From contig JAUIET010000004.1 of NCBI GenBank assembly GCA_030429735.1, positions 1 through 64,000 on the forward strand: a DNA stretch of 64,000 bases, written 5' to 3'. Source of the stretch: Gammaproteobacteria bacterium (GTDB lineage: Bacteria; Pseudomonadota; Gammaproteobacteria; Pseudomonadales; JAUIET01). The notes below the pieces were generated by a model, which was not told the origin of the DNA, did no database searches, and worked only from the letters and a program-made list of their open reading frames with translations. The position numbers and the translations under genes are program-made. The first letter of the stretch is position 1, and the number at the start of each line of letters is the position of its first letter. Shown here one piece after another: positions 1-64,000 of this stretch.

Positions 1-34
1 GTGTTTTTCGTCCCTGGCTTTGTTGGTCGTCCTT

Positions 35-52
35 GTGTAGAGCCCGCTACAC
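35..52. repeat. Perfect inverted repeat at the window edge
   Basis: GTGTAG (35-40) and CTACAC (47-52) form a perfect 6-bp stem with a 6-base loop. The region 1-126 is GC-rich and open in frame 1 on the + strand up to a TAG at 124-126. No start or recognisable family is visible, so I cannot say whether this is the tail of a gene or non-coding repeat sequence. It lies downstream of the leftward TetR gene and could help end its transcript, but no T-tract follows. Confidence 0.35.
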
Positions 53-122
53 GGCGTCCTCCCGCCGCGCCAGAAACAAAAAACCCCTCGCGCTTTAAGC
101 AAGTTATTTCCGGGACAGGACA

Positions 123-791
123 CTAGCCCTGTTCGCCGCATACACTGCGAAAGCCCCCGGCCACGAAAGGAATCATATGATTGTAAGCGGCCTGAAAGTC
201 TGACGATTTGCAGGCGTTTCTGGACAGTTTGTCTATGCGGCCTGTCTGCGCGAAGGTTAGGGTCAGCGCGCCGGACAAATAGTTATAACACCAGAACAGT
301 TGTTTGTCGGTGGCGTTTGGCAGGGCTTTTCGCAAGGCTTTTATAAAGCGCTTGATCAGCTTATCAAAATGTCGAGACATCAGTTCTTTACCCCACACCG
401 GTGAGTTATTTACGTACGCCACCAGCGCGAGGTAATGTTGCCAGCCATCATCGCCGGTCTCTTGTGCCATTTCGAGCGGTCGCAAGAACGCTTCAATGAT
501 TTGTTCAACTGTCGGCCCGTCGGCCCCGGCATTTTCTTCACACAGTGTCAGGGCTTCTGCGCGATATTGATTGAGCAGCTCTGCACGGCGTACGAAAACC
601 GCTTCAAATAACTCTCGTTTGTTGCCGATGTGGTAGTTAGCCAATGCCACGTCCACGCCAGCTTCGGTGGCGATTTTGCGTAATGTCACGCCATCATAGC
701 CATGCCGGGCAAACAGCTGCTCTGCCGCATCCAGAATACGTTCTTTTTTGCTTATTCCATTCTTGGCCTGCATTGAGGTGCTTTTGGTCAC
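123..791 (-). CDS. TetR/AcrR family transcriptional regulator
   Basis: This 222-residue protein has the TetR layout: an N-terminal helix-turn-helix (roughly residues 18-62, including ERILDAAEQLFARHG and the recognition helix region ending NYHIGNKRELFEAV), then an alpha-helical ligand-binding and dimerisation domain. It is expected to be a DNA-binding repressor that responds to a small hydrophobic ligand. It is transcribed divergently from the TonB-dependent receptor. The 213-bp gap holds three ATTCAAC-N4-GTTGAA-like sites, so autoregulation and control of the receptor operon are likely. The start is either GTG at 791 or ATG at 773; neither has a clear Shine-Dalgarno sequence. The ligand cannot be deduced. 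Confidence 0.9.
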   Translation of the reverse strand: MTKSTSMQAKNGISKKERILDAAEQLFARHGYDGVTLRKIATEAGVDVALANYHIGNKRELFEAVFVRRAELLNQYRAEALTLCEENAGADGPTVEQIIEAFLRPLEMAQETGDDGWQHYLALVAYVNNSPVWGKELMSRHFDKLIKRFIKALRKALPNATDKQLFWCYNYLSGALTLTFAQTGRIDKLSRNACKSSDFQAAYNHMIPFVAGGFRSVCGEQG

Positions 792-880
792 GTGAGAGTA
801 ATGCCCAAATCAGTGTTTTTTATCATGGTACAAGATTAGTGGCTGATTCGCATGCCCATCGTGAAGCCAATAGCTGAATT

Positions 881-898
881 ATTCAACAAATGATGAAA
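881..898. promoter_or_regulatory. Imperfect operator copy, TetR gene side
   Basis: ATTCAAC (881-887), four bases, then GATGAAA (892-898) is a degenerate copy of the inverted repeat found twice further downstream. It lies closest to the tetR-type gene start, so it could mediate autoregulation. The assignment rests on similarity to the two better copies. Confidence 0.4.
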
Positions 899-924
899 TT
901 ATCGAACATATTGTCTATTAGCGG

Positions 925-954
925 TTGACTATTCAACGTTTGTTGAATTATGGT
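925..954 (+). promoter_or_regulatory. Candidate promoter of the TonB receptor with embedded operator
   Basis: TTGACT (925-930) and TATGGT (949-954) are plausible -35 and -10 boxes separated by 18 bases. The spacer contains a perfect inverted repeat, ATTCAAC (931-937), GTTT, GTTGAAT (942-948). A repressor bound there would block RNA polymerase, which fits control by the divergent TetR protein. This is inferred from position and sequence only. Confidence 0.5.
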
Positions 955-958
955 GCGA

Positions 959-976
959 ATTCAACAGTTGTTGAAA
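959..976. promoter_or_regulatory. Operator-like inverted repeat, copy 3
   Basis: ATTCAAC (959-965), AGTT, GTTGAAA (970-976) repeats the operator pattern 28 bases after the copy inside the candidate promoter. It lies about 30 bases upstream of the receptor start codon. Identical half-sites and spacing support one regulator binding both. Confidence 0.5.
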
Positions 977-1004
977 AAGTTAAATATAAGTCGGAGACCT
1001 CTGA

Positions 1005-3230
1005 ATGAAATCGCACAGCCCCCAAATAGTACTAGCAGCAGCGTTGGCTGCTTCCCCAACGCTTGGATTGGCGCAATCACTGGAAGAGGTGATAGTCACG
1101 GCCCAGAAACGTGAACAATCAATGCAAGACGTGCCTGTGGCGGTTACTGCGTACGACTCGATCAGCCTTGAACAGGCCGGGATTCAAACTATAGCCGACC
1201 TGGAGCGCAGCACACCCAACACCACGTTGCGCCCGAGTCGTGCCACAAACACCACATTAACGGCCTATATCCGCGGCATCGGGCAGAACGATCCCTTATG
1301 GGGGTTTGAGCCGGGTGTGGGCTTGTACATTGATGATGTTTACTTCGCCAGGCCGCAGGGGGCAATGCTGGACGTGTATGACGTCGAGCGGATCGAGGTA
1401 TTACGTGGTCCGCAAGGCAGCTTGTACGGTAAGAACACCATTGGCGGCGCCATCAAATACGTTACCCGGCGAATGAGTGGCGAAGCGGAGTTAGGCTTGA
1501 AAGCGACAGTCGGTTCGTATAGCCAAACCGACATAGTGGCCACCGGACAACTACCGATTGTGAGCGATGTGCTGTACATAGGCGCATCGGTGGCCTCTTT
1601 TAATCGCGATGGTTTCGGTACCAATGCGTTTACAGATACCGAGAATTACAACAAAGACATTCAGGCCGCCAGACTCAGTGTTGAGTATTCGCCCGGTGAC
1701 GACTGGTTTATCCGTCTAGCAGGTGACATCACCCAGGACGACAGCAACAATCGCACTGGCTCAAGGCTGGTACCCAGTCTGCAAACCGGCACACCGGCGG
1801 CCACCGATGTATTCGACAGCAACGGCGGGGCAGGCGCGGAGCAGGAAGTTGAGAACTCCGGCGTTAACCTGACCATTGAGTGGGATGTTAACGAGTCACT
1901 GTCAATAAAATCCATCAGTGCGTATCGGGAAGGGGAGACCAACGGGTTTATCGACTTTGATGGTACTCCAGTCAACACCTTCGATACGCCGGTGCATTAT
2001 GCGGATCATCAGTTTACTCAGGAAATTCAATTTAATTACAGCAGTGACAGATTGACTCTAGTGGGTGGTGTGTATTATCTGGATGGCACAGCCTCAGGTG
2101 AGTTCGACGTAATAGCTGGTGCGGCTTTGGGTGAACCCGCCGTTGTACCATCAGCGTCAAGAACCCCTACCTTCAACGCTGCAACGGTCGGTAGTGCAGA
2201 CACGGAAAGCTCGGCTGCTTATCTGCATGCCAGCTGGTCTATCAGCGATGCCTTGAATGTGACCCTGGGTGGCCGGTACACACGCGATGAAAAAAGTGCG
2301 TCCGTTTACAAAGCTCGCCTGTTTACCGTGGGCTCAGTACAAAACGGTGCATCGTCAACATTCGGTGGAACCGACCTGGCCGTATTGGGTTTGCAGTCAG
2401 ACTTTAGCGAAGGTGACACCTGGAACCAGTTTACGCCGAAAGTCGGTGTTGACTACAAGCTGAATGACGACACCTTACTGTATGCAAGCTACGCAGAAGG
2501 TTTCAAGTCAGGCGGTATCAACATGCGTGCGGACGTAAGCGCGTCGCCGGCGGGCTTTTCGCACGTGTTTGAGCCTGAAGAGGCGCAGAGCTACGAGCTG
2601 GGCATAAAAACCGAGTTGTGGGACAACCGTGTGCGTATTAACGCGGCCGCGTTTCACACCGATTATGAGAGTGTACAGGTGACAACGACCGTGCTGGTGG
2701 GCACCAACTTCGTGCCGGCTGTCAACACTGACAATGAGCAGTCAATTGATGGTCTGGAATTTGAATTAACGGCGCAGCTAAGCGATTCCCTGTCTGCGCT
2801 GTTCAATTTTGGCTACATTGATGCGCAATGGGATCGATTTGTAACCGCGGGTGTCGACCTGGCCAGCAACACAACGATATCCAATGTGCCGGAAACAGCG
2901 GGCATGTTTGCACTGAACTATGCGGGCGATCTAGGCGGTCGAGGACGATTCGTTCTGAATGGCAGCGTATCTTTCACCGACGACATTGCGGTGGAAGTCA
3001 ACACGCCCAATCAGTTGATTGATGCGGATAGCTATACGCTGATAAACATCGATGCCGTTTGGTATTCGGCAAACGAGCAATGGACAGTGGGCCTGCACGC
3101 GAAAAACCTCGGTGACGAAGAATACCGGGTAGCTGGCTACAACTTCCCGAACTTTTTGGGTGATGACAGTATCCTGGGCTTTTACGGTGATCCTCGAACC
3201 GTCAGCTTATCTGTGGGATACACGTTCTGA
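1005..3230 (+). CDS. TonB-dependent outer-membrane receptor
   Basis: This 741-residue protein has a signal peptide (about 1-23, ending GLAQ) followed by a TonB-box-like EEVIVTAQ. A plug domain spans roughly residues 40-150, with the conserved VERIEVLRGPQGSLYGKNTIGG segment broken here only by its length. A 22-strand beta-barrel region ends in the terminal YTF expected of outer-membrane proteins. Such receptors import siderophores, vitamins, glycans or hydrophobic compounds using TonB energy. GGAG at 993-996 is a suitable ribosome binding site. The downstream acyl-CoA ligase and hydrolase suggest uptake of a carboxylic acid or ester, but the substrate cannot be read from sequence. The gene is followed by a strong terminator, so it may be transcribed alone. 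Confidence 0.95.
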   Translation: MKSHSPQIVLAAALAASPTLGLAQSLEEVIVTAQKREQSMQDVPVAVTAYDSISLEQAGIQTIADLERSTPNTTLRPSRATNTTLTAYIRGIGQNDPLWGFEPGVGLYIDDVYFARPQGAMLDVYDVERIEVLRGPQGSLYGKNTIGGAIKYVTRRMSGEAELGLKATVGSYSQTDIVATGQLPIVSDVLYIGASVASFNRDGFGTNAFTDTENYNKDIQAARLSVEYSPGDDWFIRLAGDITQDDSNNRTGSRLVPSLQTGTPAATDVFDSNGGAGAEQEVENSGVNLTIEWDVNESLSIKSISAYREGETNGFIDFDGTPVNTFDTPVHYADHQFTQEIQFNYSSDRLTLVGGVYYLDGTASGEFDVIAGAALGEPAVVPSASRTPTFNAATVGSADTESSAAYLHASWSISDALNVTLGGRYTRDEKSASVYKARLFTVGSVQNGASSTFGGTDLAVLGLQSDFSEGDTWNQFTPKVGVDYKLNDDTLLYASYAEGFKSGGINMRADVSASPAGFSHVFEPEEAQSYELGIKTELWDNRVRINAAAFHTDYESVQVTTTVLVGTNFVPAVNTDNEQSIDGLEFELTAQLSDSLSALFNFGYIDAQWDRFVTAGVDLASNTTISNVPETAGMFALNYAGDLGGRGRFVLNGSVSFTDDIAVEVNTPNQLIDADSYTLINIDAVWYSANEQWTVGLHAKNLGDEEYRVAGYNFPNFLGDDSILGFYGDPRTVSLSVGYTF

Positions 3231-3243
3231 AACCCGCTTGTGC

Positions 3244-3328
3244 GATCGGTCTGCTGTGCTGATCTGATCTGGGCTTGCTTTAGCTGACTTTGGCGCCGGC
3301 GGCCCGACACAGAGACCGATCTTTTTTT
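3244..3328 (+). terminator. Rho-independent terminator with a long loop
   Basis: GATCGGTCT-G-CTGTG (3244-3258) pairs with CACAGAGACCGATC (3308-3321) to give a 14-bp stem with one bulged G. Seven T residues follow at 3322-3328. The 49-base loop is long and GC-rich. The structure lies 14 bases after the TonB receptor stop codon and before the acyl-CoA ligase ribosome binding site. Confidence 0.7.
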
Positions 3329-3368
3329 ACCCGGACCCCCATGTTCTGCCAATTCTGGAGGAATAGCG

Positions 3369-4949
3369 ATGGCTGCGTATTTTGACAGCCCGGCACCGCT
3401 GCTGCCGGAGATTATTGCCTTGCATGGAAAATGGCGAGCGCACAAGCCAGCAGTCATCAGCGAGGATGAGCAGCTGAGCTGGCTGCAGTTTACGCAGCGC
3501 ACGGCACAGCTCGCCAATGCTCTGGTTGCCGCCGGCTGCAAGCCCGGTGACCGGGTAGCAGTGCTGATGTCCAACCGCATTGAAACGGTAGAGGTTCTGT
3601 TCGGTATCATGGCGTCGGGGTGCGTGTCAGTGCCGATCAATCTGTCGGTAACCAATGCTGCGATCATTGGGATGCTGGAGGACAGCGGTGCAAGCGTACT
3701 GTTTGTCAGTGATGATCAGCAGGAACGATTGCTCGCTGAAAAGCAATCACTTCCGGCCTGTGTGACGTTGATTGTATGCGCCAGCAGTGCCAATACTGAA
3801 TCGGAGGCTCAGCCTGACTGGCTGCAGTACCACTCTTTCCGAGACGCGCAGCCCAATCACGCACCGAATGTCATCATCCAGCCGGATGATCTGCTTAATA
3901 TCATCTACAGCTCGGGCACAACAGGGCTGCCCAAGGGCATTGCTCACAGCCATCGTGGACGACGAGACTGGGCCTATGACCTGGCCATTGCCTTGCGCTA
4001 TCACGGCAGTGCGCGAACCTTGCTAACGCTTGGTCTATATTCCAATATTTCCTGGGTTGCCATGCTCTGCACCGTGCTGGCCGGTGGCACCCTGGTTGTA
4101 CACAGGCAATTTGATGCGGGTAAATTTCTGGAAACCGTTGAGCAGCAACAAATCACGCACACTGCGATGGTGCCGATACAGTTCCAGCGAGTAGTGGAGC
4201 ATCCGGACTGTGGGCAGACAGACTTGTCATCGATGCACGCCATGATGAGTTGTGGTTCGCCACTTTTCGCTGATCTGAAGAAACGCATTTTCAAGGTGTT
4301 TCCCTGCGGAATCATAGAACTTTACGGCTTGACCGAGGGCATCATAACGACGCTGGAGCCGGAGGAGGCAGAAGGCCGGTGGCAATCGGTGGGTAAACCC
4401 TTAGTAGGCACAGATATTCGTATCATTGGCAGCGACGACAAAGAAATGCCCATTGGTGAATCCGGTGAAATCGTATCTCGCGGACGTATTACCATGCCTG
4501 GCTACTACAACCGTGAGCAGTCTACCAAGGATGCGTGCTGGCTGGATGACGAAGGTCAGCGATGGCTGCGCTCGGGTGATATTGGCGTGCTTGATGAGCA
4601 GGGCTTTTTGAGTGTTGTTGATCGCAAGAAAGACATGATTGTCAGCGGTGGGCAGAATATCTATCCGCAAGACATAGAAGCCGTTGTGCAGAGCCACGTG
4701 GCAGTCAGCGAAGTAGCTGTTATTGGTGTCAGCAGTCGAACGTGGGGTGAAACACCATTGGCGCTTGTGGTTCCCGCCAGTTCGAATGAACTGTCTGAAT
4801 CGGAATTATTAAGCTGGAGCAATTCCCAATTGGGTAAGCAGCAGCGCCTGACAGCTGTACGGTACATTACCGAGCTGCCAAGAAACCCCAATGGTAAGAT
4901 ACTGAAGCGCGAGCTGCGGGCACGCTTTGCCGAGCAAGAATTTGAATAG
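3369..4949 (+). CDS. AMP-dependent acyl-CoA synthetase/ligase
   Basis: This 526-residue member of the ANL superfamily should activate a carboxylic acid to its acyl-CoA through an acyl-adenylate. The P-loop-like motif IIYSSGTTGLPKG lies near residue 178. The YGLTE motif, the LRSGDIG motif and the C-terminal RNPNGKILKREL segment with the catalytic lysine are all present. The start is supported by GGAGGAA six bases upstream. The alpha/beta hydrolase follows after 9 bases, so the two are probably co-transcribed. Together they could hydrolyse an ester and activate the released acid. The chain length or ring type of the acid is not determinable. Confidence 0.93.
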   Translation: MAAYFDSPAPLLPEIIALHGKWRAHKPAVISEDEQLSWLQFTQRTAQLANALVAAGCKPGDRVAVLMSNRIETVEVLFGIMASGCVSVPINLSVTNAAIIGMLEDSGASVLFVSDDQQERLLAEKQSLPACVTLIVCASSANTESEAQPDWLQYHSFRDAQPNHAPNVIIQPDDLLNIIYSSGTTGLPKGIAHSHRGRRDWAYDLAIALRYHGSARTLLTLGLYSNISWVAMLCTVLAGGTLVVHRQFDAGKFLETVEQQQITHTAMVPIQFQRVVEHPDCGQTDLSSMHAMMSCGSPLFADLKKRIFKVFPCGIIELYGLTEGIITTLEPEEAEGRWQSVGKPLVGTDIRIIGSDDKEMPIGESGEIVSRGRITMPGYYNREQSTKDACWLDDEGQRWLRSGDIGVLDEQGFLSVVDRKKDMIVSGGQNIYPQDIEAVVQSHVAVSEVAVIGVSSRTWGETPLALVVPASSNELSESELLSWSNSQLGKQQRLTAVRYITELPRNPNGKILKRELRARFAEQEFE

Positions 4950-4958
4950 GTAAACGTA

Positions 4959-5846
4959 ATGACAACGGAAACTGCGCAACCATTTGAAGATGTCTGGTAC
5001 CAGAGCAAGGATGGTTTAAAGCTGTATGCGAGACACTACCGGTGTACTGGCGTGCAGCGCGCTTCCATCCTGTGTATGCACGGTTTAACCCGCAATTCAG
5101 CTGATTTCAGCGAGTTATGCGAACGATTGCGATCAGATTATGAATTGATAGTGGCCGACCAACGCGGCCGTGGCCGTTCCGAGTACGACTCCGACCAGGC
5201 GAACTATCAGCCACTGGTCTATGTTCAGGATATGTTCGTTTTATTAGACGAATTAGGTATTGAATCAGCCATTCTTATTGGCACTTCAATGGGTGGATTG
5301 ATGGCTATGACAATGGCCAGCATGCAGGCTGAACGCGTTTGTGCGATGGTTCTGAATGATATCGGCCCCGAAGTTGACCCTGCCGGCCTGCAACGCATTA
5401 TGTCCTACGCTGGCAAAGTATCCGGTGTGAGCAGCTGGAGTGAAGCGGCACAGCAAACTGAAGCGGTTAACAGCATTGCATTTCCAGATTACGGCAGTGC
5501 CGATTGGCAGAAGTTCGCACGCAAACTGTACGTTGAAGACGCCAATGGCGTGCCGCAACTGGCGTACGACCCCGCGATTGCGCAGGCTATAGACAATAAC
5601 GCCACCGCCGCGGTACCGGTTGATTTATGGCCCATGTTTGAAGCACTTGGCGGCATTCCCACCCTGGTTATCAGGGGCGCTACATCCGATATTCTAAGTG
5701 CTGATTGCGTGGCACGAATGCGCAGTTGCCACCCTCTGCTCAGCGCCGTGGAAGTGCCCGGTCGTGGTCATGCCCCCATGCTTGATGAACCCGAAGCCGA
5801 GTCAGCATTGAATGACTTTTTGGCTGGGCTGGACAATAGGGGCTAA
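4959..5846 (+). CDS. Alpha/beta hydrolase
   Basis: This 295-residue cytoplasmic protein has the alpha/beta-hydrolase fold. The oxyanion region reads CMHGLTRNS (about residues 45-53), the nucleophile elbow is GTSMGG with Ser as nucleophile, and the C-terminal catalytic His is in GRGHAPM. A likely acid residue is in the TSDILSAD segment. Members hydrolyse esters, lactones, epoxides or C-C bonds. It follows the acyl-CoA ligase after 9 bases with only a weak ribosome binding site, suggesting translational coupling. The stop codon overlaps that of the convergent methyltransferase by 4 bases. Confidence 0.9.
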   Translation: MTTETAQPFEDVWYQSKDGLKLYARHYRCTGVQRASILCMHGLTRNSADFSELCERLRSDYELIVADQRGRGRSEYDSDQANYQPLVYVQDMFVLLDELGIESAILIGTSMGGLMAMTMASMQAERVCAMVLNDIGPEVDPAGLQRIMSYAGKVSGVSSWSEAAQQTEAVNSIAFPDYGSADWQKFARKLYVEDANGVPQLAYDPAIAQAIDNNATAAVPVDLWPMFEALGGIPTLVIRGATSDILSADCVARMRSCHPLLSAVEVPGRGHAPMLDEPEAESALNDFLAGLDNRG

Positions 5847-6457
5847 TCGGCGTAACCCCAGTAGGTAAAGCCAGCTACCTTCGGGGTAGATGGCATATAC
5901 ATTGAATCCATTTCCTTGATGTTAAAACCACCTTCGCGCAGCATCGCTGGAATATCACGGTTCAAATGGCAACCTCCTGCCAATTTCCCCCAGGTTGAAT
6001 TGATTCTATTCTGCCAGCGCTGTACCTTGCTGTCTGGCGCTTTACCGTGTTCGCTGAACAATAACTTGCCGCCAGGTTTCAGTACGCGACGCATTTGTTG
6101 TACGGCCTTTGCGTAGTCTGGGATTGTGCATAGCGTATACGTTAGAACCACGGTATCAACGCTGTCGTCGTCTAATGGAATTTCCTCGCCAGGCAAGCCC
6201 AGCCATTCGAGCTCAAACGGTGCGGCTGCTACGGCGTCGCTGGCTTTCACGCGCATTCCCTCAGAGGGTTCCAAGCCCCATACCTTCTCGACTTTGGCAG
6301 GGTCATAGAACGGTATATTGATACCGGAGCCCATGCCGATTTCCAGAATTCGCCCTTCCGCATGTGGCACCACCTTCTGTCTTTGCTTAAGAATGGGTTT
6401 GGTGCCGCACGCAAGATGGATGACGTGCGGTAATAAGTATCGATCGTAAATGCCCAT
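5843..6457 (-). CDS. Class I SAM-dependent methyltransferase
   Basis: This 204-residue protein carries the Rossmann-type SAM-binding motif ILEIGMGSGIN, a motif II-like DTVVLTYTLC, and a post-motif GGKLLFSEHG. It belongs to the UbiE/COQ5-like group of Methyltransf_11 enzymes. The ATG at 6457 is chosen over an upstream one at 6478 because AGGAGA lies seven bases before it and homologues begin near GIYDRYLLP. The acceptor is unknown; small molecules, lipids or quinones are possible. It is convergent with the hydrolase gene and stands alone. Confidence 0.88.
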   Translation of the reverse strand: MGIYDRYLLPHVIHLACGTKPILKQRQKVVPHAEGRILEIGMGSGINIPFYDPAKVEKVWGLEPSEGMRVKASDAVAAAPFELEWLGLPGEEIPLDDDSVDTVVLTYTLCTIPDYAKAVQQMRRVLKPGGKLLFSEHGKAPDSKVQRWQNRINSTWGKLAGGCHLNRDIPAMLREGGFNIKEMDSMYMPSTPKVAGFTYWGYAD

Positions 6458-6513
6458 AAGAATCTCCTGTTGCCGCAATCATAACGTGATTAAGATCACC
6501 GTGCAGCCAGAGC

Positions 6514-7836
6514 TCAGTGCGTATTATTGTCCAGCACCGTGCTCAGTTTAAAAAGAATCAGCCCGCCGGCGATCAGCGCTGCCGAGAACGCGGCTTCCTG
6601 AGGGCGAGCGAATGCCGCAAATACAATGGTCCATGCGGTAATAGCCAGGAAAATCACCGCCGGCACTGGAAAAAATGGCATGGCGTACGTGGTTGATTTA
6701 CCAGCCAATCTGCGGCGCAAGATGAATACGCAAGAAACAGTGAGAAATGAATTGATCGCCAGGGTCAGCCCCGCAAACACCAGAATGGATTCGAAACTCG
6801 CTGTTATTACCAACACTAAGGCCATACCGCCCTGGAAGTAGACCGCATAATCGGGCACGCCACTGGTATTTTCATGAGCGAACAATTTAAATAGCCGGAA
6901 GTCCTGACCGATCACTTGCAATACCCTGGGCCCGGCTATAGTCATTGCACTGACCGTTGACACCAGCAGCAGGGCGAGAACAACTCCTGTCAATTGTCCG
7001 CCACTTGGACCAAATGCCGCTGCAGCTGCTATATAGGCGATTTCGATTTGCCCCTGCATCGCTTCCATGGGAGCTACTCTGAGAAAAACGTAATTGAGTG
7101 CCACATACAGCAGGCTGACAATTGCAGTTCCAGCAATCAATGTGATGGGCAAATTGCGCTGCGGGTTCTCTATCTCGCCGCTGAGATACGTTGCTGCATT
7201 CCAACCTGTGTAAGCGTAGCTCACGTAAATAAGCGATACGGCGAATGCCGCAGTCCCTAGAGTGGCCATGTCATCTTTGTGTGGCATCAGGCGAATGGTT
7301 TGCAATTCAGGGCTGAGCACCAGCGCGGCAACACAGAACACCACAATCAGTGCGATCTTGATCAAGGTAAACACCTGCTGGGTGAAGGCACTGCCAGAAC
7401 GACTTCGGGCATGAACCACCGTCATGATCACTACCAGACTTGCCGCAGTAAGACTGGTAAGTAATGTGTTCTTTACGCCCAGAGAGGGCAGCAGGTAACT
7501 CGCGAAGGTAATTGCGCTGAGGGCGACGGGTGCGGCGAAGCCAATGCTGAGAGATATCCAGCCAGAAACAAAGCCCGCAGCCGGGTGCACGAGACGACCC
7601 AGAAAATTGTATTCACCCCCCGACCTCGGCAGTGCAGCTCCCAACTCTGCGTAGCTCATTGCGCCGCATAAGGCATTAACGCCACCCAAAACCCACAACA
7701 AAAGAATGACAAAGCCGCTGCTGATATCCAGCAACTGGAAACCAAGGCTGGTAAATACGCCAGTGCCAATCATGTTGGCAACAATCACCGCTGTGCTGGT
7801 TCTAAGACTGAACCTGGGAGCCAGGCTGATGCTCAT
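6514..7836 (-). CDS. APC-family amino acid permease
   Basis: This 440-residue inner-membrane protein has about 12 hydrophobic segments. The first helix carries the family signature NMIGTGVFTSLG, followed by the conserved YAELGAALPRSGGEYNFL. It should import an amino acid or amine by proton symport or exchange. I place the start at ATG 7836, only 4 bases after the stop of the rhlE-type gene, because the upstream in-frame extension lies inside the helicase gene and is not hydrophobic. It probably shares a transcript with the helicase. The substrate is unknown. Confidence 0.9.
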   Translation of the reverse strand: MSISLAPRFSLRTSTAVIVANMIGTGVFTSLGFQLLDISSGFVILLLWVLGGVNALCGAMSYAELGAALPRSGGEYNFLGRLVHPAAGFVSGWISLSIGFAAPVALSAITFASYLLPSLGVKNTLLTSLTAASLVVIMTVVHARSRSGSAFTQQVFTLIKIALIVVFCVAALVLSPELQTIRLMPHKDDMATLGTAAFAVSLIYVSYAYTGWNAATYLSGEIENPQRNLPITLIAGTAIVSLLYVALNYVFLRVAPMEAMQGQIEIAYIAAAAAFGPSGGQLTGVVLALLLVSTVSAMTIAGPRVLQVIGQDFRLFKLFAHENTSGVPDYAVYFQGGMALVLVITASFESILVFAGLTLAINSFLTVSCVFILRRRLAGKSTTYAMPFFPVPAVIFLAITAWTIVFAAFARPQEAAFSAALIAGGLILFKLSTVLDNNTH

Positions 7837-7840
7837 CGTA

Positions 7841-9097
7841 TTAGTCGACCGGTTTGCGCCGCTTGCGATTCTGGTTGCGTTTCTGGTTTGGGTTGGCGGT
7901 GCGCTGCGGTTTAGCCGGCGTGCGCAAGGGTTTGCTGGGCAATGGCCGAGTTGGTTCAAAGCCAGTCACAACTTCGCGTGGCAGCTGCTGTTTGATCAGC
8001 CGCTCAATGTCGATGAGTTGCTTCACTTCATCCTCACTGACCAGTGAAATTGCCTCGCCCTCCATACCCGCACGGCCGGTTCTTCCTATTCGGTGTACGT
8101 AGTCTTCTGCAACATTTGGCAAATCAAAATTTACTACTTGCGGTAGTTGATTAATATCCAGGCCTCGCGCTGCAATATCTGTTGCCACCAGCACTTTTGT
8201 ACTGCCGTCTTTGAAACCCGCTAGCGCCCTGGTGCGCGCGCCCTGGCTTTTGTTTCCGTGAATTGCCGCTGCGTTGATACCAAACGCATCAAGTTGTTTG
8301 GTCAGCTTGTTTGCGCCATGTTTTGTCCGTGAAAACACCAGCACCTGTCGCCAGTTGTTGTCGACGATCAGATTACACAGTAGTTCTGATTTGCGTTTCT
8401 TGTCCACCGGATGCAGCCATTGCTTGACCGTGGTTGCCGCGGCATTGCGTGGGCTGACAGCAATTTCCACCGGATTGTTCAAAAAGCCGCGTGCAAGTTT
8501 CCGAATAGGTTCGGAAAACGTTGCTGAGAACAACAGGCTTTGTCGCCGTTTGGGTAGCAGGGCCAGTATGCGGCGAATGTCATGAATAAACCCCATGTCC
8601 AGCATGCGGTCTGCTTCGTCCAGAACCAGAATTTCCAGCTCGGAAAATTTCACGGCGTTTTGGCTGTACAAGTCCAGCAAACGTCCTGGAGTGGCAACCA
8701 ATACGTCGCTGCCACCGCGCAGGCGCTGCATTTGAGGGTTGATTTTCACCCCTCCAAATACCACGTTTGAACGCAGTCCCATATGGCTGCCATAGGTCGC
8801 CACACTTGCTTGTACCTGCGCGGCAAGTTCTCTGGTGGGTGTTAATACCAGGGTGCGTACATTATTTGATCGTGCCGGCTGACCGTTCGCCAGCAGCGTC
8901 AGTATCGGCAGTGTAAAGCCGGCCGTCTTGCCAGTGCCGGTTTGGGCAGCGGCCATCAAATCGTCGCCATTCAGCACGATGGGAATTGCTTGCGCCTGTA
9001 TGGGCGTGGGTTCCGTATAGCCCTTTTCGTGTAAGGCTTTGAGAATAGGTTCGGGCAGGCCTAAGTCATCGAAGGTCAGCGCAGTAGTATCAGACAT
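7841..9097 (-). CDS. rhlE: DEAD-box ATP-dependent RNA helicase, RhlE type
   Basis: This 418-residue protein carries the full DEAD-box motif set: a Q motif ([11 protein letters not shown]), motif I AQTGTGKT, motif Ia PTRELAAQ, motif II DEAD, motif III FSAT, and motif [13 protein letters not shown] short, very basic C-terminal tail (KPLRTP to RKRRKPVD) probably binds RNA. Such helicases remodel RNA in ribosome assembly and mRNA decay, often in the cold. The start is the ATG at 9097. The permease gene follows after 4 bases. The symbol is based on length and tail type; the SrmB or DbpA types are less likely. Confidence 0.92.
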
Positions 9098-9330
9098 TAA
9101 AGATCACAGGTGAGATTTACGGAATGCCGGTGAGATTCGCCATTCACGGAGCGAGCGGAGCATACAGTAAACGGAAGTTAAGTGCCATCAAAGGACAAGG
9201 TCCGGCCATATTCATGAAGGTCAGAGTAGTGCTGAAACAGTGCAAATTTTGAGCGAATAACACGCCGCGGGCTAATGTAATGCGGGCTGCGGCCGATATA
9301 CCAAGCAGAAGTACAGTTCAGCGGTGGTCT

Positions 9331-10704
9331 ATGAATACCAGAGAAAAAGCGTTGCGGGTCAATCTTACCGATCAGGTGTATGGCAGCTTCGCGGAAATAG
9401 GCGCTGGCCAGGAAGTGGTGCGTTGGTTCTTTCAGGCCGGTGGCGCAGCCGGTACTGTGTCAAAAAGCATATCTGCCTACGACATGCGAGTGAGCGATGC
9501 GATTTACGGCGAATGCAGGCGGTATGTGGCGCGCGACAGACTTGAGTCAATGTTAGAAAAAGAATATTCACTGAATCTGGAGCGTCTGGGCGAACAACGT
9601 GGTGCCGAAACTGCATTTTTTGCGTTTGCCGATACTGTTTCGGCGCGAAACTTCGCGGGCACGAATGCCTGCCATGCCTGGATGGGTGTTCGGTTTCAGG
9701 CAGCACCCGGTGATGCATTTAGTCAGATAATCATCCACGTCCATATGAAGGATGCATCGAACGCCCTACAACAGGATGCCATTGGTATTACCGGAGTGAA
9801 TCTGGTGTATGGTGCCGCGTTTCACTCGGCGAACCCTGACGAATTACTACGTTCTCTGATGGATGGCCTCACTAGAGAGCGGCTGGAAGTCGATATGATT
9901 GAATTTACTGGCGCGGCCTTTGCAGACGTTGATAATCGCGTGATGAGTCTTCGCCTGGTGCAATCGGGCTTTACCGACGCGGCAATGTTCGCTTCGGATG
10001 GTCGAGTGCTGCAGGCCTGTGAGTATCTTCGCAAGCAATCCGTGGTGGTGCACAGGGGCAGATTCAGACCGCTGACGCATGTGAATATCGATGTGCTGCA
10101 TTGCGCTGAAGCACAGTTCAAGCAAGACTATGCCGACTGCCAGCCAATTGCTCTGATGGAAATGACGATGAATCAGTTATCCGCTGACGGCGGCGTGTGC
10201 CTGGAGGATTTTATCAGCCGCGTTGACGTATTGGCCGCCACTGAACACGCGGTGCTGATTTCCGATTTTCTGAATTTTGATGCGCTGGCAAATTATCTGC
10301 GTCGCTCGGGCGTGGCCAGAACGGCGCTGGCGGTGGGTATGGACTCTGCGCAGAAGTTGTTTGCGGAAACTGACCCAAAGGATGCGGGCAGTTTGTTTGA
10401 AAGTCTGGGGCGGCTGATTGGTAAAGACCTGACTATGTATGTTTACCCCATGCTTAGCGAACGCACTGGTCAGGTGTTGGGCATCAGCGACCTTCAGCTC
10501 GATCATTACAGTGCAAAGCTGCTGGAATATTTGATGGATCTCGGTGCCGTGAAAGCGATTCAAGGCTATAACCCCGAGGTATTAAAGATTCATTCGCCCA
10601 AAGTGCTTGAGTATATTGCTGCCAATGATGCCAGCTGGGAAAGTATGGTGCCGATCGGCGCGGCTGACATCATCCGCGAGCGGAAGCTATTCATGGCTAA
10701 GTAG
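9331..10704 (+). CDS. Conserved protein of unknown function
   Basis: This 457-residue protein begins at MNTREKALRVNL; an upstream in-frame ATG at 9280 is less likely because family members as I recall them begin near this point. The N-terminal half includes IGAGQEVVRWFFQAGGAAGTVSKSISAYDM and a conserved-looking ETAFFAFADTVSARNF. I recall similar proteins in many proteobacteria carrying conflicting database names such as adenylyltransferase or TonB-related, none convincing. There is no signal peptide or membrane helix, so it is probably cytoplasmic. A SnoaL/NTF2-like gene follows 106 bases later. No function is assigned. Confidence 0.85.
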   Translation: MNTREKALRVNLTDQVYGSFAEIGAGQEVVRWFFQAGGAAGTVSKSISAYDMRVSDAIYGECRRYVARDRLESMLEKEYSLNLERLGEQRGAETAFFAFADTVSARNFAGTNACHAWMGVRFQAAPGDAFSQIIIHVHMKDASNALQQDAIGITGVNLVYGAAFHSANPDELLRSLMDGLTRERLEVDMIEFTGAAFADVDNRVMSLRLVQSGFTDAAMFASDGRVLQACEYLRKQSVVVHRGRFRPLTHVNIDVLHCAEAQFKQDYADCQPIALMEMTMNQLSADGGVCLEDFISRVDVLAATEHAVLISDFLNFDALANYLRRSGVARTALAVGMDSAQKLFAETDPKDAGSLFESLGRLIGKDLTMYVYPMLSERTGQVLGISDLQLDHYSAKLLEYLMDLGAVKAIQGYNPEVLKIHSPKVLEYIAANDASWESMVPIGAADIIRERKLFMAK

Positions 10705-10810
10705 CACGCTGCGTTTGTGCACAGCAAACCTGCGTAACCGCGGGCTGCAGCAGCTCTTGTCTGCGCGTACAATGCGGGTTCACACACCCCTGCAGAGGCT
10801 CATTGGCGCT

Positions 10811-11257
10811 ATGACTCCCACCGATGTTTTTATTCAGTACGCTGGCGAATTTGAAAAATCTTATCAGGATAATAACTGGCAAAGACTGTATGGTTTTTTT
10901 CATGACGATGCCACCTACACCATTATTGGCGAACCTTATTCCTGCTGCTTAACCGGGCCAGAAGCGATATTTAAAGGAATGCAGAAATCGTTGGATGGTA
11001 TGGACCGTCGATTCGACTCGCGAGATATCGCTCTGGATGGCGAGTTTCAGGAAGAGGGCGATGACATGACCGTCAGTTGGCGTGTCACTTATGGCAAGCA
11101 GGGCTTATCCGATTTCGTGCTAGCAGGCACCTCTCGAATGACTGTAAGCGATGGCAAAATTGCTGCCCTGAGCGATCAATTTCCGGCTGAATCAGTGCAG
11201 GCTATGCAGGACTGGATGGCTAAGAACGCGTTTGAAATTGACCCTTCATACACTTGA
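10811..11257 (+). CDS. NTF2-like/SnoaL-like protein
   Basis: This 148-residue protein starts at MTPTDVFIQYAGEF. It has the pattern of the cone-shaped NTF2-like fold: an N-terminal helix, FFHDDATYTIIGEPY, a GPEAIFKGM helix, then strands with TVSWRVTYG and SRMTVSDGKIAAL. The fold serves isomerases, dehydratases and non-catalytic binding proteins. The longer upstream reading frame overlaps the preceding gene and is rejected. No catalytic residues can be assigned with confidence. It may share a transcript with the unknown protein before it. Confidence 0.75.
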   Translation: MTPTDVFIQYAGEFEKSYQDNNWQRLYGFFHDDATYTIIGEPYSCCLTGPEAIFKGMQKSLDGMDRRFDSRDIALDGEFQEEGDDMTVSWRVTYGKQGLSDFVLAGTSRMTVSDGKIAALSDQFPAESVQAMQDWMAKNAFEIDPSYT

Positions 11258-11414
11258 ATTGAATGCACACGAATAGCTTATTGCTTGGCTTTACTTCAGA
11301 AAAGCGTGCTAACCAATTGTTTTTACGGCAATTAATGATTTAATTGATCAATAATTGTTTCCAATTGGGCGTTATCGCAAAATCACCGACCTGATTTGGA
11401 AAGCAAAAACTAAA

Positions 11415-12743
11415 CTAAGCAGTAAGCCGGCGAATGGTGTCCAGACAGAAATCGACCTCAGCTTCATTGTTCAGCAGGCCTGGTGAAAGCCGCAAATAAG
11501 ACCGGCTATAGGGTGCCTGTGAGGCAATGATACCGTACTTGCGCAAGGTGCTTACACTGTCTCTGGGCGACAAACCGCGCACTTCGAAGGCCGTGATGCC
11601 AGATGATATCTCTGTATTCAACGGGGTTTTCACGCTCACACCCGGTATCTCCGCAAGCCCTCGTTTAAGTCGTGTATTCAGTTCATGAATACGGGTCTGG
11701 ATTCGCTGCTTGCCTATCTGCTCATGCAATTTGAACGCTTCTGTCATTGCCCAGCGGTGTTCGTAGGCATGAGTCCCGCCTGGTGTCATTCGAATAGCAC
11801 CGGGTATCGGTGATTCGGGCAAGAACTTCATCCATTGCAAAAATGCGTTCAGATCAAAGGTTGGTACGGTAGGGTTAACATGCTGCCAGCTGCTTGCCTT
11901 ACCCCACAAAATCCCTGTGCCTCTGGGACCAAACATCCATTTGTGGGTTCCGGCAATAAAGAAGTCACAGCCAAGTTGTTGAATGTCGATATTCTCAACG
12001 CCAAAGCCATGCACACCGTCTACACAAAACAACAGGCGGTTTCGTTCGCTACGCCCAATATTGGCTTTTGCAACTAAGGCGGATATTTCTGCGACCGGTA
12101 ATTTTACTCCGCTGGAAGAATGCACCCAGGTCAGTGCGAGCACTCGAGTGGCAGGTGTGATGGTGTTGTTGATGGTGTTGAGTATCTGTTTCGACGTTAC
12201 CTCCTGCGGGTTTTCTTCGTCGTAAAGCGCTATTCGTTTTATGCGGGCGCCGCTTCGCGCCGCGCTGAATTCCAGAGATTTGAACGTGGCGTAGTGATCA
12301 TGAGAACTGGTGAGAATTTCCTGGTCAGGCTCTATAGCTAAGCCATGATAGAGCGTTGCCAGCCCTTCTGTGGTGCTCCTAATCAGGGCGATATTGTTTG
12401 CGCTGTCATTGATGTAACCGGCGGCCGCTTTCAGACTTTCAAGTTCCAGAGCATGGTCTTGTTCCATCAGGAATTGGGCGGGGTTCTGATCCAGTTGTTG
12501 GCGATATCTGTCGATCGCGTCGCTGACCGGTTTTGGATGTGAGACGAGCAGAAATCCCGCCATGTGTTTTACATCTGCCTGCAGTGGAAACAGCGCTCGT
12601 ACCTTTGACCAGCTATCGAGCGGAGGAATCGGCGGGACGCGCTCGGATTGTGCAGATGCCCGCCATGCCTGCCCCTGCACAGCCAGTGCAAGCGTTCCAA
12701 GAACACCGGTTTTTAGAAGATCGCGCCGTGCCTTTGCCTTCAT
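11415..12743 (-). CDS. Tat-signal class V aminotransferase-fold PLP enzyme
   Basis: This 442-residue protein begins with KAKARRDLLKTGVLGTLALA, a twin-arginine signal with a hydrophobic stretch, so it is probably exported folded to the periplasm. The rest matches the aminotransferase class V/isopenicillin N epimerase/cysteine desulfurase fold. The PLP-lysine motif is FIAGTHKWMFGPRGTG, with the Asp of VDGVHGFG before it. The reaction cannot be fixed: epimerase, desulfurase or C-S lyase chemistry are all possible. Its start overlaps the phosphotransacetylase stop by 4 bases, so it is translationally coupled as the last gene of a leftward operon. Confidence 0.88.
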   Translation of the reverse strand: MKAKARRDLLKTGVLGTLALAVQGQAWRASAQSERVPPIPPLDSWSKVRALFPLQADVKHMAGFLLVSHPKPVSDAIDRYRQQLDQNPAQFLMEQDHALELESLKAAAGYINDSANNIALIRSTTEGLATLYHGLAIEPDQEILTSSHDHYATFKSLEFSAARSGARIKRIALYDEENPQEVTSKQILNTINNTITPATRVLALTWVHSSSGVKLPVAEISALVAKANIGRSERNRLLFCVDGVHGFGVENIDIQQLGCDFFIAGTHKWMFGPRGTGILWGKASSWQHVNPTVPTFDLNAFLQWMKFLPESPIPGAIRMTPGGTHAYEHRWAMTEAFKLHEQIGKQRIQTRIHELNTRLKRGLAEIPGVSVKTPLNTEISSGITAFEVRGLSPRDSVSTLRKYGIIASQAPYSRSYLRLSPGLLNNEAEVDFCLDTIRRLTA

Positions 12744-13717
12744 AATGTTCTCCCAGGGTTTTGTTGCTCAGCCAGCACGCTGGCGATAGCGGCTGCGTTA
12801 ACGATATCATCTGTGCTGCAGCCGCGAGACAGATCCAGCCAGGGCTTTGCAAGGCCTTGTAAAATAGGGCCGGTCGCGGTAGCGCTACCCAGGCGTTCGG
12901 CCAACTTATAGCCTATGTTTGCCGAGTTTAGATCGGGGAAAATAAGTACATTGGCCGTGCCGGCGACTGGAGAGCCAGCTGCTTTTTTTGCAGCAACGTC
13001 TGCAATGATGGCCGCATCAAGTTGAAGTTCGCCGTCAATGATCAGGTCGGGTTGGCTTTTTCGTACAATTGCCAGCGCCTCACGAACCGGTTCAATCATT
13101 TTGTGTTGCGCAGAACCCAAGGTAGAAAACGACAGCAACGCAACCCGTGCGGCTTCGCCTGTTAGCGCTGTGTGGCTTGCCGCACTGTCTATTGCAATTT
13201 GGGCCAGTTGTTTGGCATCAGGCTGGGGGTTCACCGCACAATCACCAAACGTCATTTGCCGATAGGGGTGATCGATCAAAAACACGCTGGATACCAGCGA
13301 AGAGTTCGCAGCCAAACCAATACCTCGCAGACATGCTCTGAGCACAGTGGCACTGGACTGCACCGCGCCGGCAACACCGGCATCGGCATAGCCCAGATTT
13401 ACCAGTACAGTGGCCAGCATCAATGGGTTGGCCAACTGAGATCTTGCTTCGTTTTCGCTCAACCCTTTGTGCTGTTGTTTTTCAAGCAAACTGGCAACCG
13501 CACGATCCATTAGGCCGGTCGAGTCACTTTGCTCTCTAAAAGACTCGGCATTAAGTCCCGCAACAGGCTCGATCAGAATGGGTTCGCACAAGCCCTTCGT
13601 TTGAATTGTCTGAATCGCTTCAAAAACACGTTTGTCATCGGGTTCGCTAAAAATAACTCGCTTATTAAGCGACGATGAGCGTTGTCGCAGTTGCTTGAGT
13701 AAGGAATAGCTCGACAT
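12740..13717 (-). CDS. pta: Phosphate acetyltransferase (phosphotransacetylase)
   Basis: This 325-residue protein matches the short phosphotransacetylase class, which interconverts acetyl-CoA and acetyl phosphate. Supporting segments are NKRVIFSEPDDKRVFEAI at the N-terminus, GVAGAVQSSATVLRACLR, the VFLIDHPYRQMTFGDCAVN stretch (shortened here), VALLSFSTLGSA, DGELQLDAA and NVLIFPDLNSANIGYKL. The N-terminal P-loop-like domain of the long E. coli form is absent. No acetate kinase gene is near. The enzyme could instead accept a phosphobutyryl or similar acyl group. It lies 2 bases after a DUF6265 gene and overlaps the aminotransferase gene. Confidence 0.88.
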   Translation of the reverse strand: MSSYSLLKQLRQRSSSLNKRVIFSEPDDKRVFEAIQTIQTKGLCEPILIEPVAGLNAESFREQSDSTGLMDRAVASLLEKQQHKGLSENEARSQLANPLMLATVLVNLGYADAGVAGAVQSSATVLRACLRGIGLAANSSLVSSVFLIDHPYRQMTFGDCAVNPQPDAKQLAQIAIDSAASHTALTGEAARVALLSFSTLGSAQHKMIEPVREALAIVRKSQPDLIIDGELQLDAAIIADVAAKKAAGSPVAGTANVLIFPDLNSANIGYKLAERLGSATATGPILQGLAKPWLDLSRGCSTDDIVNAAAIASVLAEQQNPGRTL

Positions 13718-13719
13718 AT

Positions 13720-14253
13720 CTATGGCGTGTTCTGAACGGTGGCGGCAGGCACCCGCTGGTAAGAAAGGTGATGTTCGCTTAGTGCATCGCCATTGCGCAT
13801 CACAATATAGCCATCGATTGTATTGGCGTCTCTGCGATAAAAACTGATTCCGGAGAAATGCAGCTCACTGTCAGTTTTTGCCACCAGCCGGAAGTTTACG
13901 TAGTCTTGCTTCTCTTCCCAGGCGTGAAAGTCGGCGCTGAAGTGTTTCACCTTCAGGCTCAACGAACCGTCTTGCACTTCCAATATCAGTATTTCATAAA
14001 ACTCGATGCCAGAGTCATCAAATAATTTGAACGTGCCAACCATGGTCCCGGCTGAAGGCGGACTCCAGACTTCTTCAAACCGTTTCCCAAACGCCGAACC
14101 GTGCCAGGAACCAACCAGCCATGCGGCATCGGCAAGTGACGCGGCAGGTCGAAGTTCCCCTTCAGCCAGACTGTAAGTATGCTCAGTTCTTGGTGTAGCG
14201 GCTAACAGCGTGATGCTGAAACTCATGCCAATACACATCAGTAAGTAACGCAT
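13720..14253 (-). CDS. DUF6265-like exported protein
   Basis: This 177-residue protein has a signal peptide (about 1-19, MRYLLMCIGMSFSITLLAATP) and a beta-rich domain starting ADAAWLVGSWHGSAFGKRFEEVWSPPSAGTMVG in pieces typical of the DUF6265 family. The LVGSW...EEVW...GTMVG spacing is the family hallmark as I know it. The predicted fold resembles small lipocalin-like barrels, and the function is unknown. It is the first gene of a leftward operon with pta and the Tat-signal PLP enzyme. Confidence 0.75.
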   Translation of the reverse strand: MRYLLMCIGMSFSITLLAATPRTEHTYSLAEGELRPAASLADAAWLVGSWHGSAFGKRFEEVWSPPSAGTMVGTFKLFDDSGIEFYEILILEVQDGSLSLKVKHFSADFHAWEEKQDYVNFRLVAKTDSELHFSGISFYRRDANTIDGYIVMRNGDALSEHHLSYQRVPAATVQNTP

Positions 14254-14404
14254 GTTGACCTCGGCTAATGACTATTAGGTGTTTTCGGTATGCACGCCCT
14301 AGCCTACAGCAGCCTGACGGGTCTGGAAAGTCTTGCCTCTTCGACACTTCCCCAGCCCACTGTTTATGCGGTATTGTGGCGCCAGTTTATTGTGGAAAGA
14401 TGGT

Positions 14405-16492
14405 ATGAACCCGCGATACAAAGCGCTTTTCGAACCCATAAAAATTGGACCTGTTACGGCACCCAATCGCTTTTACCAGGTACCACATGCCAGCGGTATG
14501 ACGGAGTCAAATCCTCGTGTTCGAGCCGCGTTTCGGGCAACTAAAGCAGAAGGAGGCTGGGGGGTTGTTTGCACAGGCGCTGTATCAACCCACCCATCCT
14601 CAGATGATAGCCCGCTGCCTTTCGCGCGTCTTTGGGATGACAACGATGTTCGCTCACATGCCCTGGTAACTGACGCTGTCCATGAGCACGGCGCATTAGC
14701 CGGCGTGGAGCTATGGCATGGTGGTGCGGCTGTGATGAATCGTACGTCCAGAATCAGTCCCTATTCACCGTCGGGCATCCCATGGGCTGCGACACATGTC
14801 GGCTTTATGGGGCTGCAAAAACCCCGAATTATGGATAAGAGTGACATACGCGATGTAATTAAATGGCAGGTCGCTGCGGCCTTGCGGGCTCGGTCTGCCG
14901 GGTTCGATATTGTCTATATATACGCCGGCATGGGGTATCTGGGGTATCAGTTCTTGATGCCGGAAACGAATCAACGAAGCGATGAATATGGCGGCAGCGT
15001 TGCCAAACGTACACGTTTTGCTCGTGAGCTGATTGAAGCCACTAAAGAGGCGGTAGGAGACACCTGCGGGGTTGCTCTGCGCATCAGTCTCGAAGAGTTA
15101 CGCGGCAGACCCAGCGATCATTATGAGTCGCAAGCGCATGAGGTAGTTAGCCTGTTGAGCGATGTTCCTGACCTTTGGGATGTGAAGATGGATTCCAGCC
15201 CAACCGATTGTGGTGCATCACGTTTTCGTCCTGAGGGCGCTCACGAACCTGTGATCGATTTTGTAAAGCAATGCACTGCTGTGCCAGTCGTTGGCGTAGG
15301 GCGCTTTACATCGCCAGATTCCATGGTGTCGCAGTTAAATCGCGGCGTACTGGATCTGGTCGGCGCCGCGCGGCCCTCGATCGCAGACCCATTCTTGCCT
15401 AACAAAATAGCGGAAGGCCGAGAGGATGATATTCGTGAATGCATTGGCTGTAATATTTGCATTGCGTCCTGGCACGATGGCGTGCCCATTCGTTGTACAC
15501 AGAATGCAACCATAGGCGAAGAATGGCGCAAGGGTTGGCATCCCGAGCGCGTTACCAAAAACGTAACTAATGAATCGCTGTTGGTGATTGGTGGCGGTCC
15601 CGCCGGGCTGGAGGCCGCGCTGATTGCTGCGCGACGTGGTTATGACGTTATGATTGCAGAAGCAGCGACAGAATTTGGCGGTCGGGTGAATTTTGAGGCG
15701 CAGTTACCTGGCTTGGCCAGCTGGGGGCGAGTGACTGACTATCGTATGAATGCCTTGAAACAAATGCCTAACGTGCAGTTGTTCCCAGCCAATCGCTTGC
15801 AGGCAGATGAGGTGCTGGAGATTGGTGCGTGCAACGTTGCGATTGCGACCGGCTCGTCATGGACTCGGCATTTGTATTCGTCGCTTGAATTGCCGGTCAA
15901 CGAGCTGAATGGTCCAAACGTGTTCACGCCAGATGATTTTGCTGCAGGGCGTTGGCCAAGTGCCGGCCCCGTTCTGGTGTTCGACTTCGATAATTATTAT
16001 CTGGGCGGGGTATGTGCTGAAGCACTCAGTAAGCATGGGTTAAAGGTGCATTATGCCACGCCTGCGGGGCACGCATCGGCGTGGACTATCATGACGAACG
16101 AGCAGCCGTACGTGCATCAGGCGCTAGCACACAACGGCATTGAACTGAGTACTTTGACGCTGTTGGACTCTTTTGACGGAGAGCACGCGGTGCTGAGTGA
16201 CCTATTCTCGTCCGAAACGCGCCGGATTGATGCTGCCGCGGTGGTTATTGTGGGAATGCGATTACCCGCAGACGATTTATACCATCAACTACTGGAACGC
16301 GAAGCAGAGCATGCACAGGCGGGCATCCATACCCTGCAGCGCATCGGTGACGCAAGAGCACCTGGCGCTATTGCACATGCTGTGTATTCGGGCCACGAAT
16401 ACGCTCGTCAGCTAGGTGACACCGAACACGCTTTGTACCTCCGGGATTTACCGATTACTGAGCATGAACCAGGACCGGCCAGTGTGAATTGA
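14405..16492 (+). CDS. Trimethylamine/dimethylglycine dehydrogenase-like flavoprotein
   Basis: This 695-residue protein has an N-terminal Old Yellow Enzyme barrel (about 1-380) and a C-terminal FAD/NAD-type domain beginning LLVIGGGPAGLEAAL. A 4Fe-4S site is formed by Cys346, 349, 352 and 364 (CIGCNIC, then IRCTQN). This matches trimethylamine dehydrogenase, DgcA and stachydrine demethylase relatives, which oxidatively remove N-methyl groups. The Cys that covalently binds FMN in trimethylamine dehydrogenase is Ala29 here (FYQVPHA), so FMN should be non-covalent. ATG 14405 is chosen because homologues start just before YKALFEPIKIG. It heads the operon with the antiporter, MttB homologue and Rieske oxygenase. 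A dimethylglycine or N-methyl amino acid substrate is likely but unproven. Confidence 0.88.
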   Translation: MNPRYKALFEPIKIGPVTAPNRFYQVPHASGMTESNPRVRAAFRATKAEGGWGVVCTGAVSTHPSSDDSPLPFARLWDDNDVRSHALVTDAVHEHGALAGVELWHGGAAVMNRTSRISPYSPSGIPWAATHVGFMGLQKPRIMDKSDIRDVIKWQVAAALRARSAGFDIVYIYAGMGYLGYQFLMPETNQRSDEYGGSVAKRTRFARELIEATKEAVGDTCGVALRISLEELRGRPSDHYESQAHEVVSLLSDVPDLWDVKMDSSPTDCGASRFRPEGAHEPVIDFVKQCTAVPVVGVGRFTSPDSMVSQLNRGVLDLVGAARPSIADPFLPNKIAEGREDDIRECIGCNICIASWHDGVPIRCTQNATIGEEWRKGWHPERVTKNVTNESLLVIGGGPAGLEAALIAARRGYDVMIAEAATEFGGRVNFEAQLPGLASWGRVTDYRMNALKQMPNVQLFPANRLQADEVLEIGACNVAIATGSSWTRHLYSSLELPVNELNGPNVFTPDDFAAGRWPSAGPVLVFDFDNYYLGGVCAEALSKHGLKVHYATPAGHASAWTIMTNEQPYVHQALAHNGIELSTLTLLDSFDGEHAVLSDLFSSETRRIDAAAVVIVGMRLPADDLYHQLLEREAEHAQAGIHTLQRIGDARAPGAIAHAVYSGHEYARQLGDTEHALYLRDLPITEHEPGPASVN

Positions 16493-16539
16493 GCAGCGGC
16501 TGGTATACTCCGATGTGGTCTCATTAGCTACGCCATATG

Positions 16540-16570
16540 ATGCGAAAGAAAGAGCATAATGCGAAAGAAA
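16540..16570 (+). repeat. 12-bp direct duplication at the antiporter start
   Basis: ATGCGAAAGAAA occurs at 16540-16551 and again at 16559-16570, offset by 19 bases and so in different frames. The first copy opens a 12-codon reading frame that ends with TAA at 16576-16578, inside the start of the antiporter gene. TGGTATACT just upstream (16501-16509) resembles an extended -10 promoter element. Confidence 0.5.
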
Positions 16571-18475
16571 AACGATAAAAAGACCTGCTGTCTCTGGCTT
16601 GTGCTGCTGCTTCCCATGATGGCACTGGCTGATACCAACACGATTCGATTTGAGCTGCAAGCTCCGGAAATCGTCCACAGTGGCGAAGAGTTCACCGTGT
16701 CCATCAAGCCAGTAAAGATCACGCCGGCACAAGCGCAGGGTGCGAGCGTCAGTTTGCGACACGGGTCCAGCGCTGTTCCAGGCAAAGTTGTCAAGCTCTC
16801 GGCGCATGATGTCACCGACACCAGCTATGTTGTAGGGACGGGCGGGCACGCGGTACTCATCGCAGAGTTAGCCGATGGCACTGCTGTGTCTGCGGACGTC
16901 AGAGCCATTCCGGGCTGGTTGTCTTTGGTGCCGCCATTGATCGCAATCGGTCTGGCATTGTGGCTAAAGACCGTTATTCCCTCATTATTCCTGGGCCTAT
17001 GGGCAGGCGTGATGATCCAGAATGGTTTCACGGTGTCGTCCTTTTTCGGTTCGGCACTGGAATCGTTTTCAGTGCGTATCCATGGAGTGATGACCGACCC
17101 TGATCACGTGTCGATCATTCTGTTCAGCTGCATGATTGGCGGTCTGGTCAGTATTATTTCGCGAAACGGGGGCATGCTTGGCGTGATCAATGTAGTGATT
17201 CGCTGGGCAAATACGGCACGGCGCGGGCAATTGTCTGTCTGGTTTTTGGGCTTGTGTATTTTCTTTGATGACTACACGAACACCATGGTGGTGGGTAACT
17301 CAGTCAGGTCGGTCACCGACAAGCTGAAAATTTCTCGACAGAAGTTGGCCTATCTGGTTGATTCAACCGCTGCACCGGTGGCCTGTGTGGCGGTCATGAC
17401 TACATGGATAGGCTACGAAGTGAGTTTGATCGACGCTGCCAGCGCTGGGCTGGAAGGCTTTACCGAGTCTGCCTATACAGTCTTTCTTAATTCTCTGGCA
17501 TACAGTTTCTATCCGTTCCTGGCAATATTCTTTGTCTATCTGGTTGCTTCCAGCGGTCGTGATTTCGGTCCCATGTTGAAAGCTGAGCAGCTGAGTTATC
17601 TCAACGATGGTCCGCCGCTGGCTGCGTCCAACAAGAGCAGTTCGCATGACGCGTTAAACCCGATGGTCGGCGCTGAGTTACCCACTCGCGCGATCAATGC
17701 GGTATTGCCTATATTGGTTTTGGTGTTCAGTTGCATGGCAGGGTTGTATGTGACGGGTGAGGGCGACAGTATCCGCGACATTATGAGCACCGCTGATGCG
17801 TACAAATCACTGATGTGGAGTTCTTTTGCTGCCGTTGCGGCGGCTCTGTTACTCACGGTCGCGCAAGGCTTGTTAACTCTGGAAGAAGTGGTGGATGCCT
17901 GGACGCAGGGCGCCCTGATCATGGTGGCACCGATGATCATTCTTATTCTGGCCTGGGCTCTGTCTGATGTCACCAGTATATTGCATACTGCTGATTATCT
18001 TGTACGACTGGGCGGTGACAGTCTCACGCCTGCCAGCATTCCCGCCTGGACATTCGTTTTGTCCGCGGCCGCCGCGTTTGCCACCGGCTCAAGCTGGGGA
18101 GTAATGGCCATTGTACTTCCATTAATCCTGCCGGTTGCCTGGGCCGTTCTGGGCGCCGATGGTACGGTAGCTGCAGACAGCATGCACATCATTTATTCAA
18201 CTGTGGCGTGCGTGCTAGCCGGGTCCGTATGGGGTGATCACTGTTCACCTATTTCTGATACCACGGTTTTGTCGTCCATGGCATCAGGCTGTGATCATAT
18301 AGAACACGTGCGAACCCAAATTCCTTACGCAATGACGGTCGGCGGTGTGGCGTTGTTTGGCGGAATTATTCCGTCTGCGCTTGGGGTTCCGTGGTGGCTG
18401 GCAATGGCGCTGTGTGCGCTGTTTCTAATACTGATTTTACGATTTTTTGGTAGGCCCGCGTATGAGCCGTCGTAA
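16559..18475 (+). CDS. NhaC-family antiporter with an N-terminal periplasmic domain
   Basis: This 638-residue protein has a signal-like segment (about 6-24), then about 90 residues predicted to be exported and beta-rich (IRFELQAPEIVHSGEEFTV onward), then roughly 11-12 membrane helices. The membrane part carries NhaC family segments such as FFDDYTNTMVVG, VDSTAAPVACVAV, and VWGDHCSPISDTTVLSS. Family members exchange Na+ for H+ or carry organic ions. The extra exported domain is not part of standard NhaC. Its place between demethylase genes suggests transport of a methylated amine or pH/Na+ adjustment. The MttB start overlaps its end by 14 bases. Confidence 0.88.
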   Translation: MRKKNDKKTCCLWLVLLLPMMALADTNTIRFELQAPEIVHSGEEFTVSIKPVKITPAQAQGASVSLRHGSSAVPGKVVKLSAHDVTDTSYVVGTGGHAVLIAELADGTAVSADVRAIPGWLSLVPPLIAIGLALWLKTVIPSLFLGLWAGVMIQNGFTVSSFFGSALESFSVRIHGVMTDPDHVSIILFSCMIGGLVSIISRNGGMLGVINVVIRWANTARRGQLSVWFLGLCIFFDDYTNTMVVGNSVRSVTDKLKISRQKLAYLVDSTAAPVACVAVMTTWIGYEVSLIDAASAGLEGFTESAYTVFLNSLAYSFYPFLAIFFVYLVASSGRDFGPMLKAEQLSYLNDGPPLAASNKSSSHDALNPMVGAELPTRAINAVLPILVLVFSCMAGLYVTGEGDSIRDIMSTADAYKSLMWSSFAAVAAALLLTVAQGLLTLEEVVDAWTQGALIMVAPMIILILAWALSDVTSILHTADYLVRLGGDSLTPASIPAWTFVLSAAAAFATGSSWGVMAIVLPLILPVAWAVLGADGTVAADSMHIIYSTVACVLAGSVWGDHCSPISDTTVLSSMASGCDHIEHVRTQIPYAMTVGGVALFGGIIPSALGVPWWLAMALCALFLILILRFFGRPAYEPS

Positions 18476-19979
18476 GCGCAGGCCAACACGCACCAGAGGT
18501 GCTATTGAACAATTACCCTGGCAGCAACCGGTCAATACGTTCGCGCCGTTAGAAATTATTTCCGAGGATCAGGTTGAGAGTATCATCAATGCCGCATTGA
18601 AAATACTCGACGAAAAAGGCATGCGTTTTTTGCACGCGGGTAGCCGTGCTTTGTTACGCGAGAAAGGTGCGAGTGTTTGCGAATCTTCGCAAAACGTGCA
18701 TTTCCCACCAGTGCTGGTCCGCGAAAGCATCGCCTTGGCACCCGCCGAATTTACACTCAGGGCACGCAACCCGGAGCACAATCTTCGCCTGGGTGGCCAG
18801 CATATGATTTTTGCGGCTGTTGGTGGCCCAGCGTTTTGCAGCGATCTTGACAACGGCCGGCGCACTGGAAATTATCAAGACCTGTGCAATTATTTTCGCT
18901 TGATTCAAAGTCTGAACGTAGTGCACCAGGAAGGTGGCATGGCGTTTGAACCCATGGATTTGCCTGCACAAACACGCCACCTCGATACGCACCTAGCGCA
19001 ATATCGCTTGCTCGACAAAAATGCGCAAGCCTATCCGTTAGGGCATGATCGTACCGTCGATGGTATTGAAATGGCGTGCATTGCCTTAGGCATAAATCGT
19101 GATCAATTGCGCAAGACTCCAGCAGTTCTTGGCATTATCAATACCAATTCTCCGATGCAGCTTGATGTGCCAATGACTGAGGCGATTTTGGAGTTGTCGG
19201 CAGCGGGGCAGGTGAGTTGCATTACGCCATTTACCCTCGCCGGTTCCATGAGCCCAGCCACACTTGCGGGCACCCTTGTGCAGCAAACGGCGGAGGTTTT
19301 GGCAGCGGCAACGCTCGCTCAGGTTCACAATCCAGGCGCACCCATCATGTATGGTGCTTTTGCATCCAATGTGGATATGAAAAGCGGCGCACCTGCATTG
19401 GGGACGCCGGAGTACACTAAGGCGACACTTGCCAGTGGCCAGATTGCTAGGCGGCTTGGTCTGCCGTTTCGGTCCAGCAACACCACTGTATCAAATTGCG
19501 TCGACGCGCAATCTGCGTATGAAAGCCAAATGTCATTGTGGGGTGCAATGATGGGGCACGCCCATTTGGTTAATCATGCGGCGGGCTGGCTTGAAGGTGG
19601 GTTAACTGCATCCTTTGAAAAGCTGATACTTGATGCTGAAATGTTGCAAATGATGCTGGCCACTATGCAACCGATTGAAACCAATGATGATCAAATGGCG
19701 ATGCAATCAATTATGGACGTAGAGCCAGGCGGTCATCACTTCGGTACCGCGCATACTTTGGAACGCTATGACACAGCGTTTTATACGCCTTTGATGTCGG
19801 ACCGCCAGAATTTTGAGAACTGGCAGGAAGCGGGCTCTATTGACTCGACGATGAGAGCAAATCAGATTTGGAAACAGTTGTTGCACGAGTACGAACAGCC
19901 GCCCCTGGACCAGGCAATTGATGACGCTCTAGTGGCCTATGTTACCCAGCGAAAAGAGCATTATGCCGAGCAATCCTGA
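18462..19979 (+). CDS. Non-pyrrolysine MttB-superfamily methyltransferase
   Basis: This 505-residue protein belongs to the trimethylamine methyltransferase (MttB) superfamily, with segments LKILDEKGMRFLHAGSRALL, FAAVGGPAFCSDLDNGRRTG (shortened), ITPFTLAGSMSPATLAGTL and NTNSPMQLD. Enzymes of this superfamily transfer a methyl group from a quaternary or tertiary amine to a corrinoid protein. Pyrrolysine versions need an in-frame amber codon; this gene has none, so it belongs to the group that includes glycine betaine methyltransferase (MtgB), with proline betaine and carnitine enzymes as relatives. ATG 18462 overlaps the antiporter gene by 14 bases. No corrinoid protein or activase gene lies in the window. 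Confidence 0.88.
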   Translation: MSRRKRRPTRTRGAIEQLPWQQPVNTFAPLEIISEDQVESIINAALKILDEKGMRFLHAGSRALLREKGASVCESSQNVHFPPVLVRESIALAPAEFTLRARNPEHNLRLGGQHMIFAAVGGPAFCSDLDNGRRTGNYQDLCNYFRLIQSLNVVHQEGGMAFEPMDLPAQTRHLDTHLAQYRLLDKNAQAYPLGHDRTVDGIEMACIALGINRDQLRKTPAVLGIINTNSPMQLDVPMTEAILELSAAGQVSCITPFTLAGSMSPATLAGTLVQQTAEVLAAATLAQVHNPGAPIMYGAFASNVDMKSGAPALGTPEYTKATLASGQIARRLGLPFRSSNTTVSNCVDAQSAYESQMSLWGAMMGHAHLVNHAAGWLEGGLTASFEKLILDAEMLQMMLATMQPIETNDDQMAMQSIMDVEPGGHHFGTAHTLERYDTAFYTPLMSDRQNFENWQEAGSIDSTMRANQIWKQLLHEYEQPPLDQAIDDALVAYVTQRKEHYAEQS

Positions 19980-21141
19980 TTACCCCGGACTGCAGTCACC
20001 CACTGCAACACTGCCAGCCAGTTGGTATCTTGATCCCGATCAATTTGAGCGGGAACTGGATGCGGTTTGGTATCGACATTGGCACTATGTGTGCAGAGCG
20101 GAGGACATTGCCAACGCAGGGGATTATCGTACCGTAGTGATTGGCAACCAAAATATCATCGTATTGCGTGATGAAACAGGTCATTTGAAAGCATATTTCA
20201 ATACCTGCCGGCACCGCGGTTCAATACTCCTAACCGAGGAATCCGGGAAACTCGACAAAGCCAGTCGCATACTGTGCCCCTACCATCGTTGGGCGTATTC
20301 CTCTCAAGGCGACCTGCTGGCCACTGGCACTGGCACGCCGCCCGCGGGTTTCAGCCGAGCGGAGTACGGATTGTATTCTCTGCCGATTGATGAATGGTCC
20401 GGTTTCGTTTTTATCAATCTGGACGCGCATTACGCCACCGCACTGGCAGATAGTTTTGACGAATATTCGGTGTCTTTGGCTAACTGGCCGCTGACCGATG
20501 TGCGTCGCGGAGACACTTTTGAGACAGTGCTGAACTGCAACTGGAAGTTGTTCTGGGAAAATTTTAATGAGTGTCTGCATTGCCCCAATTTGCACCCTGA
20601 TTTATGCAGCGTGGTGCCAATTTACAAGCGCGGAATTATGGAGGCGTTTGACGACCCAGATTGGCGCCCCGGTAGCAGTGATGAGCCTGCACTGGCCGGC
20701 GGAATTGCGGATGATGCCGAGACCTGGTCATGGGGTGGACGTTCGACAGGGCATCATTTCAGTGAACTGACTGAGCAGGAGCGCAGAACAGGGCACCACT
20801 ATGCGATGTTGCTACCGTCAATGTTTATTGTGGGCCATGTTGACCACGTGCGGACTGTTCAATTGCGCCCATTGTCAGCGGTTAAAACGCATCTGCGCGC
20901 AGACTGGTATTTCCCTCAGGCTGCGTTGGATGACCAGACGCTGGACATTTCACATTTTACGTCGTTTGCAAAACAGGTTATTGACGAAGACGGCCGTGCT
21001 GCTGAACTGAATCAGCAGGGGCTGACCAATCGCGCTCATGCGCAGGGTAGCCTGATGGCAGAAGAGTACGACGTGCATCGCTTTCAACAGTGGGTCAGAC
21101 AGTGCTTGCAGTCACATACAACATCTCAAGCCCCAAGGTAG
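19963..21141 (+). CDS. Rieske non-heme iron oxygenase, betaine demethylase type
   Basis: This 392-residue oxygenase alpha subunit has a Rieske 2Fe-2S site (Cys82, His84, Cys105, His108) and a mononuclear iron site in NECLHCPNLH (Glu203 bridging, His206, His211). The NECLHCP form with Glu rather than Asp is known from GbcA, carnitine and stachydrine demethylases, which hydroxylate an N-methyl group and release formaldehyde. ATG 19963 overlaps the MttB-like gene by 17 bases. The reductase partner (GbcB-like) is not in the window. The 3' end overlaps the convergent agmatinase gene by 47 bases. Glycine betaine or a related quaternary amine is the likely substrate. Confidence 0.9.
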   Translation: MPSNPDYPGLQSPTATLPASWYLDPDQFERELDAVWYRHWHYVCRAEDIANAGDYRTVVIGNQNIIVLRDETGHLKAYFNTCRHRGSILLTEESGKLDKASRILCPYHRWAYSSQGDLLATGTGTPPAGFSRAEYGLYSLPIDEWSGFVFINLDAHYATALADSFDEYSVSLANWPLTDVRRGDTFETVLNCNWKLFWENFNECLHCPNLHPDLCSVVPIYKRGIMEAFDDPDWRPGSSDEPALAGGIADDAETWSWGGRSTGHHFSELTEQERRTGHHYAMLLPSMFIVGHVDHVRTVQLRPLSAVKTHLRADWYFPQAALDDQTLDISHFTSFAKQVIDEDGRAAELNQQGLTNRAHAQGSLMAEEYDVHRFQQWVRQCLQSHTTSQAPR

Positions 21142-22024
21142 CGGCTGCCAGTGCTGTAATATCGGCGTGGTCGTAACACGGTGCTACCTCGACGATATCC
21201 ATGGCCACCAGGTTTAGTCCGCCCAGTCCGCGAATGATTTTTAGTGCCTTGTCGGTAGTCATCCCGCCAACGACCGGAGTGCCGGTGCCAGGCGCAAAAG
21301 CGGGGTCCAGGCCATCAATATCAAACGTCAGGTAGACCGGCAAATCGCCAACCATTTCGCGTATCTTCTCCACGATCGCCATTGCCGACATATCATTTAC
21401 AGTAGCGGCGTCCAGCACCGTAAATTCATGGTTCTCCACATTGTATTCGGTGCGGATACCAAGCTGAATGGTGTGTTCTGCGGAAATCAAACCTTCTTTG
21501 GGAGCGTGGTAGAACATGCAGCCGTGGTCGTAACGATCCGAATCCTCGTAGGTGTCTGTATGGGCATCGAAGTGAATCATGGCAACTGTGCCATGCACCT
21601 TGTTGACCGCACGCAGCAACGGCAAAGTGACAAAGTGATCGCCGCCAAAAGACAGTAGTTTTTTACCCTGTTGCATAATCTCAGTGGCCGTGGCGGTTAC
21701 AGTTGCCAGCATGGTGTCACTTTCGCCAGGCGGGAATTCAAGATCGCCATAATCAACGACCGAGATCCGATCGAATGCATTGAAGCGCCATGGCCAGCGT
21801 TTTTCCTCCCAGCGCAAATTCGCTGAGGCGCGCCGAATGCCTTGCGGGCCCTGGCGCGTGCCGGCACGGCCAGTTGTGCCCAGGTCATAAGGAATACCCA
21901 TTACAACGACATCGGCGTTCTGTATGTCCCTGCTCAATGGTATGTCCCTGCTCAATGGGGTGGACAAATAGCCAAACGTATTTGCAAACATGGAGTGGCT
22001 GGAAAATTCAGATATATCAGACAT
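21095..22024 (-). CDS. speB: Agmatinase/ureohydrolase family enzyme
   Basis: This 309-residue protein has the binuclear manganese motifs of the arginase/agmatinase family: SFGGDH, HFDAHTDTY, and TFDIDGLDPAFAPGTGTP. The product would be urea plus putrescine from agmatine; guanidinobutyrase or guanidinopropionase activity is also possible, because these enzymes share all motifs. Its position beside polyamine genes favours agmatine. An 18-bp tandem duplication near the 5' end doubles the hexapeptide PLSRDI at about residues 23-34. The 3' end overlaps the convergent Rieske gene. The symbol is tentative. Confidence 0.88.
   Translation of the reverse strand: MSDISEFSSHSMFANTFGYLSTPLSRDIPLSRDIQNADVVVMGIPYDLGTTGRAGTRQGPQGIRRASANLRWEEKRWPWRFNAFDRISVVDYGDLEFPPGESDTMLATVTATATEIMQQGKKLLSFGGDHFVTLPLLRAVNKVHGTVAMIHFDAHTDTYEDSDRYDHGCMFYHAPKEGLISAEHTIQLGIRTEYNVENHEFTVLDAATVNDMSAMAIVEKIREMVGDLPVYLTFDIDGLDPAFAPGTGTPVVGGMTTDKALKIIRGLGGLNLVAMDIVEVAPCYDHADITALAAATLGLEMLYVTASTV
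21923..21958. repeat. 18-bp perfect tandem duplication inside the agmatinase gene
   Basis: TATGTCCCTGCTCAATGG is present at 21923-21940 and immediately again at 21941-21958. It keeps the reading frame and duplicates six residues (PLSRDI) in the N-terminal region before the first core strand. A slippage origin is likely. Confidence 0.85.
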
Positions 22025-22206
22025 TTAGGGCTTCTACTTGTAAGGGTGCCATTGCAACTGTGTGGGCGTGAATCAGTCAAACCTTCCGTTGTTAATGGAA
22101 AACAGGTAAGTTGTCACCGACGGCCTTAATGATACGTTAAAGCCCTGCAAACTGAAACGCGAGCCAATCGCAGATCGCAGAGTTACCAGCGGAGTAGTGT
22201 CACAGC

Positions 22207-23088
22207 ATGAGTACAGTGCACGGGGATGTTTCGCTAAAAACCTTGCTGCTGCCTTTGCTGCAACACCCGACCATTGCCGCCATCATCAAATGGTCGGTGT
22301 ATGGTATTTTGGTATTCAACGCCATCATCTATCTGATGGATGATATTGGTGCCTACCGAAGCTCAATCGGAGCCGGTGCCTCGTTTGCAGACGTTCTGGA
22401 AACTTTTTCAACCACCATCGACACCATGGCCTGGTTGGGCCTGATATTTCTTCTGGAACTCGAAACCTGGTTGTTGTCTGACGAAGTGCTTGAAAGCTGG
22501 GTTGGTAAACTTCTGTTATGGCTGCGCGTTATCTGCTACATCTCTATCGCTTATGCTGCCTATGGCTATGCGACGCAAGCGCAGGACAATTACAAAGTAA
22601 CTGTACGTGATGATGTGCAACATCTTTGCGATGTGGCCGGTCACGGACTGTTTCTACAAACAGATAGCATTGACTACACAAGCATAGAACAGACCAATTG
22701 CCATGAGCTATCGGTCGGGCCTCCGTTCTATAGAATTGATAACAAGGTTTCGCTGATTGACGCACCCTCGCTACAACGCGTGCAGACTATGGAGTGGATT
22801 AACGTGGTGAATGCGTTTGTCTGGGTGATTGTGGTATTGCTGATTGAAGCTGAACTCAGGCTGCAATGGAACGATCGGTATGGTACTCGCTTGCTGAAAG
22901 GCATTCAGCAATCAAAAACGGTGTTCTACCTGGTTCTTTGGGGGTGCGCGTTCGCATGGTTGTTCTTTGGTTACCGTTTGTATGGCCTGGACGCGATCGT
23001 GTGGATCGCAGGATTTTGGGCTATTGAGCTGAATCTCGCGGATTGGGAGCAAGAAAGAGTGGCCGAGCTACAGCAGCAGGACGCATAG
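22207..23088 (+). CDS. Multi-pass membrane protein of unknown function
   Basis: This 293-residue protein has about six or seven hydrophobic segments, for example KWSVYGILVFNAIIYLM, MAWLGLIFLLELETWLL, LLLWLRVICYISIAYAA, and VVNAFVWVIVVLLIEAEL. A polar loop of about 80 residues with three cysteines (around 135-175) separates two membrane halves. Charged residues inside helices (LLELE, LIEAEL, AIELN) recall ion channels or voltage-sensor-like proteins, but I cannot name a family. It is divergent from the agmatinase gene and upstream of the polyamine aminotransferase, with a 111-base gap. Confidence 0.8.
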   Translation: MSTVHGDVSLKTLLLPLLQHPTIAAIIKWSVYGILVFNAIIYLMDDIGAYRSSIGAGASFADVLETFSTTIDTMAWLGLIFLLELETWLLSDEVLESWVGKLLLWLRVICYISIAYAAYGYATQAQDNYKVTVRDDVQHLCDVAGHGLFLQTDSIDYTSIEQTNCHELSVGPPFYRIDNKVSLIDAPSLQRVQTMEWINVVNAFVWVIVVLLIEAELRLQWNDRYGTRLLKGIQQSKTVFYLVLWGCAFAWLFFGYRLYGLDAIVWIAGFWAIELNLADWEQERVAELQQQDA

Positions 23089-23199
23089 CTTTTTCCGGCG
23101 AAGGGACTTCAAAGTGCGCCATACTAATACATTCATTCTGACACACTCGCTGTGATAGCATCAGCAGCATCAATATCAGGTTAATAAGGGCCGATAATA

Positions 23200-24573
23200 A
23201 TGAGTTCGACAAGCGCACGCGAGAATTGGCAAGAACTGGATAAAAGCAGCCATTTTCACCCGTTTACTGATCTGACCGAGTATGCCGCAAAAGGTGGACG
23301 AGTTGTTAATCAGGCCGAGCACGTATACATTCATGATGCCGACGGTAACCGTATTCTGGATGGAATGTCGGGTTTGTGGTGTTGCAATCTGGGCTATACG
23401 CAGCCAGCTATCGTGGAGGCGGTATATGAGCAGTTACAAACGCTGCCGTACTACAACAGTTTTTTTAATTGCTCGAATGACAAAGCGATTGAACTATCAG
23501 CCGCATTGCTAAAAGTGATGCCAGCGCATTTCAGAAAGATATTTTTTACCAACTCAGGTTCTGAAGCTAACGACACCAATATACGACTGGTGCATCGGTA
23601 CTTCGATTTGCTGGAAAAACCCGAAAAGAAAATCATCATCAGCCGCAAAAATGCCTACCACGGCAGCACTATTGCCGCTGCCAGCCTGGGTGGCATGAAG
23701 GGAATGCATGAGCAGTTTACCCGCCTGCCTTATGTGCATCATATACAGCAGCCACACTGGTTTGATGAAGGTGCAGATATGCCGGCCGATGAGTTTGGTC
23801 GTGCAGCTGCGCGGCAATTGGAACAGGCGATAGATGAGTTGGGTGAAGACAAGGTCGCTGCTTTTATCGCGGAACCTGTACAGGGCGCGGGTGGCGTTAT
23901 TGTGCCGCCAGAAACTTACTGGCCGGCGATTAAAGAGATATGTGAGCAGCGCGACCTGTTGCTGATCAGTGATGAAGTGATATGTGGCTTTGGCAGAACC
24001 GGTTCCTGGTTTGGTTGCGAGACCTATGGTTTTAAACCGGATCTAATGACGTTTGCCAAAGCAGTGACAAATGGTTTTCAACCATTGGGCGGAGTGGCCA
24101 TCGGCGATAAAGTCGCAAGCGTGTTAACCTCCGGGGGTGGCGAATTTGCACACGGTTTTACGTACTCCGGGCACCCGGCGGCCTGTGCGGCTGGTCTTGC
24201 TACCCTGGATATATTACAGCAACAAAATATGGTGCAACATGTCTCCGAGTCAATTGGACCGTATTTTCGTCGGCGATGGAGTGAACTGGCAGAGCACCCG
24301 ATTGTTGGCCAGGTACGTTCGCAAGGTATGTTTGCAGCGCTGGAATTGGTGCAAGACAAAGGCAGCCGCGAGCGCCTGGCACCTGACAGTGCTGGCGCAA
24401 TCACCTGCCGGGACGCGGCGGTGGCCAGTGGGCTCATGGTACGGGCTGTTGGCGATTCGATGATCAGCGCGCCTCCGTTTGTTTGTTCTGCAGATGAGAT
24501 TGACCTATTGGTCGGGCGTTTGCATCAGGCGTTGGATAAAACAGCGGCTGCTTACGGTATCAAAAGCCCATGA
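23200..24573 (+). CDS. Class III aminotransferase, putrescine/polyamine type
   Basis: This 457-residue PLP enzyme matches the omega-amino acid:pyruvate and putrescine:pyruvate aminotransferases (SpuC-like). Landmarks are GMSGLWCCNLGY, FFTNSGSEANDTNIRLVH (shortened), the Asp-containing LISDEVICGFGRTG, and the PLP lysine in TFAKAVTNGFQPLGGV. It should transfer the amino group of putrescine or another omega-amine to pyruvate. The downstream glutamine synthetase-like gene starts in a 4-base ATGA overlap. The neighbours make a polyamine substrate likely. Beta-alanine or taurine transaminase is the alternative. Confidence 0.9.
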   Translation: MSSTSARENWQELDKSSHFHPFTDLTEYAAKGGRVVNQAEHVYIHDADGNRILDGMSGLWCCNLGYTQPAIVEAVYEQLQTLPYYNSFFNCSNDKAIELSAALLKVMPAHFRKIFFTNSGSEANDTNIRLVHRYFDLLEKPEKKIIISRKNAYHGSTIAAASLGGMKGMHEQFTRLPYVHHIQQPHWFDEGADMPADEFGRAAARQLEQAIDELGEDKVAAFIAEPVQGAGGVIVPPETYWPAIKEICEQRDLLLISDEVICGFGRTGSWFGCETYGFKPDLMTFAKAVTNGFQPLGGVAIGDKVASVLTSGGGEFAHGFTYSGHPAACAAGLATLDILQQQNMVQHVSESIGPYFRRRWSELAEHPIVGQVRSQGMFAALELVQDKGSRERLAPDSAGAITCRDAAVASGLMVRAVGDSMISAPPFVCSADEIDLLVGRLHQALDKTAAAYGIKSP

Positions 24574-25898
24574 ACATAACTACCGACAAACCCGGTCAAC
24601 TACCGGCCTCGCTTGAGTTGTTGATCAGCGACATCAATGGCGTACCGCGCGGCAAAACAATCGATAGCAGCGCAATTGAAGGAGAGGAATTGCCTCACTT
24701 TCCGAAGGCAGTTTTATTGCAGACCATTAACGGCGATTACTGCAGTGCCATGGAAACGCTGAACCCGAAAGACGATGACCTGCTTCTGAAGCCTGACTGG
24801 ACCACTTATAGATCGACTCCCTGGAAGAAGGAAACGGGGCAGGTGATTTGCGAGTCGATTGACAAAGACACCGGGCAAGCCATTGAGTTTGATTCGCGCA
24901 ACGTGCTAAAACGTTTGGTTCAACTGTATAACGAACGCGGTCTGTTCCCAGTTGTGGCCCCTGAGCTTGAGTTCTATTTCCTGGAGCCTAATCAGAAAGG
25001 CTCTTTGGAATTGACTCCGGCAATTGCCGAGGACGGTTCTACTGAGGCGGGTGGTGAAGCCTTTAGCCCTGACTCGCTCGATAAATACAGTGCGCTCATT
25101 GAAGATCTTAACGAGCTGTGTGACCAGACTGGCCTTGCGACCAGTGCGTTGGTGCACGAAATGGGACCGGCGCAGATAGAGCTGAACGTTGACCATGGCG
25201 ATGTGATGGATCGTATCGATCAATTGTTTTTGCTAAAGCGTCTGGTAAAGGCGTGCGCTGTGCGGCATGGAAAATTAGCAAGCTTTATGGCCAAACCGAT
25301 GGCTAACGAGGCCGGCAATGGCTTGCATACGCATTGCAGCATGCTCGATTCTGATGGAAACAACGTATTTGCGCTCGAGAATGGTCAGGCCCCGCAAATG
25401 TTAAGAGACTTCATTGGTGGCCTGCAAACCTACCTGCCCAAAGCATTTGCGTTGATCGCACCTAATATAAACAGTTATCGGCGTTTCGTGCCGGGCGTAT
25501 CAGCGCCGATAAATCTGGAGTGGGGTTATGACAATCGAACCACTGGATTTCGTGTGCCATTTGGTCCGGATTCGGCCGGGCGTATCGAGAACAGGGTTGC
25601 CGGGGCTGACGCTAACCCCTATTTATTAATGGCGGCCAACCTGGCCTGCGGTCTGCTGGGTATCAAGGAAAACCTTGAGCCCAGCGCCGCGCATGAGGGC
25701 GATGCCTATGATGGTGCGGCTGATTTACCGGAACACCTGTATCCAGCATTGAGCGCACTTGAGCGCTGCGCACCATTAGTTGGGCTGTTGGGCGATGATT
25801 TCGTCCAGGCCTTTCTGTCTGCGAAGCGATCTGAGTTGAGTCATTTTGGTAAGCATGTCTCGGCGTGGGAGATCGCCTATCTTGGAAATCAGTTGTAG
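24570..25898 (+). CDS. puuA: Glutamine synthetase-family gamma-glutamylpolyamine synthetase
   Basis: This 442-residue protein has the GlnA catalytic fold, with VAPELEFYF, ELNVDHGDVMDRIDQ, FMAKPMANEAGNGLHTHCS (shortened) and IENRVAGADANPYL. It resembles PuuA/SpuI, which ligate glutamate to putrescine using ATP, rather than housekeeping glutamine synthetase. The adenylylation tyrosine region typical of GlnA is absent near the C-terminus. It sits between a class III aminotransferase and a PuuB-like oxidase, which fits the gamma-glutamyl route. Other amines such as spermidine or monoamines could be used. Confidence 0.88.
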   Translation: MNITTDKPGQLPASLELLISDINGVPRGKTIDSSAIEGEELPHFPKAVLLQTINGDYCSAMETLNPKDDDLLLKPDWTTYRSTPWKKETGQVICESIDKDTGQAIEFDSRNVLKRLVQLYNERGLFPVVAPELEFYFLEPNQKGSLELTPAIAEDGSTEAGGEAFSPDSLDKYSALIEDLNELCDQTGLATSALVHEMGPAQIELNVDHGDVMDRIDQLFLLKRLVKACAVRHGKLASFMAKPMANEAGNGLHTHCSMLDSDGNNVFALENGQAPQMLRDFIGGLQTYLPKAFALIAPNINSYRRFVPGVSAPINLEWGYDNRTTGFRVPFGPDSAGRIENRVAGADANPYLLMAANLACGLLGIKENLEPSAAHEGDAYDGAADLPEHLYPALSALERCAPLVGLLGDDFVQAFLSAKRSELSHFGKHVSAWEIAYLGNQL

Positions 25899-25900
25899 CA

Positions 25901-27211
25901 ATGTCGGCGGCGGGACAACAAGGTGGCAATTCCTCACTGGGCTATGACGAGTCGTGGTACTACGCAAGTCTTGGTAGCGTAGATCATTACCCGTCATTGA
26001 ATGGTGACATTGATGTTGAGGTCTGTGTTATTGGGGGCGGTTATACGGGGCTTTCTGCCGCAATAGAATTAACCGACCAAGGCCATTCAGTAGCCGTTCT
26101 GGAAGCCCACAAAATCGGTGCCGGTGCGTCAGGGCGTAATGGCGGAGTGCTGGGGATGGGGCAGCGCAAAGACCAGCTTGAGCTGGAACGTTGGGTTGGC
26201 AAGGAAAAAGCGCAGCAGTTCTGGCAGATCGCCTGCGATGCCAATCAGTTGGTGCGTGAACGCATAAATAAGCACAACATTGACTGCGACCTTCGTGATG
26301 GTTCGCTGACGGTTGCCCATCGGCAGCGGTATGAGGGCGAACTCTGGGATTACGTTGACCACCTTGAAGCGTATTATGCCTACACAGGGAAGCGCAAAGT
26401 GGATCGCGACGAAGTGCGCGCGATGTTGGGCGTTGATACTTACTTCGGTGGTTACCTTGATAGCAACGCCGCACACATACACCCCTTAAAGCTTGCGCAA
26501 GGCCTTGCCAGGGTGGCTGATAAACAAGGTGCCAGCCTTTTCGAGGCAAGTGCTGCGCTGAGCTATCTGGAAGGCGACGATTGCATTCAGGTGGAGACCA
26601 GTAAAGGGCGTGTTCGCTGCCAGTACCTGATTCTGGCCTGCAATGGGTATCTTGGCAATTTTGAGAAAGCAGCCGCTGTCTATCAAATGCCAATCAATAA
26701 TTTTATTTTGGCAACGGAGCCGCTTGGTGAAAAGCGTGGTCAGTTGATCAACCGGGATAACGTTGCTGTAGTTGACACCCGTTTCGTGGTTAATTACTTC
26801 CATAATTCGCCTGATCATCGGCTGATATTCGGTGGCGGAGAGAACTACTCATCACGGTTTCCTAAAGATCTGAAGAAATTCGTACAAGCCAAAATGCTAG
26901 AGGTGTACCCGGATCTGGGGGACGTAAAGATTGATTACGCATGGGGTGGCACCCTTGCAATTACGCTGAAACGTATGCCCCATTTTGGACGTAAGGGCAA
27001 ACGTGTTTACTGGGCGCAAGGGTATTCAGGCCATGGTATTGCAATGGCTAATATGGGCGGAAAGTTGGTGGCAGAAGCCATACATCATCAGTCTGACGGA
27101 TTTGAGCTGTTTGCCGGGCTTAAACATCAGGCGTTTCCTGGCGGCACATTGTTGCGTTGGCCGGGCCTGGTGGCTGGCATGCTTTATTATTCGATGTTGG
27201 ATAGATTCTAG
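25901..27211 (+). CDS. puuB: FAD-dependent oxidoreductase, PuuB-like
   Basis: This 436-residue protein has an N-terminal FAD-binding motif, VCVIGGGYTGLSAAIEL, followed by the GASGRNGGVLGMGQRKDQ segment typical of the gamma-glutamylputrescine oxidase (PuuB/OrdL) family. It should oxidise a gamma-glutamylated amine to the aldehyde, with release of ammonia and hydrogen peroxide. The end of the previous gene (TAG 25896-25898) is 2 bases before this ATG; the upstream ATG at 25865 lies within puuA and is rejected. PuuC and PuuD equivalents are not in this window. Confidence 0.87.
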   Translation: MSAAGQQGGNSSLGYDESWYYASLGSVDHYPSLNGDIDVEVCVIGGGYTGLSAAIELTDQGHSVAVLEAHKIGAGASGRNGGVLGMGQRKDQLELERWVGKEKAQQFWQIACDANQLVRERINKHNIDCDLRDGSLTVAHRQRYEGELWDYVDHLEAYYAYTGKRKVDRDEVRAMLGVDTYFGGYLDSNAAHIHPLKLAQGLARVADKQGASLFEASAALSYLEGDDCIQVETSKGRVRCQYLILACNGYLGNFEKAAAVYQMPINNFILATEPLGEKRGQLINRDNVAVVDTRFVVNYFHNSPDHRLIFGGGENYSSRFPKDLKKFVQAKMLEVYPDLGDVKIDYAWGGTLAITLKRMPHFGRKGKRVYWAQGYSGHGIAMANMGGKLVAEAIHHQSDGFELFAGLKHQAFPGGTLLRWPGLVAGMLYYSMLDRF

Positions 27212-27224
27212 AAACAATCTTGCA

Positions 27225-27242
27225 CGCAGCCCTTAGGCTGTG
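27225..27242. terminator. Short hairpin between convergent genes
   Basis: CGCAGCC (27225-27231), CTTA, GGCTGTG (27236-27242) forms a 7-bp stem with one G-U pair. It covers the gap and the stop codon of the leftward MMPL gene. No T-tract follows on either strand, so intrinsic termination is doubtful. Confidence 0.3.
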
Positions 27243-29572
27243 TTGTCGTTGTATCCAGCATTGAGAGCCAGGGCTAATGCGGGAAGCAATGTTAGGGAAC
27301 CCAACATATTCCAGAAAAACATAAACGTTAGCATCAGGCCCATGTCCGCCTGAAACTTGATCGGTGAGAAAATCCAGGTGCCAACGCCCACGGCAAGAGT
27401 AAGACCTGTGAATGCAACCGCGCTGCCACTGGTCTTCAGGGCTTCAAAATACGCGTTGCGCAGAGAACTTTGTGCAGACAGTGCTTCACGCATCGCACTG
27501 TATATATAGATACCATAGTCCACGCCGATACCAACGCCTAATGCAATGACCGGCAGGGTAGCGACTTTCACACCAATGCCAAGGAAAACCATCAGTGCCT
27601 GAGCCAGCACTGACGTTAATGCCAGGGGTATTACGATACAGGCGGTCACCCGGGCGGAGCGAAAATTCAACAGGCATAGAAGAATAACGACGGCGTAAAC
27701 CCAGGCCAGCATTCGGTATTGGGCCTCGCTAATAACCCTATTAGTAGCCGCCTCAATACCGGCATTGCCTGCGGCTAAAGTAAACTTCAGCGAATCAGAG
27801 TTGTGCTCAGCCGCAAATTTTTCTGCGGCAGTCACCACAGCCTGCAGCGTCTCGGCTTTGTGGTCGTCCAGGAACAGTAATATGGGCACCATACTGCAAT
27901 CTGTATTCAGAAGATTGCTAGGCACGCGACTTAGCGAATTATTCAGGATGTACTGATTATTGCTCAGCGCATGCCATTTTGGGTGACCTTCATTCATTCC
28001 CATGATAACTAATTTGGAAATATCCACCAGCGACAGCACAGATTGCACACCGGCTACGTTTTGCATCACCGTCTGGAATTGATCGATTTTGGCCAAGGTA
28101 TTTGCCACCCCACACTGCTGAACGTCGGTTGTCGCCATGACCACAAATACATCGGTGCTGGTAGCGTAGTTCGCTGTTAAATAGGCATTGTCAAGGTTGT
28201 AGCGGGAGTCTGCACGCAACTCTGGCGCACCTGGGTCAAGGTCACCAATCTGCTGTTGCTGACCAAAGTACAAACCGACTAGGAACAAGGCACTACTGAA
28301 CGCGATTAGGGTATAGGCAGGTCGTTTCGTTGCGAGGGCAGAGAGCAAGTGCCATTGCTTGAAATCAGATGTCTGCTTGCTGGTAAGGTAATTCCGACCA
28401 CCACGGCTGATTCCAGTAAACGATAATACGATAGGGAGTAATATAAGATTGGTCACGATCAGAACGGCAACGCCCATACTCGCTGTCATAGCCAGTTCCT
28501 GGATAACCGGTATATCGATAACGCGCAGAGTGAGGAATCCAACGCCATCACTGAGTAAGGCAATGAAGCCCGGTTTGCTGATTTGCAGAAAACTGATTCT
28601 TGCGGCGTCCGCTTTTGCTTCTCCGGACAAGCAATGCTTGGAAAATCGCTTCACTATTTGCACGGAATGGCTTATGCCTATAGCAAATACAAGAAACGGT
28701 ACCAGCATCGAATATGGGTCTAAGCCGAACCCCAGAGTCTTCAGTAAGCCCAACTGCCAAACCACGCCAATCGTAGAGCACAACAGCGGAATACTGGTGC
28801 ACCAGTAACAACGAAAATAGGCAAATAGCATAACAGCCGTTATAAGGAAGGCAATTGCGAAGAAAACAGCAACCTGACTGGCTCCGTCAATTAGATCACC
28901 AATCAGTTTTGCGAAACCAATAATGTGTATTTTTATCTGATCGGACTGATACTTATCGCGTATTTTCTCCTCCAGCTGCGCCGATAATTCTTGATAGTCA
29001 AGACGCTCTCCGGTTTGCGGGTTAACATCACTTAGCGGCGCCAGTATGATCGATGATTTAAAATCGTTGGCAACCATGCGGCCGATCTGGCCGGATTTCA
29101 ATGTATTGTCTCTCAACTGCTGCACGCTTTCTGTCGAGCCATCGTAGCTGTCTGGAATAACGCTGCCACCGACAAAACCCTCCTCGGTGACTTCTTGCCA
29201 ACGCACGCTGGGTGTCCACAGAGACTGAAGTCCAGACCGATCTACGCCAGGTATGTAAAAGACCTCGTCGGTGATCTTTTCCAATAAGGCCTGGTAATCT
29301 GCGTTGAAAATGTCACCGCTTCGGGTTTCAACGACAATACGCACCGAATTTCCCAACCCTGACAGGTCATCACGATTTTCAAGGTAGTTGACAATATAGG
29401 GGTGTGAAACCGGTAACATTTTAAGAAAGCTTGCATCAGCACGCAGCTGCGAGGCCTGATACAGCAGCAAAAGTGTGAGTGCTGCGAAAACTGCGAGCAT
29501 TAGTTTTCGATAGCTAAATATTGCGTTTGCTATCGCTCTGTAAAAACGACCGTATTGGCTTTCATCTGTCAT
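27233..29572 (-). CDS. MMPL/RND-superfamily transporter
   Basis: This 779-residue inner-membrane protein has one N-terminal helix, a periplasmic domain of about 200 residues, a block of five to six helices, a second periplasmic domain and a second helix block (GIGVDYGIYIYSAMREAL near the C-terminus). This two-fold layout is that of MMPL and sterol-sensing-like RND proteins. Such proteins export or move lipids and other hydrophobic molecules. The gene is the distal member of a leftward operon with a YCF48-like, a DUF1329 and a DUF1302 gene, and its start overlaps the YCF48-like gene stop by 11 bases. The combination suggests an envelope system for a hydrophobic substrate. Confidence 0.9.
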   Translation of the reverse strand: MTDESQYGRFYRAIANAIFSYRKLMLAVFAALTLLLLYQASQLRADASFLKMLPVSHPYIVNYLENRDDLSGLGNSVRIVVETRSGDIFNADYQALLEKITDEVFYIPGVDRSGLQSLWTPSVRWQEVTEEGFVGGSVIPDSYDGSTESVQQLRDNTLKSGQIGRMVANDFKSSIILAPLSDVNPQTGERLDYQELSAQLEEKIRDKYQSDQIKIHIIGFAKLIGDLIDGASQVAVFFAIAFLITAVMLFAYFRCYWCTSIPLLCSTIGVVWQLGLLKTLGFGLDPYSMLVPFLVFAIGISHSVQIVKRFSKHCLSGEAKADAARISFLQISKPGFIALLSDGVGFLTLRVIDIPVIQELAMTASMGVAVLIVTNLILLPIVLSFTGISRGGRNYLTSKQTSDFKQWHLLSALATKRPAYTLIAFSSALFLVGLYFGQQQQIGDLDPGAPELRADSRYNLDNAYLTANYATSTDVFVVMATTDVQQCGVANTLAKIDQFQTVMQNVAGVQSVLSLVDISKLVIMGMNEGHPKWHALSNNQYILNNSLSRVPSNLLNTDCSMVPILLFLDDHKAETLQAVVTAAEKFAAEHNSDSLKFTLAAGNAGIEAATNRVISEAQYRMLAWVYAVVILLCLLNFRSARVTACIVIPLALTSVLAQALMVFLGIGVKVATLPVIALGVGIGVDYGIYIYSAMREALSAQSSLRNAYFEALKTSGSAVAFTGLTLAVGVGTWIFSPIKFQADMGLMLTFMFFWNMLGSLTLLPALALALNAGYNDNTA

Positions 29573-30716
29573 GCTGTGTAAAAGTGTTATAAGGTATTTT
29601 TATTAATCCTTTCATACTGGCCAACAATACGTCGCCACTATGTGTTTTTGCCAGACCAGTAAAACTGTTGCGACTGCTGTGATAGCTGGCCTGAAATGCG
29701 GTGCCGTTGTTGATGCTGGACAGCAGCGCACCGGCTGCACCAGCTAGCAAGACCTTGCCATTGGGAAGCAGAAGGTCGGCAAACAGGCTTGCGGTATTTT
29801 CGCTGCTTACCGCTTGCCAGCTAGCGCCCGCATCCTTGCTCAGGTAGATGTTGCCGCGAAGCCCATAGCACAGCAGATCTGTACCATTGACTATGCTGAG
29901 GCCAAATAAACTGCCGTCATAAGGAGAGGTGAGTGAATTCCATGAGACACCATTGTCAGCGGATCGATACAGAATGCCGAGTTCGCCACTGGTGAATAGT
30001 GTTCCGTCCTGCGCAACCACCAGGGAGTAAAGATGATATCGATCGGTGTTGCTAAGCTGCGTGCCGCCATATACCCATTCGACACCGGCGTTATTGGTTT
30101 TGTACAGCATTCCATAGGCACCCACCGCCCAGCCGTTGTTTTTATCTAAAAAGTAGACATCGAGAAACGGGTCATTCGGGCCGTTGTCCAACGCTCGTTG
30201 CGCATCTTCAACGGCGTATTCGGCGTCTTCCAGTTGCAGTCGCAGTTCCTGCAGGTGTTCTGGATCGGATGCTGAAGATTCCAGTGTGGCGAGTATATTA
30301 CCTATTCTTGTTACTTCTCCGAGACAATGTTCTAACCACGCCTGATTAACGTCATTGCCATCGTATTGCAATTGCCAGCTTTTTCCACCGTCGTTACTGT
30401 GCAGTATCACGCTGCCGTGCCCGACTGCCCAACCGTAATCTGGGGTTGGGAAGTGTACGGCAGTGAGGGTAACAGATACTGGCACGCGTGCTTGCTGCCA
30501 GCTTGAGCCGTCATCCTCGGAGTACACGATCAATCCGCGTTCACCCACTGCGACTATTCGTTGACCGGTATTCTCAAGGTCAAGATATTGATGGGTATCA
30601 AGCCGGTCTTGCTGAATGGCAGGCGTAAAGGGATAGCTTGCCGCGGAATGGTATGCGGCAAACAATAGTACCAGGAGCACTACAATGCCGAGTAAGATGT
30701 GATGCTTGTGTGGCAT
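29562..30716 (-). CDS. YCF48/BNR-repeat beta-propeller protein
   Basis: This 384-residue protein has an N-terminal membrane or signal segment (about 7-25) and then repeated Asp-box/BNR motifs such as SEDDGSSWQQA, SNDGGKSWQLQ, SADNGVSWNS and SKDAGASWQAV. These match the photosystem II stability factor HCF136/YCF48 propeller. In non-photosynthetic bacteria the role is unknown. A predicted helical insert rich in Glu and Leu (HLQELRLQLEDAEYAVEDAQ, about residues 155-175) interrupts the propeller. It lies between the MMPL and DUF1329 genes, with an 11-base overlap with the former. Confidence 0.88.
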   Translation of the reverse strand: MPHKHHILLGIVVLLVLLFAAYHSAASYPFTPAIQQDRLDTHQYLDLENTGQRIVAVGERGLIVYSEDDGSSWQQARVPVSVTLTAVHFPTPDYGWAVGHGSVILHSNDGGKSWQLQYDGNDVNQAWLEHCLGEVTRIGNILATLESSASDPEHLQELRLQLEDAEYAVEDAQRALDNGPNDPFLDVYFLDKNNGWAVGAYGMLYKTNNAGVEWVYGGTQLSNTDRYHLYSLVVAQDGTLFTSGELGILYRSADNGVSWNSLTSPYDGSLFGLSIVNGTDLLCYGLRGNIYLSKDAGASWQAVSSENTASLFADLLLPNGKVLLAGAAGALLSSINNGTAFQASYHSSRNSFTGLAKTHSGDVLLASMKGLIKIPYNTFTQHDR

Positions 30717-30730
30717 TCGTCCGTACTCTG

Positions 30731-32110
30731 TTAACGTCTACCAGACCGCCTGAGTGCTGCAGGTGTGAAATCGTCGAAACTCCCCTGGTAGTCAAAATCG
30801 TACTGGTAGCCGGATTCTTCATTATCCAGCCCAATAACCAGGTAACGTCCAGATAGCACGTCGTGAAGTGACTCTGCGGCCAGCCAGGGAATCTTTACCT
30901 GATAGTGCATGATAGGGTGCGCCTCCTTGTACTTCCAGAGTTCGCCACGACCATCATAGTGATCTACCAGGGCGATTTGCCAGGTATCTTCGTCCACATA
31001 AAACGTCCGGCGTGCATAAATATGTCGCGCACCTGCTTTTAATGTGGCCTCGACTACCCAGGTACGATGCAGCTCGTATCGCAGATGGTCCGGGTTTAAA
31101 TGACCTTTCAGCAGAATGTCTTTATAGCTTAGATTTCCATCACGGAGTTTGTAAGAGTTATAGGGTATAAGCATCTCGCGTTTTTCAACAAGCTTCCAGT
31201 CATAGCGGTCTGGCGCGCCATTGAACAAATCCAGGTCGTCAGCTGTTCGCAGCCCATCTGATGCAGTGCCGGGACCATCATAGGCAATATTGGGTGCCCG
31301 CCTTACCCGGCGCTGACCGGCGTTGTAGACCCACGCTGATCGCGGTTCCTTTACCTGGTCGATATTCTCGTGAACTAACAGCACATCACCTTCTACGCGT
31401 GCCGGAGCCAATAAACGTTGTAAGAATACAAACAAGCGATTCGGATAGGGGTTGTTCGGTACTCGATTCGCAAACATTACTTGCTCTTCAAACAGTACCG
31501 GGCTGAAATTTCCATTCGCTTGTACCGGAATTTGTGTGTAACGGCGTTCGACCCCCAGTGCAGTACGGTAACGAGCTATGTGATTCCAGATCACCTCAAT
31601 GCCAGATGAGGGAATGGGAAAGGGTGTGGTTGACACAAAATCACGCAAGCCATTACCGCCCTCAACCAGCTCGGTTCGAACAGCACCCTGCTTGATTTCA
31701 TCGTACACGCGTTGTGGTAGTGCTGCACTACGTCGAGACGGGTATACGTTGAGTCGATAGGTGTCCGGATATCGCTTTAACATTGCGAACTGCCCCGGTG
31801 ATAAGGCAGCTTGGTACTGCTGGTAATTATTGGCATCAATCGTATACAGAGGCTTGTCCGAGGCGAACGGATCCACCAATTTCTCGCCTTTTACATAGTT
31901 TGCCGGTGGATTTTCTATCCCGCCTGTCCACTCCGGTATTGTTCCTGCCGAGTTCCCGGCGCGTTCTGCGCCGATTGGCGTTAACTCCGGCCCTCCCAAT
32001 CGTGCCGCTTGCGCTGCCGAAATTTTTGCTGCAGAGGGATGCGCCGTAATTAGCAGCACAACTGCAATAGCGAACAACATGGCTTGATTGGGTGTGCTTT
32101 GGGTGTTCAT
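30731..32110 (-). CDS. DUF1329 family exported protein
   Basis: This 459-residue protein has a signal peptide (about 11-28, LFAIAVVLLITAHPSAA) and the DUF1329 hallmark LGGPELTPIGAERAGN with TIPEWTGGI. The C-terminal half includes RTFYVDEDTWQIALVDHYDGRG, reminiscent of LolB/LolA-like outer-membrane lipoprotein-sorting folds. The family usually sits beside DUF1302, YCF48-like and MMPL genes, as here. Location is probably periplasmic or outer membrane. A lipid-handling role is an inference from neighbours and fold resemblance. Confidence 0.88.
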   Translation of the reverse strand: MNTQSTPNQAMLFAIAVVLLITAHPSAAKISAAQAARLGGPELTPIGAERAGNSAGTIPEWTGGIENPPANYVKGEKLVDPFASDKPLYTIDANNYQQYQAALSPGQFAMLKRYPDTYRLNVYPSRRSAALPQRVYDEIKQGAVRTELVEGGNGLRDFVSTTPFPIPSSGIEVIWNHIARYRTALGVERRYTQIPVQANGNFSPVLFEEQVMFANRVPNNPYPNRLFVFLQRLLAPARVEGDVLLVHENIDQVKEPRSAWVYNAGQRRVRRAPNIAYDGPGTASDGLRTADDLDLFNGAPDRYDWKLVEKREMLIPYNSYKLRDGNLSYKDILLKGHLNPDHLRYELHRTWVVEATLKAGARHIYARRTFYVDEDTWQIALVDHYDGRGELWKYKEAHPIMHYQVKIPWLAAESLHDVLSGRYLVIGLDNEESGYQYDFDYQGSFDDFTPAALRRSGRR

Positions 32111-32138
32111 GCTCCAGGCCTCAGATGATTATGTGTTG

Positions 32139-34004
32139 TTAGAATGCGATGGAGAAACTGAAAGAGATAAAATCTCGATCATTGATTTCATTGTAATCGC
32201 CACCAAAATAATTCGTGTACGAAAGGTTGGCTTGGTAAAGATTAAGATACTCAGCCTGTAAGCCAACGCTAATCGCTTTACTGCCTTCATTAAAATTAGG
32301 AGGTGGTGCGTAACCCTGCACATCGTGGGACCATGCAATGCTGGGAGTCAGGTTGATTCCCATGAAGGCATCCGAGTAATCAAGACTGGCGCGCACTCGA
32401 TAGCCCCAGGAAAAGCTTGTGATGTAACCATCATTAGTGCAGTTTTGTGGCTGGGTGTTTGGTTGCACCAGCAGGGGAGTGGTGTTGTTTGCGCACTGAA
32501 CCGGTCCAAATGCGGTGTTCACTGTACCGATGTTGCCAATACCAAAAGCGGGTGACCGGCCAAAGCGCAATTCACGATCGCTCGGCAGCCCGCTAATGCG
32601 ATCTGCGCCTATTTCCGTCACGAAGCTCAAGCGTTGTGCGCCAAGAACCTGCTCAAAGAATCGAAGGAAGGTGAATTGCAGCTGAGTAAATTCAACCTCT
32701 CTATAGCCTTGCACAACGCCGCGTGGCCCCGCATCAAGCACAGCTTGCGACATTTGGCTCCATGGCGCGAGATTGCCCAGTGCCAAAGCCTGGTTGATCT
32801 CAGTTGTATTGATGGCCAGTGGCAATGCAGGTCTGTAACTCAGTTCGCCAGACACTGCCCATGCGTTTATGTTGGTGGCAAAGCTCAAAGCAAATACTTC
32901 TATATCTTCCGGAAAAGCAAAGAAATATTGCGGTTTATCTTCCTCACTGAGGCCCAACAGGGACTGACCTGGTACGGTGCTGTTAATGCCACTGAAAATC
33001 GGTGTACGGCTGTGGTAGTTAATGTAATAGGCGCCAAATTCAGTGTAGTTCAGTTGCTCGGCGAAGTACCTGAGCGCCAGGCCCCATTGGCCACTGTCAT
33101 CGGGTGTTGTGTCAGCGGCGCGAGAAATAAACGTCGGTAATGGGATGTTGCCCTCAAACATATCGCGATCTGTAAACGTAGAGAACAAAGTAAGCGTATT
33201 ACATCCACCGCCTGATACATCCGCGTTGGAAAAATAAGTGCCGCATGGATCGAGAACGGTGGCTTCCCATTCGTATTGATAAAAGGCCTCCGCGCTGAGG
33301 TTTTGAGTAAGGCCGATATTGGTATACAGCAGACCAACAGGCAGCAGCGCCTCTTTGAGCTCTGCACCTGGTTTTCGCAATGCTGTTACATCAACCGGAT
33401 TGATGGTATTCACACTGTTTTGTATAAAAGTCGATTCGCCCCAACTGAGAACCTGTTTGCCGATCCTGAGTTCAAGAGGCATCTCACCCCATTGCAGATC
33501 CGCGTATACATAGGCATCGAGCAACTCAAAGCCAGAAAATTTTGCCAGATCATCGTGATTGGAATCGTCTAGACTGCTGCCTGGTATGTAGCCATTGGCT
33601 GAACTGCCATGAGGTCGCGAACCGGATTTCAATTCTTCGTCGTACCAGTATTTCACGCGGCTGAAGAGCCCGACGTTCTTATAGGCAAGATCCAGGTCAT
33701 GAAAACCTTTTATAACCAGTGAGTACGGCTCATTTTTACTGAAATTCAGGTTGCCGTCGTCAGTGACGCTGGCCGAGGCACGACCAATACCGTTGGTATT
33801 GCCCGGGCTCAGCAAGTCTGGATCCGGGGCCTCGGCACGCCAGCTGACGCCAACTGACAGTGTCGAAGTAAAAGTACCCTCGATGTCGCCCCAGTTAAAT
33901 TTGATCGCGGCAGCCGGGAACGACATTAACACCGCGCTTATTGCCATCACAATTCTGCAATGACATGGCGAACCTGCGTGAATTGAATGAATTGCAGCGC
34001 CCAT
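32139..34004 (-). CDS. DUF1302 family outer-membrane beta-barrel protein
   Basis: This 621-residue protein has a signal peptide (cleavage around AAAIKFNWG, about residue 35) and the DUF1302 start, IEGTFTSTLSVGVSWR. Alternating hydrophobic strands and the C-terminal SFSFSIAF ending in Phe are characteristic of an outer-membrane barrel. It is the first gene of the leftward operon and probably provides the outer-membrane pore for the DUF1329/MMPL system. A 14-bp palindrome lies 53 bases upstream of the start. The substrate is unknown. Confidence 0.88.
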   Translation of the reverse strand: MGAAIHSIHAGSPCHCRIVMAISAVLMSFPAAAIKFNWGDIEGTFTSTLSVGVSWRAEAPDPDLLSPGNTNGIGRASASVTDDGNLNFSKNEPYSLVIKGFHDLDLAYKNVGLFSRVKYWYDEELKSGSRPHGSSANGYIPGSSLDDSNHDDLAKFSGFELLDAYVYADLQWGEMPLELRIGKQVLSWGESTFIQNSVNTINPVDVTALRKPGAELKEALLPVGLLYTNIGLTQNLSAEAFYQYEWEATVLDPCGTYFSNADVSGGGCNTLTLFSTFTDRDMFEGNIPLPTFISRAADTTPDDSGQWGLALRYFAEQLNYTEFGAYYINYHSRTPIFSGINSTVPGQSLLGLSEEDKPQYFFAFPEDIEVFALSFATNINAWAVSGELSYRPALPLAINTTEINQALALGNLAPWSQMSQAVLDAGPRGVVQGYREVEFTQLQFTFLRFFEQVLGAQRLSFVTEIGADRISGLPSDRELRFGRSPAFGIGNIGTVNTAFGPVQCANNTTPLLVQPNTQPQNCTNDGYITSFSWGYRVRASLDYSDAFMGINLTPSIAWSHDVQGYAPPPNFNEGSKAISVGLQAEYLNLYQANLSYTNYFGGDYNEINDRDFISFSFSIAF

Positions 34005-34056
34005 AACCGTTGTCCGTCGTGATCGTGGTTCAATTTACGATCCGATTATAGGCAGC

Positions 34057-34070
34057 ACGCATCGATGCGT
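34057..34070. promoter_or_regulatory. Perfect 14-bp palindrome upstream of the DUF1302 operon
   Basis: ACGCATCGATGCGT is a perfect palindrome located 53 bases before the DUF1302 start, in the 260-bp divergent gap with the Kef-like gene. Its position fits an operator, but no cognate regulator gene is adjacent. Confidence 0.45.
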
Positions 34071-34264
34071 ACTTGATCTAAAACAAGATTTTCTCGGTTA
34101 GCTGCTCATCAGGAGCACAAGGTCATGGTAATGAATCGAGATCAGGGAATTGCCGCGAAGATACGCAATAAGTTAGGCTCTGCGGCACGGAGGTCATACT
34201 CACGCCGTCACTAAAGATGCTAAGCTAAAGCACACAACACTGATAGTTGAATCACTGAGTCACT

Positions 34265-35839
34265 ATGGATTTTTTGTGGGTCGCCGTGGCGTTTGTCTGC
34301 GGTTTTCTTGTCCAAAGAGTCAACCTGCCACCGCTGATTGGCTATCTAGCCGCAGGCTTTGGTTTACATGCGTTGGGCGTTGAGCCTGAATCTTCCATGC
34401 AAACTTTGTCGGACATCGGCGTTGCGCTGTTGTTGTACACAGTGGGGTTGAAGCTTGACGTCACGAGTCTATTGAAAACCGAGATTTGGGGCAGCTCGAT
34501 CGCACAAATGGTTGTTATTGTTCTGCTGACCGTTGCAAACAGCCTGTTGCTTGCCTATTTTGGCTTTCTCTATTTTATCGACCTCGACTGGCAAGCGGCA
34601 GCGCTGATTGGCTTTGCTGTCAGCTTCAGCAGCACAGTTTGCGCCGTGAAATTACTTGAAGATCGAGGTGAGATGCGCGCCCGGCATGGGCAGGTCGCGA
34701 TCGGAATTTTGATTATTCAGGACTTGGCCGCGGTTATATTTGTGTCGATGACTGCCGATAAATCACCCAGTTGGTGGGCGTTGGCATTGTTTGCCTTACC
34801 GTTGCTCAGACCGCTCGTAGACCGGCTACTGATTCAATGTGGACATGGCGAAATGCTGGTGCTGGCTGGCTTCTTTTTGGCATTGGGTGGCGGCGAGTTG
34901 TTTGCTCTTGTCGGCATGAAAGCGCATCTTGGTGCACTGGTTTTTGGTGTGTTATCGAGTGGTCAGAGCAAATCAGGAGAGCTTGCCAAGTCCCTGCTTG
35001 GCTTCAAGGATATCTTTCTGATCGGCTTCTTCCTATCGATCGGTTTTACGGCACTTCCAACCGCTGACATGATGGGCGTGGCGCTGATCATGGCGCTCGC
35101 TCTGCCAGTAAAAACGGCATTGTTCTACTTCTGGCAGGTACGCCTGAAAATTCGCAGCAGAACGGCGTTTTTGTCTTCTCTTAGCCTTTCAAATTACAGT
35201 GAATTTGGTTTGATTGTTTGTGCAGCTAGCACCAGCTATGGTTTGCTCGCAAAAGAATGGCTAGTAATTATGGCTCTGGCTGTGTCGTTTTCGATCATTG
35301 CTTCCAGTATTGCCAATGCAAACGCACACGGTTACTACGCGCGACTGGCGGCGTGGTTAAAACAGTTTGAGAGTTCTGAGCGTTTACCCGAAGATCAGCT
35401 GGAGCAACCTCAGGGAAAGATCTGGGTTTTTGGAATGGGGCGAGTCGGTGCCGGCGCGTACGACAGTTTGAGTAACGAGTTGAATATGGATGTATGTGGT
35501 ATCGACGTTGATTCCGAGCGCGCACTGATGCACTCACGTGATGGTCGCCGGGTTACGCAGGGCGATGCTGAAGATCCGGATTTCTGGGAGCATGTTTCGG
35601 TAGATAATGTGGAACTCATTATCCTTACCATGCCCAACTACAAAGACAACATCGAGGCGATGAAACGGATTCGCCTCGCTGGCTTCGAAGGGAAGACAGC
35701 TGGTATTGCTACATACGAAGATGAAAAACAGCTTTTGCTGGAAGCGGGCGTGGATGTTGTGTTTAATTTGTATGGCAATGCCGGTGCTGGCCTGGCTGAG
35801 CACAGCGTGCACTTCATCGAACCAAACGCAACTGCCTGA
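34265..35839 (+). CDS. Kef-type cation:proton antiporter with TrkA-N domain
   Basis: This 524-residue protein has about 12 membrane helices of the CPA2 family (FLVQRVNLPPLIGYLAAGFGLHALG in pieces, and the IGFAVSFSSTVCAVKLLEDRGE region) and a cytoplasmic Rossmann RCK/TrkA-N domain from about residue 385. That domain starts WVFGMGRVGAGAYD and keeps the acidic residue of GIDVDSE. Such proteins exchange K+ or Na+ for H+ under NAD(H) or similar control; YbaL is the nearest known type. It stands alone. Confidence 0.9.
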   Translation: MDFLWVAVAFVCGFLVQRVNLPPLIGYLAAGFGLHALGVEPESSMQTLSDIGVALLLYTVGLKLDVTSLLKTEIWGSSIAQMVVIVLLTVANSLLLAYFGFLYFIDLDWQAAALIGFAVSFSSTVCAVKLLEDRGEMRARHGQVAIGILIIQDLAAVIFVSMTADKSPSWWALALFALPLLRPLVDRLLIQCGHGEMLVLAGFFLALGGGELFALVGMKAHLGALVFGVLSSGQSKSGELAKSLLGFKDIFLIGFFLSIGFTALPTADMMGVALIMALALPVKTALFYFWQVRLKIRSRTAFLSSLSLSNYSEFGLIVCAASTSYGLLAKEWLVIMALAVSFSIIASSIANANAHGYYARLAAWLKQFESSERLPEDQLEQPQGKIWVFGMGRVGAGAYDSLSNELNMDVCGIDVDSERALMHSRDGRRVTQGDAEDPDFWEHVSVDNVELIILTMPNYKDNIEAMKRIRLAGFEGKTAGIATYEDEKQLLLEAGVDVVFNLYGNAGAGLAEHSVHFIEPNATA

Positions 35840-35939
35840 ACAAGTGAGCGCCGAGCGGTTGTCGCACGAGAGCTGTTAACGGCATAAAAGCGGTGGTAAT
35901 GCTGCCAACGCGTCAATTGAAAGAACTACCCGGAAACTA

Positions 35940-35955
35940 TTTGATTAGAATCAAA
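35940..35955. promoter_or_regulatory. 16-bp palindrome upstream of the HMG-CoA reductase gene
   Basis: TTTGATT-AG-AATCAAA has perfect 7-bp arms and sits 56 bases before the HMG-CoA reductase start. The AT-rich arms and the 2-base spacer resemble regulator binding sites. The binder is unknown. Confidence 0.4.
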
Positions 35956-36010
35956 CGATGGTCTGCTGCGAGCGTTAAAATGATATTAAACCTGCCTGCG
36001 ACCAGCGATC

Positions 36011-37183
36011 ATGCCTGCCAGAAAAACAATACCCAGATCGAAAGACGATGATTATTCAGAGTTATGGGCGCGAAACCGGCGTGACTTTGTTGTTGCGCAA
36101 ACCGGGGCACAACTCAATCATGTTGGTCACTACAGTGCTCTCGATTCTGAGTTGCAGGGCAATATCGAGAATTTCCTTGGTGTAGCGCAGGTTCCGATTG
36201 GCATCGCCGGTCCATTATTGGTAAACGGCGAATACGCTCAGGGCGAATTCTTTGTACCACTTGCCACTACTGAAGGCACCCTGGTTGCAAGCTATAACCG
36301 CGGCATGAAAATTCTGCATCAAGCAGGCGGTGTTAAAACCACTGTTAGTGATGACGCGATGCAGCGCGCTCCCGTGTTCATTTTTCCCAGCGCGCGAGAA
36401 GCCAGGCAGTTTGGCTTGTGGGTGAGCGCACATTTTGATGAGATAAAGGTGCATGCGGACGCCACCACACGTACGGGCAAGTTAAAAGGCATTGAGCAGT
36501 ATTCTGCGAGCCGTTTCCAGTTCCTCAGGTTTGACTACACCACCGGCGACGCGGCCGGGCAGAATATGGTGGGTAAGGCAACTATGGCGGCGTGCGAATG
36601 GATCGACAGCCATTACCCGGGGATAGAACAGTATTATCTGGAATCCAATTTTGCAACCGACAAGAAAACGTCCCTCGTGAACATGCTGCATACGCGAGGC
36701 AAACGCGTCACCGCAGAGGCAACCATTCCCAAACAGCTTATTGAGGGGCTTGCCCACGCGAGCGTCGACGAAGTATTTAGAATTCGCCAGGTAGCTACAA
36801 TGGGCAGTATGTTGTCGGGTGCGAATAATAATGGTGCACATTCAGCCAACGCGATAGCGGCTGTGTTTATCGCAACTGGCCAGGACGTAGCGAACGTTGC
36901 TGAGTCATCTGCTGCGATCGCTCATGCTGAAATTACCGCCAACGGTGATTACTATTACTCGGTGACCTTACCTTCCCTGATCGTCGCAAGTCACGGCGGA
37001 GGTACAGCGCTAGCTACACAAAGTGAGTGTCTGAAAATGCTGGGTTGCTTCGGTTCGGACAAAGTAAAGAAGTTGGCGGAGATCATCGCGGCAACAGTCT
37101 TATGCGGCGAGTTATCGCTCGGTGGTGCCATTGTTGCCAGAGAGTGGGTGTCCAGCCATGAGCGCTTAGGGCGAAATCGATGA
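36011..37183 (+). CDS. Hydroxymethylglutaryl-CoA reductase, class I-like
   Basis: This 390-residue protein matches HMG-CoA reductase: ENFLGVAQVPIGIAGPL (52-68), EGTLVAS with the catalytic Glu88, DKK with Lys218, GQD with Asp292 and a C-terminal His383 in SHERLGRNR. The motif spacing follows the class I catalytic domain, as in eukaryotes and archaea, rather than the class II enzyme of Pseudomonas mevalonii. It should interconvert HMG-CoA and mevalonate with NAD(P)H. No mevalonate kinase or other pathway gene is in the window, so synthesis and catabolism both remain possible. A CoA-transferase family gene follows 42 bases later. Confidence 0.87.
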   Translation: MPARKTIPRSKDDDYSELWARNRRDFVVAQTGAQLNHVGHYSALDSELQGNIENFLGVAQVPIGIAGPLLVNGEYAQGEFFVPLATTEGTLVASYNRGMKILHQAGGVKTTVSDDAMQRAPVFIFPSAREARQFGLWVSAHFDEIKVHADATTRTGKLKGIEQYSASRFQFLRFDYTTGDAAGQNMVGKATMAACEWIDSHYPGIEQYYLESNFATDKKTSLVNMLHTRGKRVTAEATIPKQLIEGLAHASVDEVFRIRQVATMGSMLSGANNNGAHSANAIAAVFIATGQDVANVAESSAAIAHAEITANGDYYYSVTLPSLIVASHGGGTALATQSECLKMLGCFGSDKVKKLAEIIAATVLCGELSLGGAIVAREWVSSHERLGRNR

Positions 37184-37225
37184 GCTGTAGTTCATCACCA
37201 CGAATATGATGTAAGAGAACCACTG

Positions 37226-39421
37226 ATGCAAGTTGATGAACACTCCGATACAGTCTCGCCCACGGGCAGCGCCGCTCTGCGACAGCTCGACAGCGTTGAA
37301 GAGTGCGTCGATCAGACTTTGGCGGCTGTTGGTAGCCATTTAGTGATTGCAGCACCGTTGGGACTGGGTAAGCCTAATCAATTGCTCAACGCATTCTACC
37401 AGCGAGCCAAATCCAATCCTGACATAAAACTTGAAATATTAACGGCACTCTCGTTGGAAAAGCCCACTGCTGGCAATCAGCTTGAAGCAAACTTTCTGAC
37501 GCCCTTTGTTGAAAGGCAATTCGGCAACTATGAAGCGCTTGCCTACGTGCAAGCTCAGCGCAGCGGAACCTTACCGGATAACATTCGGGTGTCAGAGTTC
37601 TATTTTAAAGCTGGCTCAATGAAAAACGTTTCAGATGCGCAGCGAAACTACATCTGCACAAACTATACTTTCGCGGCTCGTGACTTATTGGCTCGCGGTG
37701 TCAATGTGCTCGTTCAAATGGTGAGTGAAAAAGTTATTGACGGAAAACCAATGCTCAGCCTGTCATGCAATACTGACGTAACGCTCGACTTACTTCCAGG
37801 ATTGACCGACAAGCATCAAATGCTTGCCATCGCTCAAGTTCACTCTGAGCTTCCATTTATGTACAACAAGGCGATGGTTGACCCTGCAGCGTTCGATATG
37901 ATCGTTCGCAATCCTGCATACAATACTACGCTGTTCGCTACACCCAATACCTCGGTAAGTGCTGCTGATGCGGTGCTGGGTTTTCACGCAAGCATGTTGA
38001 TTAAAGATGGTGGTACTTTGCAGATAGGGATTGGCTCGCTTGGCGATGCAATCACTTATGCGTGCATGCTCAGGCATCAAGATAATGAAGCCTACAGGGA
38101 GTTCGCCCGGCAATCCGAAACAGATATGGACTTGATCGAAGAGTTGGGCGGCCTTGATACATTTGAACGCGGTCTGTACGGCTGCAGCGAAATGTTCGTG
38201 AATGGATTTCTGCATCTATTGCGAGCAGGTATTCTGAAACGCGAGGTGTACGACAATGACGTGTTGCAATCGTTGGTGAACAAGGGAGAGCTCAGCGGCC
38301 AAATAGATGAGCACACACTTCGCGCGCTGTTGCAGGCGAATCTGATTAGTGCCACGCTGAGCGAGCAGGATGTTGAGTTTCTTAAGACCTGGGGGGTTTT
38401 CAGTGCTGAGCTTATGTATAGCGAGCAGGAGCTGAGTTTAGGCAAGTACTCTTTCACAAATGATCTGAATGATGCGGGCAACTATCGCTTGCTTTGCGAG
38501 CATGCGCTCGGTGATCGCCTAAAGAATGGCGTTGTTATGCATGGTGGCTTTTTCCTGGGGCCAGCTGACTTCTATGACGCATTGCGCCGAATGACGCGGA
38601 TTGAGAGCGAGAAAATTGCGATGGACAGTGTGCGGCAGATCAATCGCATAGACAACGTTGCCTTGCACAGCGCGCAGCGTCAGCATGCTCGCTTTATTAA
38701 CACAGGAATGATGGTCACGCTGGGTGGCGCGGTGGTGTCTGACGGCCTGGAGAATGGACAGGTAATCAGTGGCGTAGGTGGGCAGTATAATTTTGTAGCG
38801 CAAGCGCACGAGCTGGAAGGGGCACGATCAGTGATCTGTGTCAGAAGCACGCGAGGGACGGGTAAGAACATCAAGTCAAATATCGTGCCATCTTATGGTC
38901 ATGTCACGATACCCCGTCACCTGCGCGACATAGTCATCACCGAGTACGGTATCGCTGATCTCAGAGCAAGGACTGACGAAGAAATCATTAAAGCCCTGCT
39001 GAACATTAGTGATTCCAGGTTTCAATACGAGCTGCTTGGTCACGCCATTGCCTGTGGGAAAATTGATTCCGACTACTCTATACCGCTTAAATACTGCAAC
39101 AACACGCCTGACAAAATCAGTGAGCGCGTCAGCGTGTTTCGGCGCAAGGGTTTGTTTCCACCATTTCCGCTGGGCAGTGATTTCACGGATGAGGAAATCG
39201 CTTTGGGCTCCAGTCTGAGAGATATGAAAGCCATGCTCGATGAGCCCAAAGCGATGATCAAGGCATTGATTCGATCGTTTACGCACAATATTGATGAACA
39301 CGAAGCACAGCATTACCTGGAGCGCATCGGCCTGGAGCACCCGGATACGCCCAAAGAGGTCATCCTCCAGCATTTATTGCTACTCGAGCTTGAAGAGCAC
39401 GGTTACCTGCGACCTATATAG
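37226..39421 (+). CDS. Acetyl-CoA hydrolase/CoA-transferase family protein
   Basis: This 731-residue protein contains the two acetyl-CoA hydrolase/4-hydroxybutyrate CoA-transferase domains. The C-terminal domain carries GGQYNFVAQAHEL, the ITEYGIADLRARTDEEI segment and, upstream, TLQIGIGSLGDAI. It is longer than the usual 430-550 residues, with a large internal segment (about 270-470). It should transfer CoA between small carboxylic acids or hydrolyse acyl-CoA. Close spacing to the HMG-CoA reductase gene suggests a common transcript and perhaps a mevalonate or short-chain acid substrate. Confidence 0.87.
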   Translation: MQVDEHSDTVSPTGSAALRQLDSVEECVDQTLAAVGSHLVIAAPLGLGKPNQLLNAFYQRAKSNPDIKLEILTALSLEKPTAGNQLEANFLTPFVERQFGNYEALAYVQAQRSGTLPDNIRVSEFYFKAGSMKNVSDAQRNYICTNYTFAARDLLARGVNVLVQMVSEKVIDGKPMLSLSCNTDVTLDLLPGLTDKHQMLAIAQVHSELPFMYNKAMVDPAAFDMIVRNPAYNTTLFATPNTSVSAADAVLGFHASMLIKDGGTLQIGIGSLGDAITYACMLRHQDNEAYREFARQSETDMDLIEELGGLDTFERGLYGCSEMFVNGFLHLLRAGILKREVYDNDVLQSLVNKGELSGQIDEHTLRALLQANLISATLSEQDVEFLKTWGVFSAELMYSEQELSLGKYSFTNDLNDAGNYRLLCEHALGDRLKNGVVMHGGFFLGPADFYDALRRMTRIESEKIAMDSVRQINRIDNVALHSAQRQHARFINTGMMVTLGGAVVSDGLENGQVISGVGGQYNFVAQAHELEGARSVICVRSTRGTGKNIKSNIVPSYGHVTIPRHLRDIVITEYGIADLRARTDEEIIKALLNISDSRFQYELLGHAIACGKIDSDYSIPLKYCNNTPDKISERVSVFRRKGLFPPFPLGSDFTDEEIALGSSLRDMKAMLDEPKAMIKALIRSFTHNIDEHEAQHYLERIGLEHPDTPKEVILQHLLLLELEEHGYLRPI

Positions 39422-39455
39422 CAGCCAGCTTGGGCGCTCAGGCTATGACTTGGGT

Positions 39456-41171
39456 CTATGGTTTTGGCGCGTACGTTTCCCTGAGCTCTTTCTTCAATAT
39501 TTTCCCGGACGGGTTGCGAGGCAGAGGATCATCCCGAATCCAGATATAGCGAGGTACTTTAAATCGTGCCAGCTGCTCCGAGACTATCTGGCGCAGCTCG
39601 CCTTCGTCCGCACTTTCGCCTGGCTTTAAAACGACTGCAGCACCCACTTCTTCTCCCAAGCGTTCATCGGGAACGGCAAAGACCCCCGCTTCCATCACGG
39701 CGGGGTGATGGAAGAATGCGGCTTCCACCTCGGCGGGATACACGTTCTCGCCACCCCGGATCACCATGTCTTTGGCTCTATCAGATAGGTAGACATAGCC
39801 TAGCTCGTCGGTGTAGCCAATATCACCCGTGCAGAACCAGCCGTCTTTGAAGTCTTCTTCATTCGCGTCTGGTCTATTCCAGTAACCGTCAATCACCGCG
39901 ATGGATTTAGCCCACAATACACCGGCTTCATTTGCAGGCAATACATTACCTTCATCGTCTCTAGCCTGAAGTTCCACAATCGGATGGACGAAGCCGGCGC
40001 TGGTCGGATTTGCTTCCATTGCTTTGCCTGTGAACGAGCAAATAGAGGTATTTGTTTCAGTCAGTCCCCAGCCACAGCCTTGATAAGGGGACTCTACTTT
40101 TTGTGAAATCAGCTCTGTTACCTTGGGTGGTGTCGCTGAGCCGCCAGCGCCAATGTTAAACAAACTGGAGGTGTCGGTTCGGTCAAAGCTCGGAGAGTTA
40201 AACACCTCTTGCAGCATGGCTGGAGCAACACTGAATATAGTCAGCCGCTCCTGTTCGATGAGCTTTATGGCTTTCTCCGCATCCCATTTATACATCATGA
40301 CCAATTTTCGACCGCCGCGTAGGCCGAGCAAAAAACTGGCATGCAAGCCGCTCATATGAAACAGGGGAACCGCCAATAACCCAGCCTGATCATACCCTTT
40401 TTCCAGCATTCGCCCGACGGCTTCCGGGTTGCACATCGAGCATGCATACGCATTTACGTCAAAGCTGTACATGGCTTGGCTCAAGGAGCGATGGGTTGTC
40501 ATCGCCCCTTTAGGCCGCCCGGTTGTGCCAGATGTATACAGCATCATGAATAGATCATCAGGCGACACCTCGGGCAGTGCCGGACGCTGGCCCTGATGTT
40601 GGCTTAACAGTGCTGACCAGGAGCTTACCTTGGGCTGACTCAGCAATTGTTCATTCGTTCGCACAGCAATTGCCTGAACACCGAGCTGCGCCAGATCGTC
40701 CACGATGTACGACAAGCGCTGCTCGTCGATGATGACCAGCTTGGCGTCGCTGTCCGTCAGTCCATACTCAAGCTCCGGTCTTTGGCCCCAGCTATTGAGA
40801 GGCACAGCGGTGGCACCCGTGTATGCAATGGCCAGGAAACCCATAATCCATTCGGGGTAATTACGCATTGCGATGGCCACGCGATCCCCAATACCAATGC
40901 CAAAGTCTGTGATCAGAGCGTGCGCCATGGCATCGGCTACGGCGAATACCTCGTTGTAGGTGTAGCGTTCGCCTTCGTAAACCAGAAAATCTTTGTCTCC
41001 ATGGGCGCGACCGCTTTCCAGGTGCGCGACCATGGTATCCGGCGCGTTTTTGTAGATGGTGTACTCGTGACCTTTGTGTTCCATGACACCCAGTTCAAAC
41101 ATCGCGCCTTCTTTGGTCAGTTCGGCAATGGCGTTATCGTACTGCTCTTTGTGTTCGGCAAGTGTTGTCAT
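39456..41171 (-). CDS. Long/medium-chain acyl-CoA synthetase (AMP-forming)
   Basis: This 571-residue ANL-family enzyme has MLYTSGTTGRPKGAMTTHR, a GWGLTETN adenylation motif, FCTGDIGYTDE and the C-terminal RNPSGKILKKELRE with the catalytic lysine. It should activate a fatty or cyclic carboxylic acid to its CoA ester. It lies 8 bases downstream of the cytochrome P450 gene in the same leftward operon, so the acid may be the product of P450 oxidation. A steroid or terpenoid acid is possible, as in CYP125-type systems, but is not shown. Confidence 0.92.
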   Translation of the reverse strand: MTTLAEHKEQYDNAIAELTKEGAMFELGVMEHKGHEYTIYKNAPDTMVAHLESGRAHGDKDFLVYEGERYTYNEVFAVADAMAHALITDFGIGIGDRVAIAMRNYPEWIMGFLAIAYTGATAVPLNSWGQRPELEYGLTDSDAKLVIIDEQRLSYIVDDLAQLGVQAIAVRTNEQLLSQPKVSSWSALLSQHQGQRPALPEVSPDDLFMMLYTSGTTGRPKGAMTTHRSLSQAMYSFDVNAYACSMCNPEAVGRMLEKGYDQAGLLAVPLFHMSGLHASFLLGLRGGRKLVMMYKWDAEKAIKLIEQERLTIFSVAPAMLQEVFNSPSFDRTDTSSLFNIGAGGSATPPKVTELISQKVESPYQGCGWGLTETNTSICSFTGKAMEANPTSAGFVHPIVELQARDDEGNVLPANEAGVLWAKSIAVIDGYWNRPDANEEDFKDGWFCTGDIGYTDELGYVYLSDRAKDMVIRGGENVYPAEVEAAFFHHPAVMEAGVFAVPDERLGEEVGAAVVLKPGESADEGELRQIVSEQLARFKVPRYIWIRDDPLPRNPSGKILKKELRETYAPKP

Positions 41172-41179
41172 GTGAAATC

Positions 41180-42400
41180 CTATCGGCTTGTTAGTATCAC
41201 CGGCATTTTTTTATAGCCATTGATATTATTCGATCGTATGCGAGAAGGCTCGCCATTTAATTCTATTCGCGAGAAATTCTTGAAAAACTCTTCGAAAAAC
41301 AATCGCGCTTCCATTCGAGCGAGATTTGCGCCCAGACACAAATGAATACCGTAACCAAACGCCATATGAGGATTGTGTTGGCGTTTTATATCAAACGTCA
41401 TTGCATTGTCGAATTCATCTTCATCGAAGTTGGCCGAGCTGTACATCATCACCACGCGGTCACCTTCGCGAATTGTGCACCCGGCCAGTTCAGTGTCGCA
41501 GGTGGCGGTGCGCCGAAAATAGTGCAGTGGGCATGTCCAGCGCAACATTTCCTCTATCGCCGTAGGCAGGCCAGCGGGTGTTGACTCGAGTTCAGCATAA
41601 AGTTCCGGTCGCTGAACTAATTCATACATGCCGCTGCTGATAAGGCCGCGAGTGGTTTCATTGCCGGCCACGGTCAATTGCACAAACAACGAGGCGAAAT
41701 CGACTTCAGACACCGTATGCCCATCAACCTCGCTTTCCAGCAATTGGCAAATCAGATCATCACCACCGCTGGCCTTGCGCTCAACGGCGAGCTCGAAACC
41801 ATAGGTGCCCATATCGATGGATGCTTGCTGAATTTCTTCATCAGAGCCACCTAAATCAGGGTCGGAGCCCGCGGTTTGTTTATCAGACCAGTGTCGTATT
41901 TGGGTCCACATGTCTTGCGGTATGTCCAATATTGAGCAAATAACCGCGGTTGGCAACTCGCAGGCCAGGGATTCGATAAAATCGGTTTCGGTTTTATCGC
42001 GCGCGGACTCCACAACGCTGCGTGCGATATTGTGTACTTTTGGCTCTAGCGCGGCCAGCATGCCGCGCGTGAAATGCGTGATGACCGCGCGTCGAATCGG
42101 TCCATGGTCCGGTGGGTCCATGCCCAGTAACTGGCTTTGCGTGCGCTCCAGAATGTCCGGCGGCAAGTCGTCCACCATCACAAAGCCTTTTTGTGCACTG
42201 AAGGTTTTGTGATCGCGAGCAACCTGCATAACATCAGCGTGCTTGCTGACCACCCAATAACCTCCACCATCCGGGTGCTTGTGCCAGAAAACGGGTGCAT
42301 TTTCACGTAGCCAGGCAAATTGCTGGTGCGGAATACCCTGCAGGTAGTTGTCCGGGTTATAAACGTCTATTGAATCTGCTGTCAGCGTCGAGTTGTTCAT
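41180..42400 (-). CDS. Cytochrome P450
   Basis: This 406-residue soluble bacterial P450 has the I-helix AGNETTRG oxygen-activation motif, the K-helix EMLRW (ExxR), and the heme loop FGYGIHLCLGANLAR with the axial Cys. The sequence style resembles CYP125/CYP142/CYP124 enzymes that oxidise the terminal methyl of sterols or branched lipids, but the match is from memory. ATG 42400 is preferred; an upstream ATG at 42430 is also in frame. It precedes an acyl-CoA ligase by 8 bases. Redox partners are not in the window. Confidence 0.92.
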   Translation of the reverse strand: MNNSTLTADSIDVYNPDNYLQGIPHQQFAWLRENAPVFWHKHPDGGGYWVVSKHADVMQVARDHKTFSAQKGFVMVDDLPPDILERTQSQLLGMDPPDHGPIRRAVITHFTRGMLAALEPKVHNIARSVVESARDKTETDFIESLACELPTAVICSILDIPQDMWTQIRHWSDKQTAGSDPDLGGSDEEIQQASIDMGTYGFELAVERKASGGDDLICQLLESEVDGHTVSEVDFASLFVQLTVAGNETTRGLISSGMYELVQRPELYAELESTPAGLPTAIEEMLRWTCPLHYFRRTATCDTELAGCTIREGDRVVMMYSSANFDEDEFDNAMTFDIKRQHNPHMAFGYGIHLCLGANLARMEARLFFEEFFKNFSRIELNGEPSRIRSNNINGYKKMPVILTSR

Positions 42401-42488
42401 TGCGTGCTTGTAAAGACATGGCTGATGCATTTTAACCGTTGACGGCGTATTCTGCCCACCAGGATGACGGTCATTGACGGAGGATTAG

Positions 42489-42944
42489 ATGACAGACATG
42501 CAATCACAAGAAGCGGTGCATTTTGCAGCGGATGACTTACCTTTTGTGGATATTGGCGATGGCAGTTTGCTGAAAGTGCTGCAGGTGAAAAAAGGTGAAG
42601 GTTTATGGATAATCGAGAATGTTTTTCAGGCCGGTTATGAAGTGGAAAAACACCGCCATACGGGCCCGGTGTTTGGTTATACCACGGCTGGCGCCTGGAA
42701 GTATAAGGAATATGACTATGTCAACCGGGCGGGCTCGTTTCTGTACGAGCCAGCAGGTTCCGAGCACACATTACAGTGCATTGAAGACAATACCCGTGTG
42801 TGGTTTCAAATGTATGGCTCGAATGTCAATCTGGATGCTGATGGTCATATCACGTCGGTCGTTGATGGTCTGTTGACGCTTAACTTCTATCTGATGATGT
42901 GTGAAGAGCAGGGCCTGGCACGACCTAACGTGCTGGTTGAGTGA
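42489..42944 (+). CDS. Cupin-fold dioxygenase-like protein
   Basis: This 151-residue protein has a cupin barrel with KHRHTGPVFGYTTAG as the first metal motif and EPAGSEHTLQ as the second, giving three His ligands. It resembles the 2,4'-dihydroxyacetophenone dioxygenase family, which cleaves C-C bonds with oxygen, but the substrate here is unknown. GGAGGA precedes the ATG. A VOC-family gene follows 3 bases later, so the two form a rightward operon, divergent from the P450. Confidence 0.8.
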   Translation: MTDMQSQEAVHFAADDLPFVDIGDGSLLKVLQVKKGEGLWIIENVFQAGYEVEKHRHTGPVFGYTTAGAWKYKEYDYVNRAGSFLYEPAGSEHTLQCIEDNTRVWFQMYGSNVNLDADGHITSVVDGLLTLNFYLMMCEEQGLARPNVLVE

Positions 42945-42947
42945 GTC

Positions 42948-43382
42948 ATGGTGGCTGCGTTAACACCGTTTCACCTGGCTATTGGGGTGCACGATATTGC
43001 AAAAGCGCGCTGGTTTTACGGCGAGCAGCTAGGGTTTGGCGAAGGTCGCAGTGATACGCACTGGGTTGACTTCAATATGTTTGGACATCAGTTGGTTGTG
43101 CATCTCGACCCGGAATGTTCAAGGCCGAATGACCTGCGATTTAAGCCTGTGGATGGCAAGCAAGTACCTGTGCCTCACTTTGGTGTGGTGCTGACCATGC
43201 CGCAGTGGCATGAATTCAAGGAGCGACTGGAATCTGTTAATACCCAATTTGTTGTTGCACCGCATGTTCGATTTAAGGGACAGGCGGGCGAGCAAGCCAC
43301 CCTGTTTTTCATGGACCCAAGCGGCAATGCACTGGAATTCAAAGCATTTGCTGATATAGATGCGGAACTGTTTGCTTGCTAG
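42948..43382 (+). CDS. VOC-family (glyoxalase/bleomycin-resistance fold) protein
   Basis: This 144-residue protein has the beta-alpha-beta-beta-beta repeat of the vicinal oxygen chelate fold: FHLAIGVHDIAKARWFYGEQLGF at the start, and a C-terminal FFMDPSGNALEFKAF. The putative metal ligands are His6-type, His in the middle and Glu near the end (NALEF). The family includes extradiol dioxygenases, glyoxalases and resistance proteins. It lies 3 bases after the cupin gene. No substrate can be assigned. Confidence 0.8.
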   Translation: MVAALTPFHLAIGVHDIAKARWFYGEQLGFGEGRSDTHWVDFNMFGHQLVVHLDPECSRPNDLRFKPVDGKQVPVPHFGVVLTMPQWHEFKERLESVNTQFVVAPHVRFKGQAGEQATLFFMDPSGNALEFKAFADIDAELFAC

Positions 43383-43481
43383 TGTCCCTTAACATAAGTT
43401 CGCACCATTTAGAGCCAGCACAATGCCGTTCTTCTAGGCGTGTTCCGCAGGGAATATCGGCTATATTGGCAAGGGACGCTA
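43380..43481. repeat. 11-bp terminal inverted repeats flanking the convergent gap
   Basis: TAGTGTCCCTT (43380-43390) and AAGGGACGCTA (43471-43481) are inverted copies with one mismatch. They enclose about 80 bases between the VOC and Old Yellow Enzyme stop codons. They could form a long hairpin for termination or be the ends of a small element; no target duplication is evident. Confidence 0.3.
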
Positions 43482-43482
43482 G

Positions 43483-44538
43483 TCACCGGCTGTAATTCGG
43501 GTAGTCGCTATAGCCTTGCGGAGAATTAGTGTACAGAAACTCATTTTTCACGTCCGCCAGCGGTAAGTCTTCTGCCAGGCGTGTTACCAAATCGGGGTTG
43601 GCAATATACGAGGTCGCAAACGACACGGCGCTGGCACCCCGTTCGTCAATGGCCTGGGTTGCACTGTCTTTCTTATAGCCACCGTTCAGTATCAGCGGGC
43701 CTTTGAAAAAATTCTGACCCAGCTCATACACATCCACAGGACTTGCCCGCATTAAATGCAGATAGGCAAGACCCAAAGGCTGGATTGTTGAAAGCATGGC
43801 CTCGAAACTCTCTTTTGGGTTGGGGTCTTTCACGTCATTAAACGGGAAGCCGGGGCAGATTCGAACACCCACCTTGTCAGCACCATCGACCATACTCATC
43901 GCTTCGAGCACTTCGGCAAAGAAGCGCACGCGATTCTCTAAAGAGCCGCCGTACTGATCGTCACGCTGATTGCTGCCTGGTGACAGGAATTGTGCGGGTA
44001 AGTAACCGCTGGTTCCATGCAGCTCGACACCGTCAAATTGGGCGGCGTAGGCGTTCTCGGTCGCCTGGCGATACTCTTCGATTACCTCGGGTATTTCCTC
44101 ACTGCGCAGGGCGCGAGGCTCGCTAAATGGCTGCATTCCGGCTTCGGTAAACACCTCGCCTTCAGCGGGAATAGCCGATGGTGCGACGGTTTCTGCAGTT
44201 TCGCTCTTGTTGTCAACATGAGAGCAGCGACCGCAGTGCATGATTTGCAAGACTATTTTTCCGCCTTCCTGATGTACCGCTTCGGTGATCCCGGCCCAGG
44301 CATCGATTTGCTGCTGGTTAATAATGCCGGGCGTGCGACAGTAGCCCTTGCCGTTTTCTGACGGGTAGGTGCCTTCGGCAATAATCAATCCCGCGCTTGC
44401 CCTTTGGCGATAGTAATCAAGCATCATCGGCGTAGGTACGCCCTGGTCATCCGCGCGGCTACGCGTCATCGGTGCCATGACCACACGATTTGCCAGTTCA
44501 ATACTGCCAAGACGGGTGGGTGTAAATAAACTACTCAT
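43483..44538 (-). CDS. Old Yellow Enzyme-family ene-reductase
   Basis: This 351-residue FMN-binding barrel is close to NemA, OPR and PETN reductase proteins, with VVMAPMTRSRAD, the QIMHCGRCSH segment and the YGGSLENRVRF signature. The active site normally reads His-x-x-Asn; here it is His174-Gly-Thr-Ser177 with Tyr179 retained. It should reduce activated alkenes or nitro-esters with NAD(P)H. The start ATG 44538 matches homologues; the longer frame begins at 44586. It stands alone and is divergent from the DUF3604 gene. Confidence 0.9.
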   Translation of the reverse strand: MSSLFTPTRLGSIELANRVVMAPMTRSRADDQGVPTPMMLDYYRQRASAGLIIAEGTYPSENGKGYCRTPGIINQQQIDAWAGITEAVHQEGGKIVLQIMHCGRCSHVDNKSETAETVAPSAIPAEGEVFTEAGMQPFSEPRALRSEEIPEVIEEYRQATENAYAAQFDGVELHGTSGYLPAQFLSPGSNQRDDQYGGSLENRVRFFAEVLEAMSMVDGADKVGVRICPGFPFNDVKDPNPKESFEAMLSTIQPLGLAYLHLMRASPVDVYELGQNFFKGPLILNGGYKKDSATQAIDERGASAVSFATSYIANPDLVTRLAEDLPLADVKNEFLYTNSPQGYSDYPNYSR

Positions 44539-44689
44539 TGTCGTTTCCAGAGGGTTGGCTGTGTTTGTCATACGCCCAACCGGCATTTTACCGCGGGGAC
44601 GCGGGTGATATTACAGCAAAGTCACTACAGCGGCATGTGTGTTGCTAAGGCCTTATAATTTGTTCATCTTCCCTCATGCCGAGCCTCCC

Positions 44690-46690
44690 ATGCGTATACA
44701 AGAATCCCTTGCCCGGCTGACTTACGCAAGTGTCTGTTTGCTGCTCGCAGGCTGCGGAGATCCGGCGGCACCACTCAGTGATTTCACCGTTTTGGAGCAT
44801 GTGTCAGATACCCAGTCTCCGGTTCGCCCGTGTACCCACTACAGCGCCACCAAGAAAGCGTACTTCGGTGATCTGCATGTCCATACTGCATTATCCAATG
44901 ACGCATATTCGTACGGAAGCCGGGCTACGCCGGACGACGCGTATCGCTATGCCTTCGGGCATGGCGCCATCTCATTGCCTGTTAATCGGGGAGACACAGA
45001 ACTAACTCGATCGGTTAGCATCGATCGCCCGTTGGATTTTATGGCGGTAACGGATCATGCGGAGTTCTTGGGCGAACAGACGCTGTGTCAAAACCCGGAG
45101 CTTGCGAAAACTGCGGAATTTTGTGATGCGTTCGAAGAAGGTGAGGGGCGTAACCCTAAGCTGCTGGCGAAGATATTCAGTCCGTTCCCGGCACGCGATG
45201 ACGAAGTGTGTGGTGAAAACGGTGAGCGCTGCAAAAATGCAGCGATAACACCCTGGAGAGAAGCGATCGCGGCGGCGGAGGCGTGGAACGATGTGAGTGA
45301 CGCTTGCGAGCGTAGCACTTTTGTCGCGTTTGAATACAGTTCGGTTCGGCTGGGCAGTAATCTGCACCGCAATGTGATTTTCCGTAGCACCCGGGTGCCT
45401 CAGCGTCCGATCAGCTATCTCGATGCACCACGGGAATGGCGGCTCTGGGAAATACTTGATAAAAACTGTTTGGGTGACAAAAGTGGCTGTGATGTGCTGG
45501 CCATTCCACATAACTCCAATATCAGTAACGGGCGCATGTTCGCGGTGGATTACGCCGGTGCTCGCAGCAAAGCAGCGCAAGTGGAGCGCGTCGAGCTTCG
45601 CCGACGTATCGAACCGGTTGTTGAAATTATGCAACACAAAGGTGATTCCGAATGCCGAAATGGCATAACCGGCGTGCTTGGCGGAGAAGACGAGCTGTGC
45701 GATTTCGAAAAATTTGAAAACCTTGCATTCAAGGCGGTTGCCGGTACAGAAGATATTGATGATTGCTATACGGGCCCTTTCGCCGACTATGTGCCGCATA
45801 AAGGTCCCAATTGTCTGTCGCGAAACAGCTATGTACGTTATGCGCTTATCGAGGGAATGAAAGAACAAGAGCGTATTGGCGTCAACCCGTTTCAGCTGGG
45901 AATCATGGCGTCAACCGATACTCATAACGCGATGGCTGGAGGGGTACTTGAGCAACGGTTCGCTGGCCACTTGGGCTGGGGCGATGGTACCGCGGAACGG
46001 CGCGTGACGTACAAGACCGAAGTGCCGGGGAATACAAGCAATAATCCCGGCGGGCTGATCGGTGTGTGGTCCGAGCAGAACAGCAGAGAAAGTTTGTTCG
46101 ATAATATTCGCGCAAAAGAAGTGTTTGGCACCAGCGGCCCACGTATTCAGCCTAGGTTTTTTGCGGGTTCTGATTTTTCCTCCAAGCTGTGCAGTGATGC
46201 GTCCATGCTTGACTATGCCTACGCTAACGGTGTGCCGATGGGAGGAGAGTTAGATGCTAGTTCAAGCTCGCCAATGTTCCTGGCCAGTGCACTGGCGGAT
46301 TCGGGCACTACTGCGTACCCTGGCACACCGCTGCAGCGCTTACAGATGATCAAGGGCTGGTACGATGAGGATGGCAACCATCATCAAAAAGTGCATGATA
46401 TCGCTGGTGATCCTGATAATCAGGCAAGGGTAGATCCTGAAACCTGCGAGCCGCAAGGTGCCGGGTTCGATCAACTGTGCGCCGTCTGGCAAGACCCGGA
46501 CTTTAAACCCGGCCAAAGAGCTGTTTACTACTTACGCGCTGTGGAAAATCCAAGTTGCCGCTATAGTGCACGACAATGCTTGACGTTTTCAGCGGATCAG
46601 CGGCCTGCGGATTGTGACAACGACAGCGTTGCAAAAACGATTCAAGAGCGAGCCTGGAGTTCGCCTATCTGGTACAGTCCTGAGACGTGA
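44690..46690 (+). CDS. DUF3604 family lipoprotein
   Basis: This 666-residue protein begins with a lipoprotein signal peptide ending LLLAGC, so it should be anchored to a membrane after lipid modification at Cys. The mature part has a PHP-like metal pattern: FGDLHVHTALSND, TDHAEFLGEQ and a later STDTHN. DUF3604 proteins are common in marine gammaproteobacteria, and their substrates are not known. A phosphoesterase or related hydrolase activity is only suggested by the fold-like motifs. The start is chosen from the lipobox. The end overlaps the convergent MATE gene by 26 bases. Confidence 0.85.
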   Translation: MRIQESLARLTYASVCLLLAGCGDPAAPLSDFTVLEHVSDTQSPVRPCTHYSATKKAYFGDLHVHTALSNDAYSYGSRATPDDAYRYAFGHGAISLPVNRGDTELTRSVSIDRPLDFMAVTDHAEFLGEQTLCQNPELAKTAEFCDAFEEGEGRNPKLLAKIFSPFPARDDEVCGENGERCKNAAITPWREAIAAAEAWNDVSDACERSTFVAFEYSSVRLGSNLHRNVIFRSTRVPQRPISYLDAPREWRLWEILDKNCLGDKSGCDVLAIPHNSNISNGRMFAVDYAGARSKAAQVERVELRRRIEPVVEIMQHKGDSECRNGITGVLGGEDELCDFEKFENLAFKAVAGTEDIDDCYTGPFADYVPHKGPNCLSRNSYVRYALIEGMKEQERIGVNPFQLGIMASTDTHNAMAGGVLEQRFAGHLGWGDGTAERRVTYKTEVPGNTSNNPGGLIGVWSEQNSRESLFDNIRAKEVFGTSGPRIQPRFFAGSDFSSKLCSDASMLDYAYANGVPMGGELDASSSSPMFLASALADSGTTAYPGTPLQRLQMIKGWYDEDGNHHQKVHDIAGDPDNQARVDPETCEPQGAGFDQLCAVWQDPDFKPGQRAVYYLRAVENPSCRYSARQCLTFSADQRPADCDNDSVAKTIQERAWSSPIWYSPET

Positions 46691-48026
46691 TCGTTGCGAA
46701 TTCTCTGTTGACGCGGTTTCTCAGCCAGAGGTGACTGACGAAACCCAGTACCAGGTTGGCCAATGCTGTGGCAACAAACAAGCCATTAATGCCCCAGAAA
46801 TGGCGAGCCAGCAGTGCCATCGGCAAATACAGAACAAGCACTCTACAGCTTGAAATCACCAGAGCAGGGAATGGCATACCAAGCCCATTGAATGCTGCAC
46901 AAACCGACATGACTATGCCATATGCACCGTAACTGAGTGGCACAATGGCGAGGTAGGTTGCGGCAACATGCTGAACCTCAGACGAATCGCTGAACGCACT
47001 GGCGATGAGCCGACCAGCAAAAAATAATATACAAGCGAGAAGCAAGCCCCACGCCAGGCAAAACCGTGTCATAGCGCTCTGCGCGTCGTGCAGCCTCTGT
47101 TCAAGTCGGGCGCCATAGTTTTGACCAAAGAGTGGCCCCATTATGCTGGACAGAGCATAAAAACACACGAGGGCCAATGGTTCGATACGTGCGGCGACAC
47201 CCAGCCCGGCGACCGCTGCATTGCCGTACTGGGAAACCAGCAGCACAACAATACCGCTGGCAACCGGGATGATCATGTTGGTCGCCATCGCCGGAAGACC
47301 CACATGGAGAACAGCGATCCACGAGCGGCGGACCTCGGGCCAGGGTGCAAACAATGGCGCGATCATCTTGTGTCTAACACAAAGGATGTAATACACCAGG
47401 AATAGACCAAACACTCTGACTGCCACCGTCGCCAGCGCGGCGCCTTGTAGTTCCAGGCGCGGAAAGCCCGCGAGCCCGAAGATCAATAGTGGATCAAGAA
47501 CAACGTTGAGCACACACAGGCCAGTCATAATGCCGCCTTGCAGGCGCGCTAGCCCCATTGCTCTCAACGTGGTCATGAACACCTGGGATACAATCAGGGC
47601 TGGTACGCACCAATACCAGGTTTCCATATACTCTCGAATATAGGGCATCAAGTCCTGTTCGGCACCAAGTAAGGCAAACACCGGCGTGATCAGTTGATAA
47701 CCCAGCAGCGCAAACAACAGAGATATAACGCTGATCAGGATCATGGCGTCGGTGAATACCCGTCGCGCCGCTGTTATATCATCCGCACCCAATAACCTGG
47801 CCAACGACGACGATACACCTGCGCCCGCACCAATGGCGACACTGGTGAACAACATTTCGACCGGAAAGGTAAAACTCATGGCGGCGAGCTGCGCATCACC
47901 CAGCTGGGCAACAAAAAAAGTATCCGCAGCGTTGAAAGACATCATGGCCAACAATGCCCAGACCATAGGCATCGCCATGTCGAACATGCGGCGGGAAACC
48001 GGGCCTTCGGTAAGCTTGATGGCCAT
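46665..48026 (-). CDS. MATE family efflux transporter
   Basis: This 453-residue inner-membrane protein has 12 hydrophobic segments in two halves of six, with FNAADTFFVAQLGDAQLAAMSF in the first and GLGVAARIEPLALV plus GQNYGARLEQR in the second. It should export cationic drugs or metabolites in exchange for Na+ or H+. The leftward gene overlaps the DUF3604 stop by 26 bases and stands alone. Confidence 0.92.
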   Translation of the reverse strand: MAIKLTEGPVSRRMFDMAMPMVWALLAMMSFNAADTFFVAQLGDAQLAAMSFTFPVEMLFTSVAIGAGAGVSSSLARLLGADDITAARRVFTDAMILISVISLLFALLGYQLITPVFALLGAEQDLMPYIREYMETWYWCVPALIVSQVFMTTLRAMGLARLQGGIMTGLCVLNVVLDPLLIFGLAGFPRLELQGAALATVAVRVFGLFLVYYILCVRHKMIAPLFAPWPEVRRSWIAVLHVGLPAMATNMIIPVASGIVVLLVSQYGNAAVAGLGVAARIEPLALVCFYALSSIMGPLFGQNYGARLEQRLHDAQSAMTRFCLAWGLLLACILFFAGRLIASAFSDSSEVQHVAATYLAIVPLSYGAYGIVMSVCAAFNGLGMPFPALVISSCRVLVLYLPMALLARHFWGINGLFVATALANLVLGFVSHLWLRNRVNREFATITSQDCTR

Positions 48027-48257
48027 TAACGCGGTGACCAGTGAGAGTATGTGGCTATCAAGATGGAGTGCTTTTGCCTTTTGGCTTTATGGAATTGCAA
48101 CGGGCCGCTACACGATCAATGCATAATAGACTGATAACAGGCTTGACTCTACGTTTGACGTGATGCCGTGCGTAATATCGTCTTTGTAAACCAGGCGGCG
48201 GATAATCGCGGTATCATTGGCAGGCATTGAAACCAACGAGTGACACAGGAGTGATGT

Positions 48258-48593
48258 ATGCAACAGCTAAGCGAGCAGGTGTCTGTTTCCGGGCAACTGG
48301 CGGTTGATGATTTGCCCTTGCTAAAGGAGCAAGGCGTAGAGTTACTGGTGTGCAATCGTCCTGATGGCGAAGCTGCTGATCAAACAGCGTTTGCAGACAT
48401 AGCCGCAGCGGCCCGTGAAATAGGCATGCAGGTAGAAAATATACCGTTTGCCGGTTCAGAGATGACAGAGGCCCATGGGCGCGCATTTGCTGCCTTGCTG
48501 GCACACGGTAAGCGGACTCATGCTTATTGCCGATCGGGCGCGCGATCGGGCAATCTGTTCGCACTCGCTTCGCAATTGATGGCGGAGCAATAG
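48258..48593 (+). CDS. DUF442/TIGR01244 phosphatase-fold sulfur transferase-like protein
   Basis: This 111-residue protein matches the small beta-lactamase-hydrolase-like DUF442 domain of the dual-specificity phosphatase fold. The P-loop reads AYCRSGARSG with Cys as nucleophile. In many bacteria this domain is fused or adjacent to a metallo-beta-lactamase fold persulfide dioxygenase and takes part in sulfide handling. The next gene is a metallo-beta-lactamase fold protein 32 bases away, consistent with that pairing. Confidence 0.82.
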   Translation: MQQLSEQVSVSGQLAVDDLPLLKEQGVELLVCNRPDGEAADQTAFADIAAAAREIGMQVENIPFAGSEMTEAHGRAFAALLAHGKRTHAYCRSGARSGNLFALASQLMAEQ

Positions 48594-48625
48594 TAAGCAC
48601 GCCTGCTTACTGTGGATGGTGCGCC

Positions 48626-49597
48626 GTGCAGGAAAGTGTAACAGGCAGCGAAATATACACGGTTGACGCGGCTTATCAGCGTGACAATGCAGCGGCAATA
48701 CATGTGATCCGTTCTGGCGATCAGCTGGCGATCGTTGATACCGGTACTAACCACTCCATTGCCAACTGCACTGCAGCTATTGAGACATTGGGATTGGGCT
48801 GGCGCAATGTGCGTTACATCATCTTGACTCATGTGCACCTTGATCATGCCGGCGGGGCTGGCGAAATGATGAAGTTGGCCGCCGCGGCCGAATGTGTTGT
48901 TCACCCACGGGGTGCCAGGCATATGGTTGATCCTGAAAAGCTCATTGCCGGCTCAAATGCTGTTTACGGAGAAGAGCTCGTACAACAGTTGTACGGAGAA
49001 GTGGCGCCTATCGATGAATCTCGAATCGTCATTCCGGCCGATGGCGAGGTCATCAGTCTGAATGCACGCCCGCTGCTGTTTATTGATACGCCAGGTCATG
49101 CCTATCATCACCAGTGCATTTGGGATGCACAGAGCAAGAGTATGTTTACCGGCGATACTTTAGGTGTGTGCTATACCGCGCTGCGCGATACCTCGGCGGC
49201 GTTTTTACTGCCTACTACATCACCGGTACAGTTTGACCCCGTCGCATTACACGCGTCAATTGAACGGGTAATGGCGTTTAATCCAGAAAATCTCTACTTA
49301 ACGCATTACGGTGCTGTACAACCCAACCGCGAAATGATTTTGAGTTTGCATGCCCAAATTGACGCAATGATTGAAATGACGCAAGTGGCAGCCGAGCAAA
49401 GTGGGCTTGGTGCTGATTTCGAGTCGCAGCTCAGTGCGAAAATACTTGAATACCTGCTGGAGCGCTGTCGGGCCGCGGTGCCAACAGTCAGTGACGACGA
49501 TATGCAGAAGTGGTTGCCGTTTGACGCCGAACTGAATGCCCAAGGACTTGCATTCTGGTGGCGTTACCGCCGGAACGCGCCCAATGCCGGCGTGTGA
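48626..49597 (+). CDS. Metallo-beta-lactamase fold hydrolase
   Basis: This protein of about 323 residues has the zinc motif THVHLDHAGG and downstream ligands such as FIDTPGHAYHH and FTGDTLGVCY. It probably hydrolyses a thioester, lactone or similar bond. The reading frame is open from 48527, but the first 33 codons overlap the DUF442 gene, so I prefer the GTG at 48626. It is likely co-transcribed with the DUF442 gene. It is not a close match to ETHE1 persulfide dioxygenase, so a sulfide role is uncertain. Confidence 0.85.
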   Translation: MQESVTGSEIYTVDAAYQRDNAAAIHVIRSGDQLAIVDTGTNHSIANCTAAIETLGLGWRNVRYIILTHVHLDHAGGAGEMMKLAAAAECVVHPRGARHMVDPEKLIAGSNAVYGEELVQQLYGEVAPIDESRIVIPADGEVISLNARPLLFIDTPGHAYHHQCIWDAQSKSMFTGDTLGVCYTALRDTSAAFLLPTTSPVQFDPVALHASIERVMAFNPENLYLTHYGAVQPNREMILSLHAQIDAMIEMTQVAAEQSGLGADFESQLSAKILEYLLERCRAAVPTVSDDDMQKWLPFDAELNAQGLAFWWRYRRNAPNAGV

Positions 49598-50047
49598 CTA
49601 TGCGCGCTCCGCTTGACTCACAGCGGCTTGCGCAACCAGCTGGTAGTACACAAAACCACCTGCTGCGCCTGCCAGGCCTTGCAACAGCAGGCCAACCAGT
49701 GAGCGGGTTGGCGCAATAGGCGTTAGGCCGAACACTGTATTGAGTGAAAAGATCAAAGTCAGCAGGGCGCAAAAGCCGGCCAATGGGTAGAGTATGGCTG
49801 TGGCGACTGGGAAACGTTTCGTCAGCCAGGCGCACACCAGAAAGGCAATTAACAGAGCAATCAGTGACAAGGGCAGGAACAACGTCACCATATGGGTCAT
49901 GTCGTGCCAGGCGGCTTGCAGCCGAACAGTGAAATCAACAGGCAGACCGAATGCAGCCACTGCCGCAAGATTACCCTGGCTGACAAAAATAGTAGCGAGC
50001 AGGTAGGTGGTTAATACGGCGGCTAAAAAGCCTTTGATTTTTTTCAC
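49598..50047 (-). CDS. Small four-helix membrane protein of unknown function
   Basis: This 149-residue protein has about four hydrophobic helices: FLAAVLTTYLLATIFVS, MVTLFLPLSLIALLIAFLVCAW (shortened), ILYPLAGFCALLTLIFSL and a glycine-rich last helix, GLLLQGLAGAAGGFVYYQL. No family was recognised. A GTG at 50047 with GGAAG five bases before it is the likely start; the upstream extension is not hydrophobic. It is divergent from the sugar dehydrogenase gene and convergent with the metallo-hydrolase gene, with a 0-base gap. Confidence 0.7.
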   Translation of the reverse strand: MKKIKGFLAAVLTTYLLATIFVSQGNLAAVAAFGLPVDFTVRLQAAWHDMTHMVTLFLPLSLIALLIAFLVCAWLTKRFPVATAILYPLAGFCALLTLIFSLNTVFGLTPIAPTRSLVGLLLQGLAGAAGGFVYYQLVAQAAVSQAERA

Positions 50048-50109
50048 GTGTCTTCCGTCCGCGCAGTGAGACCGTATAATGGTCAAAATCACTTTCAAGT
50101 ACAAGCCGA

Positions 50110-51207
50110 ATGAAACACTGCCTGCGCACTCTGCTCTTTTGTCTGTCTTTGGTAAGTGCTCACGCCGCACTCGCAACGCAGTACACACTTGAAACCGTAG
50201 CGGAGGGGTTCGCGTATCCATGGTGCGTTGAATTTATGCCTGACGGTCGCTACCTGTTGTCCATGCGAGACGGTGAGCTGCGCATAGTCAATGAAAATGG
50301 TTCAGTCGGTGAACCGATAACCAATGTGCCAGACACCTACGTGGCCGGCCAGGGGGGCTTTTTCGATGTGGTTCTGGACCCAGGCTATGAGCAAAACGAC
50401 ACCCTGTATCTGGCATTCGCTTACGGTGATGTCAAACGCAACGCGACGCGAGTGGTAAAAGCGCAGCTTAAGGACAATGCCCTGGAAAACGTGGAAACCC
50501 TGTTCACTGTATCGCCGATGAAGCGTGGGCCAGTGCATTATGGCGGCAAGCTATTGTTTCTTGCCGATGGCAGCCTGCTGCTGACAAGCGGCGACGGGTT
50601 TGATTTTCGCGAGGCTGCACAGGACACATTTAGCCAGCTGGGCAAGATTCTGCGTATGAATACCGATGGCTCTGCACCAGCCGATAACCCGTTTGCCAAT
50701 GGCGAGCAGGGCGACCCTTTTGTGTGGAGCTACGGTCATCGAAGTCCGCAAGGCCTGACGTGGAATCCGGATACCGACAACGTCTACATGCATGAACATG
50801 GTCCGATGGGTGGTGATGAGGTGAATATTGTTAAGCCAGGCGCTAACTACGGCTGGCCCGCGATTACCTACGGGCTCAATTATTCAGGTGCTTACGTATC
50901 ACCGTTTACCGAGGCACCCGGAATGCAACAGCCGATCAAGCAGTGGACGCCAAGCATTGCACCCTCCGGCATGGTCTATTATCGCGGCGATAAATTCCCG
51001 GCATGGAAAGGCAGTTTGTTTGTCGGCGCACTGGTTGATCAGGAAGTTCGGCGCTTGACCTTGAGTGGCGACACAGTTACCTCAGAAGAAGCCTTGTTCG
51101 GCGAACTGGGTGCAAGAATACGCGATGTCAGAGAGTCCCCCAACGGTTACCTGTATTTACTGACCGATAGCGATGAGGGCAAGTTGGTGAGGGTGCTACC
51201 TAAGTAA
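50110..51207 (+). CDS. PQQ-dependent aldose sugar dehydrogenase-like protein
   Basis: This 365-residue exported protein has a signal peptide (about 1-22, ending AALA) and a six-bladed propeller of the soluble sugar dehydrogenase/YliI family. The signature HEHGPMGGDEVNIVKPGANYGWP lies in pieces at about residues 228-250. Homologues oxidise aldose sugars at C1 using PQQ. A sugar or alcohol substrate and the electron acceptor are unknown. A 10-bp hairpin overlaps the stop codon. Confidence 0.88.
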   Translation: MKHCLRTLLFCLSLVSAHAALATQYTLETVAEGFAYPWCVEFMPDGRYLLSMRDGELRIVNENGSVGEPITNVPDTYVAGQGGFFDVVLDPGYEQNDTLYLAFAYGDVKRNATRVVKAQLKDNALENVETLFTVSPMKRGPVHYGGKLLFLADGSLLLTSGDGFDFREAAQDTFSQLGKILRMNTDGSAPADNPFANGEQGDPFVWSYGHRSPQGLTWNPDTDNVYMHEHGPMGGDEVNIVKPGANYGWPAITYGLNYSGAYVSPFTEAPGMQQPIKQWTPSIAPSGMVYYRGDKFPAWKGSLFVGALVDQEVRRLTLSGDTVTSEEALFGELGARIRDVRESPNGYLYLLTDSDEGKLVRVLPK

Positions 51208-51216
51208 GCACCCTCA
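51188..51216. terminator. Perfect 10-bp hairpin at the convergent gene ends
   Basis: TGAGGGTGCT (51188-51197) and AGCACCCTCA (51207-51216) form a perfect 10-bp stem with a 9-base loop. It straddles the sugar dehydrogenase stop codon and the gap before the sat stop codon. There is no T-tract on either strand, so it may block RNA exonucleases or assist bidirectional termination. Confidence 0.5.
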
Positions 51217-51225
51217 GCCGCGACA

Positions 51226-52413
51226 TTAGGCGTCCAGACTTTGATAATAATCTGACAATATCTTGGCAACTTCCGGGCGTGAAAATTCGGGTGGCGGTGC
51301 AATGCCCTTGCCCAGCATTTCCCGGACTGCAGTACCCGACAACAGCACAAAGTCGTCCTTGTTATGGTCGGGTACGTCTCGCATCATCACAACCTTACCC
51401 AGTTTCTTGCTGTAGGCAGTGTGGTCGGCGCTGAAGATTTCCAGTTCCAAAGCGTCATCGGGCACCTCTTCCTCAAAAATGGTCTGCGCATCAAACCCGC
51501 CATAGTAATCGCCAACACCGGCATGATCGCGACCGACAATCAGGTGGGTACAACCACAGTTCTGTCGGAATACGGCGTGTAACACTGCTTCGCGCGGGCC
51601 GGCATACAACATGTCAAAGCCATAGCCAGTGACCATCACCGTGTTGGGTGGGAAATACACATCAACCATCTTTCTAATAGAAGCGTCGCGCACATCAGCC
51701 GGAATGTCGCCCGGTTTCAGTTTGCCCAACAACATGTGGATTAAAATACCGTCCGCATCCAGTTGCTCCATGGCCATGCGACACAATTCTTCGTGTGCGC
51801 GGTGCATGGGGTTACGAGTCTGAAAAGCAACCACCTTGTTCCAGCCATTGGCTTCAATTTCCGCGCGAATTTCAACTGCGGTGCGAAAGGTGTCCGGAAA
51901 ATCAGATCTAAAATAAGAGAAATTGAGCACCTGAATGTCGCCGGCAATCATTGTGTTGCCAAGGTCATTGAAGGTCGCCACGCCTGGGTGGTTTGTGTCC
52001 AGTGTGCGGAAGATTTTTTCCGCCATAAAATCGATTTGCTCCTTGCTGACGTTTTCCACACTGCTGACGTCCATCACCGCCAGTACGGGGTTTCCATCAA
52101 CATTGGGGTCACGCAGTGCAATGCGTGACCCAGCTTCAACCCAGTCTTCGTTGGTGAGATTGACAATAGGTACAGGAAAGAACAAACCGTTTTCGGTGCG
52201 CATATGTTCTGCAACGCTTAGCGCGTCTGCCAGATTCATGAAACCCGTCAACGGGTTAAAATAACCACCCGCTAACATGACCGCATTTGCTGCCGCTGCG
52301 GAGTTCAACAACAGTGATGGCAGTTCTTCCGCTTCCGCCGCGAGTGCAGCACGAGCGGTATCGTCTTCAATGTACAACGCATTCAGCGTGTCAGAGCCGT
52401 GTGGTTTGATCAT
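51226..52413 (-). CDS. sat: Sulfate adenylyltransferase (ATP sulfurylase)
   Basis: This 395-residue enzyme of the single-chain Sat type makes adenylyl sulfate from ATP and sulfate. It has the PUA-like N-terminal part, the QTRNPMHRAHE active-site segment and IVGRDHAGVGDYYGG. It differs from the CysD/CysN type of E. coli. The start overlaps the cysC stop by 4 bases, and a run of nine A residues immediately precedes the junction on the coding strand. It works with CysC to make PAPS for sulfation or sulfate assimilation. Confidence 0.93.
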   Translation of the reverse strand: MIKPHGSDTLNALYIEDDTARAALAAEAEELPSLLLNSAAAANAVMLAGGYFNPLTGFMNLADALSVAEHMRTENGLFFPVPIVNLTNEDWVEAGSRIALRDPNVDGNPVLAVMDVSSVENVSKEQIDFMAEKIFRTLDTNHPGVATFNDLGNTMIAGDIQVLNFSYFRSDFPDTFRTAVEIRAEIEANGWNKVVAFQTRNPMHRAHEELCRMAMEQLDADGILIHMLLGKLKPGDIPADVRDASIRKMVDVYFPPNTVMVTGYGFDMLYAGPREAVLHAVFRQNCGCTHLIVGRDHAGVGDYYGGFDAQTIFEEEVPDDALELEIFSADHTAYSKKLGKVVMMRDVPDHNKDDFVLLSGTAVREMLGKGIAPPPEFSRPEVAKILSDYYQSLDA

Positions 52414-53045
52414 TTTTTTTTAGTTGCCTCTTTGTTAATGATGCCGCGTTCACGCAAAACAGCCATTACCAGGTCCACTTCTTCGGCCAGGCTCTGCTGG
52501 TCAGAATGCAAATGAACTTCAGGTTTGGTTGGAATCTCGTAAGGATCATCTATGCCAGTAAAGTTCTTAATCTCGCCGTTTCTTGCTTTCTTGTATAAGC
52601 CTTTGGGGTCGCGCGCTTCGGCCGCTTCCAGTGAACAATCAACGAATATTTCAATGAATTCCATGCCAGCTGCTTCATGCAATGCACGCACCTGCTCACG
52701 ATCGGCAAGGTAAGGGCTTATAAAGCTGGAAAGAACAACCACGCCGCTGTCGACAAACAGTTTTGCAACCTCGCCGATACGGCGGATGTTCTCGGTACGA
52801 TCTTCTGCGCTAAAACCCAGATTACGGTTGATTCCTAGTCGAACGTTGTCGCCGTCTAAACGGTAGGCGAGAATTCCGGCTTCGTTCAGCCGACCTTCAA
52901 GCTCCACGGCAACCGTACTTTTGCCGCTACCGGACAAGCCGGTAAACCAGAGCGTTGCACCTTTGTGACCTAGCAGCGTTTCGCGATGCTTGCGGGTAAT
53001 GTCGCCTTCGTGCCAGTGTACGTTTGTCGCCTTTTGCTCGGCCAT
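52410..53045 (-). CDS. cysC: Adenylylsulfate kinase
   Basis: This 211-residue P-loop kinase phosphorylates APS to PAPS. It has Walker A GLSGSGKST, the RLDGDNVRLGINRNLGFS segment and FVDCSLEAAEARDPKGLYKKA. It ends in ATKKK encoded by an A-rich run that overlaps the sat start by 4 bases, so the two are translationally coupled. The presence of both sat and cysC as a two-gene set fits sulfate assimilation or PAPS supply to sulfotransferases. A LysR regulator is divergent. Confidence 0.93.
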   Translation of the reverse strand: MAEQKATNVHWHEGDITRKHRETLLGHKGATLWFTGLSGSGKSTVAVELEGRLNEAGILAYRLDGDNVRLGINRNLGFSAEDRTENIRRIGEVAKLFVDSGVVVLSSFISPYLADREQVRALHEAAGMEFIEIFVDCSLEAAEARDPKGLYKKARNGEIKNFTGIDDPYEIPTKPEVHLHSDQQSLAEEVDLVMAVLRERGIINKEATKKK

Positions 53046-53123
53046 GCTTTGCTCCTCTGATTTTAGGTGCGCGAATTCTAGGGTAAAAACTACTATATGG
53101 CAATCCGGATATATTGGTTGTAG

Positions 53124-53142
53124 CTATCGGATAAGCCGGTAG
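53124..53142. promoter_or_regulatory. Candidate LysR-type operator between cysC and the LysR gene
   Basis: CTATCGG-ATAAG-CCGGTAG is an imperfect palindrome (one mismatch) in the 134-bp gap. The repeated GTAGCTAT at 53120-53127 and 53139-53146 overlaps it. LysR proteins often bind such sites in the gap with a divergent target; the target here would be the cysC-sat operon. Confidence 0.4.
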
Positions 53143-53179
53143 CTATACTTCATGTTCTTATACAAGTAGCGGAGTGGCA

Positions 53180-54055
53180 ATGCGCTATACGCTTCGTCAG
53201 CTGGCAATCTTTATTGCGGTTGCAAGACATCAAAATATTTCCAGAGCCGCGCTTGAGCTGCACATGTCCCAGTCTGCGGCCAGCGAGGCAATGCTCAAAC
53301 TGGAAAATACCTATCAGCTGGAGTTATTCGAGCGCAGCAAGAATCGCTTACTACTTACTTCGGTGGGCGAGTCACTGCGGAAAGAGGCAGAAAGTGTGCT
53401 GGCAAGCTGCCAGACATTGGAGCAAAGCTTGCGCGGCCATAAAAGTATTGGCCATCTCACGGTCGCTGCCAGCTACACCATAGGTAATCATCTGGTGACA
53501 CGGTATCTGGCAGGGTATCTGCGGGATTTTCCAAACGCTGATGTTCAGCTTGAGGTCGCCAATACGCCGGAGGTGGCGGCTAAAGTACTGAATTATGAAG
53601 TTGACATTGGCATGATCGAAGGCGAGGTGCAGCATCGTGATCTGGAGTTGATTCCGTGGATCAAGGATGAGCTTGTCGTTTTTTGTGCGGCGGATCACCC
53701 TTTGGCACGACAGGGAAAACTGACCGCGCAGGACGTACGTACGGTCAACTGGATCTTGCGTGAACCTGAGTCAGGCGCCAGGCACACACTGGATCGGGCG
53801 CTGGAAGAATTGCTGCCAACTATGAATATTTATCTTGAGTTAAAGCACAATGAGGCGATCAAGAATGCGGTAGAGACGGGCTTAGGCATTGGTTGTCTTT
53901 CCAGAATTGTGCTGCAAAAGAATTTTGATAGCGGCGATCTTGTACCGCTGGCACTGCCAAGGCGAGATATGAGCCGCACTCTGTATTTTGCCCTGCCAAA
54001 ACAAAGAGCGCAGTCTGATGCGGTGCAGCACTGGATGGATATATGTAATCGCTGA
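53180..54055 (+). CDS. LysR-family transcriptional regulator
   Basis: This 291-residue protein has an N-terminal winged HTH (about 1-65, LRQLAIFIAVARHQNISRAALELHMSQSAASEAM in pieces) and a C-terminal periplasmic-binding-like effector domain. GGAG five bases before ATG 53180 favours it over the in-frame GTG at 53174. Being divergent from cysC-sat, it may regulate sulfate activation, though the sequence style is closer to CbbR/YeiE-like than to CysB by inspection. Confidence 0.9.
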   Translation: MRYTLRQLAIFIAVARHQNISRAALELHMSQSAASEAMLKLENTYQLELFERSKNRLLLTSVGESLRKEAESVLASCQTLEQSLRGHKSIGHLTVAASYTIGNHLVTRYLAGYLRDFPNADVQLEVANTPEVAAKVLNYEVDIGMIEGEVQHRDLELIPWIKDELVVFCAADHPLARQGKLTAQDVRTVNWILREPESGARHTLDRALEELLPTMNIYLELKHNEAIKNAVETGLGIGCLSRIVLQKNFDSGDLVPLALPRRDMSRTLYFALPKQRAQSDAVQHWMDICNR

Positions 54056-54074
54056 ACGCGGGCGGCTGTTGTCC

Positions 54075-54293
54075 TCACCGCGGTGGCAACTCGAACACGG
54101 CAAGCCTCGAGTCATCAACATCGGACGACACATCTTCAAACACTGTATCTTCACCAATTGCTGCATCAATTTGGATTTCTTCGATAAATTCTCCGTCAGA
54201 TGAGACGCGCTGAATGATCGGCTCAGTCGTGCTTTCGTCTGACAATAAAAGCACGACGTCATCCATGCTATAGGTGAGCAAAATATACGCCAA
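54075..54293 (-). other. Short acidic reading frame, possible gene remnant
   Basis: The 313-base gap between the LysR gene and the enoyl-CoA hydratase gene contains a frame of 72 codons that starts only with TTG (54293). The frame is the same as that of the hydratase and is open back to its stop codon. The product is acidic (DVVLLLSDESTTEPIIQR, then FEDVSSDVDDSRLAVFELPPR shortened). It lacks a clear start and ribosome binding site. It may be a small gene, a C-terminal remnant, or chance. I found nothing else in this gap. Confidence 0.25.
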
Positions 54294-54368
54294 GGCGAAC
54301 GTCGAAGGGCGGGCCGAGTTGGCACCCTTCTTTCTGGAAGATTTGTTGTTGCCGGAGTAGCGCTTGAT

Positions 54369-55178
54369 TTACTCGTCTTTGAATTCCGGGGTACGACCCT
54401 GTTTACGCGCCCTGATCGCTTCTTCAAAGTTCTGTGTCGTCATACGCACAAACAACTGCGCATGGCTTTCATGATTCATGTGCGAATGCAGGCTTCCCGC
54501 TTCGAGCCCAGCGTTCAACATCTGCTTGCTGAGTTCCACACCCAGCCGACTGTGCCGCTGAATTTGCTCAGCGACCACCAGACATTCGTCCAGCAAATCG
54601 GCGTCCTGCGCCACGCATTGAGAAACAATGCCTTTTCGTTCCGCCTCCAGCCCGCCGACGTCTCGCCCGGTCAACATGATTTCGTTGGATGCCGACGAGC
54701 CAATAGCGCGCGGTAACAAATAACTCAGCCCAAGTTCAGCGGAGGTGAGCCCGTTGTTGATCCCTGCGGCACGGAACACCGCTGACTCGACGCAAAGCCG
54801 AATGTCGGCGGCCATCGCCAGACAGAACCCGCCACCAATGGCGGGTCCGTTAACGGCCGCGATCACAGGCTGATGCATATCTCGAATGGTCTTTATAACC
54901 TCATCCAGCACTCGCATTGCACGCCGGGATATTCCTGGCACCGTTAGGCCGTTAAATATATCCAGCCAGCCCGGGTCTTGTAAGTCAGCGCCGGCACAAA
55001 ACGACGAGCCTGCACCAGTGATTATCACAACCCTGACACTGTTGTCATAACAGATGTCTTCAAGTTGTTCGCGAAACGGAATCATCACATCAAACGCCAT
55101 CGCATTCATGCGGTCTGGGCGGTTCAAGGTAACCAGCTTGATTCCGGGTTTGGGTTCGGTGACGTCTACGAACGGCAT
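54369..55178 (-). CDS. Enoyl-CoA hydratase/isomerase family protein
   Basis: This 269-residue crotonase-fold protein hydrates or isomerises unsaturated acyl-CoA. It has the oxyanion-hole segments GSSFCAGADL and AVNGPAIGGGFCLAMAADIRL (shortened). The catalytic Glu position of the second helix and DVGGLEAERKGIVSQ are consistent with a hydratase. It is the last gene of a leftward operon with two thiolase-fold genes and two DUF35 genes, suggesting side-chain beta-oxidation of a ring compound or lipid. Confidence 0.9.
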   Translation of the reverse strand: MPFVDVTEPKPGIKLVTLNRPDRMNAMAFDVMIPFREQLEDICYDNSVRVVIITGAGSSFCAGADLQDPGWLDIFNGLTVPGISRRAMRVLDEVIKTIRDMHQPVIAAVNGPAIGGGFCLAMAADIRLCVESAVFRAAGINNGLTSAELGLSYLLPRAIGSSASNEIMLTGRDVGGLEAERKGIVSQCVAQDADLLDECLVVAEQIQRHSRLGVELSKQMLNAGLEAGSLHSHMNHESHAQLFVRMTTQNFEEAIRARKQGRTPEFKDE

Positions 55179-55220
55179 GGGGTTTCCCTTGGCAAGCGTT
55201 GGTGATTAGTGGCTCTAGCG

Positions 55221-56378
55221 CTAAGGCTTCTCGCTACTAACAGCCCACATCGCAAAAAACTGTGCGCTTGCTCCATAAGCGTGGCCAACTGCCATTTTCG
55301 CACCTTCCACCTGATGCTCACCCGCCGTTCCACGTACCTGCATAGCTGATTCCGCAAACCGTATCATCCCGGAAGCGCCAATAGCATTGGTTGACAGTAC
55401 ACCACCCGAGCAGTTGAACGGAATTGAACCGCCAATTTCAGTTTCGCCCGCTTCGGTCAGTTTCCACCCTTCGCCTTCATCTGCAAAGCCCAGGTTTTCA
55501 AGCCACATAGGCTCGTACCAGCTAAACGGCACATACACCTCAGCCATGTCCACTTCCTTGCGAGGGTTGCCGATGCCTGCTTGCGCATATACATCTTTCG
55601 CGCATTCGCTGCCAGCCAGAGGGTTCACCTCGTCACGCCCCTTGCATGTCATGGTCTCGCTGCGCATTGCCATACCTCGAATCCAGGCAGGTTTATTCGG
55701 CCCTTTTGTTGCAAGCTCCTCGCTGGAGATAACCAGCGCGCAGGCCCCGTCTGAACTGGGGCAGCTTTCAAGAAAGCGTATCGGATCCCACAGCATGGGT
55801 GATTCCATGACCATTTCCAGCGAAATATCAGGAATTTGCAAATGCGCCAGTGGGTTCTTTAACGCGTTTTTGCGATCCTTTACTGCCACCATTGGTCCAA
55901 CATGCGCGGGTGCGCCTGAGCGACGCATGTATTCCCGAATATGCGGAGCGAAGTGACCACCCGCGCCCGCGTTCAGATGCATCGAGAAGGGCCTGGGAAT
56001 AGACAAAGCCCACATCGCATTGGATTCGGACTGCTTCTCGAAGGTGACCGTCAGTATTCGATCAAAGGTGCCGCTGGTTACATGCGTGGCCGCAACAACC
56101 GCGGTGGAGCCGCCAACGCTACCCGCAGTATGCACTCGCAACATAGGTTTACCCACGGCACCCAGGGCGTCGGCCAGATAGAGTTCTGGCATCAATACGC
56201 CTTCAAACATATCGGGTGCCTTGCCGATCACGACCGCGTCTATATCGTCCCAGCCCAAGCCAGCGTCTTCAAGCGCACGGCGTGCGGCTTCATTCACGAG
56301 GCCTCCCATGGATACATCTTTGCGGGCCGACCGGTACTCGGTTTGTCCAATACCTACTACAGCAGCTAAACGACTCAT
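55221..56378 (-). CDS. Thiolase-fold acyltransferase-like protein lacking the usual cysteine
   Basis: This 385-residue protein has the thiolase fold, beginning MSRLAAVVGIGQTEY. The nucleophilic cysteine found in NxxCASG of normal thiolases is replaced by HTAGSVGGST (about residues 81-90). The C-terminal GHAYGASAQ also lacks the second cysteine. This resembles the Ltp2-type aldolase partners and SCP2-like proteins that work with DUF35 proteins. ATG 56378 overlaps the next thiolase-like gene stop by 4 bases. It may act in a retro-aldol step rather than thiolysis. Confidence 0.85.
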   Translation of the reverse strand: MSRLAAVVGIGQTEYRSARKDVSMGGLVNEAARRALEDAGLGWDDIDAVVIGKAPDMFEGVLMPELYLADALGAVGKPMLRVHTAGSVGGSTAVVAATHVTSGTFDRILTVTFEKQSESNAMWALSIPRPFSMHLNAGAGGHFAPHIREYMRRSGAPAHVGPMVAVKDRKNALKNPLAHLQIPDISLEMVMESPMLWDPIRFLESCPSSDGACALVISSEELATKGPNKPAWIRGMAMRSETMTCKGRDEVNPLAGSECAKDVYAQAGIGNPRKEVDMAEVYVPFSWYEPMWLENLGFADEGEGWKLTEAGETEIGGSIPFNCSGGVLSTNAIGASGMIRFAESAMQVRGTAGEHQVEGAKMAVGHAYGASAQFFAMWAVSSEKP

Positions 56379-57433
56379 GATACTGCCTCCAAAACGGCGA
56401 CCAGATTGTGTTGCAGGCAAGAGCCCGAGGTAGCGTGGGCGACACCGCGGGTATATCGCCCGGATTGGATCATTTTTGCTGCATGACCAATACGATCCAG
56501 ACCAGCGGCCATCATCGTATTTGCGGCCAGCGCGCCTCCGGATGGATTGATATCCACCGAGGCATCCAGGCCAAGCGCTTTCTGCAGCAATATTTCCTGA
56601 TGACTGAATGGCGCATGCAATTCGGCGAACTCCACCGGTTTACTGCCAACCCCGGCAGCCTTACCGGCAGTTTCTGTCGATCTGGATACCGTGAGATCGC
56701 GCAAGGTTGGCATGGAACTCTCAATACGGTTATCCAAGCCGGATATCACCACCGGTGTATCGCACCATTGCCGAGCTTTCTCGGGCGTGGCAATAATCAT
56801 GACCGATGCACCATCAGTAATAGGTGCGCAATCGTGCATCCGTAGAGGTGACACAAAGGTCGGCTCGGCAAGCAACTCTTCGATGCTGTAATCACCGCTG
56901 AGCTGCGTGCCCGCTACCGATTTGGCGTTGGCTCTGCTGCGTGACACCACTGCCGCCATATCGGCTTCGCTCAATACACCCTTGTCCAGGCATTGTGCGG
57001 CTTGTAAAGCGGCAGCGCTGATCGTATCCAGCCAGAGTGGAGCAAGATAGTAAGGGTCAAGTTGCAGGCTCAATACCGAGCGCAGGTCGCCCGGCGATGA
57101 TTTTCCAAACCCATAAATCAACGCAGAGTCGGCTTCGCCGGTTCGGATTTTTAACACAGCTTCATAGAGTGCCCATGCACCATCCATTTCAACGTGCGAT
57201 TCTTTAATCGGCGGGAAAGGTCCAACGGCTTCGATGGCTTCAACAAATGCAAACGCTGCACCTGCCAGGTAGTCGCAACTACCGGAGCACACGAAGTCCA
57301 TATCACTGAGTTCAACACCTGATTCTTTAATTACGCCCTGAATTACGCTTTGCAGCATTTGCAGCTCGTTAGTCGCAAGTGAGTCGCGAGTCGCAGGCGT
57401 TTGTTTGTAGTTAACTATTGCTACATCTCTCAT
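56375..57433 (-). CDS. Second thiolase-fold protein, cysteine-less active site
   Basis: This 352-residue protein has the thiolase layout, with AIVNYKQTPATRDS at the N-terminus, PITDGASVMII, AELHAPFSHQE and NPSGGALAANTMMAAGL. The nucleophile position reads EMDGAWAL instead of a Cys-containing loop, so thiolytic activity is doubtful. It overlaps the other thiolase gene by 4 bases and follows a DUF35 gene after 3 bases. The pair probably forms a heteromeric complex with the DUF35 proteins. Confidence 0.83.
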   Translation of the reverse strand: MRDVAIVNYKQTPATRDSLATNELQMLQSVIQGVIKESGVELSDMDFVCSGSCDYLAGAAFAFVEAIEAVGPFPPIKESHVEMDGAWALYEAVLKIRTGEADSALIYGFGKSSPGDLRSVLSLQLDPYYLAPLWLDTISAAALQAAQCLDKGVLSEADMAAVVSRSRANAKSVAGTQLSGDYSIEELLAEPTFVSPLRMHDCAPITDGASVMIIATPEKARQWCDTPVVISGLDNRIESSMPTLRDLTVSRSTETAGKAAGVGSKPVEFAELHAPFSHQEILLQKALGLDASVDINPSGGALAANTMMAAGLDRIGHAAKMIQSGRYTRGVAHATSGSCLQHNLVAVLEAVS

Positions 57434-57436
57434 AAA

Positions 57437-57946
57437 CTATGCCTCCTTCGCCAGTTCTTCGGCCAGCGCATCGGCTTTGTCGATTGGTGCGAAGAAATGT
57501 ATGTTGGCAGGTGAGTGAGTGCGCTCAGCTTCGGGCTTCCAGACAGCTTTGACCCGCATGCCGATGTCTATGTCGTCGTTGTCGCAACCACTGATCAGGT
57601 GCAAAAACGTAATGTCTGCGCCATCAAGAAGAATATTGGCAACCACGAAGGGTGGTTTGATGGGGTTATCCGGAATTGGAATATGAACGATCGTGTACCA
57701 GTGAACCTTGCCGGTGTCGGGCAGTTCAACCAGTCGCTCTGCCGGCAGGCCGGTTTCCGGGCAGACGGGGCGAGGCGGCACATACACTGGCGCCCCTTCA
57801 CTCACCTGGCTGCCAATAAACTGGCCATTCCTGATTGACTCAAGGAAGCGTGAGGTGTGGTCCGAGGCAGTGAACCGATAGTCGAGATTTACTGGCGCGT
57901 ACATAATGTTGACGCGTTCTGCATTGGGGTCTTTTTTCTCAGCCAT
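57437..57946 (-). CDS. DUF35 OB-fold protein, copy 1
   Basis: This 169-residue protein has the DUF35 arrangement: an N-terminal rubredoxin-like segment (VPPRPVCPETGLPAER with two Cys-like positions reduced to one) and a C-terminal OB fold, GKVHWYTIVHIPIPDN and VANILLDGADITFLHLISG. DUF35 proteins bind acyl-CoA and partner with thiolase-fold aldolases. The zinc ligands appear degenerate. It lies between the second DUF35 gene (2-base gap) and the thiolase pair. Confidence 0.83.
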   Translation of the reverse strand: MAEKKDPNAERVNIMYAPVNLDYRFTASDHTSRFLESIRNGQFIGSQVSEGAPVYVPPRPVCPETGLPAERLVELPDTGKVHWYTIVHIPIPDNPIKPPFVVANILLDGADITFLHLISGCDNDDIDIGMRVKAVWKPEAERTHSPANIHFFAPIDKADALAEELAKEA

Positions 57947-57948
57947 GT

Positions 57949-58398
57949 TCAGGCTCCTGTTACGTCAAAGGCGACGATGTCAGTCATGGTACCGCTTCGC
58001 TCGTCTGCCCAGCGCGCCTTCACTCTGCTGCCAACACTGATCCTGGCTTCATCACCGCAGTCGACCATATGAATAAAGTCGGTATCGGCACCATCCAGGC
58101 GGATGGTAGCGAATGCGAACGGGTGTTGGATATGGTGATGCTTGATTGGGTTCTTGACCCAACAGAAGCTGGTGACCGTGCCCTGATCGCTGACATCAAC
58201 CATTTCACTAAGTGGTTCTGTGGTAATCGGGTCGAATTCCATGGGTGGCACCAATGTGCGGCCATCGCTGCCCTTGATGCCTAGAATCTGTTTCTTGTCG
58301 CGCAATGCCGTTAGAAAGTCGCCGATTACAGGCCCGGTGGAACGGGTGTACGTGTAATGGACGCTGAAATCTTCCTGCATGATTTCTGGTGAGTTCAA
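57949..58398 (-). CDS. DUF35 OB-fold protein, copy 2
   Basis: This protein of about 149 residues has the OB-fold segment GTVTSFCWVKNPIKHHHIQHPF and FATIRLDGADTDFIHMVDCG, parallel to the first DUF35 copy. It lacks a clear Cys4 zinc ribbon. The start is probably TTG at 58398 with AAAGGA seven bases before it; ATG 58380 is the alternative. The two copies suggest a heterodimeric subunit. Confidence 0.8.
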   Translation of the reverse strand: MNSPEIMQEDFSVHYTYTRSTGPVIGDFLTALRDKKQILGIKGSDGRTLVPPMEFDPITTEPLSEMVDVSDQGTVTSFCWVKNPIKHHHIQHPFAFATIRLDGADTDFIHMVDCGDEARISVGSRVKARWADERSGTMTDIVAFDVTGA

Positions 58399-58495
58399 TG
58401 TTCTGTCCTTTGCTCTATGAGATCGGGGAATTGAATACGGTTCGACAGTGAATATCGCATTTACTGGCGCGCCGTGAATCCATCCTTGGAGGCTT

Positions 58496-58519
58496 GTTGA
58501 AAAGGTTCCTCTTTTCAAC
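58496..58519. repeat. Perfect 9-bp inverted repeat in the DUF35 upstream gap
   Basis: GTTGAAAAG (58496-58504), GTTCCT, CTTTTCAAC (58511-58519) forms a perfect 9-bp stem. It lies about 90 bases after the acetoacetate decarboxylase-like gene and about 100 bases before the DUF35 start. There is no T-tract. It may be an operator or a processing stem. Confidence 0.4.
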
Positions 58520-58605
58520 GATCATTAACTGCGACATTCTCTATCGAACCTTACTTGGGTGCGTTACTAAATTCTGAATGGCTATTTGTCAGTTGATTGG
58601 CTAAA

Positions 58606-59373
58606 TCAAGTAGAACGCTTTGGCCCGCCATTTTGCCCAGGCCACCGAGAACCGGAAATAACATCCAGATGTGGCAGAAAGGCCTCAGGATCGAGCTGGC
58701 CAGCCAGATTAATTTCACGATCAAGGAATATTGGCCACCACAGATGCGCTGACAGCTGTTCGCGCATCGGCAGCAGGGTAGCTATCGGATCCCAAGGGCT
58801 GGGATGCAAGACGAGCTGACCATCAACCGCTTCGCGGTGCGCAGTGCCGTACTTGCTGCGCACATGCACAACATGTGGCGGAAAGTCGTACTCCTGCACC
58901 GGCATCACGGCGGCTTTACGGGATACTTTTATCCACCACTCATGCTGTTCGAACTCGTCTTGCGGTTCGTTTTGGCCGCTGGACACGCCACTGAATTCAA
59001 CGAATGTATAACCCTGGTGCGAACAACGCGCTGTTACGTTATTGCCCATACGGTAGTAAGTAGTGTCACAAGGAAACTTTGGCTGCCCGTTGGTTTGCTG
59101 ACTGGTGAAGATGGCCGACTCCTGATCAATGCCGTAGCCCAGTGTGTACTCGCCAGCGATACCGTTATAGTCGGCGTCTACGGTCATGACAATGCCGTAC
59201 TCGGGTTCGTCGGGCACCGGGAAGTTATAGATAGTGACATTCACATTGGGGTTGGCGCCTGGTTCGATCCCCGGCGGTAACAGAGCAGCGATCTTGTCTT
59301 TATCGGTGCGATAAACAATTTTCAACATGGGCCAGTTGACGATGTCACCGGTATTGCCTTGTGGTGAAGACAT
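58606..59373 (-). CDS. Acetoacetate decarboxylase-family protein
   Basis: This 255-residue protein matches the acetoacetate decarboxylase fold, with LLPPGIEPG, VDADYNGIAGEYTLGYGID and a candidate catalytic Lys99 in GQPKFP. In classical decarboxylase the Lys is followed by a second Lys (PKK) that lowers its pKa; here that position is Phe. A different carbonyl chemistry such as decarboxylation, dehydration or aldol reaction is possible. GAGG precedes ATG 59373. It is upstream of the DUF35/thiolase operon and may be part of it. Confidence 0.83.
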   Translation of the reverse strand: MSSPQGNTGDIVNWPMLKIVYRTDKDKIAALLPPGIEPGANPNVNVTIYNFPVPDEPEYGIVMTVDADYNGIAGEYTLGYGIDQESAIFTSQQTNGQPKFPCDTTYYRMGNNVTARCSHQGYTFVEFSGVSSGQNEPQDEFEQHEWWIKVSRKAAVMPVQEYDFPPHVVHVRSKYGTAHREAVDGQLVLHPSPWDPIATLLPMREQLSAHLWWPIFLDREINLAGQLDPEAFLPHLDVISGSRWPGQNGGPKRST

Positions 59374-59596
59374 GATGTTTCCTCTCAGAGTGTTGATTGC
59401 TTGATCAGCGGCTATCTGCCGACAGCGCAATTCATTGATCTGCGCGGCAGCTTACCTAACAAAGCGTAACCAAAGCCTGTTGGCTTTCGCTTTACCTGGG
59501 CGGTGCAAGCACCATAGGATGAGCCGAATAGACCCATGCTACCCAAGGGCCGGTAGGTATTCCAAGTTAACTAAAAGTTACCCGGAGGAACATTGT

Positions 59597-60052
59597 ATGC
59601 CATTGTCTTTACAGCAAATTTCCGATCGAATCGAGATTGAGGACCTGATCTGGCATTATTCTGACATTATCGACCGCAAAGCATTTGATGAGTTGCGCAG
59701 CGTGTTTACTGAAGACGCGTTCATAGATTACAGCGTTTTTGGTGGTTCCAAGGGAAACCTGGAAGACACCATTACATTTTTGCACGGGGCGATGGGGGCT
59801 TTTCCATATACCCAACACCTGAACGCGAATATGCAAGTGACATTAGATGGTGACACAGCCAAAGGCCACATTATGTGCCTGAACCCGCAAGAGATGGCGA
59901 CGGGCGAGGGCAGTAATCACACCTGGATGCTGGGGCTGTGGTACAACGACGTCTATGTGCGCACCGCGGATGGTTGGCGCATCAAAGAACGTGTCGAGCA
60001 GCGTAGCTGGAAATTCAATACGCCGGAGTTTATGTCATTCCTGGATGAGTGA
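59597..60052 (+). CDS. SnoaL-like/NTF2-fold protein
   Basis: This 151-residue protein has the SnoaL-like pattern: LQQISDRIEIEDLIWHYSDIIDRKAFDEL in pieces, FTEDAFIDYSVFGG, and C-terminal strands DGWRIKERVEQRSWK. The IEDLIWHY...DR...D core is common to hydroxysteroid isomerase- and dehydratase-like proteins of sterol and aromatic pathways. GGAGGAA before ATG 59597 is a near-ideal ribosome binding site. It is divergent from the acetoacetate decarboxylase-like gene; AAAGCC-TGTT-GGCTTT at 59472-59487 in the gap may be an operator. Confidence 0.85.
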   Translation: MPLSLQQISDRIEIEDLIWHYSDIIDRKAFDELRSVFTEDAFIDYSVFGGSKGNLEDTITFLHGAMGAFPYTQHLNANMQVTLDGDTAKGHIMCLNPQEMATGEGSNHTWMLGLWYNDVYVRTADGWRIKERVEQRSWKFNTPEFMSFLDE

Positions 60053-60067
60053 TCGCCTCTTTTGTTT

Positions 60068-60517
60068 TCAGTCGCTGACCGCGTAGCTGGTTTTTACTGC
60101 GCTACGCATGGCGTCCTGCAAACCGGCAAGTGGTCGTATCCACGGTTTCAGTTTCTGGACAGATTGCGGCAATGAAGCAACGGCGGCTTGCGCGTCGGCA
60201 CGTGTTTTATAGACTCCGGGAATAAGCACGTACAGCGGTTTGCCATCTCTTGACACTTTCACGGCAGTCATATCCCAGAGGTTATGACGTTCCACAAAGT
60301 CCTCAACTTGCTTGCGGGTCGAGACCGCAATCAATTGAACCGCAAACAAGTCGGTCGGCAAATCGATAACGCGTGTTTCTTTGGCGGGCTTGTAGGCCAG
60401 ATGCCAGTAGGCCGGCCGTTCCGCCGAACATACCGCGCTGCTTAAGGCGAACAATAATGTAGCCAAAAAGCTTAGTAGGTAATTGCAGAGCGTGGGTCTT
60501 TTCATGATGTTATCCAT
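60068..60517 (-). CDS. SPOR-domain exported protein
   Basis: This 149-residue protein has a signal segment (about 10-30, LLSFLATLLFALSSAVCS) and a C-terminal SPOR-like domain, FAVQLIAVSTRKQVEDFVERH, then KVSRDGKPLYVLIPGVYKTRADAQAAVASL in pieces, and KPWIRPLAGLQ. The closing part resembles the DamX SPOR domain, which binds denuded peptidoglycan. It is the last gene of a leftward operon with HlyD- and TolC-like genes. A Met at 60505 is an alternative start. Confidence 0.8.
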   Translation of the reverse strand: MDNIMKRPTLCNYLLSFLATLLFALSSAVCSAERPAYWHLAYKPAKETRVIDLPTDLFAVQLIAVSTRKQVEDFVERHNLWDMTAVKVSRDGKPLYVLIPGVYKTRADAQAAVASLPQSVQKLKPWIRPLAGLQDAMRSAVKTSYAVSD

Positions 60518-60537
60518 TGGTCATGGTTGCAGCGTAT

Positions 60538-61593
60538 TCATAAACCGGCGAGTTCAATCGTAAATGGAAAGCGGACAGTGACAGGCAGCCCTTCCACCTG
60601 ACTTTTCTTGTCCAACGGTTCGTCGAAGTCAAGGTGAGCGAGTATTTTCATGCTCCGTAACCCCAACGGTCTGGCGAATTCAGAGGGCAGGCGGTGTGTG
60701 ATTTCAGGCAGCGCTGCGATATGCGCGCCTACGGTTTGGCCGTCAGGAAGTTTCACCAGGGCGCGTTGTCCGATTTTCGCGTAGCGGGAATATTTGGGGT
60801 CTATATAAGCAACAACGGATGCTTTTCCGGGTTCGCCGATCAAGGCGATACTGTCTCCCTGACGGACAATTTCGGAATCGCGTACAAATACGTCCAGAAT
60901 TCTGCCATCGATGGGCGCTCGCTGAATCAAACTGCGACCGCGTTCTTGCAGCGCCTTTAGCTCTGCTGCAAGTAATGTTAGACGCTGGTTCTTATCCGGA
61001 ACGGCGAGCAGTTTATCAAGCTCCGCCTCATATTCCAGCAGCGCCAGTTTCGCGCGCTGTACCGTTGTTCTGGCAGCATTCAGGTCAGCACGCGTTGCGG
61101 AGCGACGTGCAAACAGGGTTTTCATTGCCTGGTACTGTTCTGAATAGAACTCATGGTTCGCACGTGCCAGACGTATATGCTCGCGTATCGATGCCAAGGC
61201 TTCCTTGTCGGCTCCATGACGTTGACTTTCACGAAGAAAGGACAATTCGGTGCTTACCCGTTCAATGTCACTGTGTAAGTCGTAGTTGGTAAGCCGAGCA
61301 ATCACGTCACCTTTGCGTACGTCTTCGCCTACCTCAACGGCCAACTCAACGACTTTGCCGGGTGTCTCGCTGTTCACTTCGAATTTGCCGATGCTGATAT
61401 GTCCGGGCTCTTTCACCAACAGCATTGACGATAATGCAGTAACCAGCACATACAGCAGCGGTGAGCAGACGATGGTCAGTACGAGATACCAGGACGCCTT
61501 GGATTCGACCCGCTTTGATGGAGCATACGGCAGCTTGTAGCCATGTTCGGCGTCTGGCTCTATCTTGCGAGGTGAGCTGAAGCTGACCTTCAT
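60538..61593 (-). CDS. HlyD-family periplasmic adaptor protein
   Basis: This 351-residue membrane fusion protein has one N-terminal membrane segment (about 34-60), a biotinyl-lipoyl-like domain (GKVVELAVEVGEDVRKGDVIARL), a coiled-coil hairpin (about 110-215) and the second lipoyl half, APIDGRILDVFVRDSEIVRQGDSIALIG (shortened). It should link an inner-membrane exporter or synthase to a TolC-type channel, as in polysaccharide or type I secretion. The start overlaps the TolC-fusion stop by 4 bases. Alg44- or BcsA-like partners are not seen in the window. Confidence 0.88.
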   Translation of the reverse strand: MKVSFSSPRKIEPDAEHGYKLPYAPSKRVESKASWYLVLTIVCSPLLYVLVTALSSMLLVKEPGHISIGKFEVNSETPGKVVELAVEVGEDVRKGDVIARLTNYDLHSDIERVSTELSFLRESQRHGADKEALASIREHIRLARANHEFYSEQYQAMKTLFARRSATRADLNAARTTVQRAKLALLEYEAELDKLLAVPDKNQRLTLLAAELKALQERGRSLIQRAPIDGRILDVFVRDSEIVRQGDSIALIGEPGKASVVAYIDPKYSRYAKIGQRALVKLPDGQTVGAHIAALPEITHRLPSEFARPLGLRSMKILAHLDFDEPLDKKSQVEGLPVTVRFPFTIELAGL

Positions 61594-64000
61594 TCAGGCA
61601 TCCTTTGCAGATCACTCCAGGATTGCAATAACAGGCTGCTGATGCTGAATGGTTCCAGCTTTTTTGTTAGTTGCTCAAGACGTGCGTTCAGCTCAGCTCG
61701 GCCAACCGTGGCATGACTTTCGTCCGCTCCGAGTACGGGCTCGACACTTTGTGCGACGCTGAATTGCAACTGTGGGTAGCGACGGGCCACCTGGCTTGCA
61801 ATCTCCGCCACCCGTACCGGGTTGCTAACATAAATCATCAACGTGATTTCATCGATATCAGTCTTGCTGAGCCGACAGCCAAGACAATACCCTTCACCCG
61901 GGTTCAAGTCGCGATAATGCAAGCTCATGCTCAGTGGCCACGGGCTGATGGTGCTGACTTCGTCGATGGTGTCGGCCAGTTGATTCATGATGTCGCGGCG
62001 GTCGTAGAGGCGCTCATCGAACATGCCCGGCTCAATATCAAGGTGCAAACCGTCAAACGGGATATCCTTTAGGTCCTGAACAATGTTAAGCAACAATCCC
62101 CGACGATTTGGCAGGATCCAGCTCGGTTCGCCCAATAACAACTCAACAGCGATGCGCTGTTTCCTGGCATCAATGAGCAGCGAGAGCAATTTTGTTCGCT
62201 CACGGGTATCGCGCAGTGAGTCTATCTGGCCACCATCCAGTGATAGCAGTACCCGGCTGATGTTTTGTGACTTTAGCTGGCGCCAGAATTCACGACGATG
62301 ATCTTCACTGCTGATTAGCCTGCCACTTTTCCAGACATAAACGCCAACAGATTCCGGTTGTCCGAGGTTTGACTTTGAGGTCCCCACTGGGCTTTTACGT
62401 GCGTCCCGCTCGTCGGTGTTTTCAAAAGATACCCGCTGCACGCTTACGCTGCTGTCAATAGATCCACGAGCATCTTCGAAGCGAACGCGCGCCATTGATG
62501 CCTTTTGTTGTAACGCTTTCTGTGGTTCCGAACTGGCATTTGTTCCAGTAGACTCAGGAAGTCTGGTAGATTCCGGGATCACCTCTTTTAAATCGGTCAG
62601 ATTGCTGGCATCGGGAGTGCGAACTCGCGGGCCCACTACGTTGTAGAGAACTCGGGTGATTCCCTTAAACAATGGGGTATCAGTCACAGTGATTGATGCA
62701 TTCTGTGTCGTTTTTTCGGCAACTGAGTTTGCGGTTTGTATCGATGCTGAGGCCTTCTCCTGAGCGTACGGCAATGCCTGGTCGTAGTCGGGCTGTGATG
62801 GTCTTAGATTGAGGGTATTAGCCCATTGATTATGCAAAGGCCTGGCCAGAATAATCGGCTCGTGTTCAGGCTCAATGTGCAGGTCCGGCTCGAGTGGCTG
62901 ACACTCACGCTCAGACAGAGCGAGGATGCCCACGGTTGATTTGAGCAGCAGGCTTTCGGCGTCAACCAGATCGAGTGAGGTGCGGTAGGTTGAAAACCTG
63001 GCTTGCTGCAGTTTTTCCAGCGTATCACCCGCCAGCGAAGCGGCGCGCAGTTGTCTTTCTCGAACGGTTTCAAGTGCAGCTGCAACGCGGGTCTCGGCAA
63101 AACTGAGGTTTTCAACAGATGTTCGATATTTGCCAATCGCCGCGTTGACTTCATTCATAACTTCTTCGGTGCGTCGGTCCAGCTCCAGGTTGGCGCGGCG
63201 AAGTTCAGCAGACTTGGCATATCGGGCATATTTGCGTGTGCCAAGAAACTCAACCGGCATGCGAAGATTAAAACTGAGTGCCATGCCATTGTCGGTTAGG
63301 GAGGAGGGTTCATCCTGTCCGACCGAGGTGCTGAGATGCACGTGGCCTTCGACATCGGTGCTGCGTTTGCGTAAGGAGCGCAGCGTGTCTCGCCGCGAAC
63401 GAAGCAGTTTTAGCTCGGGGTGCTCGTCCACCACGTATTGTCGCAGTCTGGATTTATTCATACAGGCAGACGGCAATTTCGGTGCTTCGGGCTCAAAAGC
63501 GGGTAGTGAGTCTTCAGTCAGCAAAGCCATTACGCCAAGCGTTCGTTGTCTTATTTCTTCGTCGCTTGCGGTTGCTCTTCGCGCCAGGTCAAACGCCGTC
63601 ATAAACTCCAGCCGATCAGCCTCCAGCACATGCCCGGTTTTTGTGCGTTCAAGTAACCAGTTGTTCGCCTCAGGTTCAATGGACAGAAACTCTTTGGAAA
63701 TAGCCAGGCGCTCCAGCGTAGCCCAATAATCAATGTAGTTGCGGCGCAGTGTGGCCAGTGCGCGCTTGCGCACGATAGCGCGCTGCTGCTCACTTGCGTA
63801 CACACTGTTTTCGGCTTCCAGTACCGAGTTTTTTTCGCTTGCGTGGGTCCCAAACAGAGGATAACTAAGCCCCAGGGTCAGGTGTTTGCGCTGGTAGTCT
63901 CTGCGCAAATCGTCCGTTACTACTTCTGAAACATCGGAATAGCCCGCATTTGCGAATAACTTCAGACCGCGACGCAAGCGTTCGCGTTTAAGTAAATAGA
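61590..64000 (-). CDS. TolC-family protein fused to a C-terminal TIM-barrel-like domain, 5' end outside the window
   Basis: The frame is open to the window edge, so the start is missing; about 800 codons are visible. The N-terminal part (about residues 1-370 of what is visible) is outer-membrane efflux protein-like, with heptad-rich helices and ERTKTGHVLEADRLEF. A low-complexity linker of about 150 residues follows. The C-terminal 260 residues (from VGVYVWKSGRLISSEDHRREF) read as a barrel enzyme, with the FDGLHLDIEP motif at 62031-62054 resembling the GH18 DxxDxDxE signature but with His at the second Asp. It is coupled to the HlyD gene. Confidence 0.83.
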   Translation of the reverse strand, partial: YLLKRERLRRGLKLFANAGYSDVSEVVTDDLRRDYQRKHLTLGLSYPLFGTHASEKNSVLEAENSVYASEQQRAIVRKRALATLRRNYIDYWATLERLAISKEFLSIEPEANNWLLERTKTGHVLEADRLEFMTAFDLARRATASDEEIRQRTLGVMALLTEDSLPAFEPEAPKLPSACMNKSRLRQYVVDEHPELKLLRSRRDTLRSLRKRSTDVEGHVHLSTSVGQDEPSSLTDNGMALSFNLRMPVEFLGTRKYARYAKSAELRRANLELDRRTEEVMNEVNAAIGKYRTSVENLSFAETRVAAALETVRERQLRAASLAGDTLEKLQQARFSTYRTSLDLVDAESLLLKSTVGILALSERECQPLEPDLHIEPEHEPIILARPLHNQWANTLNLRPSQPDYDQALPYAQEKASASIQTANSVAEKTTQNASITVTDTPLFKGITRVLYNVVGPRVRTPDASNLTDLKEVIPESTRLPESTGTNASSEPQKALQQKASMARVRFEDARGSIDSSVSVQRVSFENTDERDARKSPVGTSKSNLGQPESVGVYVWKSGRLISSEDHRREFWRQLKSQNISRVLLSLDGGQIDSLRDTRERTKLLSLLIDARKQRIAVELLLGEPSWILPNRRGLLLNIVQDLKDIPFDGLHLDIEPGMFDERLYDRRDIMNQLADTIDEVSTISPWPLSMSLHYRDLNPGEGYCLGCRLSKTDIDEITLMIYVSNPVRVAEIASQVARRYPQLQFSVAQSVEPVLGADESHATVGRAELNARLEQLTKKLEPFSISSLLLQSWSDLQRMPE

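Follow-up and report, generated by a model that had tools for sequence, protein, structure and literature searches.

We propose that the MttB homologue encoded at positions 18462 to 19979 of the window (the whole 64,000-nucleotide stretch that was analyzed) is a corrinoid-dependent betaine methyltransferase that uses a corrinoid protein, MtbC, encoded on another contig of the same genome (C2) and shared with a second MttB. We put the probability of this reading, with the operon as outlined below, at about 0.75. This type of MttB is already known; what is less ordinary is that its gene shares an operon with a Rieske oxygenase of a type that acts on similar molecules. The operon consists of the following genes, in this order, with a convergent agmatinase gene at its end:

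14405..16492, + strand: FMN/FAD/4Fe-4S amine dehydrogenase of the trimethylamine/histamine dehydrogenase family, here called the flavoprotein (domain and structure matches)
16559..18475, + strand: NhaC-type Na+/H+ antiporter family transporter, 638 aa (domain match)
18462..19979, + strand: MttB superfamily methyltransferase, non-pyrrolysine, 505 aa (Pfam match, solved-structure matches, pocket alignment)
19939..21141, + strand: Rieske oxygenase alpha subunit, 400 aa, likely start 19963 (domain and structure matches)

Translation of the MttB frame gave 505 uninterrupted residues with TGA at the end and no in-frame TAG codon. The protein matched Pfam MTTB (PF06253), the only Pfam family that it matched, over its full length and far above the cut-off (606.7 bits against a cut-off of 25; residues 3-500; E 2.8e-182). 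Solved MttB/MtgB chains also aligned with it over almost its full length. These matches imply that the frame is not a chance one. Thr341 occupies the column of the pyrrolysine in 7xcl, and the score against the pyrrolysine MttB equivalog TIGR02369 was 289 bits, below the cut-off of 525. This confirmed that the protein is a full-length, non-pyrrolysine MttB relative, as the sequence-only reading had concluded from the lack of an in-frame TAG. The open reading frame opens 15 bases further upstream, at TTG 18447, and we consider ATG 18462 a reasonable start.

The sequence-only reading had also found no MtbC-like corrinoid protein, RamA-type activase, or tetrahydrofolate methyltransferase in the window. 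It left the methyl acceptor as either tetrahydrofolate or a distant corrinoid protein and suggested a search of the genome. Whole-genome searches for PF02607, PF14574, and PF00809 agreed that MtbC, RamA, and a pterin-binding methyltransferase have no match within the window. On the window's contig (C17), the single PF02607 match (C17:392727) and the single PF00809 match (C17:391833) lie in the same 1239-aa MetH-like frame, and RACo_C_ter (PF14574) has no match. The source genome (5.03 Mb, 24 contigs, 97% complete) carries three MttB homologues: that of the window, one on contig C2 (39% identical to the window protein), and one on contig C20. Contig C2 holds one complete set, with a gene for a DUF1638 protein between those for MtbC and the pterin-binding methyltransferase:

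C2:29074, strand not given: MttB, first gene of the C2 cluster
C2:30697, strand not given: MtbC, PF02310 plus PF02607, 238 aa
C2:32609, strand not given: pterin-binding methyltransferase, PF00809, 301 aa
C2:34627, strand not given: RamA (genome search)

The C2 MtbC is the only stand-alone corrinoid protein of the genome, and with RamA beside it the genome contains both a corrinoid protein and a reactivase. In its domains, the C2 set is the same as the Mtg set (MtgB, MtgC, MtgD, and proteins for reactivation) that excerpts of PMC12478193 and PMC5764234 report from R. pomeroyi and P. inhibens; the latter excerpt links the DUF1638 family to B12 reactivation through mutant fitness in P. inhibens. 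No B12 or other riboswitch was found in the window or in two relatives' loci (L062 and L063), the sole Rfam match being PYLIS_3 in L063.

That a single corrinoid protein can serve several MttB enzymes has a direct published precedent (excerpts of PMC8604678 and PMC12155760). In the MtqC, MtqA, and RamQ system of Eubacterium limosum, as in the window, non-pyrrolysine MttB genes (MtpB, MtcB, and MtyB) lie apart from the shared corrinoid protein MtqC and the reactivase. The route there runs from quaternary amine to corrinoid to tetrahydrofolate, as we propose for the window MttB. Unlike the source of the window, E. limosum is an anaerobe, and the available part of that paper mentions no operon with a Rieske oxygenase or amine dehydrogenase (PMC8604678). 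The MtgB1/MtgB2, MtgC, and MtgD system of Ruegeria pomeroyi resembles ours in belonging to an aerobic proteobacterium with multiple unlinked PF06253 genes: its MtgB homologues lie apart from MtgC/MtgD, and PF06253 genes number up to seven per genome. However, glycine betaine was tested there (excerpt of PMC12478193), whereas the product of the window gene differs in its pocket and its operon is of the Rieske/TMADH type.

Relatives of the window protein were taken from 52 loci in named genomes, and 50 genomes were searched. RamA was present in 48 of the 50 (all but G003 and G023), PF02607 in 47 (that of G003 in a MetH-like frame only), and stand-alone MtbC in 46. A repeat search with PF02310 in the remaining four genomes (G003, G038, G043, and G046; completeness not stated) again gave no stand-alone MtbC. 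G003, the genome of L012, whose MttB is 67% identical to that of the window, has neither RamA nor stand-alone MtbC but only MetH and longer B12-binding frames. We also examined a class sample of 369 genomes, with MttB counted at E up to 1e-20. MttB occurred in 22, RamA in 25, and both in 20, i.e., RamA was found in 20 of the 22 MttB-bearing genomes versus 5 of the 347 without MttB (Fisher p 2e-26 across the 369 genomes, a value overstated by kinship among them). One genome with MttB and without RamA (G390) is 71% complete, and its MtbC adjoins MttB. The other (G392) is 98% complete and has one MttB, of the C20 type (28% to the window protein), and no stand-alone MtbC; like G003, it counts against our reading. 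The corrinoid-free working of the C20-type branch that G392 brought to mind was not upheld: C20-type MttB occurs in 15 of the 369 genomes, and 14 of these have RamA. The co-occurrence of MttB, RamA, and MtbC does not prove that the user of MtbC is the window paralogue and not that on C2.

Mapping of the relatives' neighborhoods by tblastn gave 82 stretches with unequal flanks, one genome contributing several loci. An MttB of the wider clade was present in 78 of them, and MtbC lay in the examined flanks of two of the 78 (L134 and L138). Thus, an unlinked corrinoid gene is usual in this branch. In both linked cases, MttB (rows L075 and L078 of the tree below; 51% and 48% identical to that of the window) sits directly 5' of MtbC, the pterin methyltransferase, and RamA. 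Both rows fall inside the 88-row clade of the window protein (support 100), and the two MtbC proteins are 74-75% identical to the C2 MtbC. These cases indicate the type of corrinoid protein that goes with the window branch. Because MtbC is near MttB in 2 of 78 stretches and yet MtbC and RamA are present in nearly all the genomes, we do not regard the acceptor as open. The distant corrinoid protein of the sequence-only reading holds, in the form of the C2 MtbC, while tetrahydrofolate as an equal option is not supported. Among aerobic Proteobacteria, MttB homologues normally have no corrinoid gene next to them, and this should not be taken as a sign of a corrinoid-independent enzyme.

A quick LG+G4 tree (120 rows, long branches, 2qne and 4yyc as the only references) placed the window protein in a 15-row clade (support 92), which is joined with L064-L066 and L072-L073 at support 92 and nested in the 88-row clade. 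A separate 21-row MtgB-like clade (support 85) held 4yyc, a structure from S. meliloti, together with the C2 protein. The placement among MtgB references that had been suggested as a check therefore put the window protein outside the MtgB-like clade. For Desulfitobacterium hafniense MtgB, a docking model without a bound structure proposes a glycine betaine pocket of Y94, N199, R309, H345, and F353 (excerpt of PMC6855144). In our alignment, these residues correspond to G121, N227, R337, H372, and G380 of the window protein, the numbering having been verified by recovery of the named letters in 2qne. The window protein is thus of the same fold family as D. hafniense MtgB (2qne, 9yce) and keeps N199, R309, and H345, but it differs in having Gly for Y94 and F353 and in its separate tree branch. 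Every one of the 88 wider-clade rows has Gly, Ala, Ser, or Cys at position 94, where 2qne and 19 of the 21 MtgB-like rows have Tyr; the counts for the Y94 and R309 columns were taken from the alignment read against tree clades, not from groups picked by their letters in these two columns, which are necessarily uniform there. The retained Arg and His would suit an acidic substrate. With N, R, and H kept, the loss of Tyr at position 94 suggests, on the docking model, that the substrate is a different betaine; glycine betaine itself would fit the C2 enzyme better and is probably not what the window enzyme uses.

An ordinary MtgB, that is, a second glycine betaine methyltransferase, would agree with the 39% identity to the C2 MttB, with the retained pocket N, R, and H, and with the sarcosine oxidase or glycine betaine transporter genes near the clade rows of L134 and L138. 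However, the window protein belongs to its own 88-row clade, outside the one in which 4yyc and the C2 enzyme lie; it has Gly in place of Tyr94, the residue proposed for the cation-pi contact; and domain annotation found no sarcosine oxidase or dimethylglycine dehydrogenase gene in the operon. From these comparisons, ordinary MtgB activity looks less likely than activity on another betaine, and we consider it unlikely. The wider clade is a large group, sister to MtgB, whose pocket is altered and to which the literature consulted for comparison assigns no substrate.

The four operon genes are closely packed: the transporter and MttB genes share 14 bases at their junction, and the Rieske start overlaps the MttB end by about 17-41 bases. 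The same four-gene order is found in a genome of the same genus (L010), at 57-76% identity. The flavoprotein frame is open from 14333, with ATG 14405 as the likely start. Its product keeps the four Fe-S cysteines and has Ala in place of the cysteine of the histamine dehydrogenase VPHC motif, the residue that links the flavin in those enzymes. It matched trimethylamine dehydrogenase 1djq at E 4.5e-147, and 6l6j and histamine dehydrogenases scored higher; we found no paper naming PDB entry 6l6j. The Rieske protein has its Rieske motif from C90, and ECLHCPNLH at 211 supplies the bridging Glu and Cys-x-x-Cys pair that are the signature of Group V quaternary-amine oxygenases (excerpt of PMC10952381), which makes it a member of that group. 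Its closest solved structures were 4qup, Stc2 (3vca), and the carnitine monooxygenase CntA (6y8j; E 2.8e-32); it shares the Group V Glu and Cys pair with Stc2 and CntA, the match to these being confined mainly to residues 25-228. No characterized close relative of the NhaC-type or Rieske protein appeared in plasmid comparisons, and no Rieske reductase gene was recognized among the annotated window genes, a point against the proposed scheme. Among the matches listed from the openly licensed literature, we found no paper on an operon that combines MttB with a Rieske oxygenase or trimethylamine dehydrogenase.

Flavoprotein genes of at least 47% identity lay in the examined flanks of 9 of 15 window-clade loci versus 0 of 66 other mapped stretches (L125, a duplicate of L010, being excluded), with weaker matches of 28-30% at L025, L030, and L138. 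In Fuscovulum, Mesorhizobium, and G411 (L065, L066, and L131), the flavoprotein gene adjoins MttB with no Rieske gene alongside. In L013-L016, it is near MttB but divergent, and BCCT betaine transporter genes occur at L013, L015, and L016.

What we observed comprises the genes and the families they belong to, the layout of the operon, the partners elsewhere in the genome, their co-occurrence, and the pocket residues. From these we infer methyl transfer, partner choice, substrate class, and step order as follows. The NhaC-type protein, as the presumed carrier of the operon's substrate, would import a betaine, an acidic quaternary amine. The window MttB would move one N-methyl group of it to Co(I) of the C2 MtbC (MtbC/MtgC-type), used in trans and common to the window and C2 MttB proteins. 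The C2 pterin-binding methyltransferase would then pass the methyl group from MtbC to tetrahydrofolate, and RamA and the DUF1638 protein would hold the corrinoid reduced. The flavoprotein may oxidatively strip the resulting tertiary amine of a second methyl group. An O2-dependent alternative to the MttB step could come from the Group V Rieske oxygenase, with the same substrate or one related to it. It is a tentative idea, and one that we rather doubt, that two unrelated first-step demethylases (MttB and the Rieske oxygenase) for the same amine and a common amine dehydrogenase form one oxygen-flexible unit, switching according to redox state or the supply of B12. In this operon, a single compound may be open to demethylation by either a B12-dependent or an O2-dependent route. 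The identity of the betaine would reveal a methylated nitrogen compound used by these marine bacteria.

The operon could instead serve the breakdown of a methylated polyamine or guanidine and feed the agmatinase/putrescine genes next to it. An agmatinase gene and an aminotransferase, glutamine-synthetase-like, and DAO set do adjoin the operon, the gene order is retained in the same genus (L010), and an alphaproteobacterial locus (L058) has MttB, GS, and DAO neighbors. However, these polyamine genes form separate convergent or divergent units, none adjoins MttB at the remaining window-clade loci that were mapped, and known MttB-type substrates carry an acidic group (excerpt of PMC12155760). We regard this assignment as quite unlikely. 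The resemblance of the Rieske protein to carnitine monooxygenase as well as to stachydrine demethylase, together with the 1djq match, would also fit a carnitine-monooxygenase-like release of trimethylamine, with the flavoprotein as a trimethylamine dehydrogenase and MttB acting on another quaternary amine or as a bystander. This is decidedly improbable, as the flavoprotein scores higher with 6l6j and the histamine dehydrogenases (with Ala replacing their Cys) and flavoprotein-MttB pairs occur without a Rieske neighbor in L065, L066, and L131, which makes a bystander role for MttB unlikely. Direct, corrinoid-free methyl transfer from a quaternary amine to tetrahydrofolate or homocysteine is highly improbable and, with tetrahydrofolate as acceptor, was rejected as the main reading on the co-occurrence of MttB with RamA and MtbC and on the relatives inside MtbC clusters: the window without a corrinoid gene, G003, and a PF02574 homocysteine S-methyltransferase gene divergent from MttB in L013-L016 would favor it, but MTTB is the protein's single Pfam match, and the PF02574 neighbor resembles by family MtgE, which acts through MtgC (excerpt of PMC12478193).

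A Rieske gene adjoins MttB in three separate settings (the window and L010, L017, and L067). The Rieske proteins of the window, L017, and L067 are 26-39% alike across their aligned parts; due to this low likeness, the MttB-Rieske pairing may have more than one origin, or its meaning may differ among the settings.

At six of the mapped loci holding relatives of the window MttB, the window-type MttB is adjoined, in tandem or divergently, by a second, very divergent MttB paralogue (approximately 25% identity). By alignment, this paralogue retains none of the N, R, and H residues of the glycine-betaine pocket proposed from docking of D. hafniense MtgB.

Second MttB paralogues, by locus
L013, 11529-13058
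L015, 6720-8249
L016, 10637-12166
L011, 8193-9731
L126, 10873-12387
L127, 5962-7482

A homocysteine S-methyltransferase gene (PF02574) is divergent from MttB at L013, and occupies the equivalent place, again divergent, at L014 to L016.

L013, 8514-9524, homocysteine S-methyltransferase

This PF02574 gene of L013 to L016 resembles a split methionine synthase module. At L065, L066, L036, and L060, genes for a CocE/NonD hydrolase and a peptide-type ABC transporter recurrently adjoin MttB; these neighbors hint at ester- or peptide-linked substrates for the MttB relatives of these four loci.

The third MttB homologue of the source genome lies on contig C20.

L063, 9904-16442, C20 MttB and its region

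In the tree, this protein was distant from the other MttB proteins of the genome, and its pocket letters are G-F-G-E-L. Two FAD/GcvT demethylase-like genes lie directly 3' of it. The gene has no internal stop, despite an Rfam PYLIS_3 match within it (L063, 11026-11125; 40.3 bits versus a cutoff of 38). In the class sample, C20-type MttB was found in 15 of 369 genomes, 14 of which also have RamA, the corrinoid reactivase.

Within the operon, residue 53 of the window flavoprotein (frame from 14333) is Ala. Histamine dehydrogenase (3k30 and 6de6) has the Cys of the VPHC motif at this position, whereas 6l6j has Ala, as does the window flavoprotein. Next to the operon, we annotated a putative putrescine catabolism gene set using Pfam and NCBIfam.

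Window, 21095-27211, agmatinase (- strand) to DAO

The agmatinase gene is divergent from a gene for a 293-aa protein with no match in Pfam or NCBIfam; the others encode a class III aminotransferase, a glutamine-synthetase-like (GS) protein, and DAO. The MttB-GS-DAO adjacency was found again at L058.

Two RamA-like frames, from genomes G064 and G382 in two different families, each carry one in-frame TGA, which may represent selenocysteine, a frameshift, or an error.

G064, contig C14, 24893-25654, RamA-like frame
G382, contig C13, 718968-719696, RamA-like frame

Follow-up and report, generated by a model that had tools for sequence, protein, structure and literature searches.

In a 64,000-nucleotide stretch of gammaproteobacterial DNA (the window), two thiolase-fold proteins are encoded beside two DUF35 proteins, a crotonase and a protein resembling acetoacetate decarboxylase (ADC). 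The arrangement raises the question of whether this is a new CoA-linked enzyme system, as a first-pass annotation had proposed, or a known one in another setting. All six genes are encoded on the minus strand, read from position 59373 to 54369 in the order ADC-like (58606–59373, 255 aa; Pfam ADC, 7e-36), DUF35a (57949–58398, 149 aa), DUF35b (57437–57946, 169 aa; Pfam OB_ChsH2_C, 1e-12), a 352-aa thiolase-fold protein (56375–57433), a 385-aa thiolase-fold protein (55221–56378) and the crotonase (54369–55178, 269 aa). DUF35a has a TTG start with AAGGA 7 nt upstream; its Pfam OB_ChsH2_C match (9e-10) was scored on a longer reading frame, 58518–57949, and zinc-ribbon cysteines are absent from its sequence. 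The DUF35 and thiolase-fold genes form a tightly packed core of four, with gaps of 2 bp and 3 bp and, at the last junction, an overlap of 4 bp (ATGA), a spacing that points to translational coupling. The ADC-like gene stands 207 bp upstream of this core, before DUF35a, and the crotonase gene 42 bp downstream. The DUF35 pair does adjoin the thiolase genes, as had been noted, but in transcription order it precedes them rather than follows.

The active sites of the two thiolase-fold subunits are the natural starting point. Alignment with related proteins of solved structure, among them the SCP2 thiolase 6hsj, located the nucleophile site. At this site the 385-aa protein has Gly86, invariant in 77 of 77 relatives, and the 352-aa protein has Glu82-Met83, invariant in 85 of 85; the earlier claim that both proteins lack the nucleophilic cysteine is thus borne out. 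Cysteine does occur elsewhere in the loop in 7 of the 85 Ltp4-type rows, never at positions 82–83. The other thiolase signatures are altered as well. The GHP histidine is replaced by Asn331 in the 385-aa protein and Asn305 in the 352-aa protein, and the HDCF motif of SCP2 thiolases becomes YVPF in the former, with an invariant Tyr282, and HAPF in the latter, with His273 present in 72 of 85 sequences. Replacement of the nucleophilic Cys, the GHP His and the second Cys speaks strongly against a functional thiolase.

The fold itself is nevertheless that of a thiolase. AlphaFold2 models of the 352-aa and 385-aa proteins (mean pLDDT 86.7 and 85.4) both adopt it, and in VIA-align they superimpose on the archaeal thiolase 6esq with Z 43.6 (rmsd 2.1, 341 residues aligned) and Z 52.6 (rmsd 2.1, 372 aligned), respectively. 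Both models also align well with PhlC and BbsB, which like the archaeal thiolase are DUF35-associated. These likenesses might favor an acyltransferase or degenerate thiolase complex, carrying out thiolytic or acyl-transfer chemistry in the manner of PhlABC or benzoylsuccinyl-CoA thiolase. PhlABC, BbsAB and the archaeal thiolase/HMG-CoA synthase complexes share with the window proteins both the fold and the DUF35 partnership, but they retain and rely on a catalytic, nucleophilic cysteine. With Gly86 and Glu82-Met83 invariant in its place, and with the steroid context described below, acyl transfer is highly improbable.

Cysteine-less thiolase-fold proteins with DUF35 partners are already known as aldolases, among them Ltp2–ChsH2 and Sal–Shy. 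The 352-aa and 385-aa models align with Ltp2 (6ok1) at Z 36.6 (rmsd 2.6, 328 aligned) and Z 46.5 (rmsd 3.0, 368 aligned). Tyr282 of the 385-aa protein falls in the same alignment column as Ltp2's catalytic Tyr294, the tyrosine of the YDHF motif; in the Sal aldolase the equivalent residue is Tyr302 (PMC12329534). Ltp2–ChsH2 thus shares with the window proteins the thiolase fold, the missing nucleophile, the DUF35 partner and this tyrosine. It differs in that the window encodes two unlike thiolase-fold subunits and stand-alone DUF35 proteins that lack zinc-ribbon cysteines. Moreover, the alignment gives no counterpart in the 385-aa protein of the Ltp2 catalytic acid Tyr344, or of Sal Cys304. The bile-acid aldolase Sal–Shy (9myr; PMC12329534) resembles the window pair in its proteobacterial origin, its Cys-less fold, its DUF35 component and a glycine at the nucleophile site; however, Sal is a single subunit with a YDCY motif and its DUF35 partner is fused to a MaoC hydratase, whereas the window subunits carry YVPF and HAPF.

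Neither subunit is Ltp2 itself. With the PRK07855 model (cut-off 469 bits) the pair scores 156 and 35, the Tyr344 counterpart is missing, and the same genome encodes a separate Ltp2 orthologue, scoring 470 bits against 6ok1, along with ChsH1 and ChsH2 homologues. In a tree of 34 proteins the Ltp3 and Ltp4 groups join each other and both fall apart from Ltp2. Because the support for that joining is moderate (87/87), several rows from the window's own genome form long branches and one (L183) is a doubtful open reading frame, the tree is used solely for the separation from Ltp2. In another locus (L089), two long reading frames before ChsH2 gave no Pfam match.

Family models and gene order instead identify the pair. 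The 352-aa protein scores 475 bits with NCBIfam PRK07937 (cut-off 419), although it falls under the Pfam gathering threshold (26 against 28 bits), and the 385-aa protein scores 674 bits with PRK08313 (cut-off 514) and matches Pfam Thiolase_C_1 at 8e-33. In Mycobacterium tuberculosis the order is Rv3520c/Rv3521–Rv3522 (ltp4)–Rv3523 (ltp3), within the KstR regulon (PMC1995591, PMC6429209). A Nocardia locus (L075) has a divergent TIGR03559 "F420_Rv3520c" gene beside a fused DUF35–PRK07937–PRK08313 array, with a FadA5-type steroid 3-ketoacyl-CoA thiolase nearby. Since this is the order of Rv3520c–Rv3523, the 352-aa protein corresponds to Ltp4 and the 385-aa protein to Ltp3, an assignment made through model membership and synteny.

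A scan of public genomes indicates how regular the doubled set is. DUF35a, DUF35b, Ltp4 and Ltp3 occur in that order at 80 loci in Pseudomonadota, Myxococcota, Chloroflexota and Actinomycetota; these loci were chosen by similarity to the 352-aa protein and so are a non-random sample of genomes, with neighboring genes called by a codon model. DUF35b was detected at 80 of 80, DUF35a at 77 and the 385-aa partner at 79, the gaps arising because the missing genes sit at contig ends. DUF35a and DUF35b are fused at 20 loci, 16 of the 80 scanned and four from a plasmid collection; on a Tsukamurella plasmid the fused DUF35 protein is annotated as such, and a P450 and a steroid 3-ketoacyl-CoA thiolase lie close by. 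The cassette also occurs in Kineobactrum sediminis (L020), a cultured relative of the host, and its own relatives extend to distant phyla.

The doubling of thiolase-fold and DUF35 genes observed in the first-pass annotation is therefore present but standard: it is the constant architecture of the already reported Ltp3/Ltp4 family, and the suggestion of a new system does not survive. The core is an ordinary, little studied member of that family. It agrees with the actinobacterial Ltp3/Ltp4 systems (Rhodococcus rhodochrous, M. tuberculosis Rv3521–Rv3523) in NCBIfam models, gene order, the two DUF35 units (an Rv3521-type protein in the actinobacteria) and a genome with steroid-degradation genes. 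It differs from them in that its DUF35 units are separate genes, its host is a gammaproteobacterium, no Rv3520c-type gene (a trait of the actinobacterial clusters) stands beside the cassette, the ADC-like gene and a PRK05864 crotonase are attached, and FadD–EchA19 is unlinked. New are its occurrence in a proteobacterial host and its linkage to an ADC-like and a non-classical crotonase gene, a linkage confined to this genus across the loci and relatives surveyed.

What reaction, then, does the core catalyze? Three papers, all citing Wilbrink et al. 2012, describe Ltp3 and Ltp4 as a heteromeric aldol-lyase that acts on the side chains of C24-branched sterols (PMC6678751, PMC4761994, PMC6593523). 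In these sources the activity rests on genetics and proposal rather than on purified enzyme, and the literature searched yielded neither a structure of Ltp3/Ltp4 nor activity of the purified proteins. Phytosterol induces ltp3/ltp4 about 97-fold in a Mycobacterium (PMC6593523). The cassette is also present in a Sterolibacterium metagenome-assembled genome (L012), and S. denitrificans reportedly uses sitosterol, stigmasterol and ergosterol (PMC11061730). The core is probably a DUF35-supported Ltp3/Ltp4 retro-aldolase that releases propionyl-CoA from 24-hydroxy-24-alkyl sterol-CoA. Gene identity, near-universal architecture, the missing nucleophile, the thiolase fold and the steroid genes of the host were obtained here; the aldol-lyase assignment and the C24-branched substrate are carried over from the literature on Ltp3/Ltp4. 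A DUF35-associated CoA-ester aldolase for steroid side chains, which had been suggested at the outset, is thus the most likely function.

The enzyme would be a heteromer in which two Cys-less thiolase-fold subunits are stabilized by two DUF35 OB-fold proteins, perhaps as a heterotetramer of four polypeptides. Its substrate would be a 24-hydroxy-24-alkyl-sterol-26-oyl-CoA derived from phyto- or mycosterols. By analogy with Ltp2 Tyr294 and Sal Tyr302, Tyr282 of the Ltp3-type subunit may act as the base that deprotonates the C24 hydroxyl, and the conserved Glu82 and His333 of the Ltp4-type subunit may assist. Retro-aldol cleavage would break the C24–C25 bond, and protonation of the CoA enolate would give propionyl-CoA and leave the side chain with a 24-keto group. 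The functional unit is probably made up of two unlike thiolase-fold and two unlike DUF35 polypeptides conserved over several phyla, which should make reconstitution straightforward and makes the cassette a candidate marker gene set for phytosterol degradation beyond Actinobacteria.

The host genome (5.0 Mb, 24 contigs) appears from its gene content to be that of a steroid-degrading bacterium. A KshA homologue adjoins an HsaC-like dioxygenase and an HsaA-like monooxygenase, the latter at 414 bits, under its cut-off of 450. Seventeen P450 matches lie over the family cut-off, and one more is weak and contains a stop. A FadD (PRK07798)–EchA19–ECH module lies at C5, unlinked from the window cassette. 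In gammaproteobacterial relatives of the same order FadD (PRK07798)–EchA19 directly follows the Ltp4–Ltp3 cassette, so the two halves have become separated in the window's genus.

This separation bears on a second reading, that an Ltp3/Ltp4-type retro-aldolase of the same kind acts on some other branched CoA ester: a terpenoid or hopanoid, for instance, or a steroid side chain of another type. The window cassette stands apart from FadD–EchA19 and beside different genes, and the cassettes of Myxococcota, Chloroflexota, Acidimicrobiia and Streptomyces have varied neighbors. Against such a substrate are the further steroid genes of the host and the co-occurrence of an Ltp4-type protein with Ltp2 in 12 of 15 genomes within the order (Fisher p 4e-9), and the reading seems unlikely.

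The ADC-like gene and the crotonase are a separate matter. The two neighbors named in the first-pass annotation are indeed present, but they are not part of the conserved unit: across the loci and relatives surveyed, the ADC-like gene is a cassette neighbor in the window's genus alone (G000, G001/L007). Of the public loci just one, that of the closest relative, shows this adjacency, and the idea that ADC belongs to the system as a fixed component was therefore rejected. The crotonase had been called an enoyl-CoA hydratase. It belongs to the crotonase superfamily (Pfam ECH_1, 2e-45; NCBIfam PRK05864, 382 bits against a cut-off of 337; best PDB match 3sll, 8e-100), but Cys119 and Gly139 occupy the columns in which an EchA19-like protein (L020) has glutamates. 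With both catalytic glutamates missing it is not a classical hydratase, and so it would be unsafe to take it for the pathway's hydratase.

The ADC-like protein has the Pfam domain and a conserved lysine that place it in the ADC superfamily, its decarboxylase function being only predicted. Lys99, in the sequence GQPKF, is conserved in an alignment of 14 homologues and is the candidate Schiff-base residue; it aligns with the PK lysine of 3bgt in a match that is weak (phmmer E 0.007), the best obtained with solved members of the superfamily. The classic ADC motif is PKK, and the window protein has PKF. Domain and lysine are shared with 3bgt and MppR, whereas the window gene lies in a steroid context. 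Of the 95 genomes in the relatives set, 13, the host's among them, have a homologue; a sample of 298 other Pseudomonadota genomes yielded no match at 1e-40. Ltp4 is present in 11 of these 13 genomes (p 1e-9) and Ltp2 likewise in 11 (p 1e-8), p-values that overstate independence because the genomes are related. The near-equal association with Ltp2 weakens the case for a specific ADC–Ltp4 link. Where the ADC-like gene is not beside the cassette, its neighbors in several genomes include a KshA-like Rieske oxygenase, an SDR or an amidohydrolase; in two genomes (G030, G068) Ltp2 is within a few kilobases of it. Given this distribution and these neighbors, the protein is probably steroid-catabolic and may act on a β-keto product.

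Such a role is the basis of a third reading, a lyase–decarboxylase route resembling leucine catabolism and HMG-CoA lyase, in which an intermediate with a carboxylated 24-alkyl branch would be hydrated and then cleaved by Ltp3/Ltp4 into propionyl-CoA and a free steroidal β-keto acid, which the ADC-like enzyme would decarboxylate. Carboxylation at C28 before Ltp3/Ltp4 cleavage has been proposed in a review (PMC6678751); if it occurs first, the other product would be a β-keto acid, and the ADC-like enzyme would be a natural next step. The host has seven carboxyltransferase-domain matches, the ADC-like gene is upstream of the core on the same strand with Lys99 conserved, and its homologues track genomes with steroid genes. 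It is, however, separated from DUF35a by those 207 bp and adjoins the cassette in a single genus; elsewhere it keeps the other company noted above and follows Ltp2 about as well as Ltp4. The linked crotonase lacks the glutamates for the hydration step, and the ADC superfamily also includes non-decarboxylases. The route is accordingly regarded as a doubtful one; if true, sterol catabolism would be added to the roles of the ADC superfamily, a connection on which a literature search found no relevant paper.

With the core read as an Ltp3/Ltp4 retro-aldolase, we propose that the ADC-like protein and the crotonase are accessory steroid-catabolic genes attached in the window's genus, the former a candidate additional step in sterol catabolism. 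Two plus-strand genes flank the array: a convergent LysR-type regulator at 53174–54055 (Pfam LysR_substrate, 1.5e-49) and a divergent SnoaL_4 gene at 59585–60052 (Pfam SnoaL_4, 3e-30). The SnoaL_4 gene also adjoins the ADC-like gene in L007, where the copy is 85% identical.

In the crotonase gene that flanks the thiolase-fold/DUF35 core of the cassette (window 54369-55178), the two columns that hold the hydratase glutamates are occupied by Cys119 and Gly139, and Glu148 lies slightly downstream of them. The cassette is also present in two public MAGs, L018 and L082, whose titles, Klebsiella pneumoniae and Bifidobacterium breve, seem to be mislabelled.

Further loci lie in the genome to which the window belongs. 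A second ADC-like gene (C17:279235-279981; L137:9197-9991) is 66% identical to the first, and around it lie genes for a sulfatase, a DUF3604 protein, an amidohydrolase, a KshA_C Rieske oxygenase, an SDR, an acyl-CoA dehydrogenase-like protein and a LysR protein. At L087 (C2:407000-424000) a further thiolase gene (PRK06158, 409 bits, under the cut-off of 421) and a DUF35 gene lie close to CoA ligase and 4-hydroxy-2-oxovalerate aldolase genes. A divergent Ltp2-like paralogue at L090 (C15:363000-380000; PRK07855, 360 bits, under the cut-off of 469) is accompanied by its own DUF35 gene. Ahead of ChsH2-ChsH1-Ltp2 lie two long ORFs of 725 and 630 aa (L089:2697-6766), neither of which has a Pfam match at the thresholds applied.

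Elsewhere in the window, a CoA ligase gene and an adjoining cytochrome P450 gene occupy 39456-42430 (-). The top steroid-specific model for the ligase is the steroid-24-oyl-CoA synthetase CasG, at 403 bits, under the cut-off of 750. A DUF3604 gene is found at 44639-46690.
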